From NCBI RefSeq assembly GCF_023078835.1, contig NZ_CP090898.1, positions 1,676,045 through 1,740,044 on the forward strand: 64,000 nucleotides of DNA, given 5' to 3'. Positions 1-64,000 of the stretch are shown here, one piece after another; within the stretch, counting starts at the first letter, position 1; each line of letters begins with the position of its first letter. The position numbers and the translations under genes are program-made. A model generated the notes under the pieces. That model worked only from the letters and a program-made list of their open reading frames with translations, was not told the origin of the DNA and made no database searches. The DNA is from Synechococcus sp. NB0720_010. GTDB lineage: Bacteria; Cyanobacteriota; Cyanobacteriia; PCC-6307; Cyanobiaceae.

Positions 1-316
1 AGACCTCGGGAATCTGCTGCGGGTTTTGCCAGGGCTCGCCGCTGGCGATCGGCAGCGTTTTGGCCTGACCGTCGGCCATGGCCTCCGTGCGACTCAAGAG
101 GTGCTCCCCCAGTTGCTCAAGCGCGTCTTGGGTGTCGAGCCAGTCGACAAGTGTTTGCCGCTCGTCTTGGTTGAGGGCGAGCCAATGGTTGAGCTTGAGC
201 TTGATGCCGCAGAGGTCCAGCTTGCGGCGCACGCAGAGGGGAATGCAGCGCCAGTTGCCGATGAAATCGCTTTCAAAGTCAAAGCAATGGCTTGCTGAGG
301 GGGCCTCAGTTGTCAC
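1..316 (-). CDS. narM: NarM, nitrate reductase-associated protein (3' end missing)
   Basis: This minus-strand gene starts at a GTG at 316 and runs off the left edge of the window, so only the first 105 or so residues are present. The translation begins VTTEAPSASHCFDFESDFIG and continues with RCIPLCVRRKLDLCGIKLKL, the hallmark of the nitrate-reductase-associated family that includes cyanobacterial NarM. In Synechococcus elongatus narM is needed for nitrate reductase activity, probably in enzyme maturation. No ATG lies upstream in frame, so GTG is the likely start. The neighbours (cnaT, cynS, nirA) fit a nitrate assimilation cluster; narB would be expected outside the window. Family assignment is from remembered sequence similarity. 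Confidence 0.85.
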   Translation of the reverse strand, partial: MTTEAPSASHCFDFESDFIGNWRCIPLCVRRKLDLCGIKLKLNHWLALNQDERQTLVDWLDTQDALEQLGEHLLSRTEAMADGQAKTLPIASGEPWQNPQQIPEV

Positions 317-637
317 GGCCAGACGTCGTTCTGGTAGTGATTTTGACGCTTCTGAGGATTGCTTGCTCCCGGCGGATGGGTTTGGTGTCAACGGCGGCCA
401 AATCGGTGCGTTGGTCTCTTCAAACTCCCTTCAATTCTTCCGTTCACCATGCGTTTGGCCGTTGCTCTTGGGGTTCTGCTGGGCAGTTCCCACGGCTGGG
501 TGAGCAGCGATCGACTTCTGGCAGGCGCGGCCGCCTGGTCCATGGCGCCGGCAGCGTCCACAACGTTTTGGACCGGTTCGGCTGGCGAGGGTTGGCTGAC
601 GTCTCCATAGTGGATGGGTTAAATCCCCCATGCCGTC
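317..637. other. Intergenic region between narM and a small membrane gene
   Basis: No convincing gene fills these 321 bases. One short plus-strand frame at 449-610 would encode 53 residues starting MRLAVALGVLLGSSHGW. It looks like a signal peptide followed by a low-complexity Ala/Ser/Thr tail, with no clear ribosome binding site, and I do not call it. A GTA-N8-GAC sequence at 334-347 resembles a degenerate NtcA site but lies too close to the narM start codon for a canonical activated promoter. Confidence 0.4.
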
Positions 638-835
638 ATGGCAACCAAAACTGGAGTTGCGGTTCAGGGCCGCCATCCCCTGACGATCGCCACAGGTTTC
701 ATTGGAGCCTTTGTTGTCGCCTCCTTGGGCGTCCAACTCATCCGTAGTGCCTCCATCTCGGCTTCCGCTCCCGCGTCGGTGCAGCCCGTGATTGCTGGCC
801 AAGCGGCGATGTGGCAGGTGCTGGGCGAGCGCTGA
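638..835 (+). CDS. Small single-pass membrane protein, unknown
   Basis: This encodes 65 residues starting MATKTGVAVQGRHPL. One hydrophobic stretch at about residues 15-33 (LTIATGFIGAFVVASLGVQ) suggests a single transmembrane helix, followed by an Ala/Ser-rich tail. Codon use resembles the surrounding genes. It converges on cnaT, with ten bases between the two stops. I do not recognise the family. It could be a spurious frame, but the well-defined membrane segment and its position favour a real small gene. Confidence 0.5.
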   Translation: MATKTGVAVQGRHPLTIATGFIGAFVVASLGVQLIRSASISASAPASVQPVIAGQAAMWQVLGER

Positions 836-845
836 TTGGTTGCTC

Positions 846-1934
846 TCAGCCCATCTCCTGGCGCAGACGCTGGAGGTGGGCCATCACCACCCCCGAGCTC
901 AGAAGATCCCGGCAGCGCTCGAGGCCGTCGGTGAGGTTCGCCTCCAGTCCGGCCTGCCAGAGGTAGGTGCCGGCATTCCAGATCAAGGCGGTCGCCAGTT
1001 CCCCTTGCCCGCCGAGGGCGGCGGCCGCTTGGTTCCCCCAGGTCTCCAGCCCGTCCCAAAGCGGGTCGGCTCCGTAGCAACCGTTGTCGCGGGGGTGGAG
1101 AATCTGGCGCCCGTCCTCCTCTCGGGTTGGACGACCCGTCACGCAGGCCCGACTGATCGGCAGATCGGTGCTTCCCTCGAGGCCTTTGACGGTCAGCACG
1201 TTGGTTTCCCCCGCTAAGTCCAGTGCCTTCCAGGCCCGCGCTTCGGTTGGCGGGTGGACAAAGCCACTGACCAGCAGGTGCTCGCCCTGGTGCGCAGTCC
1301 AGAGCAACTCGAGGCTGGCCAGCGGTGGCCGCTTGCCGAGATCCTCGCGGTAAGGGATCAGGGTTTCGGCATCCGGGAGGTGGTCCGGTTGATGGACCAA
1401 CGCCAGATTGCAAGCGTTGAGCTTGGCCTGGACCCACTCGACGCTTCGGCCGGCGAGCTGCAGGCCCAAGCAGGCGAACAGCTCCTGGGCCGTGATCCCG
1501 TATTTCACGGGGATGCGGCCGGCCCCTTGCAGCACCACGGGGAGTCCGGCACTCGAGAGCACCAGGGCGGTGAGGGGGTAGATCGGAGCGGTGCGTGTGC
1601 GCCCGTCAAAGGGCATGCCGAAGCTGATGGCTGGCTTGCCGGTTGTCAGCTGCGGGCCCCGCTTTCGGTACACATCCAGCATCCCGGTGAGCTCCTGAGG
1701 TTCAGGCCGGCGGATGCGGTGGGCGATCAGGAAGGCGCCGATTTGGGCCGGGCTAGCGGCCCCATCGAGCATCAGTTCGAGGGCGTGGGCGGCTTCTTCG
1801 CGCGTCAGTCCACTACTGGTGTGCTCGCCACTGCCGACTTTTCGGAGATAGGCCTTGAACAGCTCACGGCCATTCGGTGGGCCGTCGGTTGGGGGAGCGG
1901 CGTAGGTCAAGCCGACAGAAGAGCTTGTTCTCAC
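846..1934 (-). CDS. cnaT: CnaT/TrpD2-like glycosyltransferase family 3 protein
   Basis: The protein has the N-terminal helical bundle of anthranilate phosphoribosyltransferases (about residues 40-85, LTREEAAHALELMLDGAASP) and the following alpha/beta domain. The glycine-rich PRPP-binding GTGGDG motif of true TrpD is absent: the corresponding stretch reads SFGMPFDGRTRTAPIYPL. It is therefore a TrpD paralogue, not the tryptophan enzyme. In Anabaena a gene of this type, cnaT, is required for expression of the nir operon, and the location next to narM, cynS and nirA fits that. I place the start at GTG 1934 (362 residues). An in-frame TTG at 1982 would bury the NtcA-type palindrome inside the coding region, so I disfavour it. 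Confidence 0.85.
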   Translation of the reverse strand: MRTSSSVGLTYAAPPTDGPPNGRELFKAYLRKVGSGEHTSSGLTREEAAHALELMLDGAASPAQIGAFLIAHRIRRPEPQELTGMLDVYRKRGPQLTTGKPAISFGMPFDGRTRTAPIYPLTALVLSSAGLPVVLQGAGRIPVKYGITAQELFACLGLQLAGRSVEWVQAKLNACNLALVHQPDHLPDAETLIPYREDLGKRPPLASLELLWTAHQGEHLLVSGFVHPPTEARAWKALDLAGETNVLTVKGLEGSTDLPISRACVTGRPTREEDGRQILHPRDNGCYGADPLWDGLETWGNQAAAALGGQGELATALIWNAGTYLWQAGLEANLTDGLERCRDLLSSGVVMAHLQRLRQEMG

Positions 1935-1965
1935 TGGATTCTCCGTGCCGACAAGGCCCGATCTG

Positions 1966-1979
1966 GTAGCAGCCGCTAC
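1966..1979. promoter_or_regulatory. Perfect NtcA-type site GTA-N8-TAC upstream of cynS
   Basis: The sequence GTAGCAGCCGCTAC matches the NtcA consensus GTA-N8-TAC at all six fixed positions. It lies between the divergent cnaT (start 1934) and cynS (start 2108). A TAN3T -10 box at the usual 20-24 base spacing is not obvious on either strand; the nearest plus-strand candidate is TAACAA at 1999-2004. The site is about 130 bases upstream of cynS, compatible with activation of that gene. The palindrome could in principle also influence cnaT. Confidence 0.6.
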
Positions 1980-2107
1980 CAAGTTGTTTCAGGCTCGGTA
2001 ACAAAGGCTGCGAAGTTGATCCCCATCTGCAGCGAATCTGACATGCGAGCAGAACGCAGATTGCGCTTCATTCTGTTCACTCCTCTCATCAATTCTGGCC
2101 TGTCTCC

Positions 2108-2590
2108 ATGACGGTTACTCCTGTTTCAATGCCCTCGTTGGCAGCTCCCTCTCCCGCCACAATCACGGCGACGTTGATGGCGGCGAAGAAGGCCAAAGGG
2201 CTGAGCTTCGCTGATCTGGAGGCCGCCCTGGGTCGCGATGAAGTGTGGATCGCTTCGCTGTTCTACTGCCAGTCCACCGCTTCGGCTGAAGAAGCCCAAA
2301 AGCTGGCTGAACTGCTCAGTCTTGACCATGCCATTACTGAGGCACTGCAGTCGTTCCCGACCAAGGGCGGTCTGGATCCTGTGATCCCGACTGATCCGCT
2401 GATCTATCGCTTCTACGAGATCATGCAGGTGTACGGAATGCCCCTGAAGGACGTGATCCAAGAGAAGTTTGGTGATGGCATTATGAGCGCCATTGATTTC
2501 ACCTTGGATGTGGACAAAGTTGAAGACCCTGCTGGTAACCGAGTGAAGGTCACCATGTGCGGCAAGTTCCTTCCTTATAAGAAATGGTGA
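2108..2590 (+). CDS. cynS: Cyanate hydratase (cyanase)
   Basis: Cyanase converts cyanate and bicarbonate to carbamate and CO2; carbamate then decays to ammonia and CO2, so cyanate serves as a nitrogen source. The 160-residue protein is full length for the family. The catalytic triad is visible as Arg101 and Glu104 in [12 protein letters not shown] and Ser127 in GIMSAIDF, matching R96/E99/S122 of the E. coli enzyme. The N-terminal half carries the helical DNA-binding-like fold of cyanases ([20 protein letters not shown]). It is a single-gene unit: an NtcA-type site lies upstream and a strong terminator immediately downstream. cnaT is divergent. Confidence 0.97.
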
Positions 2591-2608
2591 GCTTCGGCTC
2601 CCAACGCA

Positions 2609-2635
2609 AAAGCCCACCAACGGTGGGCTTTTTTT
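2609..2635 (+). terminator. Rho-independent terminator of cynS
   Basis: A ten-base-pair perfect stem AAAGCCCACC (2609-2618) and GGTGGGCTTT (2622-2631) with an AAC loop is followed by further T residues. It sits 18 bases after the cynS stop and before the stop of the convergent HEAT-repeat gene. It may also work in reverse for that gene, because the stem flanks are A- and T-rich. Confidence 0.9.
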
Positions 2636-2659
2636 GTGGCGAATTGTAGAAATGAATAG

Positions 2660-3442
2660 TTATGCCAAGGCCTGCTCGACCAGGGCTTGATGCCTGACCT
2701 GAGCCTTGAGTTGACGCCGCAGCGGCTCTTCTAAGGCTGTGCCAGCCAATTCGCCTCGAAGCTCCAGCAGCTGCTGGCAGCATTCCAGGCTGCCGATGCA
2801 ACCGAGGGCCTGGAGTGCCGCTTCAGCGACGCGGGGCAGAGCTTCGGTGCTGATGCAGCCGCGAATGGCAGCTAAGACGCTGGGCTCGTTGCGCCGTTGC
2901 AGCAGCTTGATCGTGGCAATCACCACATCGGCGCGAAAGTCCTGCAGCAGAGGCGTCGTCAGGCGTAGGACCTCCTCGGCCGTCAGGCTGCGATTGCGGA
3001 AGGTCAGCAGGCTGAGGCCTGCCAGGCGATGGCTCTGGCCAGGTGCGCTCAGCGCTGATTCGATGATCCTGAAATCGATCAGATTGCCCCAGCAGCCGAG
3101 GGCTTCGAGCACATCGGGCTCCAGGGGTCCGGCCTCTGGCAGCCAGGTAAGGAGCTGAGTGCAGGCCTGGGGGTGATGACAGATTCCCAGGGCGCGAATG
3201 AGGGGCAGAGAAATGCCCTGCGATTGGCAGAGGGGAAGGATCAAGGCAATGGCCTCGGGTCCGGCCATCCCCAGCCGCTCAGCCAGGCTGAGGGCAAGGG
3301 TGGGATCGGAGACCCGAGGCAGCAGAGCGCTCAGTTCTTCAGGGGTGAGGGGCTGCCGCCGCCAGCGTCCGAGCCGCTCGCTCAGAGCAGCTTCCTCATG
3401 GGGCTGAAGAAGGTCAGAGGCAGGGGCGACAGCGAGTCCCAT
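2660..3442 (-). CDS. HEAT-repeat protein linked to nitrite assimilation
   Basis: This 260-residue protein consists of helical pairs typical of HEAT/PBS-lyase-like repeats, for example QACTQLLTWLPEAGPLEPDV, DVVIATIKLLQRRNEPSVLA and RVAEAALQALGCIGSLECCQ. Such repeats usually mediate protein-protein contacts, and in cyanobacteria related proteins act as lyase-like or scaffold factors. No catalytic motif is visible. Its ATG lies three bases after the stop of the upstream FNT channel gene, so the two are almost certainly cotranscribed, which suggests a role in nitrite uptake or nitrite reductase function. The specific role is inference from context. Confidence 0.8.
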   Translation of the reverse strand: MGLAVAPASDLLQPHEEAALSERLGRWRRQPLTPEELSALLPRVSDPTLALSLAERLGMAGPEAIALILPLCQSQGISLPLIRALGICHHPQACTQLLTWLPEAGPLEPDVLEALGCWGNLIDFRIIESALSAPGQSHRLAGLSLLTFRNRSLTAEEVLRLTTPLLQDFRADVVIATIKLLQRRNEPSVLAAIRGCISTEALPRVAEAALQALGCIGSLECCQQLLELRGELAGTALEEPLRRQLKAQVRHQALVEQALA

Positions 3443-3445
3443 TGA

Positions 3446-4357
3446 TCAGCGAGCCCCCAGCTCGGCGGCCAGTTCCCGCTCCAGCTTGTCGTCGTGCTCA
3501 CTGGGGAGAACGTTGGGCATCTTGGTGCGGTGGGTGCTGTAGAAGAGCATCCCGATGAAGACCATCCCGCCCACGATGTTGCCGAGGGTGACGGGGATGA
3601 AGTTCCAGACGATCACCTTGCCGAAGGACACACCGGAGCCCAGCAGGGGGCCGGCGGTATGCAGGAACTGGTTCACCACGATGTGCTCCATGCCCATCGT
3701 TTGGAAGGCCGTGATCGGCAGCCAGCAGGCCAGCAGCTTGCCGGGAACGCTCTTGCTCACCAGGGCCATGGTCACGCCCAGGCAGACCAGCCAGTTGGCG
3801 ACCATGCCCCGCAGGAAGGCGAGGAAGAAGCCAGTGCTGCCAAGGGCTTCGTACTTGGTGACCACATTCAGCTTGTTGAGCTTGATGATCGTGGCGGCCA
3901 CAACCTGCCAGCCCTTACCGCCGTCGGCAGCGGCCAGGGGCTCAACGGTGCCGGCGCTGGTCAGGCTGGCCCACATGATCAGGGCAACAACGGCGGTGCC
4001 GATGAAGTTGCCAATCCAGACCCAGGCCCAGTTGCGGAAGGTGGCGCTCCAGCTCGCCTTGCCGGCCCAGACGCTCATGGGCAGCAGGGCGAAGTTGCCG
4101 GTGACCAGCTCCATGCCGAAGAGGACGATGCTGGCGAAGCCGAAGGGGAAGAGCAGCGAGCCCAGGAAGGGCATCTTGCTCTGGGCGGCCACGGTCAGGG
4201 CCAGGATCACGGCGAGACCGAGGATGGCTCCGGAATAGAAACCGCGGATCAGCAGGTTCTTGACGCTGACGGTTGCTTTTTTGCCGCCGGCAGCAATCAT
4301 GCCGTCGACTAATTCGTTGGGTAGGACATAGTCCATCTGTGAAGCTGTCGCGCTCAT
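3446..4357 (-). CDS. Formate/nitrite transporter (FNT) family channel, probable nitrite permease
   Basis: The 303-residue protein has six hydrophobic segments and the FNT signature regions FGMELVTGNFALLPMSVWAGK and WVWIGNFIGTAVVALIMWA. FNT proteins are pentameric channels for small monovalent anions. With nirA directly upstream on the same strand, nitrite is the likely substrate, so the protein resembles bacterial NirC in role. The length fits the family. It follows nirA after a 295-base gap and precedes the HEAT-repeat gene by three bases. The gap with its short hairpin may hold a separate promoter. Confidence 0.92.
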   Translation of the reverse strand: MSATASQMDYVLPNELVDGMIAAGGKKATVSVKNLLIRGFYSGAILGLAVILALTVAAQSKMPFLGSLLFPFGFASIVLFGMELVTGNFALLPMSVWAGKASWSATFRNWAWVWIGNFIGTAVVALIMWASLTSAGTVEPLAAADGGKGWQVVAATIIKLNKLNVVTKYEALGSTGFFLAFLRGMVANWLVCLGVTMALVSKSVPGKLLACWLPITAFQTMGMEHIVVNQFLHTAGPLLGSGVSFGKVIVWNFIPVTLGNIVGGMVFIGMLFYSTHRTKMPNVLPSEHDDKLERELAAELGAR

Positions 4358-4652
4358 GTTTTGCTCTGCAAGTGATGTGTGAGGAAGGGAATTAACCGCT
4401 AATGCGGTTCATCAAGCGAGAAATGAAGTCTTGGCTGCCTTGGGGCCTGTTGACGGCAGCTTTGTCAGTGCCACTGCTGCTCAGCCAATTCACAAACCGA
4501 GAGAAGACATCTCTCTTTTGTTGCGTCGTTGATGAAGACATGCGTCCGAAGTTGAGGGTGAGACGGTGCGATCTGATTGAGGACAGGCTTCAGAAGAAAG
4601 GAGCACCTGGTCTCAAAAATGCCGGTAAATGTGTAGTGCGGACTGCGGCTTT
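4358..4652. other. Intergenic leader between nirA and the FNT gene
   Basis: The region holds no convincing gene. A plus-strand frame beginning at 4402 (MRFIKREMKSWLPWGLL) runs into the antisense of nirA and is probably spurious. A perfect six-base inverted repeat AACCGC-TAAT-GCGGTT lies at 4394-4409, about 37 bases upstream of the FNT start codon, and could be an operator or leader hairpin. No GTA-N8-TAC site was found here. Confidence 0.5.
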
Positions 4653-6224
4653 TTACGTCCTGGGCTTGGCGCCAAACTGTTCAATGAGAACCTCTTTCAG
4701 CACCGCTTGGATTTCACTGGCGGGAACTCCTTTGCGGTGCATCTCGCCGATTTGAGGGTTGGCACCTTGGGAGCCGCCAATGGTGATGTTGTAGCCCTCG
4801 CCCATGCCGCCATCGGGCTGTTTGGTTTTGGTTCCGGTGAGACCAATGGCGCCCATGTAGGCCTGGCCGCAGGTGTTGGGGCAGCCCGTCCAGTGGATCT
4901 TCAGTTCCTCCGGAAGGACCAATTCACGATCCAGCGCTTCAGCAGCAGCGAGGGCTTGATCCTTGGTGTTGGTGAGGGCAAAGCTGCAGTAGCTGTTGCC
5001 GGTGCAGCTGACGGTGCCAGCGGCAATGTGGCTGGGGTTCAGGCTGAAGCGCTGCAGCAGTGGTTCCGTTTCAAAGGCCTGGAGTTGAGCGCTGCTGATG
5101 CCGGTAAAGATCACGTTTTGATCTTCCGTCAGGCGCACGCTGCCGTCGCCATGGCGCTCGGCAAGGGCGGCAATGTCTTGGAAGTCTTCGGCGAGCAGGC
5201 GTCCGACGGGAACATGGACACCGGCGTAGTGCAGGTCCTGCTGCTTCTGGGGGTGGATGCCGTAGTGGGAGCGGGGTTCAGCGTCGAAGACTGAACCTGG
5301 ATCTGGGGTCAGCGGACCAAAGCGTTCTTCCACCATGGCCCGGAAAGCCTCCAGGCCAACCTCGTCGAGATACAGACGGAAGCGACCCTTTGGACGCTTG
5401 TCCCGCTCGCCGTTGTCCCTCCAGATCTTGATCACGGCTTCGGTGATCGCACAGATTTGATCTGGCTTGACCCAAGCATTCAAGGGAATGGCATAGGCAT
5501 TCATCTGGGAGGAGAGGATGCCGCCGATCCAGACGCCGAAGCCCATCTCGCCGTTGCGCTCAACGGGGTGGAAGGCGATGTCGTTGTGGAGCAGGAAGTT
5601 GTCGCGTGCACCAGCGACAGCCGTATTCCACTTCCGCGGAAGGTTGGAGAACTCGGGGTTGCCCTGGTGGTTGCTCGTGAGGAAGTTTTCGAGCTCCTGG
5701 GTGTACGGGCGAGTGTCGACAATCTCCAGGGGGTCAATGCCGGCAATGGGATTTCCGGTGACGTTCCTGGGGTTGTCGAAGGCCGATTGGATGGTGGTCA
5801 GGCCAACCGCTTTGAGTTGACCCAGAATCTCTGGCAGGTCCTCCAGGAGGATGCCGCGCATTTGGATGTTTTGGCGCGTGGTGATGTCAGCGCTTCCGTT
5901 GCTGCCGTAGCGAGCCACGATGTTGCCGACGACCCGAAGCTGCTCTGCGGAGATCACCCCGTTGGGAACCCGCAGGCGCATCATGAACAGCCCTGGAGTT
6001 TTGGGTCTCCAGAACATTCCGTACCACTTCAGTCGAAGCTGAAGATCCGTCTCATCGACGTTCTCCCATCCAAGTTTGGCGAACGTCTCGATTTCGCTGC
6101 CGACGAGTAGGCCGTCTTTGTCAGCTTTGTTCTGCTCAATCTTATTGAGCTTCTTACCTTCGAGCCAGCTCGGTAGTGCGCTGGGTATCTCGTTTGCGTT
6201 GGACATCGTTGGCGTCGCCACCAT
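4653..6224 (-). CDS. nirA: Ferredoxin-nitrite reductase
   Basis: NirA reduces nitrite to ammonium with six electrons from ferredoxin, using siroheme coupled to a 4Fe-4S cluster. The cluster-binding cysteines are visible as C407 and C413 in VSCTGNSYCS and C448 and C452 in WTGCPNTCGQ. The 523-residue length matches cyanobacterial NirA without a C-terminal ferredoxin domain. An N-terminal ferredoxin-like half-domain carries the usual FMMRLRVPNG and ADITTRQNIQMRG motifs. The start is either ATG 6224 or ATG 6206 (MSNANEIPSA). Siroheme genes lie immediately upstream and a probable nitrite channel downstream. Upstream DNA has degenerate NtcA-like sites. Confidence 0.97.
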   Translation of the reverse strand: MVATPTMSNANEIPSALPSWLEGKKLNKIEQNKADKDGLLVGSEIETFAKLGWENVDETDLQLRLKWYGMFWRPKTPGLFMMRLRVPNGVISAEQLRVVGNIVARYGSNGSADITTRQNIQMRGILLEDLPEILGQLKAVGLTTIQSAFDNPRNVTGNPIAGIDPLEIVDTRPYTQELENFLTSNHQGNPEFSNLPRKWNTAVAGARDNFLLHNDIAFHPVERNGEMGFGVWIGGILSSQMNAYAIPLNAWVKPDQICAITEAVIKIWRDNGERDKRPKGRFRLYLDEVGLEAFRAMVEERFGPLTPDPGSVFDAEPRSHYGIHPQKQQDLHYAGVHVPVGRLLAEDFQDIAALAERHGDGSVRLTEDQNVIFTGISSAQLQAFETEPLLQRFSLNPSHIAAGTVSCTGNSYCSFALTNTKDQALAAAEALDRELVLPEELKIHWTGCPNTCGQAYMGAIGLTGTKTKQPDGGMGEGYNITIGGSQGANPQIGEMHRKGVPASEIQAVLKEVLIEQFGAKPRT

Positions 6225-6436
6225 GGGAAATCGGTTCAGATGAAGTCAGCAACTGAGCCGTTTCCAAAACAAAGAACGACTAGTGGGTGGAATCAAATCA
6301 TTCGCCCTCTGCACTGCTTTGTCGCCGTTGTTACGGATCGACGCCGTCCAAGGGGAGTGGTGAAAAGGGTGTCAACGGATACCTAAAGGGGCCCCATCTT
6401 CCGGGTTGATGGTCACGCTCTTCGGCCCCGCGCAGC
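6225..6436 (-). promoter_or_regulatory. Probable nirA promoter region with degenerate NtcA-like sites
   Basis: Two one-mismatch matches to GTA-N8-TAC occur on the minus strand: GTAACAACGGCGAC (6334-6321) and GTATCCGTTGACAC (6382-6369). The first is followed after about 20 bases by TGATTT, a weak -10-like hexamer. One-mismatch matches are expected by chance roughly once per 200 bases, so this is a candidate only. The leader from the presumed start site to nirA is about 60 bases. Confidence 0.35.
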
Positions 6437-6634
6437 TCAGTATTGGCGTCCGATTTCGCCCAGCATTCGCGTCGCTCCACTGCGAATCATTTGCCAGACC
6501 TTGCCCATGGCGGCGAAGTCGGCATCGAGTTCGCGCCTCCACTGCGGGGTGGGCTGCATCTCCCGGTAGCGGGGGCGTCCGTAGCTGCTCTGGGGCCTGC
6601 GGCGGGAGCTGGGCAAGGGGCGGGCGGCTGGCAT
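6437..6634 (-). CDS. Small basic conserved-type hypothetical protein
   Basis: This encodes 65 residues starting MPAARPLPSSRRRPQSS, with a basic, Arg/Pro-rich N-terminus and a helical C-terminal half (WRRELDADFAAMGKVWQMIR). An AGGAA ribosome binding site sits seven bases before the ATG. It is divergent from the chelatase gene with nine bases between the two start codons, so the two must share a promoter region that overlaps each other's coding sequence. I do not recognise the family. Confidence 0.6.
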   Translation of the reverse strand: MPAARPLPSSRRRPQSSYGRPRYREMQPTPQWRRELDADFAAMGKVWQMIRSGATRMLGEIGRQY

Positions 6635-6643
6635 CGTGTTCCT

Positions 6644-7291
6644 ATGAATCCGGTGGATCTGACTCCATCAGCAGGCCCGGGCTGCTGGCGGTGGCCGTTG
6701 CTACCGAAGCCCTCCGCTGCTCGGCAGTCGCCCTTGCTCTTGGTGGTCCACGGCCACGCCGGTGGGCAGATTCCCCAGGTCATCACTGAGCTGCTGAACG
6801 ATCTCGCCCAGGCCCGTCAGGCTCCGGTTTGGTTGCAAGCCCTCACGGCTGATCCTTTGGAGCTGCCCCAGGGGCAATCGCTGCTGTTGGTGCCCCTGCT
6901 GCTGACGCCCGGCAGCCATGCCCGCAGTGATGTCCCGGGGATCCGTGATCGGCTGCGCCGAGAAGGGCATCAGGTGTGCACGCTTCCTTTCCTCGGGGCC
7001 TGGGGCCCCTGGTTGGAGCATTTGCGCGCGCTGAATGCTCCGGCTGTGTTGCACCATCCCCTTCGGCCAGGGGTGGCGGATCGCTACCTCTCGGCCCTGA
7101 GCCGCTACCTGGGGGTGCCCTGCTTAAGTGCAGACCGAAGCGCCCCGAGCGATGCGGCGGCATTGCCCTTGGCCCTTGCGCCCAATCGGATGACGGCCCA
7201 CCTACGGACGGACGTCTCCCCCTGTCTGGCGCTGCTGGAGCGTCCGGCAACCCGTCAGTTCTTGTTCAACCTCCTGCTCGATCTGCCATGA
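6644..7291 (+). CDS. SirB/CbiX-like sirohydrochlorin chelatase family protein
   Basis: The 215-residue protein has the class II chelatase pattern: a beta strand ending LLLVVHGHAGGQIPQV with the metal-binding His, and a second strand LLLVPLLLTPGSHARSDVP carrying the second conserved His. This family inserts Fe2+ (or Co2+) into sirohydrochlorin. Its stop overlaps the start of cobA by four bases (ATGA at 7288-7291), so the two enzymes are translationally coupled and likely make siroheme for nirA next door. I chose ATG 6644. An in-frame start at 6443 would overlap the opposite-strand small gene entirely. Confidence 0.8.
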   Translation: MNPVDLTPSAGPGCWRWPLLPKPSAARQSPLLLVVHGHAGGQIPQVITELLNDLAQARQAPVWLQALTADPLELPQGQSLLLVPLLLTPGSHARSDVPGIRDRLRREGHQVCTLPFLGAWGPWLEHLRALNAPAVLHHPLRPGVADRYLSALSRYLGVPCLSADRSAPSDAAALPLALAPNRMTAHLRTDVSPCLALLERPATRQFLFNLLLDLP

Positions 7292-8076
7292 CCGCTGACG
7301 TTGCCGGCAAGGTGTATCTGGTGGGGGCTGGTCCCGGTGATCCCGACCTCCTGACGGTCAAGGCCCAGCGTTTGCTCAGCCAGTGCGATGCCCTGGTCTA
7401 TGACTCACTGGTGCCGCGCGAGGTCTTGGCCTTGGTGCCGGACGGTGCCGAGCAGCACTTCGTTGGGAAGCGCCGGGGCCATCACTCTGTGCCCCAACCC
7501 AGCACCAATGCCGTGCTGGTGGAGATGGCCAAGCGCCATCGCTGCGTGGTGCGCCTGAAGGGTGGGGATCCCTTTCTCTTTGGTCGTGGCGGTGAGGAGG
7601 CAGCCCACCTCGAGCGTCATGGGATCGCCGTTGAGGTGGTTCCCGGGGTGACGGCTGGGATCGCCGCCCCTGCCTATGTCGGCATTCCCGTGACCCACCG
7701 CCGTGCCGGCAGTTCAGTCACCTTCGTGACCGGTCACGAGGAGATTGATAAGCGTCGTCCTGGGGTGGATTGGCGCGGCTTAGCCCGCAGCAGTGATGGC
7801 CTGGTGATCTACATGGGCCTGCACAACCTGCCCCATATCTGTGAGGAGTTGATTGCCGGCGGCCTGGACGCCTCGACCCCTGCTGCTGCGGTGCAGCAAG
7901 GCACGGTGCGGGGGCAGAAGGCGGTGGTCTCCACCTTGGGTGGTTTGGCTGCAGCCGTTCAGGAGGCGGAGCTGGCCTCCCCGTCCATCGTGGTGATTGG
8001 CGATGTCGTCAGTCAGCGCGTTGAAAGCTGCGCCCCTGAGCCGGCCCTCGTGGAGATGCCGATTCCGCTCAAATAG
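7288..8076 (+). CDS. cobA: Uroporphyrinogen-III C-methyltransferase
   Basis: The enzyme methylates uroporphyrinogen III at C2 and C7 with SAM to give precorrin-2, the branch point to siroheme and cobalamin. The 262 residues show the SUMT motifs VYLVGAGPGDPDLLTVKA at the N-terminus, VVRLKGGDPFLFGRGGEE in the middle and VVPGVTAGIAAPAYVGIP. There is no fused CysG or HemD domain. It starts at ATG 7288 overlapping the chelatase stop. Location next to nirA indicates siroheme supply. Confidence 0.96.
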   Translation: MTADVAGKVYLVGAGPGDPDLLTVKAQRLLSQCDALVYDSLVPREVLALVPDGAEQHFVGKRRGHHSVPQPSTNAVLVEMAKRHRCVVRLKGGDPFLFGRGGEEAAHLERHGIAVEVVPGVTAGIAAPAYVGIPVTHRRAGSSVTFVTGHEEIDKRRPGVDWRGLARSSDGLVIYMGLHNLPHICEELIAGGLDASTPAAAVQQGTVRGQKAVVSTLGGLAAAVQEAELASPSIVVIGDVVSQRVESCAPEPALVEMPIPLK

Positions 8077-8420
8077 GGCTGAGGGCGTCCCAGGTGCAGG
8101 GTTCGCAGGGACCATCCGCGAGGTGCTTGGCGCACCTGGGCGGAGAGCCACTGCTGATCCCGTTCCTTGAGGGCTGCTCGATCGCTTAGGTCTTCGCCGC
8201 CATAGAGCAGGTTGATGATCCGATCTGGGTCAAGCTCCAGTTCCGCCACCTCATTCCAGAGGCCTTGGCTGGCCTGGGCATCGGCCCGGCCGATCTGTGC
8301 CTCGGCGAGGGACTGGGCCAACAAGATCACCAGGGCCTGTTCTTTGCGGGCAGAAAAGCTGTCACTGCTGATCCCGGCGCGGCCCGGGCGGTCAGTGCAG
8401 CTGCTGGAGGGGGCTGTCAT
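8013..8420 (-). CDS. Hypothetical protein, helical, unknown function
   Basis: The 135-residue protein begins MTAPSSSCTDRPG, with a GGAAGG ribosome binding site seven bases upstream of ATG 8420. The central part is strongly helical and acidic (ALVILLAQSLAEAQIGRADA, WNEVAELELDPDRIINLLYG). It converges on cobA and their 3' ends overlap by 64 bases, so the last 20 or so residues (GISTRAGSGAQLSTR) may not be conserved. I do not recognise a family. Confidence 0.65.
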   Translation of the reverse strand: MTAPSSSCTDRPGRAGISSDSFSARKEQALVILLAQSLAEAQIGRADAQASQGLWNEVAELELDPDRIINLLYGGEDLSDRAALKERDQQWLSAQVRQAPRGWSLRTLHLGRPQPYLSGIGISTRAGSGAQLSTR

Positions 8421-8480
8421 CGCAACCTTCCAAGGGTTGGACTAACGCTAATCAGGGTTGGGCCAGTTGCCTTCTGGTCG

Positions 8481-8684
8481 TTAAGCCTCGGCGCGCCAAT
8501 TGGGCAGCCCGAGGGAGTCCCGTTGGCTGAAGCGCTCGCAAACGGCATAGGCCGCGGGGAGGTTGGCGACCCGCTCCCAGCTTCCGTCGCTGTCGTTGTG
8601 GTTCACGACATAGCCGCCGCCCCCGTCACGGGCGATCCGGCAGCCATCACCGGTGAGTCCGACGAGATGCAGATGGTCGCCCAT
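8481..8684 (-). CDS. Small hypothetical protein, unknown
   Basis: From ATG 8684 this encodes 67 residues starting MGDHLHLVGLTGDGCRIARD and ending with a patterned helix (LPAAYAVCERFSQRDSLGLP). The frame is open further upstream to a TTG at 8783, but that extension lacks protein-like character. It lies just upstream of, and on the same strand as, the 8013-8420 gene with a 60-base gap, so the two could be cotranscribed. Function unknown. Confidence 0.6.
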   Translation of the reverse strand: MGDHLHLVGLTGDGCRIARDGGGGYVVNHNDSDGSWERVANLPAAYAVCERFSQRDSLGLPNWRAEA

Positions 8685-8945
8685 GAATCCGACTGCTGAC
8701 TGGGTGATTTCTAAGGCCGGTGAATGTCTCCCAGCTCTGTGTTCGTTTCCCCACGCAATCAAACGTGAGCCTTTGGAAGGCAAACAAAACAGCGCTTCAC
8801 GTTTTCTTTGGGATCGTCCCTGATTGCACCTTGATTTCTAGTTTTTGTAGGTGAATGTGCCTAGCTCATGGCGTGCTTGAGCCGTTCGCCAGTGATCCCC
8901 GGTCTCGACCCATGTCAGCAACTGGCCATCGACAGCGGCGGCCGG

Positions 8946-10508
8946 TTAATTGATCTGGACCTGGGCTTCGCTCGAGACCTGCGGCAGGCGGGATCGCACA
9001 GCGAAGGGGAAAACGGCCAAGGAGAAGGCGCTGGCCAGAGCGATCTGTGTCAGTTCGCCGCCGGGAATCAGGCGATTGGAGCCGCTCAGCTCGGCAATCA
9101 GCAGCAGGCCGATTAAGTAGCCAAACCACCAACGGCCATGCGTCCCATCGAGCGGTCGGCCTTGCCATCGGTTGACTCCCGTAAAGATCAGGGCCGGAAC
9201 CAGGACGAGGCTGATGGCGCCTTCAACGGCTGTGCGTCCGCACCAGAGCACAGCCCAGCTGGCGGCCATGAAGGTCAGCGGACAGACCAGTGCGGCAGCA
9301 GGAAGCGCAAAGGCGCGATGGGCAGTCGGGAGCTGCTGACGGAGGGCCAGCAGGCTGACGGGCCCAACGGCCAAGGCAATCACCAAGCAGGCGGTCAGGA
9401 AGCTCACGATCTGCTGCCAGCTGGGGCCAAGCAGCAGCATCACAACGCCAATCACCAAGCTCAGGATGAGTGCTGTGCTGGGCACGGCTTGGCGGTTGAG
9501 ATGCTCCAGCCGTCTGGGCAACAGACGCAGGCTGCCCATCATCCAGGCCACCCGGCCGGAGAGCCCCAAGTAGGTCATGGCGGTCGCTCCCGGGGAGATC
9601 ACCGCATCACTCAGCAGCAACCCCACGACCCAGCTCAGACCGAGTCCCATGGCGATCGCCGCCAGGGGGCCGCCGTGGGCGCTCAGCTGCAGTGCTCCCC
9701 AGCCCGCGCCCAGGCTGCTGTGGGGCACCGCCACGAGAAAGGCCAGCTGCAGCGCCAGATAGATGGCGATGGAGAGCCCCAGTCCAAGGCCCATGGCCAG
9801 GGGCACGGTGCGTTGGGGGTCTCGGGCTTCACCCGCCAAATCCATGGCGGTGCGAAATCCCAGCAGGCTGAAGAGGATGCCGCCACTGCTGATGGCATGA
9901 ACAATGCCCGGCAGCCAGTTCTCCCCTGCGCCGGGTGCTCCCACGGTCACCAGCAGATTGCTCCAGTCCGATGCGCTGAGCATCAGGACGGCCGAAATCA
10001 GGAGGGGGATGACCAGCTTCCAGCTGGTCAGGGTGTCAATCCAGCGGGCCAGGGTGCGCACCCCCGCCAAGTTCACCCAGGTCATCAGCACCAGCAGCAG
10101 AGCGGCGAAGGCCATGCCCCAGGGACTGAGCACCTGGCCTTGGCCGCCATCGAGGGTGAGCCAGGGCAGGTCGCTTGCCAGGTACTCGATCATCGCCAGC
10201 ACCTCAATGGTGGGAAGGGCCAGGTAGGCCACCCAGGCGCACCATCCGCCGATGAACCCGGCCAGGCGGCCATGGCTGAGCATGGGGATCTGCGCCAGGG
10301 CGCCGGAGCTGGGCACCAGTGCCCCGAGTTCGGCGAAGACCATGGCCAGGCCAAAGGCCAGCACTCCGCCCAGGAGCCAAGCGATCAGGCTCGCGGCCCC
10401 GGCGCTGCGGGCGGCATAGAAGGGTGCGAACAGCCAGCCCGAGCCGATGGTGCCGCTCACCACCGCCAGGGTCAGGCTGCGCAGGCCGAGGCTGCGCGAC
10501 AGGGCCAT
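8946..10508 (-). CDS. APC-family amino acid permease
   Basis: The 520-residue protein has about twelve hydrophobic segments and the APC superfamily N-terminal signature VVSGTIGSGWLFAPFYAARS, where the GxIGSG loop binds the substrate backbone. Such proteins are secondary symporters or antiporters for amino acids or related compounds; the substrate cannot be read from sequence. It is divergent from the secreted-protein gene at 10582 with a 73-base gap. The C-terminus contains EVSSEAQVQIN-like polar residues, probably cytosolic. A short protein-like continuation after its stop is discussed under findings. Confidence 0.9.
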   Translation of the reverse strand: MALSRSLGLRSLTLAVVSGTIGSGWLFAPFYAARSAGAASLIAWLLGGVLAFGLAMVFAELGALVPSSGALAQIPMLSHGRLAGFIGGWCAWVAYLALPTIEVLAMIEYLASDLPWLTLDGGQGQVLSPWGMAFAALLLVLMTWVNLAGVRTLARWIDTLTSWKLVIPLLISAVLMLSASDWSNLLVTVGAPGAGENWLPGIVHAISSGGILFSLLGFRTAMDLAGEARDPQRTVPLAMGLGLGLSIAIYLALQLAFLVAVPHSSLGAGWGALQLSAHGGPLAAIAMGLGLSWVVGLLLSDAVISPGATAMTYLGLSGRVAWMMGSLRLLPRRLEHLNRQAVPSTALILSLVIGVVMLLLGPSWQQIVSFLTACLVIALAVGPVSLLALRQQLPTAHRAFALPAAALVCPLTFMAASWAVLWCGRTAVEGAISLVLVPALIFTGVNRWQGRPLDGTHGRWWFGYLIGLLLIAELSGSNRLIPGGELTQIALASAFSLAVFPFAVRSRLPQVSSEAQVQIN

Positions 10509-10581
10509 TCGGGGTGTTTCCTGCAGTGCTTTCCATCCTGGTCAGCTCTGGCTAGAGCGAAACCAGTGATCGTTCTTTTCG

Positions 10582-11048
10582 ATGTCGGCTTTCATGCGTG
10601 CTGGAGTCACCGCCTTGATCGGCGCTGGTGCCCTCATGGCGTCTGCCCCGGCTTTGGCCTCCTGTCAGTTCCTCGCCCCCGTGGGCGGGAATGGCCAGAG
10701 CAACATCGTCACCAAGACCATCAGCCTGGGCAGCCCCTTGCCCTTCAGCCGCCCGAACTGGAACACCGATTTCTTCGTTAACCAGCCCTACAGCAGCTAC
10801 AAGCTGTTCTTCACCGCCAACTCCTCGGTGAGCGCGACGTATCCGATTCAGGCCTACCTGAAGTTCACCGATGGCTCCAATCTCCAGGTCGTCAATGACT
10901 CCTATGCCCCCAATGTCGGCACCGGCCGTCAGTGGACCGTTCGTGCTGTTCCCGGCAAAACGGTGAACCAGGTGAACTTCAAGATCGGCGCCAGCGGCGA
11001 TCAGGCGGCCACGGGCTTCACCTACCGGATCTCCGTCCAGGGCTGCAA

Positions 11049-11052
<4 letters not shown>
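10582..11052 (+). CDS. Secreted small protein with probable disulfide, unknown
   Basis: This encodes 156 residues with a clear Sec signal peptide ([20 protein letters not shown] followed by SAPALAS; cleavage probably after ALA at residue 26). The mature part is Thr/Ser/Asn-rich with alternating hydrophobic residues, suggesting a beta-sandwich. It carries just two cysteines, C28 and C155, near its ends, likely joined in the periplasm. Its stop codon overlaps the ureC stop by four bases in convergent orientation. I do not recognise the family; the exported location is inferred from the signal peptide. Confidence 0.75.
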
Positions 11053-12761
<1,709 letters not shown>

Positions 12762-12772
12762 GGGGTGTCCGT

Positions 12773-13090
12773 TCAGTCGAGGGGGCCGTTGATCAGGCCG
12801 TTGAAGCCAAAGACGCGTCGTCCGCCTGCGAAGGGAATCAGCTGCACTTCCCGGCTGTCGCCAGGCTCAAAGCGGATCGCCGTGCCCGCAGGAATGTCGA
12901 GCCGTTGTCCCCGGGTGGCCTCGCGGTCGAACTGCAGGGCGGCATTGGCCTCAAAGAAGTGGAAGTGGGAGCCCACCTGAACGGGGCGATCTCCGGTGTT
13001 TGCCACCAGCACCGTGGTGATGGGGCGTCCGCTGTTGAGTTCCAGCTCCCCTGGTTCGGGAATCAGTTCGCCGGGAATGAGTGCAGCCAT
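12773..13090 (-). CDS. ureB: Urease subunit beta
   Basis: The 105-residue small structural subunit begins [19 protein letters not shown] and contains the family core [20 protein letters not shown] and [20 protein letters not shown]. It packs with UreA and UreC into the (alpha beta gamma)3 holoenzyme. It follows ureA by six bases and precedes ureC by eleven, a tightly packed structural operon with separate beta and gamma genes as in most bacteria. Confidence 0.98.
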
Positions 13091-13096
13091 GGCCGA

Positions 13097-13399
13097 TCAG
13101 CGAATGGGGTCATGCAGGGTCACGAGCTTGGTGCCGTCGGGAAACACCGCCTCGATCTGGACTTCGTGGACCAGCTCAGGGATGCCCTCCATCACCTGAT
13201 CTCGGCTCAGCCAGGTGGTTCCCTCGGCCATGAGTTCCGCCACGGTTTTTCCGTCCCGGGCCCCTTCGAGCACGAGGAAACTCAGCCAGGCCACCGCCTC
13301 GGGATGGTTGAGCTTGAGGCCGCGGTTCAACCGGCGTTCGGCCAAAAGGGCCGCGGTGACGATCAGGAGCTTGTCCTTCTCCTGAGGGGTCAGATGCAT
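13097..13399 (-). CDS. ureA: Urease subunit gamma
   Basis: The 100-residue protein begins [20 protein letters not shown], the diagnostic start of UreA, and contains [20 protein letters not shown] and [20 protein letters not shown]. Length and sequence are typical. It stands 69 bases downstream of ureD and six bases upstream of ureB. Together ureA, ureB and ureC encode the structural enzyme. Confidence 0.98.
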
Positions 13400-13468
13400 G
13401 GCGGGGCAGGAGCCTGATCCAGCTGATCAGAGGGGCTCACTCTGGTTCCGCCCTGGACCGTTCTCTGT

Positions 13469-14392
13469 TCAGGCTGAACACTCAGCCCCCTGCGCCAAGG
13501 GGTTTTCCTGAAAGGGCCAGACCCGGGGAAGTTCCGGCTGGGCTTGCCCTTGCGCTGAGCGAAGTAAGGCCCAGATGCGGCAAAACCAGAACCGGGCGGC
13601 TTGGCTGGAGGGGCCGCGATAGCGGGCTACCAGGCCCTGCTCGAGGGCGCCGCAGGCCATGGTTCCTTCGAGACCAGCGCGCTGCTGGCGGCAGGTATCA
13701 AGGAGTTCCTCCATGGCGGCTGGGGGGAGTGGGTCCCCGGCGATCCAGGCCAGGGAGCCGAAGACCGGCTGGGCTGCCATGCCATGTTCCCCCGTCAGCG
13801 CTGCATCCTTGAGCTCCAGGCGATCGACCAATTCCCAGCGTCCGCCGTTGGCTCCGCTGCGGTGGATCTCCAGGGCGGAACGCCAGCAGCCCTGCTCGAG
13901 GGACTCCCCCGCGGCGGTTCGCCCCAGGCGCACGACCTCCGCTCCGAGGAAGCTGGCACCCGGTTCCAGCTCGATACGGCAGGTCTGCTCGAACAGGCCA
14001 TTGGCGTAGAGCACCAGCTCCTGCGGAAGCCATTCGAGTTGGCTGCCCTGTTTGAGTTCAAACCTCAAGGCCTGCCGAGCCCAGCGTCCCTGCGGTTGTT
14101 GGCGGGAGCGTCCAACGCTTCCGTAGACCTTCTGGGCTGCGACGCTGGTGAGTAGGGCCTGGCTCTGGGGTGCGAGCTGGGCGCTGATCTCGAGTTCGTC
14201 ACCACCGACCAAGCCCCCGGCGGTGTGCAGGATCGGCAGCTCGCAGTGGCCACTGCTCTGCCACTGGGCGCGCTGCAATTTGAGCGGGGAGCTGGCCTGT
14301 CCTTGGTGAATGGTCCGTTCGCCCCCCGCAGAGCCCCTTCGCTCGAACTGGAGCGCGACACGTCCCCTCCAGGTGGATTGCGACTCAGCCAT
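13469..14392 (-). CDS. ureD: Urease accessory protein UreD
   Basis: UreD (UreH) is the scaffold on apo-urease that receives UreF and UreG during nickel insertion. The family signature is seen as LPILHTAGGLVGGDELEISA, followed by AKVYG-like SVAAQKVYGSVGRS and LEWLPQELVLYANGLFEQTC. I place the start at ATG 14392 (MAESQSTWRGRVALQFERRG, 307 residues). A GTG at 14440 in frame coincides with an NtcA-like palindrome and is less likely. It is divergent from ureE. Confidence 0.93.
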   Translation of the reverse strand: MAESQSTWRGRVALQFERRGSAGGERTIHQGQASSPLKLQRAQWQSSGHCELPILHTAGGLVGGDELEISAQLAPQSQALLTSVAAQKVYGSVGRSRQQPQGRWARQALRFELKQGSQLEWLPQELVLYANGLFEQTCRIELEPGASFLGAEVVRLGRTAAGESLEQGCWRSALEIHRSGANGGRWELVDRLELKDAALTGEHGMAAQPVFGSLAWIAGDPLPPAAMEELLDTCRQQRAGLEGTMACGALEQGLVARYRGPSSQAARFWFCRIWALLRSAQGQAQPELPRVWPFQENPLAQGAECSA

Positions 14393-14426
14393 GGCCGCAT
14401 ACTCCGGTCCCGCCGGTCCAGCTTTG

Positions 14427-14440
14427 GTAGCAATCGCCAC
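14427..14440. promoter_or_regulatory. Candidate NtcA-like site between ureD and ureE
   Basis: GTAGCAATCGCCAC matches GTA-N8-TAC with one mismatch (CAC for TAC). It lies in the 78-base divergent spacer between ureD and ureE. No TAN3T box sits at canonical spacing on either strand, and the site is only 35 bases from the ureD start. One-mismatch hits are common by chance, so this is weak support for nitrogen control of urease. Confidence 0.3.
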
Positions 14441-14470
14441 AAAGGTCCAGTGCGGTGGCTCGTCAGGGTG

Positions 14471-14971
14471 ATGGCCCTCGGGTCGCCTCAGGTGGAGCAG
14501 GGTTCAGCGATCGTGTTGGTGGAGCGCCGCCCCAAGGGTGTGCTGCCGGAGCTCGGCCCCAAGGCGTTGACCTTGGCGTTGACGGCGGATGAGCGCACCA
14601 GCCTGCGGGGCCATCGCCGCAGTCGCTGCGGGCGGGATCTGGTGCTGCAGCTTCCCCGGGGCGCTGCCCTGCAGCCCGGTGATCAGCTGCTGAGTGACGA
14701 CGGCTGTTGGCAGGTTCTGGTGGAGGCGGCACCGGAGCCGGTGATGCAGGTGCGCAGCGCTGAGCCCCTGGCTCTGCTGCAGGCTGCTTATCACCTGGGT
14801 AATCGCCACGTGGCGATGGAGCTGCACCCCGACCGCTTGGTTCTGTTGCAGGACAGCGTGTTGGCGGAGCTGCTGCGCCAAAGGCAGCTGCAGGTGGACT
14901 GTCTGGATGCTCCATTTCAGCCCGAGGCCGGTGCCTATGCGGGCGTTCCCCATGCCCACTCCCATGGCTGA
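14471..14971 (+). CDS. ureE: Urease accessory protein UreE
   Basis: UreE is the nickel-binding metallochaperone that delivers Ni to the UreDFG complex. The 166-residue protein shows the N-terminal peptide-binding domain (LTLALTADERTSLRGHRRSR) and the C-terminal metal domain with AAYHLGNRHVAMEL, where the conserved His binds nickel. The C-terminus ends HAHSHG, a short His-rich tail. The start is ATG 14471. The end overlaps the ureF start, and the order ureE-ureF-ureG follows on the plus strand. Confidence 0.95.
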   Translation: MALGSPQVEQGSAIVLVERRPKGVLPELGPKALTLALTADERTSLRGHRRSRCGRDLVLQLPRGAALQPGDQLLSDDGCWQVLVEAAPEPVMQVRSAEPLALLQAAYHLGNRHVAMELHPDRLVLLQDSVLAELLRQRQLQVDCLDAPFQPEAGAYAGVPHAHSHG

Positions 14972-15650
14972 TCGGCAACTGGCGCGGCTCAGGCTCTATC
15001 AACTGGTGAGTCCGGCCTTGCCGGTGGGGGCCTTCAGTTATTCCGAGGGTCTTGAGGTCTTGGTTCAGGCCGGTCAGGTCACCTCCGAGCAGGCGATGGA
15101 GGATTGGCTCAGCGCTGAGTTGCGGCGTGGTGGGGTGGCGATTGAGGCCGCAGCGCTCGCGCCCTTGATGGCGTTCATGCGCGCCTGGAAAGACGGTGAG
15201 CCGCAGGCGGAGCAGGAGCTGCGCAGCCTTGATCAGTGGTTGCTGGTGCAGCGGGAATCAGCGGAGCTGCGGGCTCAGCAGCGGCAGATGGGGCGTTCGC
15301 TCCTGCAGTTGTTGGCGGATCTGGGCTGGCCCTTGCCCCGAGCCGGAACGTTGTTGGCCTGGCCGGCGGCCTATGCCTGGGCCTGCGCGGTTTTGGAGTT
15401 GGACTCCCCGGAGGTGGAGGAGGCCTACCTCTATTCCTGGGTCTCCAACCAGCTCAGTGCAGCGGTGCGCTTGGTGCCTCTTGGGCCAACCCAGGCCCAG
15501 CGGCTGCAGTTGAGGCTCGCTCCGCTGCTCGCTCAGCGGGCTCAGGAGCTGGCGTCGATGGATCCAGGGCAGCAGTGGAATGGCGGCGTCGGTGCGGGGC
15601 TGGCCCAGCTGCGCCACGCAGAGCTCTACTCCCGCCTGTTCCGCAGTTGA
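14952..15650 (+). CDS. ureF: Urease accessory protein UreF
   Basis: UreF gates the GTPase activity of UreG and bridges it to UreD. The signature LYQLVSPALPVGAFSYSEGL lies near the N-terminus, and AYAWACAVLELDSPEVEEAY and YSWVSNQLSAAVRLVPLGPT follow as in the family. The start is ATG 14952 or ATG 14964; both overlap the ureE 3' end, so translation is coupled. The protein is about 230 residues, normal for UreF. The interval to ureG is short. Confidence 0.95.
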   Translation: MPTPMADRQLARLRLYQLVSPALPVGAFSYSEGLEVLVQAGQVTSEQAMEDWLSAELRRGGVAIEAAALAPLMAFMRAWKDGEPQAEQELRSLDQWLLVQRESAELRAQQRQMGRSLLQLLADLGWPLPRAGTLLAWPAAYAWACAVLELDSPEVEEAYLYSWVSNQLSAAVRLVPLGPTQAQRLQLRLAPLLAQRAQELASMDPGQQWNGGVGAGLAQLRHAELYSRLFRS

Positions 15651-15686
15651 GCTGAGCACAATGCTGAGAATGAATTGGCGAAGGAG

Positions 15687-16292
15687 ATGACCACCAGTCG
15701 TCTGCGGGTTGGTGTGGCTGGGCCCGTGGGCTCGGGTAAGACCGCCCTCGTCGAGGCCCTCTGCCGGCGCCTTCGCGATCGGTTGGAGCTGGCGGTGGTC
15801 ACCAACGACATCTATACCCAGGAGGACGCCCAGTTCCTGACCCGCGCTGGCGCACTGGAGCCCGGCCGCATTCGCGGTGTGGAAACCGGGGGCTGTCCCC
15901 ACACGGCGATCCGGGAGGACTGCTCGATCAATCGAGCTGCCGTCGCGGACCTCGAGGCGGCCTACCCGAATCTCGATCTGGTGTTGGTCGAGAGCGGCGG
16001 CGACAACTTGGCGGCGAGTTTCAGTCCGGAGTTGGTGGACCTCTGCATCTACGTCATTGACGTGGCCGCCGGCGACAAGATTCCGCGCAAGGGAGGGCCC
16101 GGCATCACCCGCTCGGACCTGCTGGTGATCAACAAGATCGATTTGGCTCCGATGGTGGGGGCCAGCCTGGAGGTCATGGAGCGTGACACCGAGCGGATGC
16201 GCTCGGGCCGGAGCTGGTGCTTCACCAACCTCCACAGCGGCGAGGGCCTCGAGCAGGTCGAGGCGTTTTTGCTGCAACAGCTACCGAAGTAG
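15687..16292 (+). CDS. ureG: Urease accessory protein UreG (GTPase)
   Basis: UreG is the SIMIBI-class GTPase that drives nickel incorporation. The P-loop GPVGSGKT is at residues 12-19, the base-recognition NKID motif lies in [14 protein letters not shown], and the metal-binding C-P-H motif appears in [13 protein letters not shown]. The length of 201 residues is standard. I chose ATG 15687. A TTG at 15675 would add MAKE, and an AAGGAG directly abuts the ATG, which leaves the exact start uncertain. It is the last gene of ureEFG. Confidence 0.97.
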
Positions 16293-16473
16293 CCGCCGAT
16301 TGGTGGCCGTTGATACGGCGCAAAGGGTGGTGAATCCTCAGGAGAATTGCCGCGAGTCTGATCAGTCTCGCAATTGCCGATTCGGTGCTTGTTGCTACTC
16401 GTGAGCGCCTGCCTCGATCAATACATTCCTTGAACCGCTGAACGACGGCGGCGGCCTTCATTGATTCAAAGTT
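16293..16473 (+). promoter_or_regulatory. urtA promoter with NtcA-type box and -10
   Basis: GTGCTTGTTGCTAC at 16385-16398 matches GTA-N8-TAC with one mismatch. After 23 bases comes TACATT (16422-16427), a TAN3T -10 box, giving the canonical class II NtcA architecture. Transcription would start near 16434, about 40 bases before the urtA ATG. Just upstream lies CGAGTCTGATCAGTCTCG (16354-16371), an interrupted palindrome around CTGATCAG, flanked by two copies of AATTGCCG. Its role is unknown. Confidence 0.65.
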
Positions 16474-17778
16474 ATGGCATCTCCTTTGATGCGAAAGTCT
16501 TCGTTGCGTCTGCTGACCGGTGCAACGGCTCTCGCCACCTCTGTGAGTCTGGTGGCTTGTGGTGGTGGTGATTCTGCCTCCAATGTTCAGTACGACGACA
16601 CGGTTAAGGTCGGGATTCTTCACTCCTTGACCGGCACAATGGCGATCTCGGAGTCCACCCTGGTGGACACTGAGAAGATGGCTATTGATGAGATTAATGC
16701 CGCCGGTGGTGTCACCGTTGATGGCAAGAAATACAAGATTGAATACATCGTTGAAGACGGCGCTTCCGACTGGCCGACCTTCGCTGAGAAGTCCAAAAAG
16801 CTGATCGATCAGGACAAGGTGCCTGTGGTCTTCGGTGGTTGGACGTCAGCAAGCCGAAAGGCGATGTTGCCGGTCTACGAGTCGAAGGACGCGTTCCTCT
16901 ACTACCCGATTCAGTACGAAGGTCAGGAGTGTTCCAAGAACATCTTCTACACCGGTGCAACTCCGAACCAGCAGTCGGAGCCTGCAACTGAGTTCATGTT
17001 CAAGAAGTCGCCTGCCGCTGGCAAGCCCTTCTTCCTGGTGGGATCCGACTACGTCTTCCCCCGCACCTCCAACACCATCACCAAGCAGCAGCTCAAGTCC
17101 CTGGGCGGCAAGGTGGTTGGCGAGGACTACCTGCCCCTGGGTAACACCGAGGTGGCTCCGATCATCGCCAAGATCAAAAAGGCGATGCCCAACGGCGGTG
17201 TGATCATCAACACCCTCAATGGTGACCAGAACGTTGCCTTCTTCAAGCAGATCCAGGACGCCGGTCTGACCCCGGCGAATGGCTACTACGTGATGAGCTA
17301 CTCCATCGCGGAAGAAGAGATCAGCACCATTGGACCTGAGTTCCTTGAGGGCCACTACGGCGCCTGGAACTACATGATGTCGATCGATACCCCGGCATCG
17401 AAGAAGTTCGCCGCTGACTTCAAGAAGAAGTACGGCAGCAATCGCATGGTCGCTGACCCGCAGGAGTCGGCTTACAACATGGTCTACCTCTGGAAGGCCG
17501 CCGTTGAGAAGGCCAACAGCTTCGATGACGACAAGGTGCGCGAAGCCCTGATTGGTATCGAATTCGATGCGCCCCAGGGCAAGGTCAAGGTGATGCCGAA
17601 CCACCACCTCTCCCAGACCGTGCGCATCGGTGAGATCACCAAGGACGGTCAGTTCAAGATCCTCCAGTCCACCAATGGTCCTGTGGCTCCCCAGGCCTGG
17701 AACCAGTACGAGCCCAGCTCCAAGGGCTACGCCTGCGACTGGACGGACGCCAAGAAGGGTGAGCGCTACAAGCTCTGA
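16474..17778 (+). CDS. urtA: Urea ABC transporter, substrate-binding lipoprotein
   Basis: UrtA captures urea in the periplasm for the UrtBCDE transporter. The 434 residues start with a lipoprotein signal (MASPLMRKSSLRLL, then lipobox LVAC with lipidated C29). The mature protein has the UrtA-type Leu/Ile/Val-binding fold: VGILHSLTGTMAISESTLVD, VFGGWTSASRKAMLPVYESK and LFYYPIQYEGQECSKNIFYT-like segments. It is preceded by an NtcA-type promoter and followed by a hairpin that probably lets it be expressed above the membrane and ATPase genes, as is common for binding-protein genes. Confidence 0.97.
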   Translation: MASPLMRKSSLRLLTGATALATSVSLVACGGGDSASNVQYDDTVKVGILHSLTGTMAISESTLVDTEKMAIDEINAAGGVTVDGKKYKIEYIVEDGASDWPTFAEKSKKLIDQDKVPVVFGGWTSASRKAMLPVYESKDAFLYYPIQYEGQECSKNIFYTGATPNQQSEPATEFMFKKSPAAGKPFFLVGSDYVFPRTSNTITKQQLKSLGGKVVGEDYLPLGNTEVAPIIAKIKKAMPNGGVIINTLNGDQNVAFFKQIQDAGLTPANGYYVMSYSIAEEEISTIGPEFLEGHYGAWNYMMSIDTPASKKFAADFKKKYGSNRMVADPQESAYNMVYLWKAAVEKANSFDDDKVREALIGIEFDAPQGKVKVMPNHHLSQTVRIGEITKDGQFKILQSTNGPVAPQAWNQYEPSSKGYACDWTDAKKGERYKL

Positions 17779-17805
17779 TCGCCCTTTCCGGTTGCTCTGA
17801 CTGAT

Positions 17806-17835
17806 GGAGGAGTCCTTCCGGGGGCTCCTCTTTTT
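17806..17835 (+). terminator. Hairpin/attenuator between urtA and urtB
   Basis: GAGGAG (17807-17812) pairs with CTCCTC (17825-17830) around a C/G-rich loop, followed by TTTTTC. It is 28 bases after the urtA stop and 36 bases before urtB. It most likely terminates part of the transcription and gives an excess of the binding protein over UrtB-E. Confidence 0.75.
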
Positions 17836-17870
17836 CTGCTTTCTCCCTTGCTGCCCCGCTTCGGATTTCC

Positions 17871-19025
17871 GTGCAATTGCTGTTTGAAAGCCTCTTCAAC
17901 GGAGTGGCCATCGGCTCGGTCTTGCTGATGGCCGCCCTTGGATTGGCGATTGTGTTCGGCTTGATGGGGGTGATCAACCTCGCCCATGGCGAGCTGATCA
18001 TGCTCGGCGCCTACACGACCTACGTCGTGCAGCTGATCTTCAAGCTGCCGGCCTTTGAGCCCGTCTACAACCTCTATGTCTTGGTGGCGATTCCGCTGGC
18101 CTTCGTGGTGAGCGGCGTTGTCGGAATCCTGCTGGAGCGCACGGTCATTCGCCGTCTCTACGGCAATCCCCTGGAGACCCTGCTGGCGACCTGGGGCGTG
18201 AGCCTGATCCTCCAGCAGTTTGTGCGCAGTGTTCCGCTGGCGACGGCTGCTGGAGTGGTTCTCGCCTTGGTGGTGGGCTTCAGCTTGCCGCTGCTCTTGC
18301 CGGCCCCCCTGCTCGAAGGCCCGCGGGCGCGGCTGGTGCGTGCCGGCTGCTGGGCTACCTCGGCGCTTGCCGGGGTGCTGTTGGCCGGTGGACTGGCCTC
18401 CCAGATCTCGCGGATTGCCCGGGCGACCTCCCGCAACGTTGATGTGACTGCGCCCCAATGGATGCGCGGCGGCCTGGAGTGGGCCGATCTCACCCTGCCG
18501 GTGCCCCGATTGGTGATCATCGCGATGACGGTGGTTTCTGTTCTGGGCGTCACCCTGTTCCTCAACCGCAGCGTTTGGGGAACACGCATACGCGCGGTGA
18601 CCCAGAACCGCACGATGAGCGACTGCCTTGGCATTCCCACCGACACGGTCGATGTCCTGACCTTTGGCATCGGCTCTGGACTGGCGGGGATCGCTGGTGT
18701 GGCTGTCTCGTTGTTGGGTTCGGTTGGGCCGAACGTCGGTGGTTCTTACATCGTGGGCTGCTTCATGGTTGTGGTGCTGGGCGGCGTCGGCAACCTCTTT
18801 GGCGCCGTTCTGGCGTCCTTCGCGATTGGTTGGCTGACCGATCTGATCGGCGCCGGCCGTCTGCTCAGCCTCTGGCCGGCCATGCCGTCGCCGCTGGCAG
18901 CCACGGTGAAGTTTTTTGCGACCACGAGCATGGCCCAGGTGATGGTCTTCGCCCTGATCGTGCTCTTCCTGCAATTCCGTCCCGCGGGCTTGTTCCCGCA
19001 GAAGGGACGCATGGTGGAGGCCTGA
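17871..19025 (+). CDS. urtB: Urea ABC transporter, permease UrtB
   Basis: This is a branched-chain-amino-acid-type permease subunit (LivH-like) with about eight membrane segments. The N-terminus FESLFNGVAIGSVLLMAALG and the GLAIVFGLMGVINLAHGELI signature are diagnostic. The 384 residues fit UrtB of cyanobacteria, which is larger than LivH because of an insert near residues 115-205. It starts at GTG 17871. It forms the membrane channel with UrtC, whose gene starts four bases after the urtB stop. Confidence 0.96.
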   Translation: MQLLFESLFNGVAIGSVLLMAALGLAIVFGLMGVINLAHGELIMLGAYTTYVVQLIFKLPAFEPVYNLYVLVAIPLAFVVSGVVGILLERTVIRRLYGNPLETLLATWGVSLILQQFVRSVPLATAAGVVLALVVGFSLPLLLPAPLLEGPRARLVRAGCWATSALAGVLLAGGLASQISRIARATSRNVDVTAPQWMRGGLEWADLTLPVPRLVIIAMTVVSVLGVTLFLNRSVWGTRIRAVTQNRTMSDCLGIPTDTVDVLTFGIGSGLAGIAGVAVSLLGSVGPNVGGSYIVGCFMVVVLGGVGNLFGAVLASFAIGWLTDLIGAGRLLSLWPAMPSPLAATVKFFATTSMAQVMVFALIVLFLQFRPAGLFPQKGRMVEA

Positions 19026-19029
19026 ACCA

Positions 19030-20157
19030 ATGTTTGTACGCCTTCAACAGTCCCGCTGGCCAAAGCTGCTGCTTTGGGTGGTGATCATCGCTGCGATCGT
19101 CGCGGCTCCGGCGGTCCTTCCCGTCTTTCGACTCAACCTGCTGGGACGCTTTCTCTCCTTGGCGATCGTCGCCCTGGGCATCGATCTGATTTGGGGCTTC
19201 ACGGGGTTGCTCAGCCTTGGGCAGGGCATCTTCTTTGCCTTGGGGGGCTATGCGGCCGCCATGTATCTGCAGCTGAATAGTTCAGCGGGTTTCCCCAATG
19301 GGATTCCGGAGTTCTTCGGTCTCTACGGCGTGAAGCAACTCCCGGCGTTCTGGGTTCCGTTCCATTCGCCCCTGTTCACCCTTGTGGCGATCTGGCTCAT
19401 CCCCGCGGTGTTGGCCGCTGTTCTGGGGAACCTGGTTTTCCGCAACCGCATTAAAGGGGTCTACTTCTCGATCCTGACCCAGGCGGCCCTGCTGGTCTTT
19501 TTCAACTTCTTCAACGGCCAGCAGAAATTGATCAATGGCACCAACGGTCTCAAGACCGATGTGACCCAGCTGTTTGGTCAGATGGTGGGTTCACCAGAGA
19601 TGCAGCGCGGCTTCTTCTGGTTCACCGCCTTGATGGTGATTGCGGCCTGGGCCTTTGTGCGCTGGGTGGTTCGTGGCCGCTTTGGCGATGTGTTGATCGC
19701 CATTCGCGATGACGAGCCCCGGCTGCGCTTTGCGGGGTTCAACCCCACCTTGTTCAAGACGATCGTCTTCGCGATTGCCGGTGGTCTGGCCGGCATCGGC
19801 GGAGCGCTCTACACGGTGCAATCGGGCATCGTTTCGCCTCAGTACATGACCGTTCCCTTCTCGATCGAGATGGTGATTTGGGTCGCCGTTGGCGGACGGG
19901 GAACCTTGGTGGGGGCGATCTTGGGTGCCGTGGCGATCAACTACGCCAAGAGCCTCGTGAGTGAAGCCATGCCCCAGAGCTGGCTGTTCATCCAGGGCGG
20001 TCTGTTCATCCTTGTGGTCACCGCTCTGCCGGAGGGTGTGATCGGTTGGTGGCGTAGCGACGGCCCCCGCAACCTGCTCTCGCGCCTGGGCATCGCCCGG
20101 CGCATGGGGACCTACCCGCAACTGGAACTGGAAGGACAAGAGGAGGTTCAGCCATGA
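19030..20157 (+). CDS. urtC: Urea ABC transporter, permease UrtC
   Basis: This is the second permease subunit (LivM-like), 375 residues, with the conserved IDLIWGFTGLLSLGQGIFFA region and the cytosolic loop IAIRDDEPRLRFAGFNPTLF that contacts the ATPases. It starts at ATG 19030. Its 3' end overlaps the urtD start by four bases. It works with UrtB, UrtD and UrtE in the inner membrane. Confidence 0.96.
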   Translation: MFVRLQQSRWPKLLLWVVIIAAIVAAPAVLPVFRLNLLGRFLSLAIVALGIDLIWGFTGLLSLGQGIFFALGGYAAAMYLQLNSSAGFPNGIPEFFGLYGVKQLPAFWVPFHSPLFTLVAIWLIPAVLAAVLGNLVFRNRIKGVYFSILTQAALLVFFNFFNGQQKLINGTNGLKTDVTQLFGQMVGSPEMQRGFFWFTALMVIAAWAFVRWVVRGRFGDVLIAIRDDEPRLRFAGFNPTLFKTIVFAIAGGLAGIGGALYTVQSGIVSPQYMTVPFSIEMVIWVAVGGRGTLVGAILGAVAINYAKSLVSEAMPQSWLFIQGGLFILVVTALPEGVIGWWRSDGPRNLLSRLGIARRMGTYPQLELEGQEEVQP

Positions 20158-20909
20158 GTGCACCGTTGCTTGAGCTGAGCCAGATCACCGTCAGCTTTGA
20201 CGGCTTTCTGGCCCTGCGCGATCTAAATCTCAGCCTCCAGCCCGGGGAGCTGCGGGCGGTGATCGGCCCGAATGGGGCCGGCAAGACCACCTTCTTGGAT
20301 GTGATTACCGGCAAGACCGCTCCGACGGAGGGGGATGTGGTGTTCAAGGGCCGCTCCTTGGTGGGCCGCGCGGAGCACCGCATTGCCCGGTTGGGGATTG
20401 GTCGTAAGTTCCAAAGCCCGCGGGTGTTTGAGAAGCTCAGCGTTCAGGAGAATTTGGCCTTAGCGGTCAGCCGGCCGAAGCAGCCCTGGCCCCTGCTGTT
20501 TGGCGGTCTCGGTTCAGGGGAGCGCGATCGGGTTCAACACCTGATGGGCATCGTCAACCTGCAGAGCCGCGCCGATTGGCAGGCCGGAGCGCTCTCCCAT
20601 GGCCAGAAGCAATGGCTGGAGATCGCGATGCTGGTGGGACAGGACCCCGATCTGCTGCTGGTGGATGAACCGGTGGCGGGCCTGACCGATGAGGAGACCG
20701 ACCTGACGGCCGATTTGCTCAAGTCCCTCGCTGGTGATCACACCGTGCTGGTGATCGAGCACGACATGGAGTTCATCCGCCGCTTGGAGAGTCCCGTGAC
20801 GGTGCTGCACCAGGGCCACGTCCTCTGCGAGGGAACGATGGATCAGGTGCAGGACGATCCCCGGGTGATTGAGGTCTATCTCGGAACATCAGAGGAGGAA
20901 CACCCATGA
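20154..20909 (+). CDS. urtD: Urea ABC transporter, ATPase UrtD
   Basis: This ATP-binding subunit (LivG-like) has 251 residues. Walker A is GPNGAGKTTFLDVITGKTAP, Walker B is DLLLVDEPVAGLTDEE, and the signature is ALSHGQKQWLEIAMLVGQDP, where SHGQK replaces LSGGQ as is usual for UrtD/LivG proteins. The start overlaps urtC and the end overlaps urtE, each by four bases. Confidence 0.97.
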   Translation: MSAPLLELSQITVSFDGFLALRDLNLSLQPGELRAVIGPNGAGKTTFLDVITGKTAPTEGDVVFKGRSLVGRAEHRIARLGIGRKFQSPRVFEKLSVQENLALAVSRPKQPWPLLFGGLGSGERDRVQHLMGIVNLQSRADWQAGALSHGQKQWLEIAMLVGQDPDLLLVDEPVAGLTDEETDLTADLLKSLAGDHTVLVIEHDMEFIRRLESPVTVLHQGHVLCEGTMDQVQDDPRVIEVYLGTSEEEHP

Positions 20910-21616
20910 CCGCCCTGCTGGAGATCCGCGGGCTGAACACCTATTACGGCGAGAGCCACATCCTGCGCGATGTCGATCTCACCGTGAATGCCGGGGAGAT
21001 GGTCTGCCTGATTGGCCGCAATGGGGTGGGAAAAACCACCCTGCTGAAGTCGTTGATCGGTTTGCTGCGGGCCCGTCAGGGCACGATCGTGTTCAACGGT
21101 GCGGCCCTGGACCGCCAGGCTCCCCACCAACGGGCGCGCGCTGGTGTGGGCTACGTCCCCCAGGGGCGCGAGATCATTCCGCAGCTGACGGTTGAGGAGA
21201 ACCTGATGCTCGGCATGGAGGCCCTCCCCGGCGGATTGGCCCGCCACCGCCGCATTGATCCCTTCGTCTATGAGTTGTTCCCGATCCTGAGGGAGTTTTT
21301 ACCCCGCAAGGGCGGGGACCTGAGCGGCGGTCAACAGCAGCAGTTGGCGATTGCCCGTGCCCTGCTGGGTCAGCCCAAGCTCCTGCTGTTGGACGAGCCC
21401 ACCGAAGGGATTCAGCCCAACATCGTGCAGGACATTGAGTCCGCGGTGCGCCGGATCATTGCTGAGACCGGCATCGGTGTTCTGCTCGTCGAGCAGCACC
21501 TGCACTTCGTTCGCCAGGCCGATCGCTACTACGCGATGCAACGGGGGGGCATCGTGGCCAGCGGTCCCACCGGTGAGCTCAGTCAGGACGTAGTCAATCG
21601 CTTCCTCAGCGTCTGA
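20906..21616 (+). CDS. urtE: Urea ABC transporter, ATPase UrtE
   Basis: This is the second ATPase (LivF-like), 236 residues. Walker A is GRNGVGKTTLLKSLIGLLRA, the signature is DLSGGQQQQLAIARALLG, and Walker B is LLLLDEPTEGIQPNIVQDIE. The start overlaps urtD by four bases. It ends the urt operon. The convergent aminodeoxychorismate lyase gene stops two bases away, leaving no room for a separate terminator. Confidence 0.97.
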   Translation: MTALLEIRGLNTYYGESHILRDVDLTVNAGEMVCLIGRNGVGKTTLLKSLIGLLRARQGTIVFNGAALDRQAPHQRARAGVGYVPQGREIIPQLTVEENLMLGMEALPGGLARHRRIDPFVYELFPILREFLPRKGGDLSGGQQQQLAIARALLGQPKLLLLDEPTEGIQPNIVQDIESAVRRIIAETGIGVLLVEQHLHFVRQADRYYAMQRGGIVASGPTGELSQDVVNRFLSV

Positions 21617-21618
21617 GC

Positions 21619-22440
21619 TCAGTCCGCCAGAAGTGGATCAAAGAGCGCTCTGACCTCTTCCAAGCTGAGGGGAGTCAGAGCGGCTCCATCCACGCTGGTG
21701 ATGGGCCTGCAGCTGAGGCTGTTGATCAGCAGCCAACGGTCGCCGTCTTGGGGTGTGGCATCCAACTGCGATTCTGTGGCTAGGCCACGCTCAAGCAGTT
21801 GCCCCCGCATGACCCCGGGGAGACAGCCGCTGCTGAGCGCGGGCGTGAGCCATTGCCCTTGACGCTGCACCAGCAGGTTGGCGGCGGTCCCGCAGCAGAG
21901 TTCACCGCTGGTGCTCAGCAGTAGGGCGTCTTCGGCTCCGGCGCCGCGGGCCTCGCGGCGGGCTTGCACCGCCTGCCCGTAGGCAAAGGTCTTGCAATGG
22001 CTCAGGCGGCTGGAGCCATTGCGCCGCTCATGGCGACTGATGATGACCTGAACCGGCGCAAACGTCGGGGTGTGGGCGCTGAGCTGCAGCCAGAAGCGCG
22101 GATCCAGGGCGTTTGGGCGATCCAGACCGCGGCCACCGCTGCCGGCACTCCAGTTCAGCCGCAGGGCGCCCTGGCCTGCAGGCAGGTCGCAACGCGCAAT
22201 CGCTTCCTCCACCAGTGGTTGGACCACGGCCGTTTGGGGCGGTTCGGGCAGGCCCAGCAGCGCCGCACTACTGCGCCAGCGCTCAAGGTGGGGCTCCAGC
22301 AGACGGGCACGTCCGTCCAGCACCAGCACCGTTTCGAACAGGCCATCGGCGAGCAGCAGGCCGCGGTCATTCAGGGGGAGTTGCAGGGCGTTGGCTTCGC
22401 CCCAGCGCCCATCGCTCCAGACCAGGCTGTGGCCTGTCAT
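21619..22440 (-). CDS. pabC: Aminotransferase class IV, probable aminodeoxychorismate lyase
   Basis: This fold-IV PLP enzyme of 273 residues has the N-terminal motif NDRGLLLADGLFETVLVLDG and the PLP lysine in RLSHCKTFAYGQAVQARREA. Class IV covers branched-chain aminotransferases, D-amino acid transaminases and 4-amino-4-deoxychorismate lyase (PabC). The ATGA overlap with the upstream PabB-type gene points to PabC, which releases para-aminobenzoate for folate. The start is ATG 22440, not the longer frame from 22473. Confidence 0.82.
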   Translation of the reverse strand: MTGHSLVWSDGRWGEANALQLPLNDRGLLLADGLFETVLVLDGRARLLEPHLERWRSSAALLGLPEPPQTAVVQPLVEEAIARCDLPAGQGALRLNWSAGSGGRGLDRPNALDPRFWLQLSAHTPTFAPVQVIISRHERRNGSSRLSHCKTFAYGQAVQARREARGAGAEDALLLSTSGELCCGTAANLLVQRQGQWLTPALSSGCLPGVMRGQLLERGLATESQLDATPQDGDRWLLINSLSCRPITSVDGAALTPLSLEEVRALFDPLLAD

Positions 22441-23726
22441 GCCAGGGCCTCCAGCAGCGGGTTCAGCTTCCAACCCAGCTCCTCGGCTTCAGCTTTGGGA
22501 TCGGAGTCGGCCACGATGCCGCAGCCCGCATGGCAGCGCAGGGTGGTGCCGTGTTGCAGCACGGTGCGGATCAAGATGCTGCTGTCGAAGCTGCCATCCC
22601 AATCCCGCCGTAGCAAGGAGCCGCAGTAGGGCCCGCGGGCCACGGGCTCGAGTTCAGCGATGCGCTGGCAGGCCCGTAACTTGGGCGCCCCTGTGATCGA
22701 GCCCCCCGGCCAGCAGGCCTCGAGCAGGTCCACCCAGTCGGCTCCGGCTTTCAGTTGCCCGGTCACCACAGAGGTGAGGTGGTGGACCTGCGCGTAACTC
22801 TCCAGTCCGACCAGTTGCGGGACTTGGATCGAGCCGCTTTGGCAGACCCGACCCAGGTCGTTGCGCAGCAGGTCCACGATCATCACGTTCTCGGCGCGGT
22901 CTTTGCTGCTGCAGACCAAGTCCGCCGCCTGGTCGGCGTCCTGCTCCGGATCGGATCTCCGCGGCCGGGTGCCTTTGATCGGCCTGGTCTCCACCTGGCC
23001 GCTGGGGCTGACCTGCAGAAAGCGCTCCGGCGAGGCGGAGATCACCGCTTCTCCGGGGGCCACGACCAGGCCGGCGAAGGGGGCGGGGCAGCGCCGCCGC
23101 AGCCGCTCAAACAGCTGCAGCGGGTCGGCGGGAGCGGGCAGCTCAGTGGAGCAGCAGGCGGTGAGGTTGGCCTGAAAGATGTCTCCGCTGGCGATCCGTT
23201 CGCGGATCTGCTGGACCCCATCGCTGAACTGCTCTGGGCTGGTCTGCCACTGCCAGTCCGCAATGGCCGCCGCTGCTGCTGGGCCGGGGCTACTGGCTGC
23301 CAGTCCTGAGGCCCAGGTGGCCATGGCTTCGAGGCGCTCTGGATCGACCCCCTCCAGCCAGAGGGTGCGCTCCTGCAGGTCAAAGCGAAAGATGGGGTCG
23401 TGGCGCGCCATCCAGAGGGTCGCCATCGCATCGGGCTTCCAGTGCGCCGCGGGTTCCACCCAGGCCGCCGCCTCGTAGCTCAGCCAGCCGCACCAGTGCC
23501 CTTCCCCGAGCTCCCGCAAGGCCGCAAACGGATCGCGGCTTTCGCTTTCCCCGGGGAGGCCGCGGCAGACGATCTGCTCGAGCGGGTCGGCGGCCAGGCT
23601 GGCCCAGCGCCCCAAGTCGCTGCCGTCCCCATCCAGCCAGATCAGCCCCTCTGGTCCAAAACGGGCGGCGAGGTGGCGGGCTAGATCAGCGGGTTCGATC
23701 CAGGGCAGCGGCGCTCTGGCCATCAC
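22437..23726 (-). CDS. pabB: Para-aminobenzoate synthase component I family protein
   Basis: This chorismate-binding enzyme of 429 residues carries the C-terminal signatures IFQANLTACCSTELPAPADP, RPIKGTRPRRSDPEQDADQA and ENVMIVDLLRNDLGRVCQSG. PabB makes 4-amino-4-deoxychorismate from chorismate with an amidotransferase partner; TrpE is the alternative. The overlap with the PabC-type lyase favours PabB. The short N-terminal region is typical. It starts at GTG 23726 or ATG 23723, immediately after the queC stop, so all of these lie in one operon. Confidence 0.85.
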   Translation of the reverse strand: MMARAPLPWIEPADLARHLAARFGPEGLIWLDGDGSDLGRWASLAADPLEQIVCRGLPGESESRDPFAALRELGEGHWCGWLSYEAAAWVEPAAHWKPDAMATLWMARHDPIFRFDLQERTLWLEGVDPERLEAMATWASGLAASSPGPAAAAAIADWQWQTSPEQFSDGVQQIRERIASGDIFQANLTACCSTELPAPADPLQLFERLRRRCPAPFAGLVVAPGEAVISASPERFLQVSPSGQVETRPIKGTRPRRSDPEQDADQAADLVCSSKDRAENVMIVDLLRNDLGRVCQSGSIQVPQLVGLESYAQVHHLTSVVTGQLKAGADWVDLLEACWPGGSITGAPKLRACQRIAELEPVARGPYCGSLLRRDWDGSFDSSILIRTVLQHGTTLRCHAGCGIVADSDPKAEAEELGWKLNPLLEALA

Positions 23727-24419
23727 TCAGCGGCTCGCCAGATCGGGGCGCCCGGCCTCGATCAGGGCTGCATCACGAATGCGGCAGCTGTCGCAGACGC
23801 CGCAGGGCTGCTCGCCGCCGCTGTAGCAGCTCCAGGTTTGATCAATCGGGACCCCCAAGCGCAGAGCCTCTTCGACGATCTTGGTCTTGCTCCACTCCAC
23901 CAGGGGGGCCCAGAGCTGGGTGCCATGGCCCTCGCGGCCGGCTTTGCTGGCCAGGTCGGCCAGGGTCTGGAAGGCGCCGAGGTAATCCGGACGGCAGTCC
24001 GGGTAGCCGGAGTAGTCGACGGCATTGACCCCCAGGACCAGCCGCTCGGCCCCGCGCGCTTCCGCCAGGCTCAGGCCGATGGCGATGAAGACCGTGTTCC
24101 GCCCCGGGACATAGGTGCTGGGGATGACGCCCTCCTGCACCCCCTCGTTGGGCACATCCATGGCGGTGTCGGTCAGGGCGGAGCCGCCCCAGGCGGCCAG
24201 GTTGACGTGAATGCTCTGGTGCTCGGCGAGGCCCAGGGTCTGGGCGACGGCCGCGGCGGCCTGCAGCTCGCGCCGGTGGCGCTGGCCGTAGTCGAAGGAG
24301 AGGCCGATCACGCGGTAGCCCTCCGCTTGGGCGAGGGCGGCGGCGGTGGCGGAATCCAGCCCTCCGGAGAGCAGGGCGATCGCAGTGGGCAAGGTTTCGG
24401 TGGAGGGCACCGACTCCAT
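23727..24419 (-). CDS. queC: 7-cyano-7-deazaguanine synthase
   Basis: QueC converts 7-carboxy-7-deazaguanine to preQ0 in the queuosine pathway using ATP and ammonia. The PP-loop SGGLDS is at residues 18-23 and the Zn-binding cysteines are in [20 protein letters not shown]. The 230 residues from ATG 24419 fit the family. It follows queE by 14 bases on the same strand, so consecutive pathway steps are adjacent. Confidence 0.95.
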
Positions 24420-24433
24420 GATGCCCACTCGCC

Positions 24434-26727
<2,294 letters not shown>

Positions 26728-26768
26728 TCAATGTACCGGCCTGATCTAGGGGCCCTCGCCGCGAAGAC

Positions 26769-27254
26769 CTATTGATCCAGCAGGCTGCGCAGCATCCAGG
26801 CGGTTTTTTCGTGGATCTGCAGCCGTTGGGTCAGCAGATCGGCCGTGGGCTCATCGCTGGCGGCATCGGCCAGGGGGAAGATGCTGCGGGCGGTGCGGGC
26901 CACGGACTCATGGCCGCTGACCAGCAGCCGAACCATCTCCAGGGCGGCGGGTTGCTGGGGGGCTTCCTGAATGGAGGCGAGCTTGGCCAGGCTGCTGCCG
27001 CCATGGGGGGCGACGACCCCGAGGGCGCGGATGCGTTCGGCGATGACGTCCAGGGCGGTCCAGAGCTCCGTGTACTGGTCCATGAACATCAAATGGAGCG
27101 TGTTGAACATCGGCCCCGTGACGTTCCAGTGGAACCCGTGGGTGTTGCCGTAGAGGACATAGGTGTCCGCCAGTAGGCGGCTGAGGCCCTGGGCGATCTC
27201 CTGGCGCTGGGCCTCGGGGATGCCGATGTCGATGCTGGGCATGGAATTGGCCAT
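26769..27254 (-). CDS. dpsA: Dps/ferritin-like DNA-protection protein
   Basis: The 161-residue protein is a Dps-family mini-ferritin that stores iron and protects DNA from oxidative damage. The ferroxidase region is visible as [20 protein letters not shown], followed by [20 protein letters not shown] and the second helix [20 protein letters not shown]. The C-terminus is helical ([15 protein letters not shown]). The start is ATG 27254; a later ATG at 27242 is possible. It stands alone between pyrG and the sigma factor gene. Confidence 0.94.
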
Positions 27255-27292
27255 CTCTCGGGCGCGCTGCTGCCCGATTGATAGCTGGATTT

Positions 27293-28441
27293 TCAGCCGC
27301 TGGGAGCGCTGTCTCCGTCGATGTTCAGCAAGTAGTCGTGCACCCGGCAGCGGCGCTGGGGTTGCCGCAGTTTGAGCAGGGCGCGGGTTTCGATCTGGCG
27401 GACGCGCTCACGGGAGAGGTGTAGGTCTTCGCCGATCTGGGAGAGGGTTTGCGGGGTGTCGTTCTCCAAGCCGAAGCGCAGGCGGATGACCTCGGCCTCG
27501 CGGCCGCTCAGCTCCTCGAGGAGGGCTTCGAGGTCGTCGTGGAGTTGGGTCTTGGTCAGGGCCTGCTCCGGGGTGGCGTGGCCGTCCTCCAGCAGATCCC
27601 CCAGCTCCGTGTCTTGGTCACGGCCCACCCGCGTGTCCAGGGAGACCGAGCGCGGCACCCGCATCAGGGTGAGGCGAATGACCTCTTCGCTGAGGCCCAG
27701 TTCCTTGGCGAGGTCGGCCACGGAAGCCAGGCGTCCGTGTTCGCTGGCGATCTGGCGCTGCGCTTTTTTGATCCGGTTGAGCTTCTCGGTGACGTGAACC
27801 GGCAGGCGGATCGTGCGGCTTTGGGTGGCGATGGCCCGGGTAATCCCCTGGCGGATCCACCAGTAGGCGTAGGTGCTGAAGCGGAAGCCGCGGGTGGGGT
27901 CGTACTTCTCCACCGCCCGCTCGAGGCCCAGGGTGCCCTCCTGCACGAGGTCCAGCAGCTCCATGCCCCGTTGCTGGTATTTCTTGGCGACGGCCACCAC
28001 CAGGCGCAGGTTGGCCTGGATCATCCGATCTCGGGCCCGGCGCCCCTGGTGGAGCGCCTGCTTGAGTTCGGCGATGCTCAGCTCCGAGAGGGTGGCCCAG
28101 GCTTCATGGCCTGCCTTGAGGGACTCTTTGAGCTCGGCGCCGCTGCGCTGCTGGTGTTCGGACCAGAGCTGAAGGCTGGGCCAGTGCCCCAGATGGGAGG
28201 CCAACTGTTGGCGGCTGTGCTCCAGCTCCTCCAGGACCTGGACTTCAGGCGATTGTTGGGCGAGTTTGCGGCGTTCCTGCAGCAGTCGTTCGCGACGCTG
28301 GACCAGCCGGGCCAGGGTGAGTTCCTCCTCATGGCTGAGCAGGTCAACGCGACCGATGTCCTGCAGATACAGGCGCACCAGGTCACTGCTGCCGCGCTTT
28401 TTGCCGGAATTTGCTGGTGGACGGGGAGGACCTTTGGCCAT
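27293..28441 (-). CDS. Group 2 RNA polymerase sigma factor (sigma-70 family)
   Basis: The 382-residue protein has region 1.2 ([20 protein letters not shown]), region 2 ([20 protein letters not shown] and [20 protein letters not shown]), region 3 and region 4.2 ([20 protein letters not shown]). It lacks the long acidic region 1.1 of the primary RpoD, so it is a group 2 sigma used in adaptation. A linker of about 80 residues between regions 1.2 and 2.1 (residues 50-130) is longer than in many cyanobacterial group 2 factors. A 14-base inverted repeat lies 34 bases upstream of the start. I do not assign an individual sig letter. Confidence 0.95.
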
Positions 28442-28474
28442 AGGCCGATGGCGATTGCCACCATCAAGCTTCAG

Positions 28475-28488
28475 GTCTCAACTGAGAC
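28475..28488. promoter_or_regulatory. Inverted repeat upstream of the sigma factor gene
   Basis: GTCTCA (28475-28480) and TGAGAC (28483-28488) form a perfect six-base inverted repeat around AC, 34 bases upstream of the sigma factor start. The spacing would put it at or near the promoter. The repeat resembles an operator more than a terminator because no T-run follows. The binding protein is unknown. Confidence 0.4.
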
Positions 28489-28533
28489 AGTGCCCTAAAG
28501 CCTTTGTTTGTATTCGGGTTCTGCCGGGAAGGA

Positions 28534-30357
28534 TCAGTCCTCCTCGTCCACCCAGGTGCTGGCCACATGCAGCTCCTCGAGCTGCTTCTCGGCCACGCCG
28601 CCGGGTGCGCTGGTCATCAGGCAGCGCGCCTGTTGGGTCTTGGGGAAGGCGATGGTGTCGCGGATGGACTCCTCGCCCGCCAGCAGCATCACCATCCGGT
28701 CGACACCGAAGGCCAGGCCGCCGTGCGGCGGGGCGCCCATGTCGAGGGCTTCCATCAAGAAGCCGAACTGGGCATTGGCCTCCTCCAGGGGCAGGCCCAC
28801 GGTCTCCAGCACCTGGCGCTGCAGGGCCGAATCGTGGATGCGCAGGGAGCCGCCACCGAGCTCTAGGCCGTTGAGCACCAGGTCGTAGGCCTGTGCGCGG
28901 GCGCCGGGCAGGGTCTCGGCCCAGGCGGCCGGGTCGCTGCCGAGGTCGTCGGTGTTCGGGGCGCAGAAGGGGTGGTGCAGCGCCTCGTAGCGGTTCTCGT
29001 CGGTGTTGAACTCGAACATCGGGAAATCCACCACCCAGAGGAAGTTCCAGCTGTCGTTCTCGCCGTCGGCTTTGACCATGCCCAGTTCCCGGGCCAGGTA
29101 CTGACGGACGCGGTCCAGGGCCTTGTTGACCGTTGCGGTGTCGCCGGCCCCGAAGAGGATCAAGGTGCCGGGCTCGGCGCCAGTGCGCTTGAGCAGCTCC
29201 GCCTTTTTCTCGTCGCTGAGGTTGTCCTTGATGGCGCCGATCGTGTCGATCTCACCGCCTTCGCGGACGCGGATGAAGGCCAGGCCGCCGGCGCCGGCTT
29301 TTTGGGCTTCGCTGAAGACATCGCCGCCGGGTTTGATGCGGACGTTGGAGACGGCGTCGTTGCCGCCGGGGACGGCGATGCATTTGACCGAGCCCCCGGA
29401 GGCCACGGCGCCGCTGAAGACCTTGAAGCCCATGTCAGCCACCAGGTCGCTGACGTTGACCAGCTCCATGCCGTAGCGGGTGTCGGGGCGATCGGTGCCA
29501 TAGCGCTCCATGGCCTCGTGCCAGGTCAGGCGCGGGAAGGGTCGGGGCAACTCGATGCCTTTGACGCTCTTCCAGATGGCGGCGATCAGGGATTCATTGA
29601 GCTCCAGGATCTGCTCCTGATCCATGAAGCTCATCTCCATGTCCAGCTGGGTGAATTCCGGCTGGCGGTCGGCCCGCAGGTCCTCGTCGCGGAAGCAGCG
29701 GGCCACTTGGTAGTAGCGCTCGATGCCGCCCACCATCAGCAGCTGCTTGAACAGCTGGGGGGATTGGGGCAGGGCAAACCACTCGCCGCCGCAGACCCGG
29801 CTGGGGAGGATGTAGTCGCGGGCGCCTTCGGGGGTCGAGCGCGTCAGCACAGGCGTCTCGACCTCGATGAAGCCCTGCTCTTCGAGGAAGCGGCGCGCGG
29901 CCTGAATCGTCTGGGCGCGCAGGCGCAGGTTGCTGTTCATGCGCTCGCGGCGCAGGTCGAGGTAGCGGTGGCGCAGCCGCAGCTCCTCGCGGGTGTTCTC
30001 CTCGTCGTGCACCGAGACGGCAAAGGGCAGGTTGCCCTTGACGCTGTTCAGCACGCGGATGGAGCTGGCCAGCACCTCGATCTGACCGGTGGAGAGCTTG
30101 TCGTTAATGGCATCGGCGGGGCGCTCGCGCACCTTGCCCGCCACCTGGATCACCGTTTCGTTGCGCAGGTGTTCCGCCACGGCGAACATCTCGGCGCCGT
30201 TGTCGGGGTCGACGGTGATTTGAACGGTGCCGCTGCGGTCGCGCAGATCGATGAAGATCACACCGCCGTGGTCACGGCTGCGGTCGACCCAGCCGCACAG
30301 CTGCACAGCCTGGCCGGTGGCGCTCTGACGCAGGTCGCCGCATCCGTGGCTGCGCAT
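28534..30357 (-). CDS. aspS: Aspartyl-tRNA synthetase
   Basis: This class II synthetase of 607 residues has the N-terminal OB anticodon domain ([20 protein letters not shown]), motif 2 ([20 protein letters not shown]) and motif 3 ([16 protein letters not shown]), plus the bacterial GAD insertion. Whether it is discriminating or also charges tRNA-Asn was not determined. It starts at ATG 30357, 45 bases after the gcvT stop, with a stable hairpin in that gap. Confidence 0.98.
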
Positions 30358-30364
30358 GTGGAAA

Positions 30365-30394
30365 CAAGTGGGTGATCGGCGATTGTCCCACTTG
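30365..30394 (-). terminator. Hairpin between gcvT and aspS
   Basis: CAAGTGGG and CCCACTTG form a perfect eight-base-pair stem with a 14-base loop. On the minus strand it is followed by TTTCC, a short T-run. It lies 8 bases upstream of the aspS start. It may weakly terminate gcvT transcription or be a leader structure of aspS. Confidence 0.45.
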
Positions 30395-30402
30395 GAGTGG
30401 GC

Positions 30403-31515
30403 TCAGCGCCGGTAGAAGGGGCGCCTGACCACCTCCGCGGCTTCCGCTTTGCCCCGGATTTCGACGGCCAGGCTGGTGCCGAGCTTGGCGGCGCCGGTGG
30501 CCACGCTGGCCAGGGCAATCCCGGCCTGCAGGCTCGGGGACCAGGTGCCGCTGGTGACGGTTCCAACCACCTCTCCGTTCTGGAGAACCGGGTAGCCATG
30601 GCGGGGGATGGCGCGGCCCTGGAGCTTCAGCCCAACCAGGCGCCGTTCCAGCCCGTCCGCGGTTTGCTGCTCCAGGACCGGGCGGCCGATGAAGTCTTTG
30701 GGCATCTCCAGATGCACCAACCAGCCCAGGCTGGCCTCCAGGGGCGAGGTGCTGGCATCCATGTCACTGCCATAGAGATGCATGCCTGCCTCCAGTCGGA
30801 GGGTGTCGCGGGCGCCCAGGCCGCAGGGTTTGACGCCCCGCTCCAGGCAGGTGGTCCAGAAGCGTTGGCCGGCATCGGCGGAGAGCAGCAGCTCAAAGCC
30901 GTCCTCACCGGTGTATCCGGTCCGTCCAACGAACGCCTCACCCAGGCCAGGCAGCGTCAGCTCCCGGTGGCCAAAGCGCGGCAGCCCAGCGAGGGAGCAG
31001 CCCGCCAACTCCTCCAGGAGCTGTGCGGCCTCCGGTCCCTGTAGGGCCAGCAGCGTGCCCGAGCCCTTCAGGTCGATCAGCTCGATGCCGGCGGGCTCCA
31101 GCTGGCTGCGCATCCAGGCCGTGTCGCTCTCGGCACAGGCGGCGTTGATCACCAGCACCAGTTCGTGGACCTGCTCGTTCTCCAGCCAGCCTCGGTCGTA
31201 AATGATCAGGTCGTCCCGGATGCCCCCTTCGGCATTGAGCAGGACCGAATAGCAGGCCTCGCCAGGCCCAATCCGAAAGAGGTCGCTGGGCACCAGGCCC
31301 TGCATGGCGTCCTTGACGTTGGCTCCCCGCAGGCGCAGGACGCCCATATGGGAGATGTCAAACAGGCCGCAGTGCTCACGGACGGCTTGGTGCTCGTCGA
31401 TCAGGCCGCTGAATTGCACGGCCATCTCCCAGCCGGCAAACGGAACCATCCGTCCGCCGGCCTCCCGCGCCGCATCGAAGAGCGGCGTGCGCTGGAGGGA
31501 AGGCGAGGCGGCCAT
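30403..31515 (-). CDS. gcvT: Glycine cleavage system T protein (aminomethyltransferase)
   Basis: GcvT transfers the methylene from lipoyl-bound aminomethyl to tetrahydrofolate and releases ammonia. The 370-residue protein begins with TPLFDAAREAGGRMVPFAGW and has the folate-binding region GYTGEDGFELLLSADAGQRF. The C-terminal domain VGTVTSGTWSPSLQAGIALA matches the family. The P and H subunits are encoded separately at 59.8-63.2 kb, so the pathway is split within this window. In photosynthetic cells it serves photorespiratory glycine breakdown. Confidence 0.97.
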   Translation of the reverse strand: MAASPSLQRTPLFDAAREAGGRMVPFAGWEMAVQFSGLIDEHQAVREHCGLFDISHMGVLRLRGANVKDAMQGLVPSDLFRIGPGEACYSVLLNAEGGIRDDLIIYDRGWLENEQVHELVLVINAACAESDTAWMRSQLEPAGIELIDLKGSGTLLALQGPEAAQLLEELAGCSLAGLPRFGHRELTLPGLGEAFVGRTGYTGEDGFELLLSADAGQRFWTTCLERGVKPCGLGARDTLRLEAGMHLYGSDMDASTSPLEASLGWLVHLEMPKDFIGRPVLEQQTADGLERRLVGLKLQGRAIPRHGYPVLQNGEVVGTVTSGTWSPSLQAGIALASVATGAAKLGTSLAVEIRGKAEAAEVVRRPFYRR

Positions 31516-31620
31516 GGCAGTCCAATGCTCAGGCGGATCCTATGGATCTTGTTCAACAAGGGGAAGAGAACCCGGAGCTTTGCCGCTTCCTATGGCCGCC
31601 ACAGGACGGCCTGATTACGG

Positions 31621-31878
31621 TTGGCAGCCCAAGCCTCCAAAGCGATAGGCCCGCGTCCCTGCTGCAGAAGTTGCCGCCACTGCGCCTCCCCCAAGGGGGT
31701 GGAGTTGGGTTGGTGCCGTCTGCGCAAGCTGCCGATTCATCCGGAGCTGGCGGGGGAGTTGTGGTGCCATCACTGGACGGCTCGGCCGCCGCGTCTGCCC
31801 GTTGTCGGTCAAGGGGATGGCCTGCAGCCAGCGGTGCGCGACCGCCAGCTCGCCCTCACGGATGTACTTGAAAGCTGA
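31621..31878 (+). CDS. Small cysteine-rich protein, possible zinc-binding
   Basis: Starting from the first possible codon, a TTG at 31621 (an in-frame stop lies just upstream), this encodes 85 residues. The first half has CCRSCRHCASPKGVELGWCR and, downstream, LAGELWCHHW, giving six cysteines and several histidines spaced as in a small zinc-binding fold. No ribosome binding site is clear, so the start is uncertain. A terminator-like hairpin follows. It is divergent from gcvT. I do not recognise the family. Confidence 0.6.
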   Translation: MAAQASKAIGPRPCCRSCRHCASPKGVELGWCRLRKLPIHPELAGELWCHHWTARPPRLPVVGQGDGLQPAVRDRQLALTDVLES

Positions 31879-31881
31879 AGC

Positions 31882-31912
31882 AAAACCGAAGATCTCTGAT
31901 CTCTTCTGTTTT
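31882..31912 (+). terminator. Probable terminator after the Cys-rich gene
   Basis: AAAAC pairs with GTTTT, GAAGA with TCTTC and GATC with GATC around a TCT loop, with minor bulges, giving an imperfect stem followed by TTGTTGT. It starts four bases after the stop of the Cys-rich small gene and precedes the cyclic-nucleotide-binding-fold gene. Confidence 0.5.
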
Positions 31913-31994
31913 GTTGTCTGGGCGTCCTGGATTGCCGGGCTGTAGGTGTCAAGCTGAGCCGATCAGGTTTTGGGGTACGGGAGGTCAGAGACGC

Positions 31995-32390
31995 ATGCTC
32001 ACGTCCACCATCGCGACCCCGATTGAGCTGATGTCCGCCCAGGTGGACAGCGAGACCCTCTCGTTCCCCACCGGTGCTGCGATCTTCAGCAGTGGCCAGA
32101 CGGCTAACGCCATTTACGGCGTGCGCCGCGGCATCGTCGAGGTGATTGATGCCAACGGCGACAAGCTCTGCTGCAGGCCGGGTGAGTTGTTCAGCTACCA
32201 GGACATCGTTTGGAAGGACGGCGTCTACCGCAATGACGCCATCGCCCGCACGCCGGTGGAGTTGGTCAAGCTCGATCGCCTGCGCTTCCTGAACCTGCTG
32301 CATAACCACCCGACCCTGGCGGTGCAGTTGATCGCCCAGCAGCACGAGCGCCTGCGTGAGCAGCGCGCCAGCGGCACCTGCTCCTACTGA
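31995..32390 (+). CDS. Cyclic-nucleotide-binding-fold protein without HTH (Crp N-terminal domain only)
   Basis: The 131 residues form one cNMP-binding beta-barrel: SFPTGAAIFSSGQTANAIYG, VRRGIVEVIDANGDKLCCRP and LFSYQDIVWKDGVYRNDAIA, then helices ending NLLHNHPTLAVQLIAQQHER. Crp/Fnr-family regulators add a C-terminal HTH; here the protein stops after the C-helix. It could sense a small molecule or redox state and act through a partner. The GGAGGT at 31979-31984 is a ribosome binding site for ATG 31995. It converges on speB with one base between the genes. Confidence 0.75.
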   Translation: MLTSTIATPIELMSAQVDSETLSFPTGAAIFSSGQTANAIYGVRRGIVEVIDANGDKLCCRPGELFSYQDIVWKDGVYRNDAIARTPVELVKLDRLRFLNLLHNHPTLAVQLIAQQHERLREQRASGTCSY

Positions 32391-32391
32391 A

Positions 32392-33246
32392 TCAGCGATC
32401 CAGCAGGAAGAGCAGGCTGCGCACCACCTTGGCGGCCAGCACGCTGCTGACCCCGCTGGGGTCGAGCATGGGCGCCAGTTCCACCACGTCAGCGGCCACC
32501 AGGTTGTGGTGGCGCAGTTCATCCACCAGGGCGGCGAAGTCCCGCCAGAGGAATCCCCCCGGCTCCGGGGTGCCCGTACCGGCCATCACCGCCGGGTCAA
32601 ACCAGTCCAGGTCAACCGTGAGATAGAGCGGTTTGCCCCGGAGGGGTTTGAGCGCCTCGGCCATCCGCTCGATCGCGACCAGGCGTCCGGTTTGGCGCAG
32701 TTCGCTGAATTCCTCGCGGGTGCCACTGCGGATGGCGATCTGCAGCAGCTGCTGGCTGGGCAGCACCTCCAGGCAGCGGCGCATGGCGCAGGCGTGGCTG
32801 TGGTTGGCGCCGAGCCATTCATGGCGCAGGTCGGCGTGGGCATCGAGTTGCACCAGCACCAGTTCGGGATGCTGCTCGGCGACGGCGGCCACTGCTCCTG
32901 AGCTGATGGAGTGCTCACCGCCCAGCATCAGCGGCTTGAGGCCCAGCCCCAGCACCGCCTGCGTCGCCTGCTTCACCGCGGCCACCACAGGCTCTGGGGC
33001 GCCGAAGGGGATGTCCACGGCGCCCAGGTCGGCAATGGCCAGTTCCTCGAGATCCCGATCGAGCTGGGGGCAGTAGCTCTCGAGGCCCGGGCTGACCTCG
33101 CGGATCGCCGCTGGGCCAAAGCGGGTGCCAGGCCGGAAGGAGGTGGTGCCGTCGTAGGGCACGCCGAATAGGCCCACCCGGCAGCCGGCGGGATCCCGCT
33201 GGCTGCCCATGTAGATGGCGCCGTCGCTGTCAAAGAGGTCGTTCAT
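32392..33246 (-). CDS. speB: Agmatinase/arginase family (ureohydrolase)
   Basis: The 284-residue protein has the dinuclear Mn signatures [38 protein letters not shown] and [20 protein letters not shown]. Agmatinase hydrolyses agmatine to putrescine and urea. The adjacent spermidine synthase gene overlaps its start by four bases, which supports the agmatinase role over arginase. The urea it releases could feed the urease encoded in the same window. Specificity is not proven by sequence alone. Confidence 0.9.
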
Positions 33247-34112
33247 GCGTTGATCGCGCGTTCGATGGCGGCGGGGATGGCGTCAAAGGCGCCGCGCTGC
33301 CAGCGGGGACTCCAGATCTGGCAGCCATCGACCACGGCCGCGGCGCGGGAGGGATCCGGCTCCAGATAGCGGCGGCCGTCGATGGCGGCGAAGGTCCAAC
33401 TCCACCAGCCGCTCGGGTACATCGGCACCCAGCCGTACATCGGATCGGCATGGCCAAAGACCTCGCGGATCACCTGGACGGTGTCGATGTGGACCTGACG
33501 GAAGGCCTCGGGGGATTCGCTCTGGGTGGCGAAGACGCCACCGGGCTTGAGGATGCGGCGGCACTGCTCGAAGAAGGCCCGGTTGAAGAGGCCTTCAGCG
33601 GGGCCAGCGGGATCGGAGCCATCGACGATCACCACGTCGTAACTGGCGTCAGCGGCATTGGCGGCCCAGGCGATCCCGTCGCCCACGGTCAGGTGGAAGC
33701 GCGGATCGCTCCAGCAGCCTCCGCCGATGGAGGGCAGGTGCTGCTGGCTCCACTCCACCACCAGTCCGTCGATCTCGACCATGTCCAGGTGCTGCACGCC
33801 GGTGTGGCGCAGGCACTCGCGGGCGGTGCCGCCGTCGCCACCGCCAATCACCAGCACCCGCTCCACCGCTGCGGCGCTGCAGAGCGCCGGGTGCACGATC
33901 GATTCGTGGTAGTGCCGCTCCTGGCGCTCGGCGGTCATCCAGCAGCCGTCAAGCAGCAGGCCCTTGCCGTAGCGCTCGCTCTCGATGATGGTGACCGTCT
34001 GGAAGGGGGATTGCTCTTCGGCGATCACCCGCCCGGCTAGTCCGTAGCGGACACCATCAAAGATCTCGTCCACCCAGCCGGGGGTTGGAGCGGGAGCGGC
34101 ACTGTCGGCCAT
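33243..34112 (-). CDS. speE: Spermidine synthase
   Basis: The 289-residue aminopropyltransferase has the SAM-fold motif [20 protein letters not shown] and the [20 protein letters not shown] substrate loop. It makes spermidine from putrescine and decarboxylated SAM. The end overlaps the speB start by four bases. The N-terminal beta domain ([20 protein letters not shown]) is present. Start is ATG 34112. Confidence 0.95.
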
Positions 34113-34157
34113 CGCAGGGGCGCGGGGAGATCTCTCCAGATTTGCGCACCGCCGTCC

Positions 34158-34931
34158 CTAGGCCTTGAGGGCCTCGATGAGCTCAGGGCGGCTCTGCCAG
34201 CTCCAGGGGCCGCTGGTGACGGCGTCGATCTGCAGCTCCCGGCGCAGGTCCTCCAGGTTGCGGGGCATCAGAGCTTCCCAGGGCTGGGCAAAGAGGGGTT
34301 GGGCGTTGGCACCCATCTCCAGCCCTTCACTGATGCGGCCAAAGGCATAGGCCGTGGTGTGGGCCTTGTCGGCGTGGCTTTCCAGCTCGTCGATCGGGGT
34401 GTCATCCCTGAACCAATTCAGCAGCAGGGACATCAAGTCGGTGAAGGCCAATCCTGGGTGGGAGAACTGGGCGACGCTGACGCTGATCACCCCCAATTCG
34501 CCGAAGTTGTCCAGGCTGAAGCCGGTGAGGATGTGGTGCAGGTCGTGGGTCGCATAGACCCGGTAGTTGATGTAGTCGGCGTCGGTCTCGAGATTGCTGA
34601 AGAAGCTGGGCTCGGGGAAGAAGTTGATGTCGTAGCCCAGCGCCCCGAGCACGGTTGCGTAGGTGTGACCCAGGCTGCCTTTGGGCAGGGCTTTCAGGGC
34701 CGCTGGGTCGTAGGGCCCGCTGAGCTGCCGGGTTTGGATCAGCCGCTCGGCTTCGGGATCGCGGGCCAGGCGCTTGCGGCAGAGCTTCATCGGGTTGGAG
34801 TCCCGCAGCCGGTGGGAGAGCTCAAAGACGTTCTGGGCTGACTCCCCTCCTCCAGCCGCCAGGTCCATCAAGCCCAGAAAGCCCTGGATTTGCTCGGGGC
34901 TGGCCAGGCGATCGAGGTAGCGAAAACCCAT
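34158..34931 (-). CDS. Coq4 family protein
   Basis: The 257-residue protein has the Coq4 metal motif H-D-X2-H-X11-E: H129, D130, H133 and E145 in YATHDLHHILTGFSLDNFGE. In eukaryotes Coq4 is part of the ubiquinone synthesis complex; cyanobacteria make plastoquinone and the role of their homologues is not established. It may assist quinone metabolism. It is on the same strand as speE/speB and mazG but with larger gaps. Family assignment rests on the motif and overall pattern. Confidence 0.85.
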   Translation of the reverse strand: MGFRYLDRLASPEQIQGFLGLMDLAAGGGESAQNVFELSHRLRDSNPMKLCRKRLARDPEAERLIQTRQLSGPYDPAALKALPKGSLGHTYATVLGALGYDINFFPEPSFFSNLETDADYINYRVYATHDLHHILTGFSLDNFGELGVISVSVAQFSHPGLAFTDLMSLLLNWFRDDTPIDELESHADKAHTTAYAFGRISEGLEMGANAQPLFAQPWEALMPRNLEDLRRELQIDAVTSGPWSWQSRPELIEALKA

Positions 34932-34975
34932 GGGGGCTCCAGTGCCGGCCCCTCAAACTAGAAATGGTTTTTCGA

Positions 34976-35833
34976 TCAGACCGCGTCCTGCTGCTCCTGG
35001 CGGATCTGGGCCTTGGCCTGCTGCCAAAGACCCTCGAGTTCGCGGATGCTGCGGCCCTGAAGATCGCCCCCCAGGGCGGCTTCGACGCGGGAGAAGCGAT
35101 CGAGGAAGCGCCGGTTGGTGCCCGCGAGGCCCTCCTCGGGTTCGATTCCGCACCAGCGCGCCACGTTCACCAGGGTGAACAGGACATCACCGAGTTCCTC
35201 CTGGGCGTGGCGCTTGTCCCCTGAGGCCACGGCTTCCTTGAGCTCATCGAGCTCCTCGTGGACCTTCTCCCAGACACCGTTCATGTCATCCCATTCGAAG
35301 CCCGCCTTGGCGGCTTTCTTGGAGATGGTCATCGCTCCGGCCAGGGCGCCTTGGCCGCGCACCTTGCCCGCCAGGCGATCGCTCAGGGGACTGGCGGAGG
35401 GCGGAGCCTCTCCTTTTTCGCTGGCCTTGATGGCCTCCCAGGTGTCCTTGACCGCGGCGCTGTCTTTGGCGATGCCATCGCCAAAGACGTGGGGGTGGCG
35501 GCGGATCAATTTCTCGCTGATTCCCTGGGCGATGGCCTCGAGATCGAAGCGCTGCTCCTCCTGGGCGATCTGGGCATGGAGGACCACCTGCAGCAGTAGA
35601 TCGCCGAGTTCCTCTTTGAGGTGGGCGTCATCCCCGTGGCGGATGGCGTCGGCCACCTCGTGGGCCTCCTCGAGCACATAGGGCACGAGGGACTGGTGGG
35701 TTTGCTCCAGGTCCCAGGGGCAGCCCCCATCGGGATCGCGCAGCTTGGCGACCACCGCGATCAGCTCTTGGAGGGCGTCGTGGGGAATCTGCAGGGTGGC
35801 TATGACGTGGTCTTCGGGTGTCTTGGCCACCAT
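34976..35833 (-). CDS. mazG: Nucleoside triphosphate pyrophosphohydrolase MazG
   Basis: MazG hydrolyses NTPs to NMPs and pyrophosphate. The 285 residues hold two MazG domains: the N-terminal GGCPWDLEQTHQSLVPYVLE and EELGDLLLQVVLHAQIAQEE, and the C-terminal EELDELKEAVASGDKRHAQE and EELGDVLFTLVNVARWCGIE. I chose ATG 35833. A GTG at 35890 in frame would add 19 residues and run toward the AraC-type gene. The flanking DNA to the right is markedly AT-richer. Confidence 0.94.
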   Translation of the reverse strand: MVAKTPEDHVIATLQIPHDALQELIAVVAKLRDPDGGCPWDLEQTHQSLVPYVLEEAHEVADAIRHGDDAHLKEELGDLLLQVVLHAQIAQEEQRFDLEAIAQGISEKLIRRHPHVFGDGIAKDSAAVKDTWEAIKASEKGEAPPSASPLSDRLAGKVRGQGALAGAMTISKKAAKAGFEWDDMNGVWEKVHEELDELKEAVASGDKRHAQEELGDVLFTLVNVARWCGIEPEEGLAGTNRRFLDRFSRVEAALGGDLQGRSIRELEGLWQQAKAQIRQEQQDAV

Positions 35834-35906
35834 CGCACCAGGTTGCGCAGTCTGGAAAACCAGATTGGGCTGCGCTGCTTTTGAGAGCACACCCGCATTG
35901 GTTGTG

Positions 35907-36899
35907 TTAGAGGCTGCTGTTGTGCCTTAGGACTGCGGACGGATTCATTCCAAATCTGTTTTGAAAATCTCTTGAGAAGTGCTGAGTGCTTCTGTACCCG
36001 CACTCACGAGCGGTGCTGGCGACCGTGGTGCCGGGTTCTTTGGATTGGAGTTTTGCCAGCGCATTTGACAAACGTTGGCTTCTGACGAATTGCATGGGAC
36101 TGCAATTCAGCTTCGCTTTGAATGAGTACTGCAGCTGCCTGGAGGAGTAATTGCTGACTCTTTCGAGGTCGGTCATGCTCAGGGGTAGGTGGCTGTTGGC
36201 CCTGATGTAGTCAATCAAGTGGTCGAGTTTCCAGTTCCAATTCTTATTGATATTGCTAAAGCTATATCTTTCCGTAGTCTCCTCCTCGAGAAGCGAAAGA
36301 GCTAGCATTCTGTAAAGCGTGTCGTCCAGGCATAGAGTGTCTGGGAGTGCCTGGCTCTCTGCGAGTAGAGAGTCAATAAAGGAAAAAAACGATGTTATTC
36401 GTGAGCTGCGGCTTCCTTCTAGTAAGAAGGGCTTGTCCAGGCTGATTGGCGTCTTCTCGGGGTTAATCGTACGGATTGTGGTGTTTAGTCTTTCATGGTC
36501 GATCTGGCAGTAAATCCCCGATAGGTAGCCAGTGGTGGCTGTTCCGCCATGCCTAGGGTTTAAAAATGCGCTTTTAGGCCGAATTTTGACTTGATACTGT
36601 CCTTCGCGGTATTCCACTTCGTCCCCCGCAAGGCAAATCGCCAGAGTGCTCGTCTTGCCGGTCTCGTCTTCGTTAATGATTGAAGGTGTTTGTCTGGACG
36701 CGACGACCGGAAGCTGTCCCAGGGCGGTTAAGGAGAAGTCGGCGCATGGAAAATCGACATTCGGTTGGTTTCCATGGTTCCCGCGACTGAAGACCTCGGG
36801 GATTGCGTCAGCTAGAACGAGGGGGTTGAGGGAGAAGCTTTGGTCGGAATGTGAAACCCCAAGGGGTAGCGTGCTGAGTAGAGGGTCATGAACTGCCAC
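35907..36899 (-). CDS. AraC-family transcriptional regulator
   Basis: The 330-residue protein ends in an AraC-type double HTH at about residues 225-325 (LPLSMTDLERVSNYSSRQLQ and STARECGYRSTQHFSRDFQN, then NRFGMNPSAVLR). The long N-terminal part has no recognised effector motif. Codon use and base composition are clearly AT-richer than neighbours, suggesting acquisition by transfer. The start is GTG 36899, overlapping the 3' end of the RHH gene by 14 bases; a TTG at 36917 is an alternative. The target is unknown. Confidence 0.85.
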   Translation of the reverse strand: MAVHDPLLSTLPLGVSHSDQSFSLNPLVLADAIPEVFSRGNHGNQPNVDFPCADFSLTALGQLPVVASRQTPSIINEDETGKTSTLAICLAGDEVEYREGQYQVKIRPKSAFLNPRHGGTATTGYLSGIYCQIDHERLNTTIRTINPEKTPISLDKPFLLEGSRSSRITSFFSFIDSLLAESQALPDTLCLDDTLYRMLALSLLEEETTERYSFSNINKNWNWKLDHLIDYIRANSHLPLSMTDLERVSNYSSRQLQYSFKAKLNCSPMQFVRSQRLSNALAKLQSKEPGTTVASTARECGYRSTQHFSRDFQNRFGMNPSAVLRHNSSL

Positions 36900-37209
36900 T
36901 ATCAGCTTCGCCTGCAAATTTTTCCAGCAGGCACGATACGAGCCCGCTCAGGCTTTTGTGCTCTTGCGTCTTTCTTCTTAATAGCTTTAGGTAAATGGGC
37001 TCTTGTAGCGATATTGTCAAGCGCCTGGACCCTTCAATTGAAGGTAGGTCTTGGTCTAATTGTTGGTTAATTGCCTCTGCAATAGTCCTGCTTAAAGAGT
37101 TGCCCTTTCGCTCTGATTCTTTGGAGAGTATGAGATAGACCTGGTTGCTGATTGTGATGGTAATGCGTCGATTGACCGCAGCTTGAATCCCTGCTGTGAG
37201 TTCGCCCAC
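36886..37209 (-). CDS. Tandem ribbon-helix-helix protein
   Basis: The 107-residue protein contains two copies of one motif: RRITITISNQVYLILSKESE (residues 14-33) continuing to SLSRTIAEAINQQL, and RRLTISLQEPIYLKLLRRKT (62-81) continuing to SLSGLVSCLLEKF. Each has the beta strand, helix, turn and helix of Arc/CopG-type ribbon-helix-helix DNA-binding proteins, which normally dimerise; here one chain could form the fold alone. It starts at GTG 37209 and is translationally coupled to the AraC-type gene. The AT-rich composition matches that gene. Confidence 0.7.
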   Translation of the reverse strand: MGELTAGIQAAVNRRITITISNQVYLILSKESERKGNSLSRTIAEAINQQLDQDLPSIEGSRRLTISLQEPIYLKLLRRKTQEHKSLSGLVSCLLEKFAGEADSGSS

Positions 37210-37341
37210 TCCTCGCGCTTCAGTCCTATGGATTGAACTTAAACAGTGCTGCCTGTCTTGGTTCTCCTCATTGACCTGGCTTTGCTAGATGGTTCGTTTT
37301 TGCACGCCTTTTGCGTTTTTAGTCACCTCGTCTCGCGGCGG

Positions 37342-37821
37342 TCAATTGGGTTTGCGGCGCCTTGACCTGCGTGGCATGGGATCACCGTCCTGCAGCAGGT
37401 GCAGCCAGGCGCTGGCCTCGACGCCAACCAGGGCCACCCAGAGCAGCCGCTCCTGCTGCTTGAGCCAGATCAGAACTTCGCTGCTCGAGGGGACTCCCCA
37501 GGGGTGCAGCAGGCCGCTCAACAGCAGGACAATGCCGAGGCCATAGCCAACCCGCACCAGGGTTCCGACCACCGGCGTGTGGGACAGAAGCGAGCGATGG
37601 CGCAGGGTCTTGCGGTAGGGCCACCACAGCCAGCGCAGGGGGCCCCAGCGTTGGTAGGGCCGGGAGTTGGTGTCGAGATCGGGGGAGAGCCAGAGGCCTC
37701 CGATCAGGAAGGCCAGGGCGCTGACGACCGTTCCGAGCGGTCCAAGCCAGGGCCACCAGAGCAGCCCATAGGGCAGGGCCAGCCAGCAGGTGGCGCGGTC
37801 GTGTTGCTGGCCGCTGGCCAT
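37342..37821 (-). CDS. DUF2227-like putative metal-binding membrane protein
   Basis: The 159-residue protein begins MASGQQHDRATCWLALPYGL and carries LWLSPDLDTNSRPYQRWGPL and RHRSLLSHTPVVGTLVRVGY. The SGxxHD, PDLD and HRxxxSH elements are typical of a family annotated as putative metal-binding or metal-dependent hydrolase-like membrane proteins. Three hydrophobic segments are visible. The substrate is unknown. It lies just upstream of tRNA-Val on the opposite strand. Confidence 0.8.
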   Translation of the reverse strand: MASGQQHDRATCWLALPYGLLWWPWLGPLGTVVSALAFLIGGLWLSPDLDTNSRPYQRWGPLRWLWWPYRKTLRHRSLLSHTPVVGTLVRVGYGLGIVLLLSGLLHPWGVPSSSEVLIWLKQQERLLWVALVGVEASAWLHLLQDGDPMPRRSRRRKPN

Positions 37822-37859
37822 CGCCGGGGGTGAATGCTGCCCTGCAGAATGCCGTAACC

Positions 37860-37931
<72 letters not shown>

Positions 37932-37939
37932 TCACTGCA

Positions 37940-39478
37940 CTAGTGGGCTGAGGACAGCTCCCCGCCGCGTCCGCCGGCCTCTTCCGCCACACCGATGCGG
38001 GCGAAGAGATCGGTGCTTTCTTGGTTGAGGTTGATCACCTCGACCTGGCTGCCGCCGAGCTTGAGCTTGCGGATGACCTGATCAAGGGCGGTCACGCCGC
38101 TTTGATCCCAGATGTGGGCCTCGCCCATGTCGATGGTGACGCGAGCGGGATGCTCGTGCAGCTCAAAGCCCTGGCGGAAGTAGATGCTGCTGACGAAGAA
38201 CAGCTGACCGCGGACGCGGTAGATGCGGTGCTCGCTGCCGCTCTGCTCGCTGCTGACCTCGATCACCTTGGCCACCTTGCGGCTGAAGAGGATCCCCGCC
38301 AGGGCCACACCGGAGAGCAGGCCTACCGCCAGGTTGTGGGTCAGCACGGTCACCACCACAGTCAGCAGCATCACCGAGGTGTCGCTCTTGGGGATGCGGC
38401 GGATGCTGCGGATTGAATCCCAGTTGGCGGTGTTGATGGCGATCATCACCATCACCCCAACCAGGGTGGCCATCGGGATCTGATTCACCCATTGGCTGGC
38501 CAGCAGGATCATCGCCAGCAGGCTCACGCCCGAGGTGAGGGTGGAGAGGCGGGTGCGGCCGCCATAGCCCACGTTCATCACCGACTGGCCCACCAGGGCG
38601 CAGCCGGCCATGCCGCCGAAGAACGAACTGACGATGTTGCCGATGCCCTGGCCGCGGGCTTCCTGGTTTTTGTGGGACGAGCTGTCGGTGACGTCGTCGA
38701 GGATGTCCTGGGTCAAGAAGGTCTCCATCAGACCCACCAGGGAGATGGCCAGGGCGGTCGGAAGGATCAGGCCCAGGGTGCCCGTGGTGAAGGGAACCTG
38801 CGGGATCCCGAATTGAGGAAGGCCGCTGGGCAGGGTGCCGAGGCTGCTGACTGTGGGCACATCCAGGCCCATGCGAATCGAGATCCCCGTCGAGATCAGG
38901 ATCGCCACCAGGGCCGATGGCACGACCTTGGTGAAGCGCGGCATCACGTAGATGATCACCAGGGTCAGGGCCATCAGGCCCCAGACCGCCGGCAGCTGCC
39001 CCGCGGTCACCGCCACCTTCTCGGGGTGGAAGAAATCAAGGCCGAGCTGAGGAAGCTGGGCCAGGAAGATCAGGATTGCCAGGGCATTGACGAAGCCCGC
39101 CATCACCGGTTGCGGCACGAAGCGCATCTGGTGGGCGAGCCGTAGATAGCCCCAAGCGATCTGCAGGACTCCCGTCAGGACCCCGGCCGCCAGCAGGTAC
39201 TGCAGGCCCATGCCTTCGCCGAGGGCGTTGCCCTGCTCCACCAGCCCGGTCATCAGCAGGGCGGTGGAGCCCGTGGCCGAGGTGATCATCGCGGTGCGCC
39301 CGCCGAAGACCGCCAAGGTCACCGAGAGCATGAAGGCGCCAAAGAGACCCACCCGCGGATCCACGCCGGCGATTCCGGAGAAGGCGATCGCCTCGGGGAT
39401 CATCGCGAAGGCCACCACCAGGCCCGAGAGGATGTCCCGATGGGGTTTGCCCCACCATTCTTTGAGGGCGAAAGTCAT
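37940..39478 (-). CDS. SulP-family anion transporter with STAS domain
   Basis: The 512-residue protein has about 10-12 membrane segments beginning [20 protein letters not shown] and a C-terminal STAS domain ([20 protein letters not shown]). SulP proteins carry sulfate, bicarbonate or other anions; this sequence differs from the BicA bicarbonate transporter start I remember, so I leave the substrate open. I chose ATG 39478. The open frame extends upstream but without membrane-protein character. It ends nine bases before the tRNA-Val gene end, on the opposite strand. Confidence 0.9.
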
Positions 39479-39510
39479 AGGGATCGGCGGCGGCTGTCGT
39501 CTGGCGTTCC

Positions 39511-40440
39511 CTACAGGGAACCGCCCGCTGGGGCCGACCCTATCAGTGCTGCACTGACCGACCTGAGGCGTGCGCAGGCCGTGGCGTCTAGCGCTTGAGG
39601 GGGCATGCGGCAGCTGGTGGGATAGCCCCGCAGGTTCCCGAAGCCGCCTGGTCCGTAGAACACCCCGGCCTTTGCCTCCGGCGCGGTCGCGGCAAAGAGC
39701 TGAGGCAGGGCCCCCATGGCGGCGCTCTGGAAGAGCGGGTCCATCAGGCGGTAGGCCAGTCCCTCGAGCTTGGCGTTTTTCGAGGCCACGGAGGTGGGCT
39801 GCAGGTTGGTGCGGGCCAGGCCCGGGTGTGCCACCAGCGAGAGCACGCTGGAGCTCTCCTGCTCGAGCTGGCGTTGCAGCTCCAGGGCCGTCATGGCGTT
39901 GGCGAGCTTGCTTTGGCCGTAGGCATCCCAAGGCCTGTAGCGCGTCTCGCCCTGCAGGTCATCGAACGCGATCCGGCCGAAGTAGGCCGCACCGGAACTC
40001 ACATGCACCACCCGTCCACTGGGGCTCTGCTTCAGCAGGGGCAGCAGGGCCTGGGTCAAGGCGACGTGGCCCAGGTGGTTGACCGCGAATTGCAGCTCGA
40101 AGCCCTGGCGGCTCAGGGTCCGGGGCGGCGCCATCACTCCGGCGTTATTCAGCAGCAGGTCCAGCTGCTCCACCTGGGCGGCGGCCCGCCGCACGCTCTC
40201 CAGATCCGCCAGGTCCAGTTCCAGCGGGATCAGCTCTCCGCCGGTGTCCGAGCGCAGGGCCGCGGCGGCAGCGTTGGCTTTCTCGAGGCTGCGGCAGGCC
40301 AGCAGCACGCGGGCCCCCTTGGCGGCGAGGGCCCGGGCACTCTCCAGTCCCAGGCCGCTGTTGGCCCCGGTGATCAGGGCGGTCCGCCCCCGTTGATCGG
40401 GAATCTCAGCGGCGGTCCAGGGCACGGTGGGGCGGGGCAC
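39511..40440 (-). CDS. Short-chain dehydrogenase/reductase
   Basis: The 309-residue protein has the NAD(P)-binding motif TGANSGLG at residues 24-31, NNAG at 98-101 and the catalytic Y174-x3-K178 in AYGQSKLAN with a preceding serine in HVSSGA. It resembles protochlorophyllide-reductase/retinol-dehydrogenase-like SDRs, but no POR-specific assignment is made. It starts at GTG 40440, whose first base is shared with the methyltransferase stop codon (TAGTG). The substrate is unknown. Confidence 0.87.
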
Positions 40441-41255
40441 TACGGCCCCAATCGTCTCGCCCGCAGCTCCAGCACCGTGGGTCCGACCCAGAAACTGCCG
40501 GGATCCGAGGCGGCCGCCTGGATCTGCCCGAGTGCTGCGGTTTGGTCCGCAGCGCTCCAGAGCCCGAGGCGTTGCAGCTGCAGCCCGTAGACCGCGACAA
40601 AGCGCTCCAGCCACTGCGCCGCCATCGAGCCTTGGGGGCCGAGCACGGGCAGGGGGCGCAGCTCTTTGATGCTCCAGCCCCGCGCCGTCAGCAGCGACGG
40701 CAGCCTGCGGTTCACATCCGGATCACCGCCGGCCGCGCGGAAACTCCGCTGGCAGGCCTGACCAAAGCGAGCAATCGCTTCGGCCCCGGGGTGCAGGGCG
40801 AAGGTGTCCCAGTGGACGTACTCGTGGAACAGCACCTGGCCGCCGGGGCGGATGCATTGCCCCAGGCCCGCCAGGAGCGGTTCCAGGTCCGGCAGGAACA
40901 TCGCCAGCCAGCGGCACCAGGCGAGATCGAACTGCTCTTGGGGCCAGGGATCCTTCAGCAGATCGTGTTGGCGGACCTCCAGCTGATCGAAGCCGCTTCG
41001 GCGCGCCAGGGCTTGGGCCTCGGCGACGTAGTCAGCGCTGAGCTCCAGGCCCAGGACACGGCCGCTGGGTCCGACGAGGGCAGCGAGATCGGCTGCAGCA
41101 AAACCTGGACCGGCTCCGAGGTCGAGCAGGTGCTGCCCGCTCTGGATGCAGGCCCGAGCCCAGGCGGCTTGGCTGATGGGAGACCAGAGCTCGTGCTGAA
41201 AGCGCAGGCGTTCCAGTTCGCTCTGGTGGGTCCCCAGGACGTAGTCCGAGGCCAT
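40440..41255 (-). CDS. Class I SAM-dependent methyltransferase
   Basis: The 271-residue protein has motif I HLLDLGAGPGFAAADLAALV and the acidic motif II region VLGLELSADYVAEAQALARR. The substrate-recognition part CRWLAMFLPDLEPLLAGLGQ is Ubi/Coq5-like in layout. It is coupled to the SDR gene downstream by a one-base overlap, so the two may act on the same small molecule. Start is ATG 41255. Confidence 0.87.
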   Translation of the reverse strand: MASDYVLGTHQSELERLRFQHELWSPISQAAWARACIQSGQHLLDLGAGPGFAAADLAALVGPSGRVLGLELSADYVAEAQALARRSGFDQLEVRQHDLLKDPWPQEQFDLAWCRWLAMFLPDLEPLLAGLGQCIRPGGQVLFHEYVHWDTFALHPGAEAIARFGQACQRSFRAAGGDPDVNRRLPSLLTARGWSIKELRPLPVLGPQGSMAAQWLERFVAVYGLQLQRLGLWSAADQTAALGQIQAAASDPGSFWVGPTVLELRARRLGP

Positions 41256-41266
41256 GGCCCCGCGGC

Positions 41267-41521
41267 TCAGTCTTCGGGGAAGAGCAGGGAGGCGAGTTCG
41301 TCGGGATCCACGTCGTAGACGCGGGCCAGGCTGGTCTCGATCGCAGCGGTCACCTCGCCGGGCAGGAAGCGCATGGCGCTCAGGGCGTCATCGGTGATCT
41401 CGTCGCTCAGAAGCTTCTCGCCACCGAGCTTCTCGTCATTGATCACCGCCATTACCCAGCTCTGGTAGGCGTAGACCAGATCGGCAAACTCCAGATCGGC
41501 GTCGTTGAAGTCGAGGGCCAT
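41267..41521 (-). CDS. Small acidic hypothetical protein
   Basis: The 84-residue acidic protein begins MALDFNDADLEFADLVYAYQ and ends VYDVDPDELASLLFPED. It is rich in Asp/Glu and predicted helical. ATG 41521 is preferred; a longer frame from 41554 adds a basic unlikely extension. It precedes the methyltransferase gene by 11 bases on the same strand, so it may be in the same transcript. I do not recognise a family. Confidence 0.75.
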   Translation of the reverse strand: MALDFNDADLEFADLVYAYQSWVMAVINDEKLGGEKLLSDEITDDALSAMRFLPGEVTAAIETSLARVYDVDPDELASLLFPED

Positions 41522-41574
41522 GGCTCGGCGTTCACTTGACCGCAGTCTGCACACCGATGGGGAGGATGGATGTC

Positions 41575-42033
41575 ATGACAACTGCATCTCCTGACCCACT
41601 GGCCCTGCAGGCGACCTTGGTGGATTTCGCCCTGGCGGAGTTGGTGCGCCAAAACCGAGAGAGCTTCCAGCCCCTCTGGAGCAGTGAGAGTTGGGCGAAA
41701 TTGCTGATCTGGATGGCCCTGAACTGCGGCTGCAGCGGCGATGAGGAGGGTCTGAAGACCTTCGCTGAGGCCCTCGGTGCGGTTCAGACCGGACGGATGC
41801 GGCGGGTGTTCTTCGAGCGGGAGCTGGGGGATCTGGAGCTCCAACTGATGGCCGATCCCGCGGAGCAGCAGGTGCTGGTGCTGCCCCAGGGCCCCGCCGA
41901 TGAGGTCCTGGAGCCAGGGCGCATCACCCGCGCCCTGGAGCGCGTTGGGCTGACGGAGCGCCTGCCCGCGGATCAGGAACGGTGGCAGCGTCTGGACGCC
42001 CTTGTGGCCATTCCTTGGCTGGAGCAGGCTTGA
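41575..42033 (+). CDS. Hypothetical protein coupled to a 2OG oxygenase
   Basis: From ATG 41575 the 152-residue protein begins MTTASPDPLALQATLVDFAL and contains WAKLLIWMALNCGCSGDEEG, with two cysteines. An upstream ATG at 41566 in frame is also possible. Its stop overlaps the ATG of the following oxygenase gene (TGATG), so the two are made together. The function is unknown; the coupling suggests it acts with the oxygenase. Confidence 0.8.
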   Translation: MTTASPDPLALQATLVDFALAELVRQNRESFQPLWSSESWAKLLIWMALNCGCSGDEEGLKTFAEALGAVQTGRMRRVFFERELGDLELQLMADPAEQQVLVLPQGPADEVLEPGRITRALERVGLTERLPADQERWQRLDALVAIPWLEQA

Positions 42034-42656
42034 TGGAGCTGATTGCGCGCTACAGCAACCCCGGCTTTGAGGCCCTCTCCGATGGGGTGATGGCCTTCTT
42101 TGAGCGGCGCGAAGACCTGCAGCGCCCCGGTGTGGCGTTTGGGCCCGATGGGGCTGAGCCCGCCAAGGTCTCGACCGACATCAGCCTGGTGGCGATCGAT
42201 CGCTCCGACCCCGAGGCCTTTGCGCTCGCGGAGGTGATCCTGCGGGGGGTGACTGCCGGCCTGGAGCGCTACCTGCAGGAGCGTCCCCTCTTCCGGGACT
42301 GCTGCCCGGATCAGGAGCTCTTCGTGAACCCGATCTTCAACCTGCAGCGCTATGCCCCCGGCGAGGGCTTCAAGCGCTGGCACTGCGATTGGACCATCAG
42401 CGATGAGGCCACCGAACCGGTGCATCGCGTTCTGGCCTGGATCCTCTATTGCAACAGCGTTGAGGAGGCCGGCACGGAGTTCCATTGGCAGGAGCACCAC
42501 GAGGAGGCCCAGCGGGGCAAGCTCGTGATCTTCCCGGCCGGGCCTTCCCACATCCACCGGGGCCGGGTCAATCAGAGCGCGAGCAAGACCATCGCCACCG
42601 GCTGGATCAATGCCGGCAGCCGGGAGGCTTATCTCAAGCGCCTGGCGGCGGGCTGA
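42033..42656 (+). CDS. 2-oxoglutarate/Fe(II)-dependent oxygenase-like protein
   Basis: The 207-residue protein has a jelly-roll iron site: H117 and D119 in FKRWHCDW, a distal histidine (H173 or H175) in FPAGPSHIHRGRV, and Arg/Lys residues beyond it (R178, K185) that could bind 2-oxoglutarate. These resemble prolyl-hydroxylase-type enzymes. The substrate is unknown; it may be a protein side chain or small metabolite. It is translationally coupled to the upstream hypothetical gene and precedes valS by 49 bases. Confidence 0.82.
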   Translation: MELIARYSNPGFEALSDGVMAFFERREDLQRPGVAFGPDGAEPAKVSTDISLVAIDRSDPEAFALAEVILRGVTAGLERYLQERPLFRDCCPDQELFVNPIFNLQRYAPGEGFKRWHCDWTISDEATEPVHRVLAWILYCNSVEEAGTEFHWQEHHEEAQRGKLVIFPAGPSHIHRGRVNQSASKTIATGWINAGSREAYLKRLAAG

Positions 42657-42705
42657 GGCCCCGGCGGCCCTTTGCGAGCATGGGGCGATCGCCTGATCTG
42701 TTGAC

Positions 42706-45453
42706 GTGACCGACGCCCTGCCGAAGACCTATGACCCGGTAGGCACCGAGGCGCGGTGGCAGCAGGCCTGGGAAACCCAAGGCGCATTTCACCCGGACCC
42801 CAAGGCCCCCGGTGAGCCGTTTTCGGTCGTGATTCCACCGCCGAACGTGACCGGCAGCCTGCACATGGGCCACGCCTTCAACACGGCCCTGATCGACACG
42901 ATCGTCCGCTTCCAGCGGCTGCAGGGCAAAAACGTGCTCTGCCTGCCCGGCACCGACCACGCCTCGATCGCCGTGCAGACGATCCTGGAGAAGCAGCTCA
43001 AGGCCGACGGCAAGCGCAAGGAAGATCTCGGCCGCGAGGCCTTCCTGGAGAAAGCCTGGGAATGGAAGGCCCAGAGCGGTGGCACGATCGTCGGCCAGCT
43101 GCGCCGCCTCGGCTACTCGGTGGACTGGCGCCGGGAGCGCTTCACCCTCGACGCCGGCTGCAGCGAAGCCGTGATCGAGGCCTTCAACCGCCTGCATGAG
43201 CAGGGGCTGATCTACCGGGGCGAGTACCTGGTCAATTGGTGCCCCGCCTCCGGTTCAGCCGTGAGCGACCTGGAGGTGGAGATGAAGGAGGTGGATGGTC
43301 ATCTCTGGCACTTCCGCTATCCCCTGAGCAGCGGCCAGGGCTTCCTGGAGGTGGCGACGACCCGTCCGGAGACCCTCCTGGGTGACACCGGCGTGGCGGT
43401 GAATCCCAAGGACCCCCGCTATGCAGAGCTGGTGGGTCAGACCCTGACCCTGCCGCTTGTGGGCCGGGAGATTCCGATCGTGGCCGATGACCACGTCGAT
43501 GCCGAGTTCGGCACGGGTTGCGTGAAGGTCACCCCCGCCCACGACCCCAATGACTTCGCCATCGGCCAGCGCCACAACCTGCCGCTGATCACGGTGATGG
43601 CCAAGGACGGCTCGATGAATGAGGCCGCCGGTCGCTTCCAGGGGCTGGATCGCTTTGAAGCCCGCAAGGCCGTGGTTGCGGCGATGGAGTCCGAAGGCTT
43701 CCTGGTGAAGGTGGAGGACTACCGCCACAGCGTTCCCTTCTCCGATCGGGGCAAGGTGCCCGTCGAGCCCCTGCTCTCCACCCAGTGGTTCGTCAAAACC
43801 GAGCCCTTGGCGGCCCGCTGCCGCGAGGCCCTCGAGAACGCCGATCCCCGCTTTGTTCCGGAGCGCTGGAGCAAGGTCTACCGCGATTGGCTCACGGACA
43901 TTCGCGATTGGTGCATCTCCCGCCAGCTCTGGTGGGGTCACCGCATTCCCGCTTGGTTTGTGGTCAGCGAGACCGGCGGTGTGATCACCGATTCCACCCC
44001 CTATGTGGTGGCCCGGGATGAGGCCGAAGCCCAGAGCAAAGCGGATGCCCAGTTCGGGGCGGGTGCTGTTCTTGAGCAGGATCCGGATGCCCTCGACACC
44101 TGGTTCTCCAGTGGTCTCTGGCCCTTCTCAACCATGGGTTGGCCCAATGCCGAGGCGGCTGACCTGCAGCGCTGGTACCCCACCAGCGTGCTGGTGACGG
44201 GCTTCGACATCATCTTTTTCTGGGTGGCCCGGATGACGATGATGGCCGGCGCCTTCACCGGCCAGATGCCCTTCCAGGACGTCTACATCCACGGTCTGGT
44301 GCGGGACGAGAACAACCGCAAGATGAGCAAGTCGGCGGGGAATGGCATTGACCCGCTGCTGCTGATCGAGCGCTACGGCGCCGATGCCCTGCGCTTTGCC
44401 CTGGTGCGTGAGGTGGCCGGTGCTGGCCAGGACATCCGCCTGGACTACGACCGCAAGTCGGACACCTCCGCCACGGTGGAGGCCTCACGCAACTTCGCCA
44501 ACAAGCTCTGGAACGCCACCCGCTTTGCCCTGATGAACCTGAGTGGGGAAACCCCCTCCAGCCTGGGTGAACCGGATCCCGCGGCCCTGCAGCTGGCGGA
44601 CCGTTGGATCCTCTCGCGCCTGGCCCGGGTGAACCGCGACAGCGCCGAGCGCTACGGCAGCTATGGCCTCGGCGAGGCGGCCAAGGGGCTCTATGAGTTT
44701 GCCTGGAATGAAGTTTGCGACTGGTATGTCGAGCTGATCAAGCGCCGCCTGAACCCGGGCGAGAACCCCAGTGCCGAAGCCCTGGCCGACCAGCGCACGG
44801 CCCGCCAGGTGCTGGCCAAGGCACTGAATGAATTGCTGGTGATGCTGCATCCCCTGATGCCCCACCTGAGCGAGGAGCTCTGGCATGGCCTGAACGGCGA
44901 GCCCGAAGAGACGTTCCTGGCCCTGCAGCCCTGGCCGGCCCTCGACGTCTCGGCCCTGGATGACGAGCTGGAGTCGTCGTTCGCTGAGTTGATTGAGGCG
45001 ATTCGGGTGGTCCGCAACCTGCGCGCTGTCGCCGGCCTCAAGCCCAGCCAGGGCGTGCCGGTGCGTTTCGTCACCGGTCGCTCTGAACTGGCCTCGGTGC
45101 TGACTGCCGCCACCGCCGACATCACTGCGCTAACCCGCGCGGAGCGGGTGGAGGTGTTGGACCCGGCCGCCGCTGATGCCAACCCTGCCGCGAAGGCCCT
45201 GGCCGGCGTGAGCGGTGAGCTTCAGGTCTTGCTGCCGATCGACGGACTGGTGGATCTCGAGGCGCTGCGGGGCCGGCTGGAGAAGGACATCGCCAAGGCC
45301 GAGAAGGAGATCAAGGGGCTCTCGGGTCGCCTCTCGAACCCCAACTTCGCCTCCAAAGCCCCACCTGAGGTGGTGGCCGAGTGCCAGGCCAACCTGGCGG
45401 AAGCCCAGGCCCAGGCCGATTTGGCCCGCAAGCGTCTGGCCGACCTCGGTTGA
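42706..45453 (+). CDS. valS: Valyl-tRNA synthetase
   Basis: This class I synthetase of 915 residues has the HIGH motif as HMGH at residues 53-56 in [11 protein letters not shown] and KMSKS at 539-543. The editing domain, anticodon domain and a C-terminal coiled-coil ([20 protein letters not shown]) are present. It starts at GTG 42706. The stop overlaps the ATG of the TVP38-type gene (TGATG), and the tRNA-Val gene lies only 5 kb away. Confidence 0.98.
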
Positions 45454-46042
45454 TGGATTGGCAGAGCTGGCTTCCGGTTCTGCAGTCCCCTGCGGGGGCG
45501 CTGCTGTTCATCCCCCTCTATGGGATTTGGGTGACGCTGTTGCTGCCGGGGGTCTGGGCCTCGATGCTGGCTGGAGCCTTGTACGGCACCTGGTGGGGCA
45601 GCCTGATCGTCTTCGTGGGGGCCTGCCTCGGGGCTGAAGCGGCCTTTCTGCTGGGACGGACCTGGCTGCGGGACTGGGCGATGCGCCGGCTGGAGGCCTT
45701 CCCCAAGCTGCAGGCGGTGGAGCAGGCGGTCAGCCGCGAGGGCCTGAAGCTGGTGCTGCTGACCCGCCTCTCGCCGGCGTTTCCCTTCTCCTTGCTCAAC
45801 CTGGCCTATGGCTTGAGCGAGGTGAGCCTGCGCGACTACACGATTGGCCTGATTGGGATCATCCCCGGCACGATCCTGTTCTGCGGTCTGGGGGCCCTCG
45901 CCGGTGATGTGGCCCGCTTCGGCGAGGTGCTGAGCGGCGAGGCGGATCCCTTCACCTGGGCCCTGCGGGTGGTGGGCATCGCCGCGACGGTGGCCTCGGT
46001 TTGGCTTGTGGGCCGGGCCGCCCAGCGGGCCTTAAAAGCAGC

Positions 46043-46058
<16 letters not shown>
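45453..46058 (+). CDS. TVP38/TMEM64 family membrane protein
   Basis: The 201-residue membrane protein has the DedA/SNARE-associated core: LLLPGVWASMLAGALYGTWW, GACLGAEAAFLLGRTWLRDW and LVLLTRLSPAFPFSLLNLAY, where the R-x-SPxxPF motif is characteristic. Related proteins act as lipid scramblases or membrane homeostasis factors. Translation is coupled to valS through TGATG. The 3' end overlaps a minus-strand small gene by 16 bases. Confidence 0.9.
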
Positions 46059-48261
<2,203 letters not shown>

Positions 48262-48690
48262 TCAGGCAGCGGCCATCTTTTGGATGCGATCGACCTTCCA
48301 GTCGTCCTCGACTTTCACGAAGGTGAAGTCCAGGGGCAGCTCGGCGTTGTCTTCGGCCTTGAGCTTCACGGTCAGGGTGATCTGGTCTTCTTGGATCCGG
48401 GGACGGCCGGACTTGAGGTTGCGGTACTTGTTCAGCTGCAGGCCGGCCAGGAAGCGAATGAACTGCTGCCGGTTCACGTGGGAGCGGTAGTTCTTGGTGG
48501 TCAGCAGGTAGGCGGCGTCGATCCGGCCGGAGGCCACCTGGGTGAAGAACTGCTTGATGACCGGATTGATCCCCCGGGCATTCAGCACCAGCTTCACGGC
48601 GCTGATGGTCCAGTAGAGGAGGAGGGCCCCGGCGCCAGCCAACAGGGCTTTGGTGCCGATCTGAGAGATCAGGGCCGTATTGAGGTCCAT
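48262..48690 (-). CDS. Membrane-anchored hypothetical protein
   Basis: From ATG 48690 the 142-residue protein begins MDLNTALISQIGTKALLAGA with one N-terminal membrane helix (about residues 13-32), then a soluble alpha/beta domain (FFTQVASGRIDAAYLLTTKN, LTVKLKAEDNAELPLDFTFV) resembling an NTF2-like or SnoaL-like cone fold in layout. It is upstream of ligA on the same strand with a 12-base gap, and divergent from the SprT-like gene. Function unknown. Confidence 0.75.
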   Translation of the reverse strand: MDLNTALISQIGTKALLAGAGALLLYWTISAVKLVLNARGINPVIKQFFTQVASGRIDAAYLLTTKNYRSHVNRQQFIRFLAGLQLNKYRNLKSGRPRIQEDQITLTVKLKAEDNAELPLDFTFVKVEDDWKVDRIQKMAAA

Positions 48691-48773
48691 CGCGCCCGGG
48701 ACAGTTGTATGCGGCCCACGAGTCTGACTGACGGCCCCGTCAGAATGCGGCGCAGCCGTCCAGCTCCTCCGGC

Positions 48774-49304
48774 GTGCCCCTTGCACCGCTGCTGCCGCTG
48801 TATCACCGCCTGAACCGCGAGCACTTCGACGGTTCCCTGGCCAGCGCCGATGGCACCAGCCTGGTGAGCGTGCGCTGGAGTGACGGGCGGATGCGCCGCA
48901 GTGCCGGTCTCTACCGCTACGGGCCCGGCGTCAGTGAGATCGTTCTCTCGCGCCCCTTGCTGGAGCCGCTGCCGCTGGAGGCCTGCCTCAGCACGCTCTG
49001 CCACGAAATGATCCACGCCTGGATCCATCGGGTGGTCCGCGCCGATGAGGTCCATGGACCCCAGTTCCGGGCGCGGATGGCGGCGATCAACGGGGCCCAG
49101 CAGGAGTTCCAGGTCAGCGTGCGCCATAGCTTTCCGGTGCCGGCGCAACCGGCGAAGTGGCTGGCCCGCTGCCCCGGTTGCGGCCTGCAGTCCCCCTACC
49201 GCCGTCGCCGTCAGGGGGTGGCCTGCCGTCAATGCTGCGACCGTTTTGAAGGCGGCCGTTGGAGCGCCCGTTTCCAGCTGGTCTTCGAGCGCTCCGCCGC
49301 CTAA
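48774..49304 (+). CDS. SprT-like zinc metallopeptidase family protein
   Basis: The 176-residue protein has the HExxH zinc motif at residues 77-81 (STLCHEMIHAWIH), a third ligand region near HGPQF and a C-terminal zinc ribbon (CPGCGLQSPYRRRRQGVACR). It resembles SprT and the Spartan protease core that cleaves DNA-protein crosslinks; the bacterial role is unproven. It starts at GTG 48774. Confidence 0.88.
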   Translation: MPLAPLLPLYHRLNREHFDGSLASADGTSLVSVRWSDGRMRRSAGLYRYGPGVSEIVLSRPLLEPLPLEACLSTLCHEMIHAWIHRVVRADEVHGPQFRARMAAINGAQQEFQVSVRHSFPVPAQPAKWLARCPGCGLQSPYRRRRQGVACRQCCDRFEGGRWSARFQLVFERSAA

Positions 49305-49313
49305 GTTCCGCCC

Positions 49314-49418
49314 ATGGCCACGGTTCTTTGGGTTTGGCAACTCAGCGGCGTCTCGATCGCCCTGCTGGGTCTCGGGCGTGAGCGCTGGTTGCGTGCCCGC
49401 CGCCTGGGGCGGGGGTAG
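49314..49418 (+). CDS. Possible 34-residue membrane peptide
   Basis: This short frame encodes MATVLWVWQLSGVSIALLGL followed by a basic tail GRERWLRARRLGRG. It has one helix-like hydrophobic segment and positive charges on the C-terminal side, which is a single-pass membrane peptide pattern. It lies nine bases after the SprT-like stop. No homologue is recognised, so it may be spurious. Confidence 0.4.
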   Translation: MATVLWVWQLSGVSIALLGLGRERWLRARRLGRG

Positions 49419-49437
49419 GCCTCACTAGCCTGATTGG

Positions 49438-50004
49438 ATGCGCGACTCCTACGACGACTGGTCCCCTGAGCGACCGGAGCGCCCGGCCTACCGCCGCGGG
49501 GAGCGAGGCCTGGACCAACGGATGGACCAGTGGGTGTCAGCCGGCCGCCAGCTGGTGGACGGTGTCTCCGGCGCTCGTCCAGGTGGTCGCCGTGCCTCCT
49601 CGGGCCTTCGCCTGGATCAGGTCGGACGTTGGGTGGAGGACAAGATCGACTGGCTTCTGGAAGATGACGACGGCTGGCGGGAGTCCTGGGAGGAGCCCTC
49701 GGCGCCCCAGAGCCGTCGCCAACCCTTAGATGCGATCTCCCGCCGAGGTCGATCTGCTCGCCCCGCAGTGGCCCCCGCGCCCGTGCGCGCTGAGGCTCAG
49801 CCGCAACCCAGTGCCCCTGCCTCGTCCCAAGAACCCGTCGACCCCGACGCTTGGCCAGAAGACGAGAGCTTCACGCTGACCCGCTGGAAGCGGGAGGCCA
49901 GCCCACGGATCTCAGATCGCAGCGTGGAGGTGGTTGATCCTCAGCCGTTCGATGCGGGTCTGGGTAGATCGCTGCCCCGCTCAACCCGGCGACGCGTCCG
50001 CTGA
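49438..50004 (+). CDS. Disordered hypothetical protein
   Basis: The 188-residue protein begins MRDSYDDWSPERPERPAYRR and is rich in Pro, Arg, Ser and Ala with few hydrophobic blocks, except LDQVGRWVEDKIDWLLEDDD, a likely helix. It appears mostly disordered and is likely cytosolic. Its 3' end overlaps the convergent gene at 49941-50270 by 64 bases. Conservation is unknown from the sequence alone. Confidence 0.65.
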   Translation: MRDSYDDWSPERPERPAYRRGERGLDQRMDQWVSAGRQLVDGVSGARPGGRRASSGLRLDQVGRWVEDKIDWLLEDDDGWRESWEEPSAPQSRRQPLDAISRRGRSARPAVAPAPVRAEAQPQPSAPASSQEPVDPDAWPEDESFTLTRWKREASPRISDRSVEVVDPQPFDAGLGRSLPRSTRRRVR

Positions 50005-50270
50005 ACCTGGTGCTTGGAGCGCCGGGTGCCGGCTTTCCGATCCTGCACTTGGAAGGGGCAGCCCTGCTGGCGCAGTTGGGCGTTCACCGGCGCGATCAAA
50101 TCGCGGGGAACGTCCTCGGCCATTTGCTCGACGCTGGTGCTGATGGAGGCGCAGCCGTCCGACAGCAGTTCCAACAGAGAGGCCCACTGCTCGACAAGGG
50201 TCCGCTGGGGAGGGCTGGTGCTGGTGTGGGGCCGTCTGCGAGAGCGGCTCCTGAAGGGAATCACGGTCAT
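49941..50270 (-). CDS. Basic hypothetical protein
   Basis: From ATG 50270 this encodes 109 residues starting MTVIPFRSRSRRRPHTSTSP, with a central helix (LVEQWASLLELLSDGCASIS, VEQMAEDVPRDLIAPVNAQL) and basic ends. It converges with the disordered-protein gene and overlaps its last 64 bases. The C-terminal RTRRRVERGSDLP stretch may be the antisense of that gene, so the end is uncertain. I do not recognise a family. Confidence 0.5.
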   Translation of the reverse strand: MTVIPFRSRSRRRPHTSTSPPQRTLVEQWASLLELLSDGCASISTSVEQMAEDVPRDLIAPVNAQLRQQGCPFQVQDRKAGTRRSKHQVQRTRRRVERGSDLPRPASNG

Positions 50271-50367
50271 GACCATCCGATGCGTTAGGTCAATCATCCC
50301 GCCAGCACAAAACCCCGCAACCTGTCAATCCTTTTTTCGTTCAACTCGTAACACTTGTTGGAAAGTG

Positions 50368-51033
50368 TTATGGAGTTTTGTGTTCGGCAGGGCCCAGCCA
50401 GCGCTCCAGCAGTGGTGAGAACACCTCACGGATCACGGTGAGTTCCCGGCCTCCACGAAAGAAGCGGTAATGGCGGCTCCAGTAGGGGCCTGGGATCCCA
50501 AACCCCTCTTCCAGAGATGGTGCCTGGACCCGGGCCAGGCCATCGACCTCGCGGTAGAGCTCGGCGCGGTTGGCGGTGAGGCTGGTCCAGATCGGCTGGT
50601 TGCGGGCCTGGAGGTGTTGTTCGGCTTGCTCTTGGTTCCACCAGCTCTCAGCCCAGGCCAGGGTGAGGGGGCCGCAGCGCAGCCAGACCTGCCTGCGCAC
50701 CAGCGGTGGCTCGAGCTCTTCCACCTCCAGGGGGGCTTCGCTGGCCACCTGCTGATCGGCCCGCATGGCGATCACCTCCACCTGGACGGGTTGTCCCGTT
50801 AGGGATTGCAGGTGGCGGGTGGGGCTGCCATCCCCCAGCAGCAGCAGGCGCCAAGGACCGCTGAGTTGGGGGCCGCCGCTGACGGCATCGGCGCAGAGGC
50901 CCGCGGCCACGGCCTCAGGCGCGGCTTGCCAGAGGGGCTGGGGCGAGGGCCAAAGCTCAGTGGCTTGATCCGAACTGCTCAGGGGCTTGGCTTTAAAAAC
51001 CTGCCCCGATGCTGACGCGCCGGCGCACGCCAC
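50368..51033 (-). CDS. Chorismate lyase-like protein (UbiC-type)
   Basis: The 221-residue protein shows the chorismate pyruvate-lyase pattern: PWRLLLLGDGSPTRHLQSLT, EELEPPLVRRQVWLRCGPLT, and near the end GPYWSRHYRFFRGGRELTVI followed by REVFSPLLERWLG. In cyanobacteria such enzymes supply 4-hydroxybenzoate for plastoquinone. It starts at GTG 51033 and overlaps the membrane-anchored gene by 41 bases; no later plausible start is seen, so the two are coupled. Confidence 0.78.
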   Translation of the reverse strand: MACAGASASGQVFKAKPLSSSDQATELWPSPQPLWQAAPEAVAAGLCADAVSGGPQLSGPWRLLLLGDGSPTRHLQSLTGQPVQVEVIAMRADQQVASEAPLEVEELEPPLVRRQVWLRCGPLTLAWAESWWNQEQAEQHLQARNQPIWTSLTANRAELYREVDGLARVQAPSLEEGFGIPGPYWSRHYRFFRGGRELTVIREVFSPLLERWLGPAEHKTP

Positions 51034-51640
51034 TGCGTTCGATCACGGCCCCATCGCTCTGAATCGAGACCAACCGCCAGCCGCTGCTGCCGATCTGCTC
51101 TCCGATCAGGGCGTTGCTTGAGCTCTTGCCCTGTTGAAAAATGGCCGAGCCCCGTTGGCCGGGGATCTGGACGACACCCACCAGCTCCGGCAAGGCTTCT
51201 GCTGGGGCCGCGGACTCGCTTGGGAGGGCCGAAAGAGGCGGGAGCTGCGTGATCCAGGCTTCCTCTGGCGGCGGTGGCGGCAGGACCTCGCTGCTGGCGG
51301 GTTCTTGGTTTGGAGTGAGGTTGCGCAAGTCGCTGAGCAGGCGGGCGTTGCGCTCGAGCCGGAGTTGCCGTTGTGCGCTACTCCAGCCCTGATAGAGGCC
51401 AAGGCCGGAGCCCAGGGTGCAGAGAATCAGGCCGGCCAAGAGCCACTGCCTGGACTGCAGGCGCAGGATTGGGCGGGTCCGGTTGGCTTCGGTCGACGTT
51501 GTCTCGCGAACGTCGACCTCAATGGCGTCGTTGAGCTCGGCCTGCTGCGCGGAGGCCGGTTGAAAGACCCGATCCATCACCTGCTCGGCCTTGAGCTCCC
51601 AGTAGGCCTTGGAGGTGTTGATGGAGCGGATCGGGCCCAC
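50993..51640 (-). CDS. Single-pass membrane protein with periplasmic domain
   Basis: The 215-residue protein has an N-terminal cytosolic part (MGPIRSINTSKAYWELKAEQ), a membrane helix around residues 67-87 (QWLLAGLILCTLGSGLGLYQ), a Pro-rich linker (SSEVLPPPPPEEAW) and a small C-terminal beta domain (LVGVVQIPGQRGSAIFQQGK, GWRLVSIQSDGAVIERSGVR). The layout recalls PilP/GspC-type secretion-linked proteins, but this is not a firm assignment. It precedes the chorismate-lyase-like gene with a 41-base overlap. Confidence 0.7.
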   Translation of the reverse strand: MGPIRSINTSKAYWELKAEQVMDRVFQPASAQQAELNDAIEVDVRETTSTEANRTRPILRLQSRQWLLAGLILCTLGSGLGLYQGWSSAQRQLRLERNARLLSDLRNLTPNQEPASSEVLPPPPPEEAWITQLPPLSALPSESAAPAEALPELVGVVQIPGQRGSAIFQQGKSSSNALIGEQIGSSGWRLVSIQSDGAVIERSGVRRRVSIGAGF

Positions 51641-51664
51641 GCGGCATAGCGCTGTGGGTGAACC

Positions 51665-53587
51665 CTATCGGCTTTGCGGAGTGCTGACGAGGGTGTTGTT
51701 GCGGCGACTGTCTAATTCCAACCAGAGCATCAGAGCCGTCACATCGGCATGGCTGACTCCAGGAATCCGTGAGGCCTGCCCCAGGTTGCTCGGTGCGATG
51801 GCGCTGAGTTTCTCGCGGGCCTCCCGCGAGAGGGTGCCGATCTGCTCGTAATCGATTCCCTCGGGGATGCGGCGCTCGGCTTGCTTTTTCAGTTGATCGA
51901 TTTGCTGCTGTTGCCGGGCCAGGTAGCCGCTGTATTTGATGTCGATCTCGGCCCCCTCACGTACGTCGAGGGGGAGCTCGGCTTCGGCGAGGCCATGGCG
52001 CACGAGATCTGCGCTGTGGAACCCCGGACGCCGCAGCAGGTCCGCCAGGGTGATCGATCCCTTGATGGCCGCCTTGGTTTCCTCGGCGACGGCAGCCGCC
52101 ACAGGGTCGCTGACCTTCAGGCGGACGCTCTCGAGGCGTTGTTTCTCGGCTTCGATTCCGTCCTGTTTGCGCTGGTAGATCTCCCAGCGACGGTCGTCGA
52201 TTAACCCCAGCTCACGGCCCAAGGGCGTCAGCCGGCGGTCGGCGTTGTCTCCGCGCAGCACCAGCCGGTATTCGCTGCGGCTGGTCAGCACCCGGTAGGG
52301 CTCCCGCAGATCCTTGGTGATCAGGTCATCGATCATCGTGCCGATGTAGCTCCCTTCCCTGGGGAAGTGCACCGGCTCCTGCTGGCGCAGTTGACGCACG
52401 GCATTCAGGCCCGCCACCAGGCCCTGGGCTGCGGCTTCCTCATAGCCGGTGGTTCCGTTGAGTTGCCCGGCGCTGAAGAGTCCCTTGACCCGTTTGGTCT
52501 CGAGGGAGGGTTTGAGCTGGGTGGCGGGCAGGTAGTCGTAATCCACGGCATAGGCCGGCCGCAGCATCACGCACTGCTCCAGCCCGGGCAGGGTGCGCAG
52601 CAGTTCCAACTGCAGCCGCTCCGGAAGTCCCGTGGAGAACCCCTGGACATAGATCTCCGGTGTGTCTCGGCCTTCGGGCTCCAGGAAGATCTGGTGGCTG
52701 TCCTTGTCAGCAAAGCGCACGATCTTGTCCTCGATCGAGGGGCAGTAGCGGGGCCCTTTGCTATCGATCACCCCGCCGTAGATCGGCGTCAGGTGCAGGT
52801 TGTCTTTGATCAGTTGGTGCGTGGCCGCGGTGGTGCGGGTGATGTGGCAGCTCATCTGCTCACCGCTGACCCAGCTGGTGGGATCAAACGAGAAGAAGCG
52901 ATCGGCGGCGTCGCTGGGTTGCTCCTCCAGTTGATCGAGGGCGATGCTGCGGCGATCCACCCGTGCCGGCGTGCCGGTCTTCAGGCGATCGGTCTGGAAG
53001 CCCAGCTCCTGCAGGGTCTCGGTCAGGCCCTCGGCCGCCTGTTCACCGGCCCGACCCGCGGACATCGATTGATGGCCGACCCAGATCTGTCCGCCGAGGA
53101 AGGTGCCGGCGGTCAGGATCACGGCCCCGGCGCTGTAGGTGCTGCCGAAGTAGGTCCGCACGCCCTGGATCGCGGCGTCCTCGACCACCAGTCCGGTGAC
53201 CATGGCCTCGCGTAGGGCCAGGTTTGGGGTGTGCTGCAGCAGTTGCAGCATCTGCCGGGAGTACTGGCGCTTGTCGGTTTGGGCGCGCAGGGCCCAGACC
53301 GCTGGACCGCGGCTGGCGTTGAGGACCCGTTTCTGCAGCGCGGTGGCGTCGGCCAGCCGCCCGATCACGCCGCCGAGGGCATCCACCTCGTGAACCAGCT
53401 GGCTCTTGGCCGGACCGCCCACCGCCGGATTGCAGGGCTGCCAGGCGATCCGGTCGAGATTGAGGGAGAAGAGTGCGGTGCTGCAGCCCAATCGGGCGGC
53501 GGTGATCGCCGCTTCACAGCCGGCATGACCGCCGCCCACGACGATCACGTCGAAGTGCTCGATCGGGGCGAAGTCAGCGGACACCAT
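51665..53587 (-). CDS. mnmG: tRNA uridine-5-carboxymethylaminomethyl modification enzyme MnmG
   Basis: MnmG (GidA) and MnmE add cmnm5 to wobble uridine. The FAD-binding motif is GGGHAG at residues 18-23, and the FAD/NADH motifs [20 protein letters not shown] and [16 protein letters not shown] follow. The C-terminal helical domain ends with LEQ-type helices typical of the family. The 640 residues are full length. It lies downstream of dnaB with a nine-base gap. Confidence 0.98.
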
Positions 53588-53596
53588 CGTTCGACG

Positions 53597-55015
53597 CTAC
53601 GGCGCCGCCAGGTTGCGGAAGCGGGTGAATTGCGGCTCAAACAGCAGCTTGACCGTGCCCACCGGCCCGTTGCGGTGCTTGGTCACGATGATCTCGGTGA
53701 TGCCGCGATCGGGGGTGTCCGGGTTGTAGTACTCGTCCCGGTAGATCATCAGCACCAGGTCGGCGTCCTGCTCGATCGAGCCCGATTCCCGCAGGTCGCT
53801 GAGCATCGGCCGCTTGTTGGTGCGTGATTCCACGCCACGGCTGAGCTGGGAGAGGGCGATCACCGGCACGTTCAGCTCCCGGGCCATTTGTTTGAGGCCC
53901 CGGGTGATCCGCGAGAGCTCCTGGACCCGGTTATCGGATCCGCTTCCTTCCATCAGCTGCAGGTAGTCGATGATCACGACCCCGAGCTCCTTGCCGCTCT
54001 CGGCCATCAGCCGGCGGCAGAGGGATCGCATCTCCAGTACGCCGGCATTCGGCTTGTCGTCGATGTAGATCGGCATCTGCCCCAGGGTGCTGATGCCCTG
54101 GCCCAGCAGGGGCCATTCCTCCGGCTGCAGCCGACCGGTGCGCAGACGACCGCTTTCGATGCCCACCTCCATCGCCAGCAGTCGATAGGTGAGCTGCTCC
54201 TTGCTCATCTCCAGGGAGAAGACGCAGACCGGCAGGTTGTGGAGCTGGGCCACGTTCTTGGCCAGGTTCAGCGTGATGGCGGTTTTGCCCATGGCGGGGC
54301 GGCCGGCCACGATGATCAGGTCGCTGCGCTGCAGCCCCTGGGTCATGGCATCGAGGTCGTAGAAGTTGACCGGGATGCCGGCCACGGCCGTTCCCAGGGA
54401 GCGGCTTTCGATCTCGTTAAAGGTGGCCGTCAGGATTTCCGCCGTTGGGGTGAGGCCAACGCTGGGCTTCTCCTGGCTGATGGCAAAGATCTTCTGCTCG
54501 GCCTCATCCAGCACCTGCTCCATGGGCTTGCCCTGATCGAAGCCCAGCTGAATCACCTCGTTGCCGGAGCGGATCAGCTGACGGCGAAGGAACTTGTCCA
54601 TCACCAGGCGTGCCACCTGGTCGATGGAGGCGGTCGAGAGGGTGCGCTCCACCAGCTCCACCAGCCGGCCGCTGCCACCCACCTTCTCCAGGGCTCCGGT
54701 GTCCGCCAGCCAGGCGGTCATTGCCGTGAGGTCCGTGGGCTTGCCCTGGCCATGGAGCATCAGGGCGGTGCGATAGATCTCCCGGTGGGCGGAGAGATAG
54801 AAGGCCTCCGGCTGCAGCACATCGGCGACGCGGCCGATGGCATCAGGGTCCAGCAGGATCCCGCCCAGCACGGCTTCCTCGGCCTCGAGGTTTTGGGGGG
54901 GCACGCCATCGGGCATCGCCTCGAAGCGTTCGTCCTCCCGCGGTCTGCCCCGGGGCGCCGCGCGACCGCCGCCGCCCTCATCGGCGTCGCTTTGGCTCAG
55001 GGGAACGCTCACCAT
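53597..55015 (-). CDS. dnaB: Replicative DNA helicase DnaB
   Basis: DnaB is the hexameric 5'-3' helicase at the fork. The N-terminal domain (PQNLEAEEAVLGGILLDPDA) and RecA-like ATPase are complete: Walker A GRPAMGKT at 238-245, Walker B GVVIIDYLQLMEG and the C-terminal IAKHRNGPVG-type IVTKHRNGPVGTVKLLFEPQ. The 472 residues carry no intein, although some cyanobacterial dnaB genes have one. It starts at ATG or GTG 55015, just downstream of a terminator for rplI. Confidence 0.97.
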   Translation of the reverse strand: MVSVPLSQSDADEGGGGRAAPRGRPREDERFEAMPDGVPPQNLEAEEAVLGGILLDPDAIGRVADVLQPEAFYLSAHREIYRTALMLHGQGKPTDLTAMTAWLADTGALEKVGGSGRLVELVERTLSTASIDQVARLVMDKFLRRQLIRSGNEVIQLGFDQGKPMEQVLDEAEQKIFAISQEKPSVGLTPTAEILTATFNEIESRSLGTAVAGIPVNFYDLDAMTQGLQRSDLIIVAGRPAMGKTAITLNLAKNVAQLHNLPVCVFSLEMSKEQLTYRLLAMEVGIESGRLRTGRLQPEEWPLLGQGISTLGQMPIYIDDKPNAGVLEMRSLCRRLMAESGKELGVVIIDYLQLMEGSGSDNRVQELSRITRGLKQMARELNVPVIALSQLSRGVESRTNKRPMLSDLRESGSIEQDADLVLMIYRDEYYNPDTPDRGITEIIVTKHRNGPVGTVKLLFEPQFTRFRNLAAP

Positions 55016-55037
55016 TGCTTTGGCCGGGGCTTCAACG

Positions 55038-55070
55038 AAAAAGCCGCCAGTCCCGTTGGGGCCTGACGGC
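55038..55070 (-). terminator. Rho-independent terminator after rplI
   Basis: On the minus strand GCCGTCAG and CTGGCGGC form an eight-base stem with one G-U pair around a GC-rich loop, followed by TTTTT. It lies 60 bases after the rplI stop and 22 bases before the dnaB start, so it likely ends rplI transcription and leaves little space for a separate dnaB promoter. Confidence 0.85.
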
Positions 55071-55130
55071 GAAGGGGTTGCTCATTGTGGCGGGAACGGG
55101 TCGGTTCGCCCAGACCACGCTGAACGGTTC

Positions 55131-55589
55131 TTAGTGGCTGACCACTTCGAGGTTGATCTCAGCGGTGACGGCGCTGTGGAGCTTGACCTGCACCTTGTAG
55201 GTGCCGGTGCGGTGGATTTCGGGGACGATGATGTCGCGGCGGTCCACTTCCTTCTTGGTGGCGGCCTCGATGGCCTCGGCCACGTCGGCGTTGGTCACGG
55301 TGCCGAACAGCACGTCATCGCCACCGGTCTGCTTCTTGACGGTGAAGCGGCCGATGGTGTCGAGGGCGGTGCGGAAGTCCAGGGCTTCCTGCTTGAGGGC
55401 AGCCTGACGCTCAGCTTCCTTGGCGCGGCGGTGCTCCACCTGCTTCAGGACCGCGGGGGTCAGGGGAACAGCCTTGCCTTGGGGCAGGAGGAAGTTGCGG
55501 GCATAACCGGGGGCAACGTCCACCAGGTCACCGTTCTTGCCCAGGCTCAGGACGTCCTCGCTGAGGACTACGGATACACGCTTAGCCAT
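55131..55589 (-). CDS. rplI: Ribosomal protein L9
   Basis: The 152-residue protein begins [20 protein letters not shown] and contains [20 protein letters not shown], the L9 signature. The connecting helix ([20 protein letters not shown]) joins to the C-terminal domain [20 protein letters not shown]. It lies upstream of dnaB, a common bacterial arrangement, and ends at the terminator. Confidence 0.98.
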
Positions 55590-55627
55590 GGGGATGCAGT
55601 CGAACGATCATCGAATTTGGCGATTGA

Positions 55628-56530
55628 TCAGACTACGCCACCACTTGCAGCCTGTGCTAGCAGCGGCCTAGGCAGGCGCACCTGGGTGGCGAGTCCCAGC
55701 CGTTGCAGCAGCCGGATGTGCATCCAGGTGAGGTCCGGTTCGCGCCAGCCCCAGCCGTGGCGCGCTGAGTGGGGGTAGGCGTGGTGGGTGTTGTGCCAGC
55801 CCTCGCCGAAGGTCAGGGCGGCCACCCAGGGGTTGTTGCGGGAGCCGTCGCCGCTGTCGTGCCGGATGTAGCCCCAGCGGTGGGTGGCGGAGTTCACCAG
55901 CCAGGTGCAGTGGTAGACGACCACCAGGCGGAGGGGAATGCCCCAGAGCACCAGGGCCCAGCCGCCGGCGCCGCTGACCGTGCCAATCCAGAAGAGCAGT
56001 CCCGCCAGGGGCAGCTGCAGCGCCAGAAACCAGCGGTTCAGCCAGCGGTAGTAGGGGTCCTTGGCCAGGTCCCCCGTGAACTGGGGCACGGCCTGCTCAG
56101 CGGGGATATCCCGGAACATCCAGCCCATGTGGCTCCACCAGAAGCCCTGGTGGCTGTTGTGGTGATCTGAATCCGTATCCGAAAACTTGTGGTGGTGGCG
56201 GTGCAGGCCCACCCAGTCAATGGGGCCGTGCTGGCAGCTCAGGGCGCCGCAGGTGGCGAAGAAGCGCTCCAGCCAGTGGGGCAGCCGCAGAGCCCGGTGG
56301 GAGAGCAGTCGGTGGTAGCCGATGGTGACCCCCAGGCAGGCCGTGACCCAATAGAGGATGGCCAGGGTGCTGGCGGCTTCCCAGCTCCAGAAGCGTGGCA
56401 GGAGGGCGACGAGGCCCAGGCCATGCAGGGCGGCCATGAAGCCGATCACTCCCCAGTTGCGGGGCAGCTGGTTGATGGGCGTTTGGGCGTGGTTGGCCCA
56501 GACGCTGCTGCGGCTGATGGTGGCAGTCAT
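55628..56530 (-). CDS. Acyl-lipid (delta-9 type) fatty acid desaturase
   Basis: The 300-residue membrane enzyme has three histidine boxes: HRLLSH (in GVTIGYHRLLSHRALRLP), HRHHH in WVGLHRHHHKFSDTDSDHH, and HNTHH in GEGWHNTHHAYPHSARHG. It introduces a double bond in membrane lipid acyl chains, matching the DesC type. AGGAGG sits three bases before ATG 56530. It is divergent from the HTH gene, with an inverted repeat between them, and the second desaturase lies beyond that gene. Confidence 0.93.
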   Translation of the reverse strand: MTATISRSSVWANHAQTPINQLPRNWGVIGFMAALHGLGLVALLPRFWSWEAASTLAILYWVTACLGVTIGYHRLLSHRALRLPHWLERFFATCGALSCQHGPIDWVGLHRHHHKFSDTDSDHHNSHQGFWWSHMGWMFRDIPAEQAVPQFTGDLAKDPYYRWLNRWFLALQLPLAGLLFWIGTVSGAGGWALVLWGIPLRLVVVYHCTWLVNSATHRWGYIRHDSGDGSRNNPWVAALTFGEGWHNTHHAYPHSARHGWGWREPDLTWMHIRLLQRLGLATQVRLPRPLLAQAASGGVV

Positions 56531-56539
56531 CTCCCTCCT

Positions 56540-56595
56540 CTCGATACGGACGCGATGTTCTCGCTAAAATGGTAGCAGTACGGATCCGTATCGAG
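56540..56595. promoter_or_regulatory. Inverted repeat spanning the divergent desaturase/HTH promoter
   Basis: CTCGATACGGA (56540-56550) and TCCGTATCGAG (56585-56595) form a perfect 11-base inverted repeat with a 34-base spacer. The right arm overlaps the perfect palindrome TACGGATCCGTA (56579-56590), giving three copies of TACGGA in 51 bases. Between the arms lies TAAAAT (56565-56570), a possible -10 box for the plus-strand gene. The right arm ends on the first base of that gene's GTG start. It is a candidate operator for the HTH protein. Confidence 0.65.
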
Positions 56596-57371
56596 TGAAT
56601 TATCGGGACGAACTCGAAGCAGGCCGTGACGCGTTTGGGCATCTGATCAAGGTGTGGCACGAGCGGAACGGCTGGAGCCAAAGGGTTTTGCCCGCCCTGG
56701 CGGAGCGCCTGGAGCTCGGCCGTGTCCACAATTCCCAGCTCTCCAACCTGCGTAACCGCAAGTTGACCTCCCCCGGGCCGGAGCTGTTTGTGGCGCTGGG
56801 CCGGATCAATGAATTGCTGGCGGCCCAGGGCCCGGCTGGACTCTCGCCAGAACTCGAGCAGCAGATCAGCGATCAGCCGGAGTTGCTCGCGGCCCTGCAG
56901 TCCTCGGCGCTGCCCCTGTTGAGTGATTCCGATGAGGCCTTAGGCCCAGCCCAGCTCTTCGAGATCTTTGTCGGCCTGCGCCAGCCACCGGGGGCCTTTG
57001 ACCTGCGCATTGATGTCGCCGAGGCGGCGGGCTTGAGTGCCGCCTTGGCGGAGCTGCTGACCGCTGGTCGTCCCTGGCGGCTGTGCAGAGAGCAATTGAT
57101 CGCGGCCTACCCCGGGGAGAAGCGACAGAGACGGGAGCGCTTCGCTGAAGTGATGGCCGGCCAGCGGGAATACAGCGCCGAGGAGTTGGATGCCGAACTG
57201 GCGGACCTGCGCCGGACCCTGGCGGTGCTGGGGGCGGCGGATGAGCAGGAGCTCAGCGCCGATCAATTTTTGGATCTCCTGCGCCAAAAAGCCCGACTGC
57301 TGGAGCAGCCGGGCCAGGGGGAGGAGGAGTCCGATCTGGCGGAGGCGATCCGCCGCCAGTTGCAGGCTTAG
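56595..57371 (+). CDS. HTH-domain protein between two desaturases, unknown regulator
   Basis: The 258-residue protein has an N-terminal Cro/C1-like helix-turn-helix at about residues 15-75 (DAFGHLIKVWHERNGWSQRV, and LELGRVHNSQLSNLRNRKLT). The rest is helical with an acidic C-terminus and an internal region AGLSAALAELLTAGRPWRLC without a recognised ligand motif. It starts at GTG 56595 on the edge of an inverted repeat and converges on the second desaturase with a four-base stop overlap. The position suggests it autoregulates and controls the flanking desaturases; this is inference. Confidence 0.75.
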   Translation: MNYRDELEAGRDAFGHLIKVWHERNGWSQRVLPALAERLELGRVHNSQLSNLRNRKLTSPGPELFVALGRINELLAAQGPAGLSPELEQQISDQPELLAALQSSALPLLSDSDEALGPAQLFEIFVGLRQPPGAFDLRIDVAEAAGLSAALAELLTAGRPWRLCREQLIAAYPGEKRQRRERFAEVMAGQREYSAEELDAELADLRRTLAVLGAADEQELSADQFLDLLRQKARLLEQPGQGEEESDLAEAIRRQLQA

Positions 57372-58336
57372 CCGCTGTAGCGGGCTTCGCGCACCCGCTT
57401 CGCCCAGCCCAGCTTGCGCAGCAGCTTGATGTGCTGCCAGGTGATGTCGAACTCGAACCAGCGCAGGCCATGACGGGCGCTGGAGGGGTGAGCGTGGTGG
57501 TTGTTGTGCCAGCCCTCGCCAAAGCTCAGGATCGCCACCCACCAGCAGTTGCGGGAGAGATCCGGGCAGTCGAAGTTGCGATAGCCAAAGGCGTGGGTGG
57601 CGGAATTCACCAGCCAGGTCACGTGATAGACGATCACCAGGCGCAGGGGAATCGCCCAGAGCACCAGACCCAGGCCGCCGCCATGGACTTGGGCCGCTTC
57701 GCCGTACCAATACAGGGCTGCACCCAGGGGGATCTGGAGCAGGAGGAACCAGCGATCCAGCCAGCGGTAGAGCGGATCCTGGAGCATGTCGCCGGTGAAG
57801 CGGTGGATCTCCTTGATCGCTGGGATCTCGTGGAGCATCCAGTCGCTGTGGGCCCACCACAGGCCGCGGGCGGCGTCGTGGTGGTCGTTCGGTTGGTCAG
57901 AGAACTTGTGGTGGTGGCGGTGGAGGCCGACCCACTCGATCGGACCGCTCTGGCAGGCCAGCGTGCCCATGACCACCAGCACCCGCTCCACCCACTTCGG
58001 AGCAACAAAGCTCCGGTGGGCCACCAGGCGGTGCAGGCCCAGGGTGACGCCGATGACGGTGGTCCAGTACAGGACTGCGAGTACGGCAACCCCTTGCCAG
58101 CTCCAGTACTGGGGCAGCAGCGCAAAGACAGCACCAACGTGGATCGCCAGCATGAAGCCGGTGGTACCTGACTTGTATTTCCTCTGACTACGGGGAAGTT
58201 GTGCACGGGGCACCACCAGGGCGGCGCGCATCCGAGCCTCTTGGGCGGCGGTATACCCATTGGATCCGCTGGCTTGGTCCGACCCCTCGCGCTGAGAAGG
58301 GTGGGCCGCCGCAGCGGTGTCGGGGGCTTGGACCAA
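57368..58336 (-). CDS. Second acyl-lipid fatty acid desaturase
   Basis: This 322-residue paralogue of the first desaturase has the boxes HRLVAH in GVTLGLHRLVAHRSFVAP, HRHHH in WVGLHRHHHKFSDQPNDHH and HNNHH in GEGWHNNHHAHPSSARHG. I place its start at TTG 58336, because AAGGAG is six bases upstream; a longer in-frame stretch to 58405 and an internal ATG at 58231 are possible. It has an N-terminal extension of about 40 residues that the first lacks. The 5' leader contains an inverted repeat. Confidence 0.9.
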   Translation of the reverse strand: MVQAPDTAAAAHPSQREGSDQASGSNGYTAAQEARMRAALVVPRAQLPRSQRKYKSGTTGFMLAIHVGAVFALLPQYWSWQGVAVLAVLYWTTVIGVTLGLHRLVAHRSFVAPKWVERVLVVMGTLACQSGPIEWVGLHRHHHKFSDQPNDHHDAARGLWWAHSDWMLHEIPAIKEIHRFTGDMLQDPLYRWLDRWFLLLQIPLGAALYWYGEAAQVHGGGLGLVLWAIPLRLVIVYHVTWLVNSATHAFGYRNFDCPDLSRNCWWVAILSFGEGWHNNHHAHPSSARHGLRWFEFDITWQHIKLLRKLGWAKRVREARYSG

Positions 58337-58503
58337 GATGAACTCCTTGAAGGGGCGCAGGCGTCGGGTCGCTGTGGTGCTCCAGCAAGGGAGCCTGCGC
58401 ACCAATGGCCTGGGATGTCAGTCGGCTGTAGCCAAGACATCAGTTTGAAAAATCTAGACGGCTGGCCCACCGTCACGCGGGAGCAGCATGGGTTCACCTG
58501 TGG
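58337..58503 (-). promoter_or_regulatory. Structured leader and promoter region of the second desaturase
   Basis: GCGCAGGC (58355-58362) and GCCTGCGC (58393-58400) form a perfect eight-base inverted repeat separated by 30 bases. Alternative pairing is possible: CTCC near 58395-58390 can pair with GGAG in the loop (around 58378) or with the AAGGAG ribosome binding site at 58346-58341. This gives a leader that could open or close the start. A TAGATT (minus strand, near 58455) may be a -10 box. No TACGGA repeat is present here. Confidence 0.4.
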
Positions 58504-59808
58504 ATGGCCATGACCTCTCCTCACCAGGCCTGGGCTGCTGATCAGTTGGCCGTTGCCCTGGAGCGCACGGCGCCGGTGGCCCAGGAGCGTCGGGCGGGCA
58601 TCAAGCCCCGGTTGCAGCGGGTGCTCGACGCCTTTGCGGCGGAGCGATTGGGGGTGCACCATTTCGCCTCCGTCAGTGGCTACGGCCATGGGGACCTGGG
58701 CAGGGAGGTGCTCGACCGGGTCTTTGCCCGGGTGCTGCAGGCCGAGGCCGCCGCGGTGCGCCTGCAATTTGTGAGCGGCACCCATGCCATCGCCGCTGCC
58801 CTCTATGGGGTGTTGCGGCCCGGTGATCGGCTCTTGGCCCTGACGGGGCGTCCTTACGACACCTTGGAAGAGGTCATCGGCATCCGGGGCGAGGGGCAGG
58901 GGTCCCTGGCGGAGTTCGGTGTGGCCTATGACGAGCTGGATCTCCTCCCCGATGGGAGCGTCGATGAGGCGGGAATCGCTGGGGCACTGGCTGTGCCCAC
59001 CCGCATGGTCCTGATCCAGCGCAGCTGCGGCTACAGCTGGCGCCCATCCTTGACCGTGGCGCAGATCGCTCGATTGGTGGAGCGGGTCAAGGCGGTTCAG
59101 CCTGGCTGCCTGGTGTTCGTCGACAACTGCTACGGCGAGCTCGTTGAGCTGCAGGAGCCCACGGCCGTCGGAGCGGACCTGATGGCGGGCTCCTTGATCA
59201 AGAACCTCGGCGGCACGATTGCTCCGACGGGCGGCTACGTCGCCGGGCGCGAGGAGCTGGTGGAGCAGGCCTGTTGCCGGCTGACCGCCCCGGGCATCGG
59301 TAGTGAAGGGGGAACAGGCTTTGACCTGCATCGCCTGCTCTTCCAAGGACTGTTTTTGGCGCCGCAGATGGTGACCGAGGCGCTGCTCTGCGCTGAGTTG
59401 ACCGCAGCGGTGTTTGACGGCTTGGGCTACGCGGTCAAGCCCCTGGTGGGAGGGGTGCGCAGCGATGTGATTCAGGCGGTGCGCCTGGGGTCCCCCGAAC
59501 CGCTGAAGGCCGTCTGCCGCGCCTTTCAGACCTGTTCTCCCGTGGGCTCCTACCTCGATCCGATCCCAGCACCGATGCCCGGCTACGCCAGTGAGTTGGT
59601 GATGGCGGGCGGGACCTTTATCGATGGCAGCACCAGTGAGTTCTCCGCCGATGGCCCCCTGCGGGAGCCCTACGTCCTCTATGCCCAGGGCGGCACCACC
59701 CAGGCCCATGCGGAGCTCGCCTTGGAGCGGGCCCTGCTGGCGTTAGCTGAATCCCATTACAAGGGTGGCCCTGGGAACAGCCGCGCCTCGGCAAATTCGA
59801 CAAAATGA
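58504..59808 (+). CDS. Methionine gamma-lyase-like PLP enzyme (aluminium resistance family)
   Basis: The 434-residue protein belongs to the PLP-dependent family annotated as aluminium-resistance or methionine gamma-lyase-like. The PLP lysine is K233 in GSLIKNLGGTIAPTGGYVAG, and VFVDNCYGELVELQEP supplies the aspartate. QFVSGTHAIAAALYGVLRPG and RSDVIQAVRLG-type motifs match. The reaction in cyanobacteria is unproven. Its stop overlaps the gcvH start (ATGA), so it is coupled to the glycine cleavage genes. Confidence 0.88.
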   Translation: MAMTSPHQAWAADQLAVALERTAPVAQERRAGIKPRLQRVLDAFAAERLGVHHFASVSGYGHGDLGREVLDRVFARVLQAEAAAVRLQFVSGTHAIAAALYGVLRPGDRLLALTGRPYDTLEEVIGIRGEGQGSLAEFGVAYDELDLLPDGSVDEAGIAGALAVPTRMVLIQRSCGYSWRPSLTVAQIARLVERVKAVQPGCLVFVDNCYGELVELQEPTAVGADLMAGSLIKNLGGTIAPTGGYVAGREELVEQACCRLTAPGIGSEGGTGFDLHRLLFQGLFLAPQMVTEALLCAELTAAVFDGLGYAVKPLVGGVRSDVIQAVRLGSPEPLKAVCRAFQTCSPVGSYLDPIPAPMPGYASELVMAGGTFIDGSTSEFSADGPLREPYVLYAQGGTTQAHAELALERALLALAESHYKGGPGNSRASANSTK

Positions 59809-60223
59809 GAGCCACTTTTGCTGCGGCGCGGCCCATGGGTCTGCACTATCCCGATGACTGCCGCTATTCCGACAGTCACGAGTACGTGAAGTCCGAAGGG
59901 GAGCTGGTGCGCGTCGGCATCAGCGCCTTTGCGGTCGATCAGCTGGGGGACATCGTCTTTGTGGAGTTGCCCGAGGTGGGGGACAGCCTCAGCCAGGGCT
60001 CCAGCTTCGGTTCGGTGGAGTCGGTGAAGGCCGTGGAGGACATGCTCTCCCCGATCGATGGCACCGTGGAGGCCCGCAATGAGGCGGTCCTGGCGAGCCC
60101 CGAGGAGCTGCAGAACGATCCCTATGGCGAGGGTTGGTTGCTGTTGGTGCGTCCGAGCGCACCGGCCCAGATCGAGGCTCTGATGGATGCCGCGAGCTAC
60201 GGCGCCAAGGTCGACGGTCACTG

Positions 60224-60224
<1 letters not shown>
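59805..60224 (+). CDS. gcvH: Glycine cleavage system H protein
   Basis: GcvH carries the lipoyl arm between the P, T and L proteins. The lipoylated lysine is K75 in [20 protein letters not shown]. The 139 residues include a short N-terminal extension before [23 protein letters not shown] 59835 is an alternative start. The stop overlaps gcvP by one base (TGATG), and the start overlaps the PLP-lyase gene. Confidence 0.97.
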
Positions 60225-63151
<2,927 letters not shown>

Positions 63152-63173
63152 TTAGGGTTTAAATTCTTTGGCA

Positions 63174-63211
63174 AAGGGAAAAGTGCAGAATTTCTTTCTG
63201 CATCGTCCCTT
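63174..63211 (+). terminator. Stem-loop downstream of gcvP
   Basis: AAGGGA (63174-63179) pairs with TCCCTT (63206-63211), and inside it TGCAGAA (63184-63190) pairs with TTCTGCA (63196-63202) around TTTCT. The result is a 13-base-pair stem interrupted by a small internal loop. No T-run follows, so it may be a weak terminator or a structured transcript 5' of the next small gene. Confidence 0.45.
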
Positions 63212-63266
63212 GATTTCCTCTCAAAATCTGCTGCAACTGCAGTCATCGCTGTAGTCCAGGGGGCCC

Positions 63267-63518
63267 ATGAGCGACGAGACCAAAACAACGACCCTCGAAG
63301 ATCAGCCGGCAGTGAAGTTGCCTTCTCTGCAGGGCAGCCTCCATCAAGCAGCCGTGACCGGTCAGACCCTGCGGGTCGAGGGCACCAACGTTGTGCGGGT
63401 TCCCTTCGGTGTTCGCCGCCCGCGCCGCACCCGTCCTGCTCGCCCTGAGCATTGGGCCACCGTGGTGCTGCCTTTCCAGGCTGGTGGTTCTACCCCGCCC
63501 CCGCCGCAGGCCGCCTAA
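63267..63518 (+). CDS. Small hypothetical protein
   Basis: The 83-residue protein begins MSDETKTTTLEDQPAVKLPS and contains a short folded segment (LRVEGTNVVRVPFGVRRPRR) then a Pro/Gln tail ending PPPPQAA. It may be partly disordered. Its stop overlaps that of the convergent small gene by four bases. Conserved in picocyanobacteria as far as I recall, but I do not know its function. Confidence 0.65.
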   Translation: MSDETKTTTLEDQPAVKLPSLQGSLHQAAVTGQTLRVEGTNVVRVPFGVRRPRRTRPARPEHWATVVLPFQAGGSTPPPPQAA

Positions 63519-63721
63519 CTGGCGTTCTGGTCAAGGCGCCAGTCGATCAGCGCCTTGACGTCTTCCACTGAACTGGCTGGGGCCCGGAAGGGCAGCAGCT
63601 TCATGGGGCTGCGTTCGGGCCTGACCATCCAAGAGAGATCCTTCTGGGGGATCAGTACGAAGCCGCGATAGCGAACAATCCAGCGCTGAGAAGTCGGACT
63701 GGCTTTGGGCAGAGCTCCCAT
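63515..63721 (-). CDS. Small hypothetical protein
   Basis: The 68-residue protein begins MGALPKASPTSQRWIVRYRG and shows alternating strands (FVLIPQKDLSWMVRPERSPM, KLLPFRAPASSVEDVKALID), ending with a helix WRLDQNAS. The pattern suggests a small alpha/beta fold. It converges on the preceding gene with a four-base overlap of stops. Function unknown. Confidence 0.7.
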   Translation of the reverse strand: MGALPKASPTSQRWIVRYRGFVLIPQKDLSWMVRPERSPMKLLPFRAPASSVEDVKALIDWRLDQNAS

Positions 63722-63823
63722 CCAGCGGCAGTGGCGTCAGATCTTCATTTCAGCCCTTGTCAGGCTGAGCCCCCCTGAATTCAGGTTTTCTTCCGCTGCA
63801 GATCACGAGATCTTGCAGGGCGC

Positions 63824-64000
63824 TCAGTAGTTGGCGCCGCTGCGGCGTTGGTGAACGGCGGTGGTGGCCTCCGCATCCAACAGTGCTCCCGATCCCACCT
63901 GGGCATAGATCAGCCAGTGGTCGCCGCATTCCATGCGCTGTTTGACGCTGCAGTCGAGCCAGGCCAGGGCCTCGGGAAGGATCGGTTGACCGCCAGGGCT
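63824..64000 (-). CDS. Diflavin flavodiiron protein, C-terminal fragment
   Basis: The gene enters from the right edge, so only the last 58 residues are visible: LPEALAWLDCSVKQRMECGD, HWLIYAQVGSGALLDAEATT and the end AVHQRRSGANY. This is the C-terminal flavin-reductase domain of cyanobacterial flavodiiron proteins (Flv), which reduce oxygen downstream of photosystem I. The ECGDHW motif and the terminal SGxxY are characteristic. Which Flv (1, 3 or other) cannot be told from this fragment. Confidence 0.85.
   Translation of the reverse strand, partial: SPGGQPILPEALAWLDCSVKQRMECGDHWLIYAQVGSGALLDAEATTAVHQRRSGANY

Follow-up and report, generated by a model that had tools for sequence, protein, structure and literature searches.

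Organization of the locus

The genes described here lie in a 64-kb window of the 2.41-Mb genome of Synechococcus sp. NB0720_010 (NZ_CP090898.1, positions 1,676,045–1,740,044); "the window" denotes this whole stretch, and coordinates are counted from its first base. The gene for desaturase 1 (P0002, 300 aa; 55628–56530, minus strand) is divergent from a gene for a helix-turn-helix (HTH) regulator (P0001, 258 aa; 56595–57371, plus strand, GTG start codon), which converges on the gene for desaturase 2 (P0003, start uncertain; 57368–58339, minus strand), the two stop codons overlapping at 57368–57371. The first-pass annotation had named both neighbors of the HTH gene as desaturases, and both match FA_desaturase, P0002 with 71.1 bits and P0003 with 64.5 bits against a cut-off of 29.7. 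Acyl-lipid desaturases (PF00487) require three histidine boxes. P0002 contains all three (HRLLSH, HRHHH and HNTHH) and is, given these boxes and the above-cut-off family match, an acyl-lipid fatty-acid desaturase. Desaturase 2 is 55% identical to it over 284 columns and is the probable core DesC3.

The pairing of the HTH gene with desaturase 1 is conserved in relatives. The two genes are divergent neighbors at 108 of 110 loci, a set in which several genomes are present in two collections, and the other two loci end inside the HTH gene. A recount by single best match gave 105 divergent pairs, with a truncated copy in the three others, and the divergent pair was found at 29 of 30 loci picked from many genera. 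In the genus g5 the two genes are mostly absent together, which speaks for the link: 28 of its 34 genomes show neither the HTH gene nor a desaturase 1 orthologue. Only two carry both, and these are incomplete (68% and 79%, the second 6% contaminated). The desaturase of g5 can do without the HTH gene, because four of the 34 genomes have the desaturase alone; among the 19 good genomes of the genus, none has the HTH gene and two have the desaturase alone.

Cold and warm thermotypes of marine Synechococcus differ in their desaturase content, according to passages of two studies (PMC7393227, PMC9124967), and DesC4 is described in the corresponding passages as a delta-9 desaturase belonging to marine Synechococcus adapted to the cold (PMC7393227, PMC9361551, PMC9124967). 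It is present in 47/48 freshwater strains and missing from 22/48 marine strains, a distribution that, as given in that passage, resembles the one of desaturase 1 (PMC9361551). Desaturase 1 is probably a DesC4-type, cold-thermotype desaturase, its assignment to the named DesC4 cluster CK_00008117 being drawn from distribution. In the DesC4 passages of the three papers (PMC7393227, PMC9361551, PMC9124967), the neighboring HTH gene goes unmentioned.

The conserved element is a compact dyad

The first-pass annotation had described an operator-like 11-bp inverted repeat between the divergent genes, with the HTH protein starting on its edge, and three copies of TACGGA. All of these are present: the two arms (CTCGATACGGA, 56540–56550, and TCCGTATCGAG, 56585–56595) match exactly across a gap of 34 nt, the HTH open reading frame begins on the last base of the repeat (56595), and TACGGA lies at 56545–56550, 56579–56584 and, as the complement, 56585–56590. 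The reading of this long-spaced repeat as an operator was rejected because the left arm, scored as GATACGGA, occurs upstream of the operator-like dyad described below in just three (L001–L003) of 20 loci scanned within the genus, which leaves CTCGATACGGA as a lone half-site on the plus strand; nor are such repeats rare here, exact 11-bp repeats with gaps of at most 60 nt occurring at five distinct places in the window. By eye, both repeat arms show a compensatory-looking change between L001 and L002/L003, a single event to which we give no weight.

What exceeds chance is a 20-mer, GCAGTACGGATCCGTATCGA, at 56575–56594, within the promoter region to which the first-pass annotation had drawn attention. 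On comparison of the loci, the conserved unit is not the 11-bp arms but an imperfect dyad of about 18 bp, CAGTACGGATCCGTATCG (56576–56593, plus strand, center 56584.5), which ends one nucleotide before the HTH start codon. Scored with a leave-one-genus-out matrix, 56 of 59 loci have the dyad at p ≤ 0.02, and these represent 29 of 30 genera; the match at the g40 loci is weak (8.3, p 0.01–0.04). Conservation in relatives extends to the compact dyad and not to the left arm of the repeat. An in-frame start codon lies between −2 and +6 nt from the end of the 20-mer at 39/59 loci; at the other 20, no start codon abuts the dyad.

The dyad is placed between overlapping divergent −10-like boxes and the HTH start codon. 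On the plus strand, TAAAAT (56565–56570) together with TCGATA at 56541, a weak −35, matches the sigma-70 consensus at 9 of 12 positions and is the only sigma-70-like site in 55000–58600, where shuffled sequences give a mean of 0.4; TANNNT occurs at this position of the HTH gene at 42/59 loci. On the minus strand, the extended −10-like sequence TGCTACCAT (56569–56577) overlaps the HTH −10 box and is a candidate −10 element of desaturase 1, and a minus-strand TANNNT, a loose motif taken here with no chance estimate, adjoins the dyad at 57/59 loci. An Rfam scan of 55500–58600 for RNA elements gave no match at the gathering score.

An operator-like site within the desaturase 1 gene

A second site, absent from the first-pass annotation and as good as the promoter site, lies about 413 bp from the dyad within the coding region of desaturase 1 (CGGATACGGATTCAGATCAC, 56162–56181, minus strand), where it encodes S-D-T-D-S-D-H. 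With a matrix built without the genus of the window, the intragenic site scores 20.6 and the promoter site 19.4, and the next best score in the 64 kb is 9.7. When codons were drawn from the same gene with the site position fixed, 25 of the 39 clusters of GC-rich genes showed a codon choice that favors the intragenic site, each at p < 0.01, and 24 of these also score at least 10 there; the site is not favored in the remaining 14, and the AT-rich clusters are uninformative (1/24 at p < 0.01). Three of the codons are strongly biased, GAT in 69/89, ACG in 65/89 and GAT in 74/89, compared with 21%, 17% and 21% elsewhere. In a within-gene permutation, 27/63 clusters reach p < 0.05 at the site, the joint highest count of 773 scored positions (median 2). 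Ranked by mean excess over permutation the site is fifth, and very low-scoring positions exceed it; among 189 single codon columns, the serine of the motif ranks first, the threonine tenth and the two aspartates 40th and 41st. We relied on the count of significant clusters and on the test with codons from the same gene at a fixed position, disregarding a Fisher value from the latter that takes related genes as independent. Promoter sites from the tested lineages are among those in the matrix used for the permutation, cluster-count and codon tests. No covariation between promoter and intragenic sites was found at position 9 (Fisher p = 1), and no helical phasing of the two sites (R 0.19, n = 38, including three in-gene sites elsewhere).

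The intragenic site might instead be a coding or translational feature, such as rare codons at the histidine-box loop, an explanation that we regard as a real if somewhat doubtful possibility. The site falls within a conserved protein motif, KFSDTDxDHH, and many other codon columns are strongly biased too. It also persists in three of the four g5 genomes that have the desaturase alone (14.7–20.0; 8.1 in the fourth), and this persistence without the HTH gene counts against the operator reading. Against a purely coding origin, the matrix that picks out the intragenic site derives from promoter operators, the codon preference recurs across the 25 GC-rich clusters, and GAT encodes the first aspartate of the homologous desaturase 2 loop in 20/46 clusters, compared with 28/39 in desaturase 1.

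Only one of 94 distinct regions has an operator-like match (matrix score of at least 10) in the 300 nt upstream of desaturase 2, and the proposed control of the second desaturase by the HTH protein was set aside as unsupported.

The HTH protein

Of 400 genomes from its cyanobacterial family, 335 carry a homologue of P0001, and many residues are invariant in a 38-member alignment. P0001 itself matches no Pfam family up to E = 1 and no NCBIfam family; across the 38 members, HTH_3 matches two, with a best E of 0.066, below the curated cut-off. A prophage homologue reaches 19.0 bits with HTH_3, under the cut-off of 23, and neither this homologue nor P0001 has a match in the "phages" collection. 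Upstream of three prophage homologues, no shared dyad is obvious by eye.

The AlphaFold model of P0001 (pLDDT 85.7) is helical, and its N-terminal part is similar to HTH domains of the XRE type, including the N-terminal domain of SinR (Z 6.3, rmsd 2.3, 69 aligned) and C.BclI (Z 6.6, rmsd 2.8, 75 aligned); a Foldseek search with the model gave no match at E ≤ 0.001. The C-terminal domain of about 125 residues, modeled alone, resembles C.Esp1396I (Z 6.4, rmsd 2.8, 74 aligned) but likewise has no Foldseek match at E ≤ 0.001. We do not claim a tandem HTH arrangement, given this middling Z, the lack of sequence support and the Foldseek result. The predicted N-terminal HTH and the dyad at the gene's own promoter liken P0001 to local autorepressors of the XRE/lambda-repressor type, such as SinR and the C proteins of restriction-modification systems. 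It differs from them in having no HTH_3 match above the cut-off, in the extra C-terminal domain and in its partner, a fatty-acid desaturase. In the titles and abstract openings of the literature matches listed, the HTH gene is not named.

A proposed model for local repression of desaturase 1

We consider it probable, though well short of certain, that the HTH protein serves desaturase 1 as its dedicated local repressor, regulates its own gene and has an auxiliary intragenic operator. Autoregulation and control of desaturase 1 are natural readings because the divergent pair and the dyad between its genes are conserved. The comparison partly supports the self-contained membrane-fluidity switch suggested by the first-pass annotation, in these two respects and not as regards desaturase 2 or the long-spaced repeat. 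We infer that P0001 binds DNA as a dimer and represses rather than activates. The dimer would occupy the dyad of about 18 bp at 56576–56593. This dyad follows the HTH −10-like box by a few bases, covering the probable start of HTH transcription, and sits immediately upstream of the desaturase 1 −10-like box, touching its TGC extension. Bound there, P0001 would block both promoters, repressing its own gene and desaturase 1, and the intragenic site, found in many lineages including this genome, might strengthen repression as a roadblock or through DNA looping. Desaturase 1 would then be made once the repressor is released, the likely trigger being cold or another membrane stress.

Spacer-binding activators are typically MerR proteins. 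A rather unlikely alternative is that the HTH protein activates desaturase 1 from the upstream dyad while repressing its own gene. No good −35 box for desaturase 1 is seen by eye upstream of TGCTACCAT, and the dyad, kept in 29/30 genera, is placed suitably for an activator that binds the spacer; however, P0001 has no Pfam match, and a downstream intragenic copy would fit repression better.

It is also quite unlikely that the dyad is the operator of some other, global cold or light regulator, with the HTH gene a passenger. Cyanobacterial cold genes are partly under the control of Hik33–Rre26 and DNA supercoiling, as stated in a passage of one study (PMC3264485), and the four g5 genomes with the desaturase alone fit such a regulator. 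In 16 other genomes, a similar pattern allowing one mismatch gave 20 matches away from the locus, some of them common to genomes of the genus g57, compared with 6 for the control; more targets are therefore possible in those genomes, and the HTH protein itself may have further targets there. However, in the 2.41-Mb genome of NB0720_010 a pattern based on both sites, searched with at most one mismatch, occurs only at these two places (reversed control, 0), and all 10 distinct exact sites in the 16 genomes (in 8 of them) are at this locus. The dyad travels with the start region of the HTH gene. No promoter operator is present at the five loci that have desaturase 1 but not the HTH gene (L174, L175 and L188–L190), their best score outside the intragenic site being at most 9.5. 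These loci are weak evidence because one deletion could have taken gene and operator together. By eye, L174 retains a decayed 19-nt operator look-alike.

A chance origin of the repeat, combined with mere old synteny of the two genes, is highly improbable, since chance, to judge from the five repeats in the window, accounts for the left arm but is unlikely for a compact dyad conserved in 29/30 genera amid intergenic sequence that differs among loci.

Relation to known systems and significance

DesT, FabT and DesK–DesR are bacterial regulators of membrane-lipid genes, and DesT has a TetR N-terminal domain. By analogy, P0001 would likewise control unsaturation genes transcriptionally, yet no TetR, MarR or response-regulator domain was found in it, no Pfam family having matched; in particular, the search showed no TetR N-terminal domain of the DesT type. 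Repression of lac and gal uses auxiliary intragenic operators. The present locus is similar in combining a promoter operator-like site with one downstream in the coding region, here 413 bp apart, and differs in that no wider regulon is apparent in this genome, no phasing is seen and the intragenic copy is not favored in every GC-rich cluster. DesK–DesR also appears as a membrane-lipid gene regulator in a passage of PMC3264485.

Tentatively, and with considerable reserve for the whole, the observations can be joined as follows. A regulator family outside Pfam and NCBIfam, which nearly all cyanobacteria of the Prochlorococcus/Synechococcus type possess and which has distant relatives among prophage HTH proteins, would have been recruited to control one desaturase; it would act through a promoter operator and a second operator in the codons of the histidine-box loop; its invariant lone cysteine, C164, may be the sensor; and the genomes of warm thermotypes would have lost the module in the course of their evolution.

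Picocyanobacteria are among the most abundant photosynthetic cells on Earth. Among the literature matches listed, as far as their titles and abstract openings go, there is no regulator of the thermotype desaturase genes. With a candidate regulator and a mapped operator-like site, control of the desaturase becomes directly testable. The intragenic operator, if real, would clearly exemplify the conservation of codons for the sake of DNA binding in many lineages. From the sequence comparisons, the unnamed HTH gene emerges as a strong candidate switch for desaturase 1 in picocyanobacteria.

Locus layout and a conserved promoter dyad

Desaturase 1 (55628-56530, minus strand) and the HTH-like gene encoding P0001 (56595-57371, plus strand, GTG start) are divergent. 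Desaturase 2, also on the minus strand (57368 to about 58339), follows the latter. Judged by its relatives, the genome is that of a picocyanobacterium. Genes resembling dnaB, gcvH/gcvP and that for ribosomal protein L9 surround these three (53597-55589 and 58504-63151), as does one encoding a methionine gamma-lyase family protein (Pfam, 565 bits). An L9-like ORF also lies upstream of desaturase 1 at a homologous locus, L174.

The first-pass annotation proposed as the operator an 11-bp inverted repeat with arms at 56540-56550 and 56585-56595. The match is exact; by itself the repeat is weak as proof because five distinct 11-bp repeats with gaps of up to 60 nt occur in the window. The choice of this repeat was wrong, as the element conserved among relatives is a compact dyad, which in their upstream regions corresponds to the junction of the right arm with TACGGA. 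The dyad reads CAGTACGGATCCGTATCG in the window (56576-56593), and its variants in other genera include CCGATACGGATCCGTATCAA and TGATAAGGATCCATATCA.

Conservation of the dyad was assessed at 59 loci from 30 genera (L001-L030 and L144-L173 minus the truncated L023; L111-L143 were left out) using a leave-one-genus-out 20-column weight matrix. The background was 100 dinucleotide-shuffled sequences of roughly 200 nt, so that p could not fall below 0.01. The dyad was detected at p ≤ 0.02 in 56 loci (all except L029, L030 and L166) and at one or more loci in 29 genera (all except g12), in a test that is not wholly independent because the consensus behind the initial alignment came from the same loci. 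Scores were mostly 14-28, far over the shuffled means (-8.7 to 0.3), with lower values for loci of genera g40 (8.3) and g9 (10.1 and 11.4). The g40 loci (L166-L171) come from small genomes that retain the gene pair with an altered operator core, and have a pair of neighbouring candidate dyads, CGATATGTAATATTATCA and TGATAAGTTTAATTATCT, upstream of the HTH start.

The end of the 20-mer containing the dyad (56575-56594 in the window) lies 0-2 nt upstream of HTH residue 1 in 23 of the 59 loci (g1, g6, g58 and g77), 34-38 nt upstream of the aligned residue 1 in 32, and 14, 14, 58 and 104 nt upstream in the other four; the distance to the start is variable in named freshwater contigs as well. An in-frame start codon located -2 to +6 nt from the 20-mer end, with the frame open to residue 1, is present in 39 loci and absent from 20. 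The sigma-70-like promoter of the HTH gene, with TAAAAT at 56565-56570, is the only one found in 3.6 kb, and TGCTACCAT on the minus strand (56577-56569) would be a candidate extended -10 element of desaturase 1. TANNNT, a loose motif considered here without a chance estimate, adjoins the operator in 57/59 loci on the minus strand and in 42/59 on the plus strand. Judging from the sequence, a protein bound to the dyad would mask the start of the HTH gene and shut off the promoter of the desaturase.

A second candidate site within desaturase 1

An intragenic site at 56162-56181 scores 20.6 with a matrix built without the window's genus and encodes SDTDSDH, within the histidine-box loop. The motif occurs in 95 (6 of them AT-rich) of 132 distinct genes; the 89 GC-rich ones use GAT for the first Asp in 69 cases, ACG for Thr in 65 and GAT for the last Asp in 74. 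Background frequencies outside the motif in the same genes are 21% for GAT and 17% for ACG. GAT is found at other conserved Asp columns in 6/76, 15/61, 9/29 and 20/90 cases, and at the homologous Asp of desaturase 2 in 21/48.

Representatives clustered at 90% identity were then compared with same-gene codons drawn outside the site. Among 39 GC-rich representatives, 25 gave p < 0.01, 25 scored 10 or more and 24 did both, while the other 14 failed p < 0.05; of 24 AT-rich representatives, 10 scored 10 or more and one gave p < 0.01. Across all clusters, 35 of 63 score 10 or more at the aligned intragenic place, and every other window has at most 2. These codon patterns suggest that roughly two in three GC-rich clusters are under DNA-level selection at the site and that the others have lost it. 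The main result against this reading is that the site is kept in three of four g5 genomes that lack the HTH gene.

A pattern fitted to both sites, with at most one mismatch, matches just those two in the 2.41-Mb genome (reversed control, 0). With a related pattern, 10 distinct exact sites (3 promoter, 7 intragenic) were found in 8 of 16 further genomes, every one at the desaturase/HTH locus; one mismatch yielded 20 matches off the locus versus 6 for the reversed control. Some of these off-locus sites recur in genomes of g57 (G080, G120, G145 and G166), for example ATTACGGATCCCGATCG in three, so more targets are possible in that genus. A shorter pattern with two mismatches matched the window's genome no more than at control level. 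Since the patterns derive from known sites, only the absence or presence of other sites is informative.

The putative regulator family

P0001 matched no family in Pfam or NCBIfam. Its family is present in 335/400 genomes of the window's family (228/251 good ones) and in 29/291 genomes sampled from the class, all 29 within the window's own family. A 38-member alignment shows invariant residues in the HTH region and an invariant C164, the sole cysteine of P0001 and a possible thiol or ligand sensor. The N-terminal part of the AlphaFold model (pLDDT 85.7, pTM 0.66) resembles XRE-type domains, with a middling score for SinR (Z 6.3, rmsd 2.3, 69 aligned).

Remote homologues, 32% identical across 202 columns, sit in prophage-like cassettes: at L194 (2949-3632, minus strand) next to a Bro-N anti-repressor gene, at L196 (3025-3708, plus strand), and at L197 (2956-3708, plus strand) next to KilA-N and Gp2.5-like ssDNA-binding-protein genes. 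Relatives are also encoded on 6 viral contigs (IMG/VR; L199-L204). The family was possibly recruited from a mobile element.

Gene linkage and the probable target desaturase

Desaturase 1 adjoins the HTH gene divergently in 108 of 110 loci, a set in which many genomes appear twice, once from each of two collections; the remaining two end inside the HTH gene. A recount by single best hit gave 105, because three loci carry only a truncated desaturase 1. Pairing was also found in 29 of 30 further loci picked to cover genera, the exception, L173, having no desaturase 1 within 1.5 kb. Linkage of desaturase 2 to the HTH gene is looser.

Of 34 g5 genomes, 2 contain the HTH gene, both incomplete drafts, and 6, including these two, contain a desaturase-1 orthologue (74-78% identity); 28 show neither. 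The 19 good g5 genomes include none with the HTH gene and two with desaturase 1. The orthologue was found in 2 of 13 HTH-less genomes examined. At four g5 loci (L175, L188-L190), the two desaturases are adjacent (about 360 nt apart in L175) and the HTH gene is absent.

The first-pass annotation had envisaged an autoregulated switch governing desaturase expression. As far as comparison can tell, this was right for desaturase 1, while control of desaturase 2 is unsupported.

DesC4 is reported in 47/48 freshwater strains, with absence from 22/48 marine strains (PMC9361551); another study describes its strong differential expression in WH7803 under low temperature and other stresses, and terms DesC3 a core delta-9 desaturase (PMC7393227). 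Distribution alone fits desaturase 1 being DesC4 and desaturase 2 being DesC3. Hik33-Rre26 and supercoiling take part in the known cold regulation of cyanobacteria (PMC3264485); titles and abstract openings among the literature matches listed do not name the HTH gene. From sequence comparison, the HTH protein is probably a lineage-wide, autoregulated local regulator of a desaturase, with repression the likelier direction of control.
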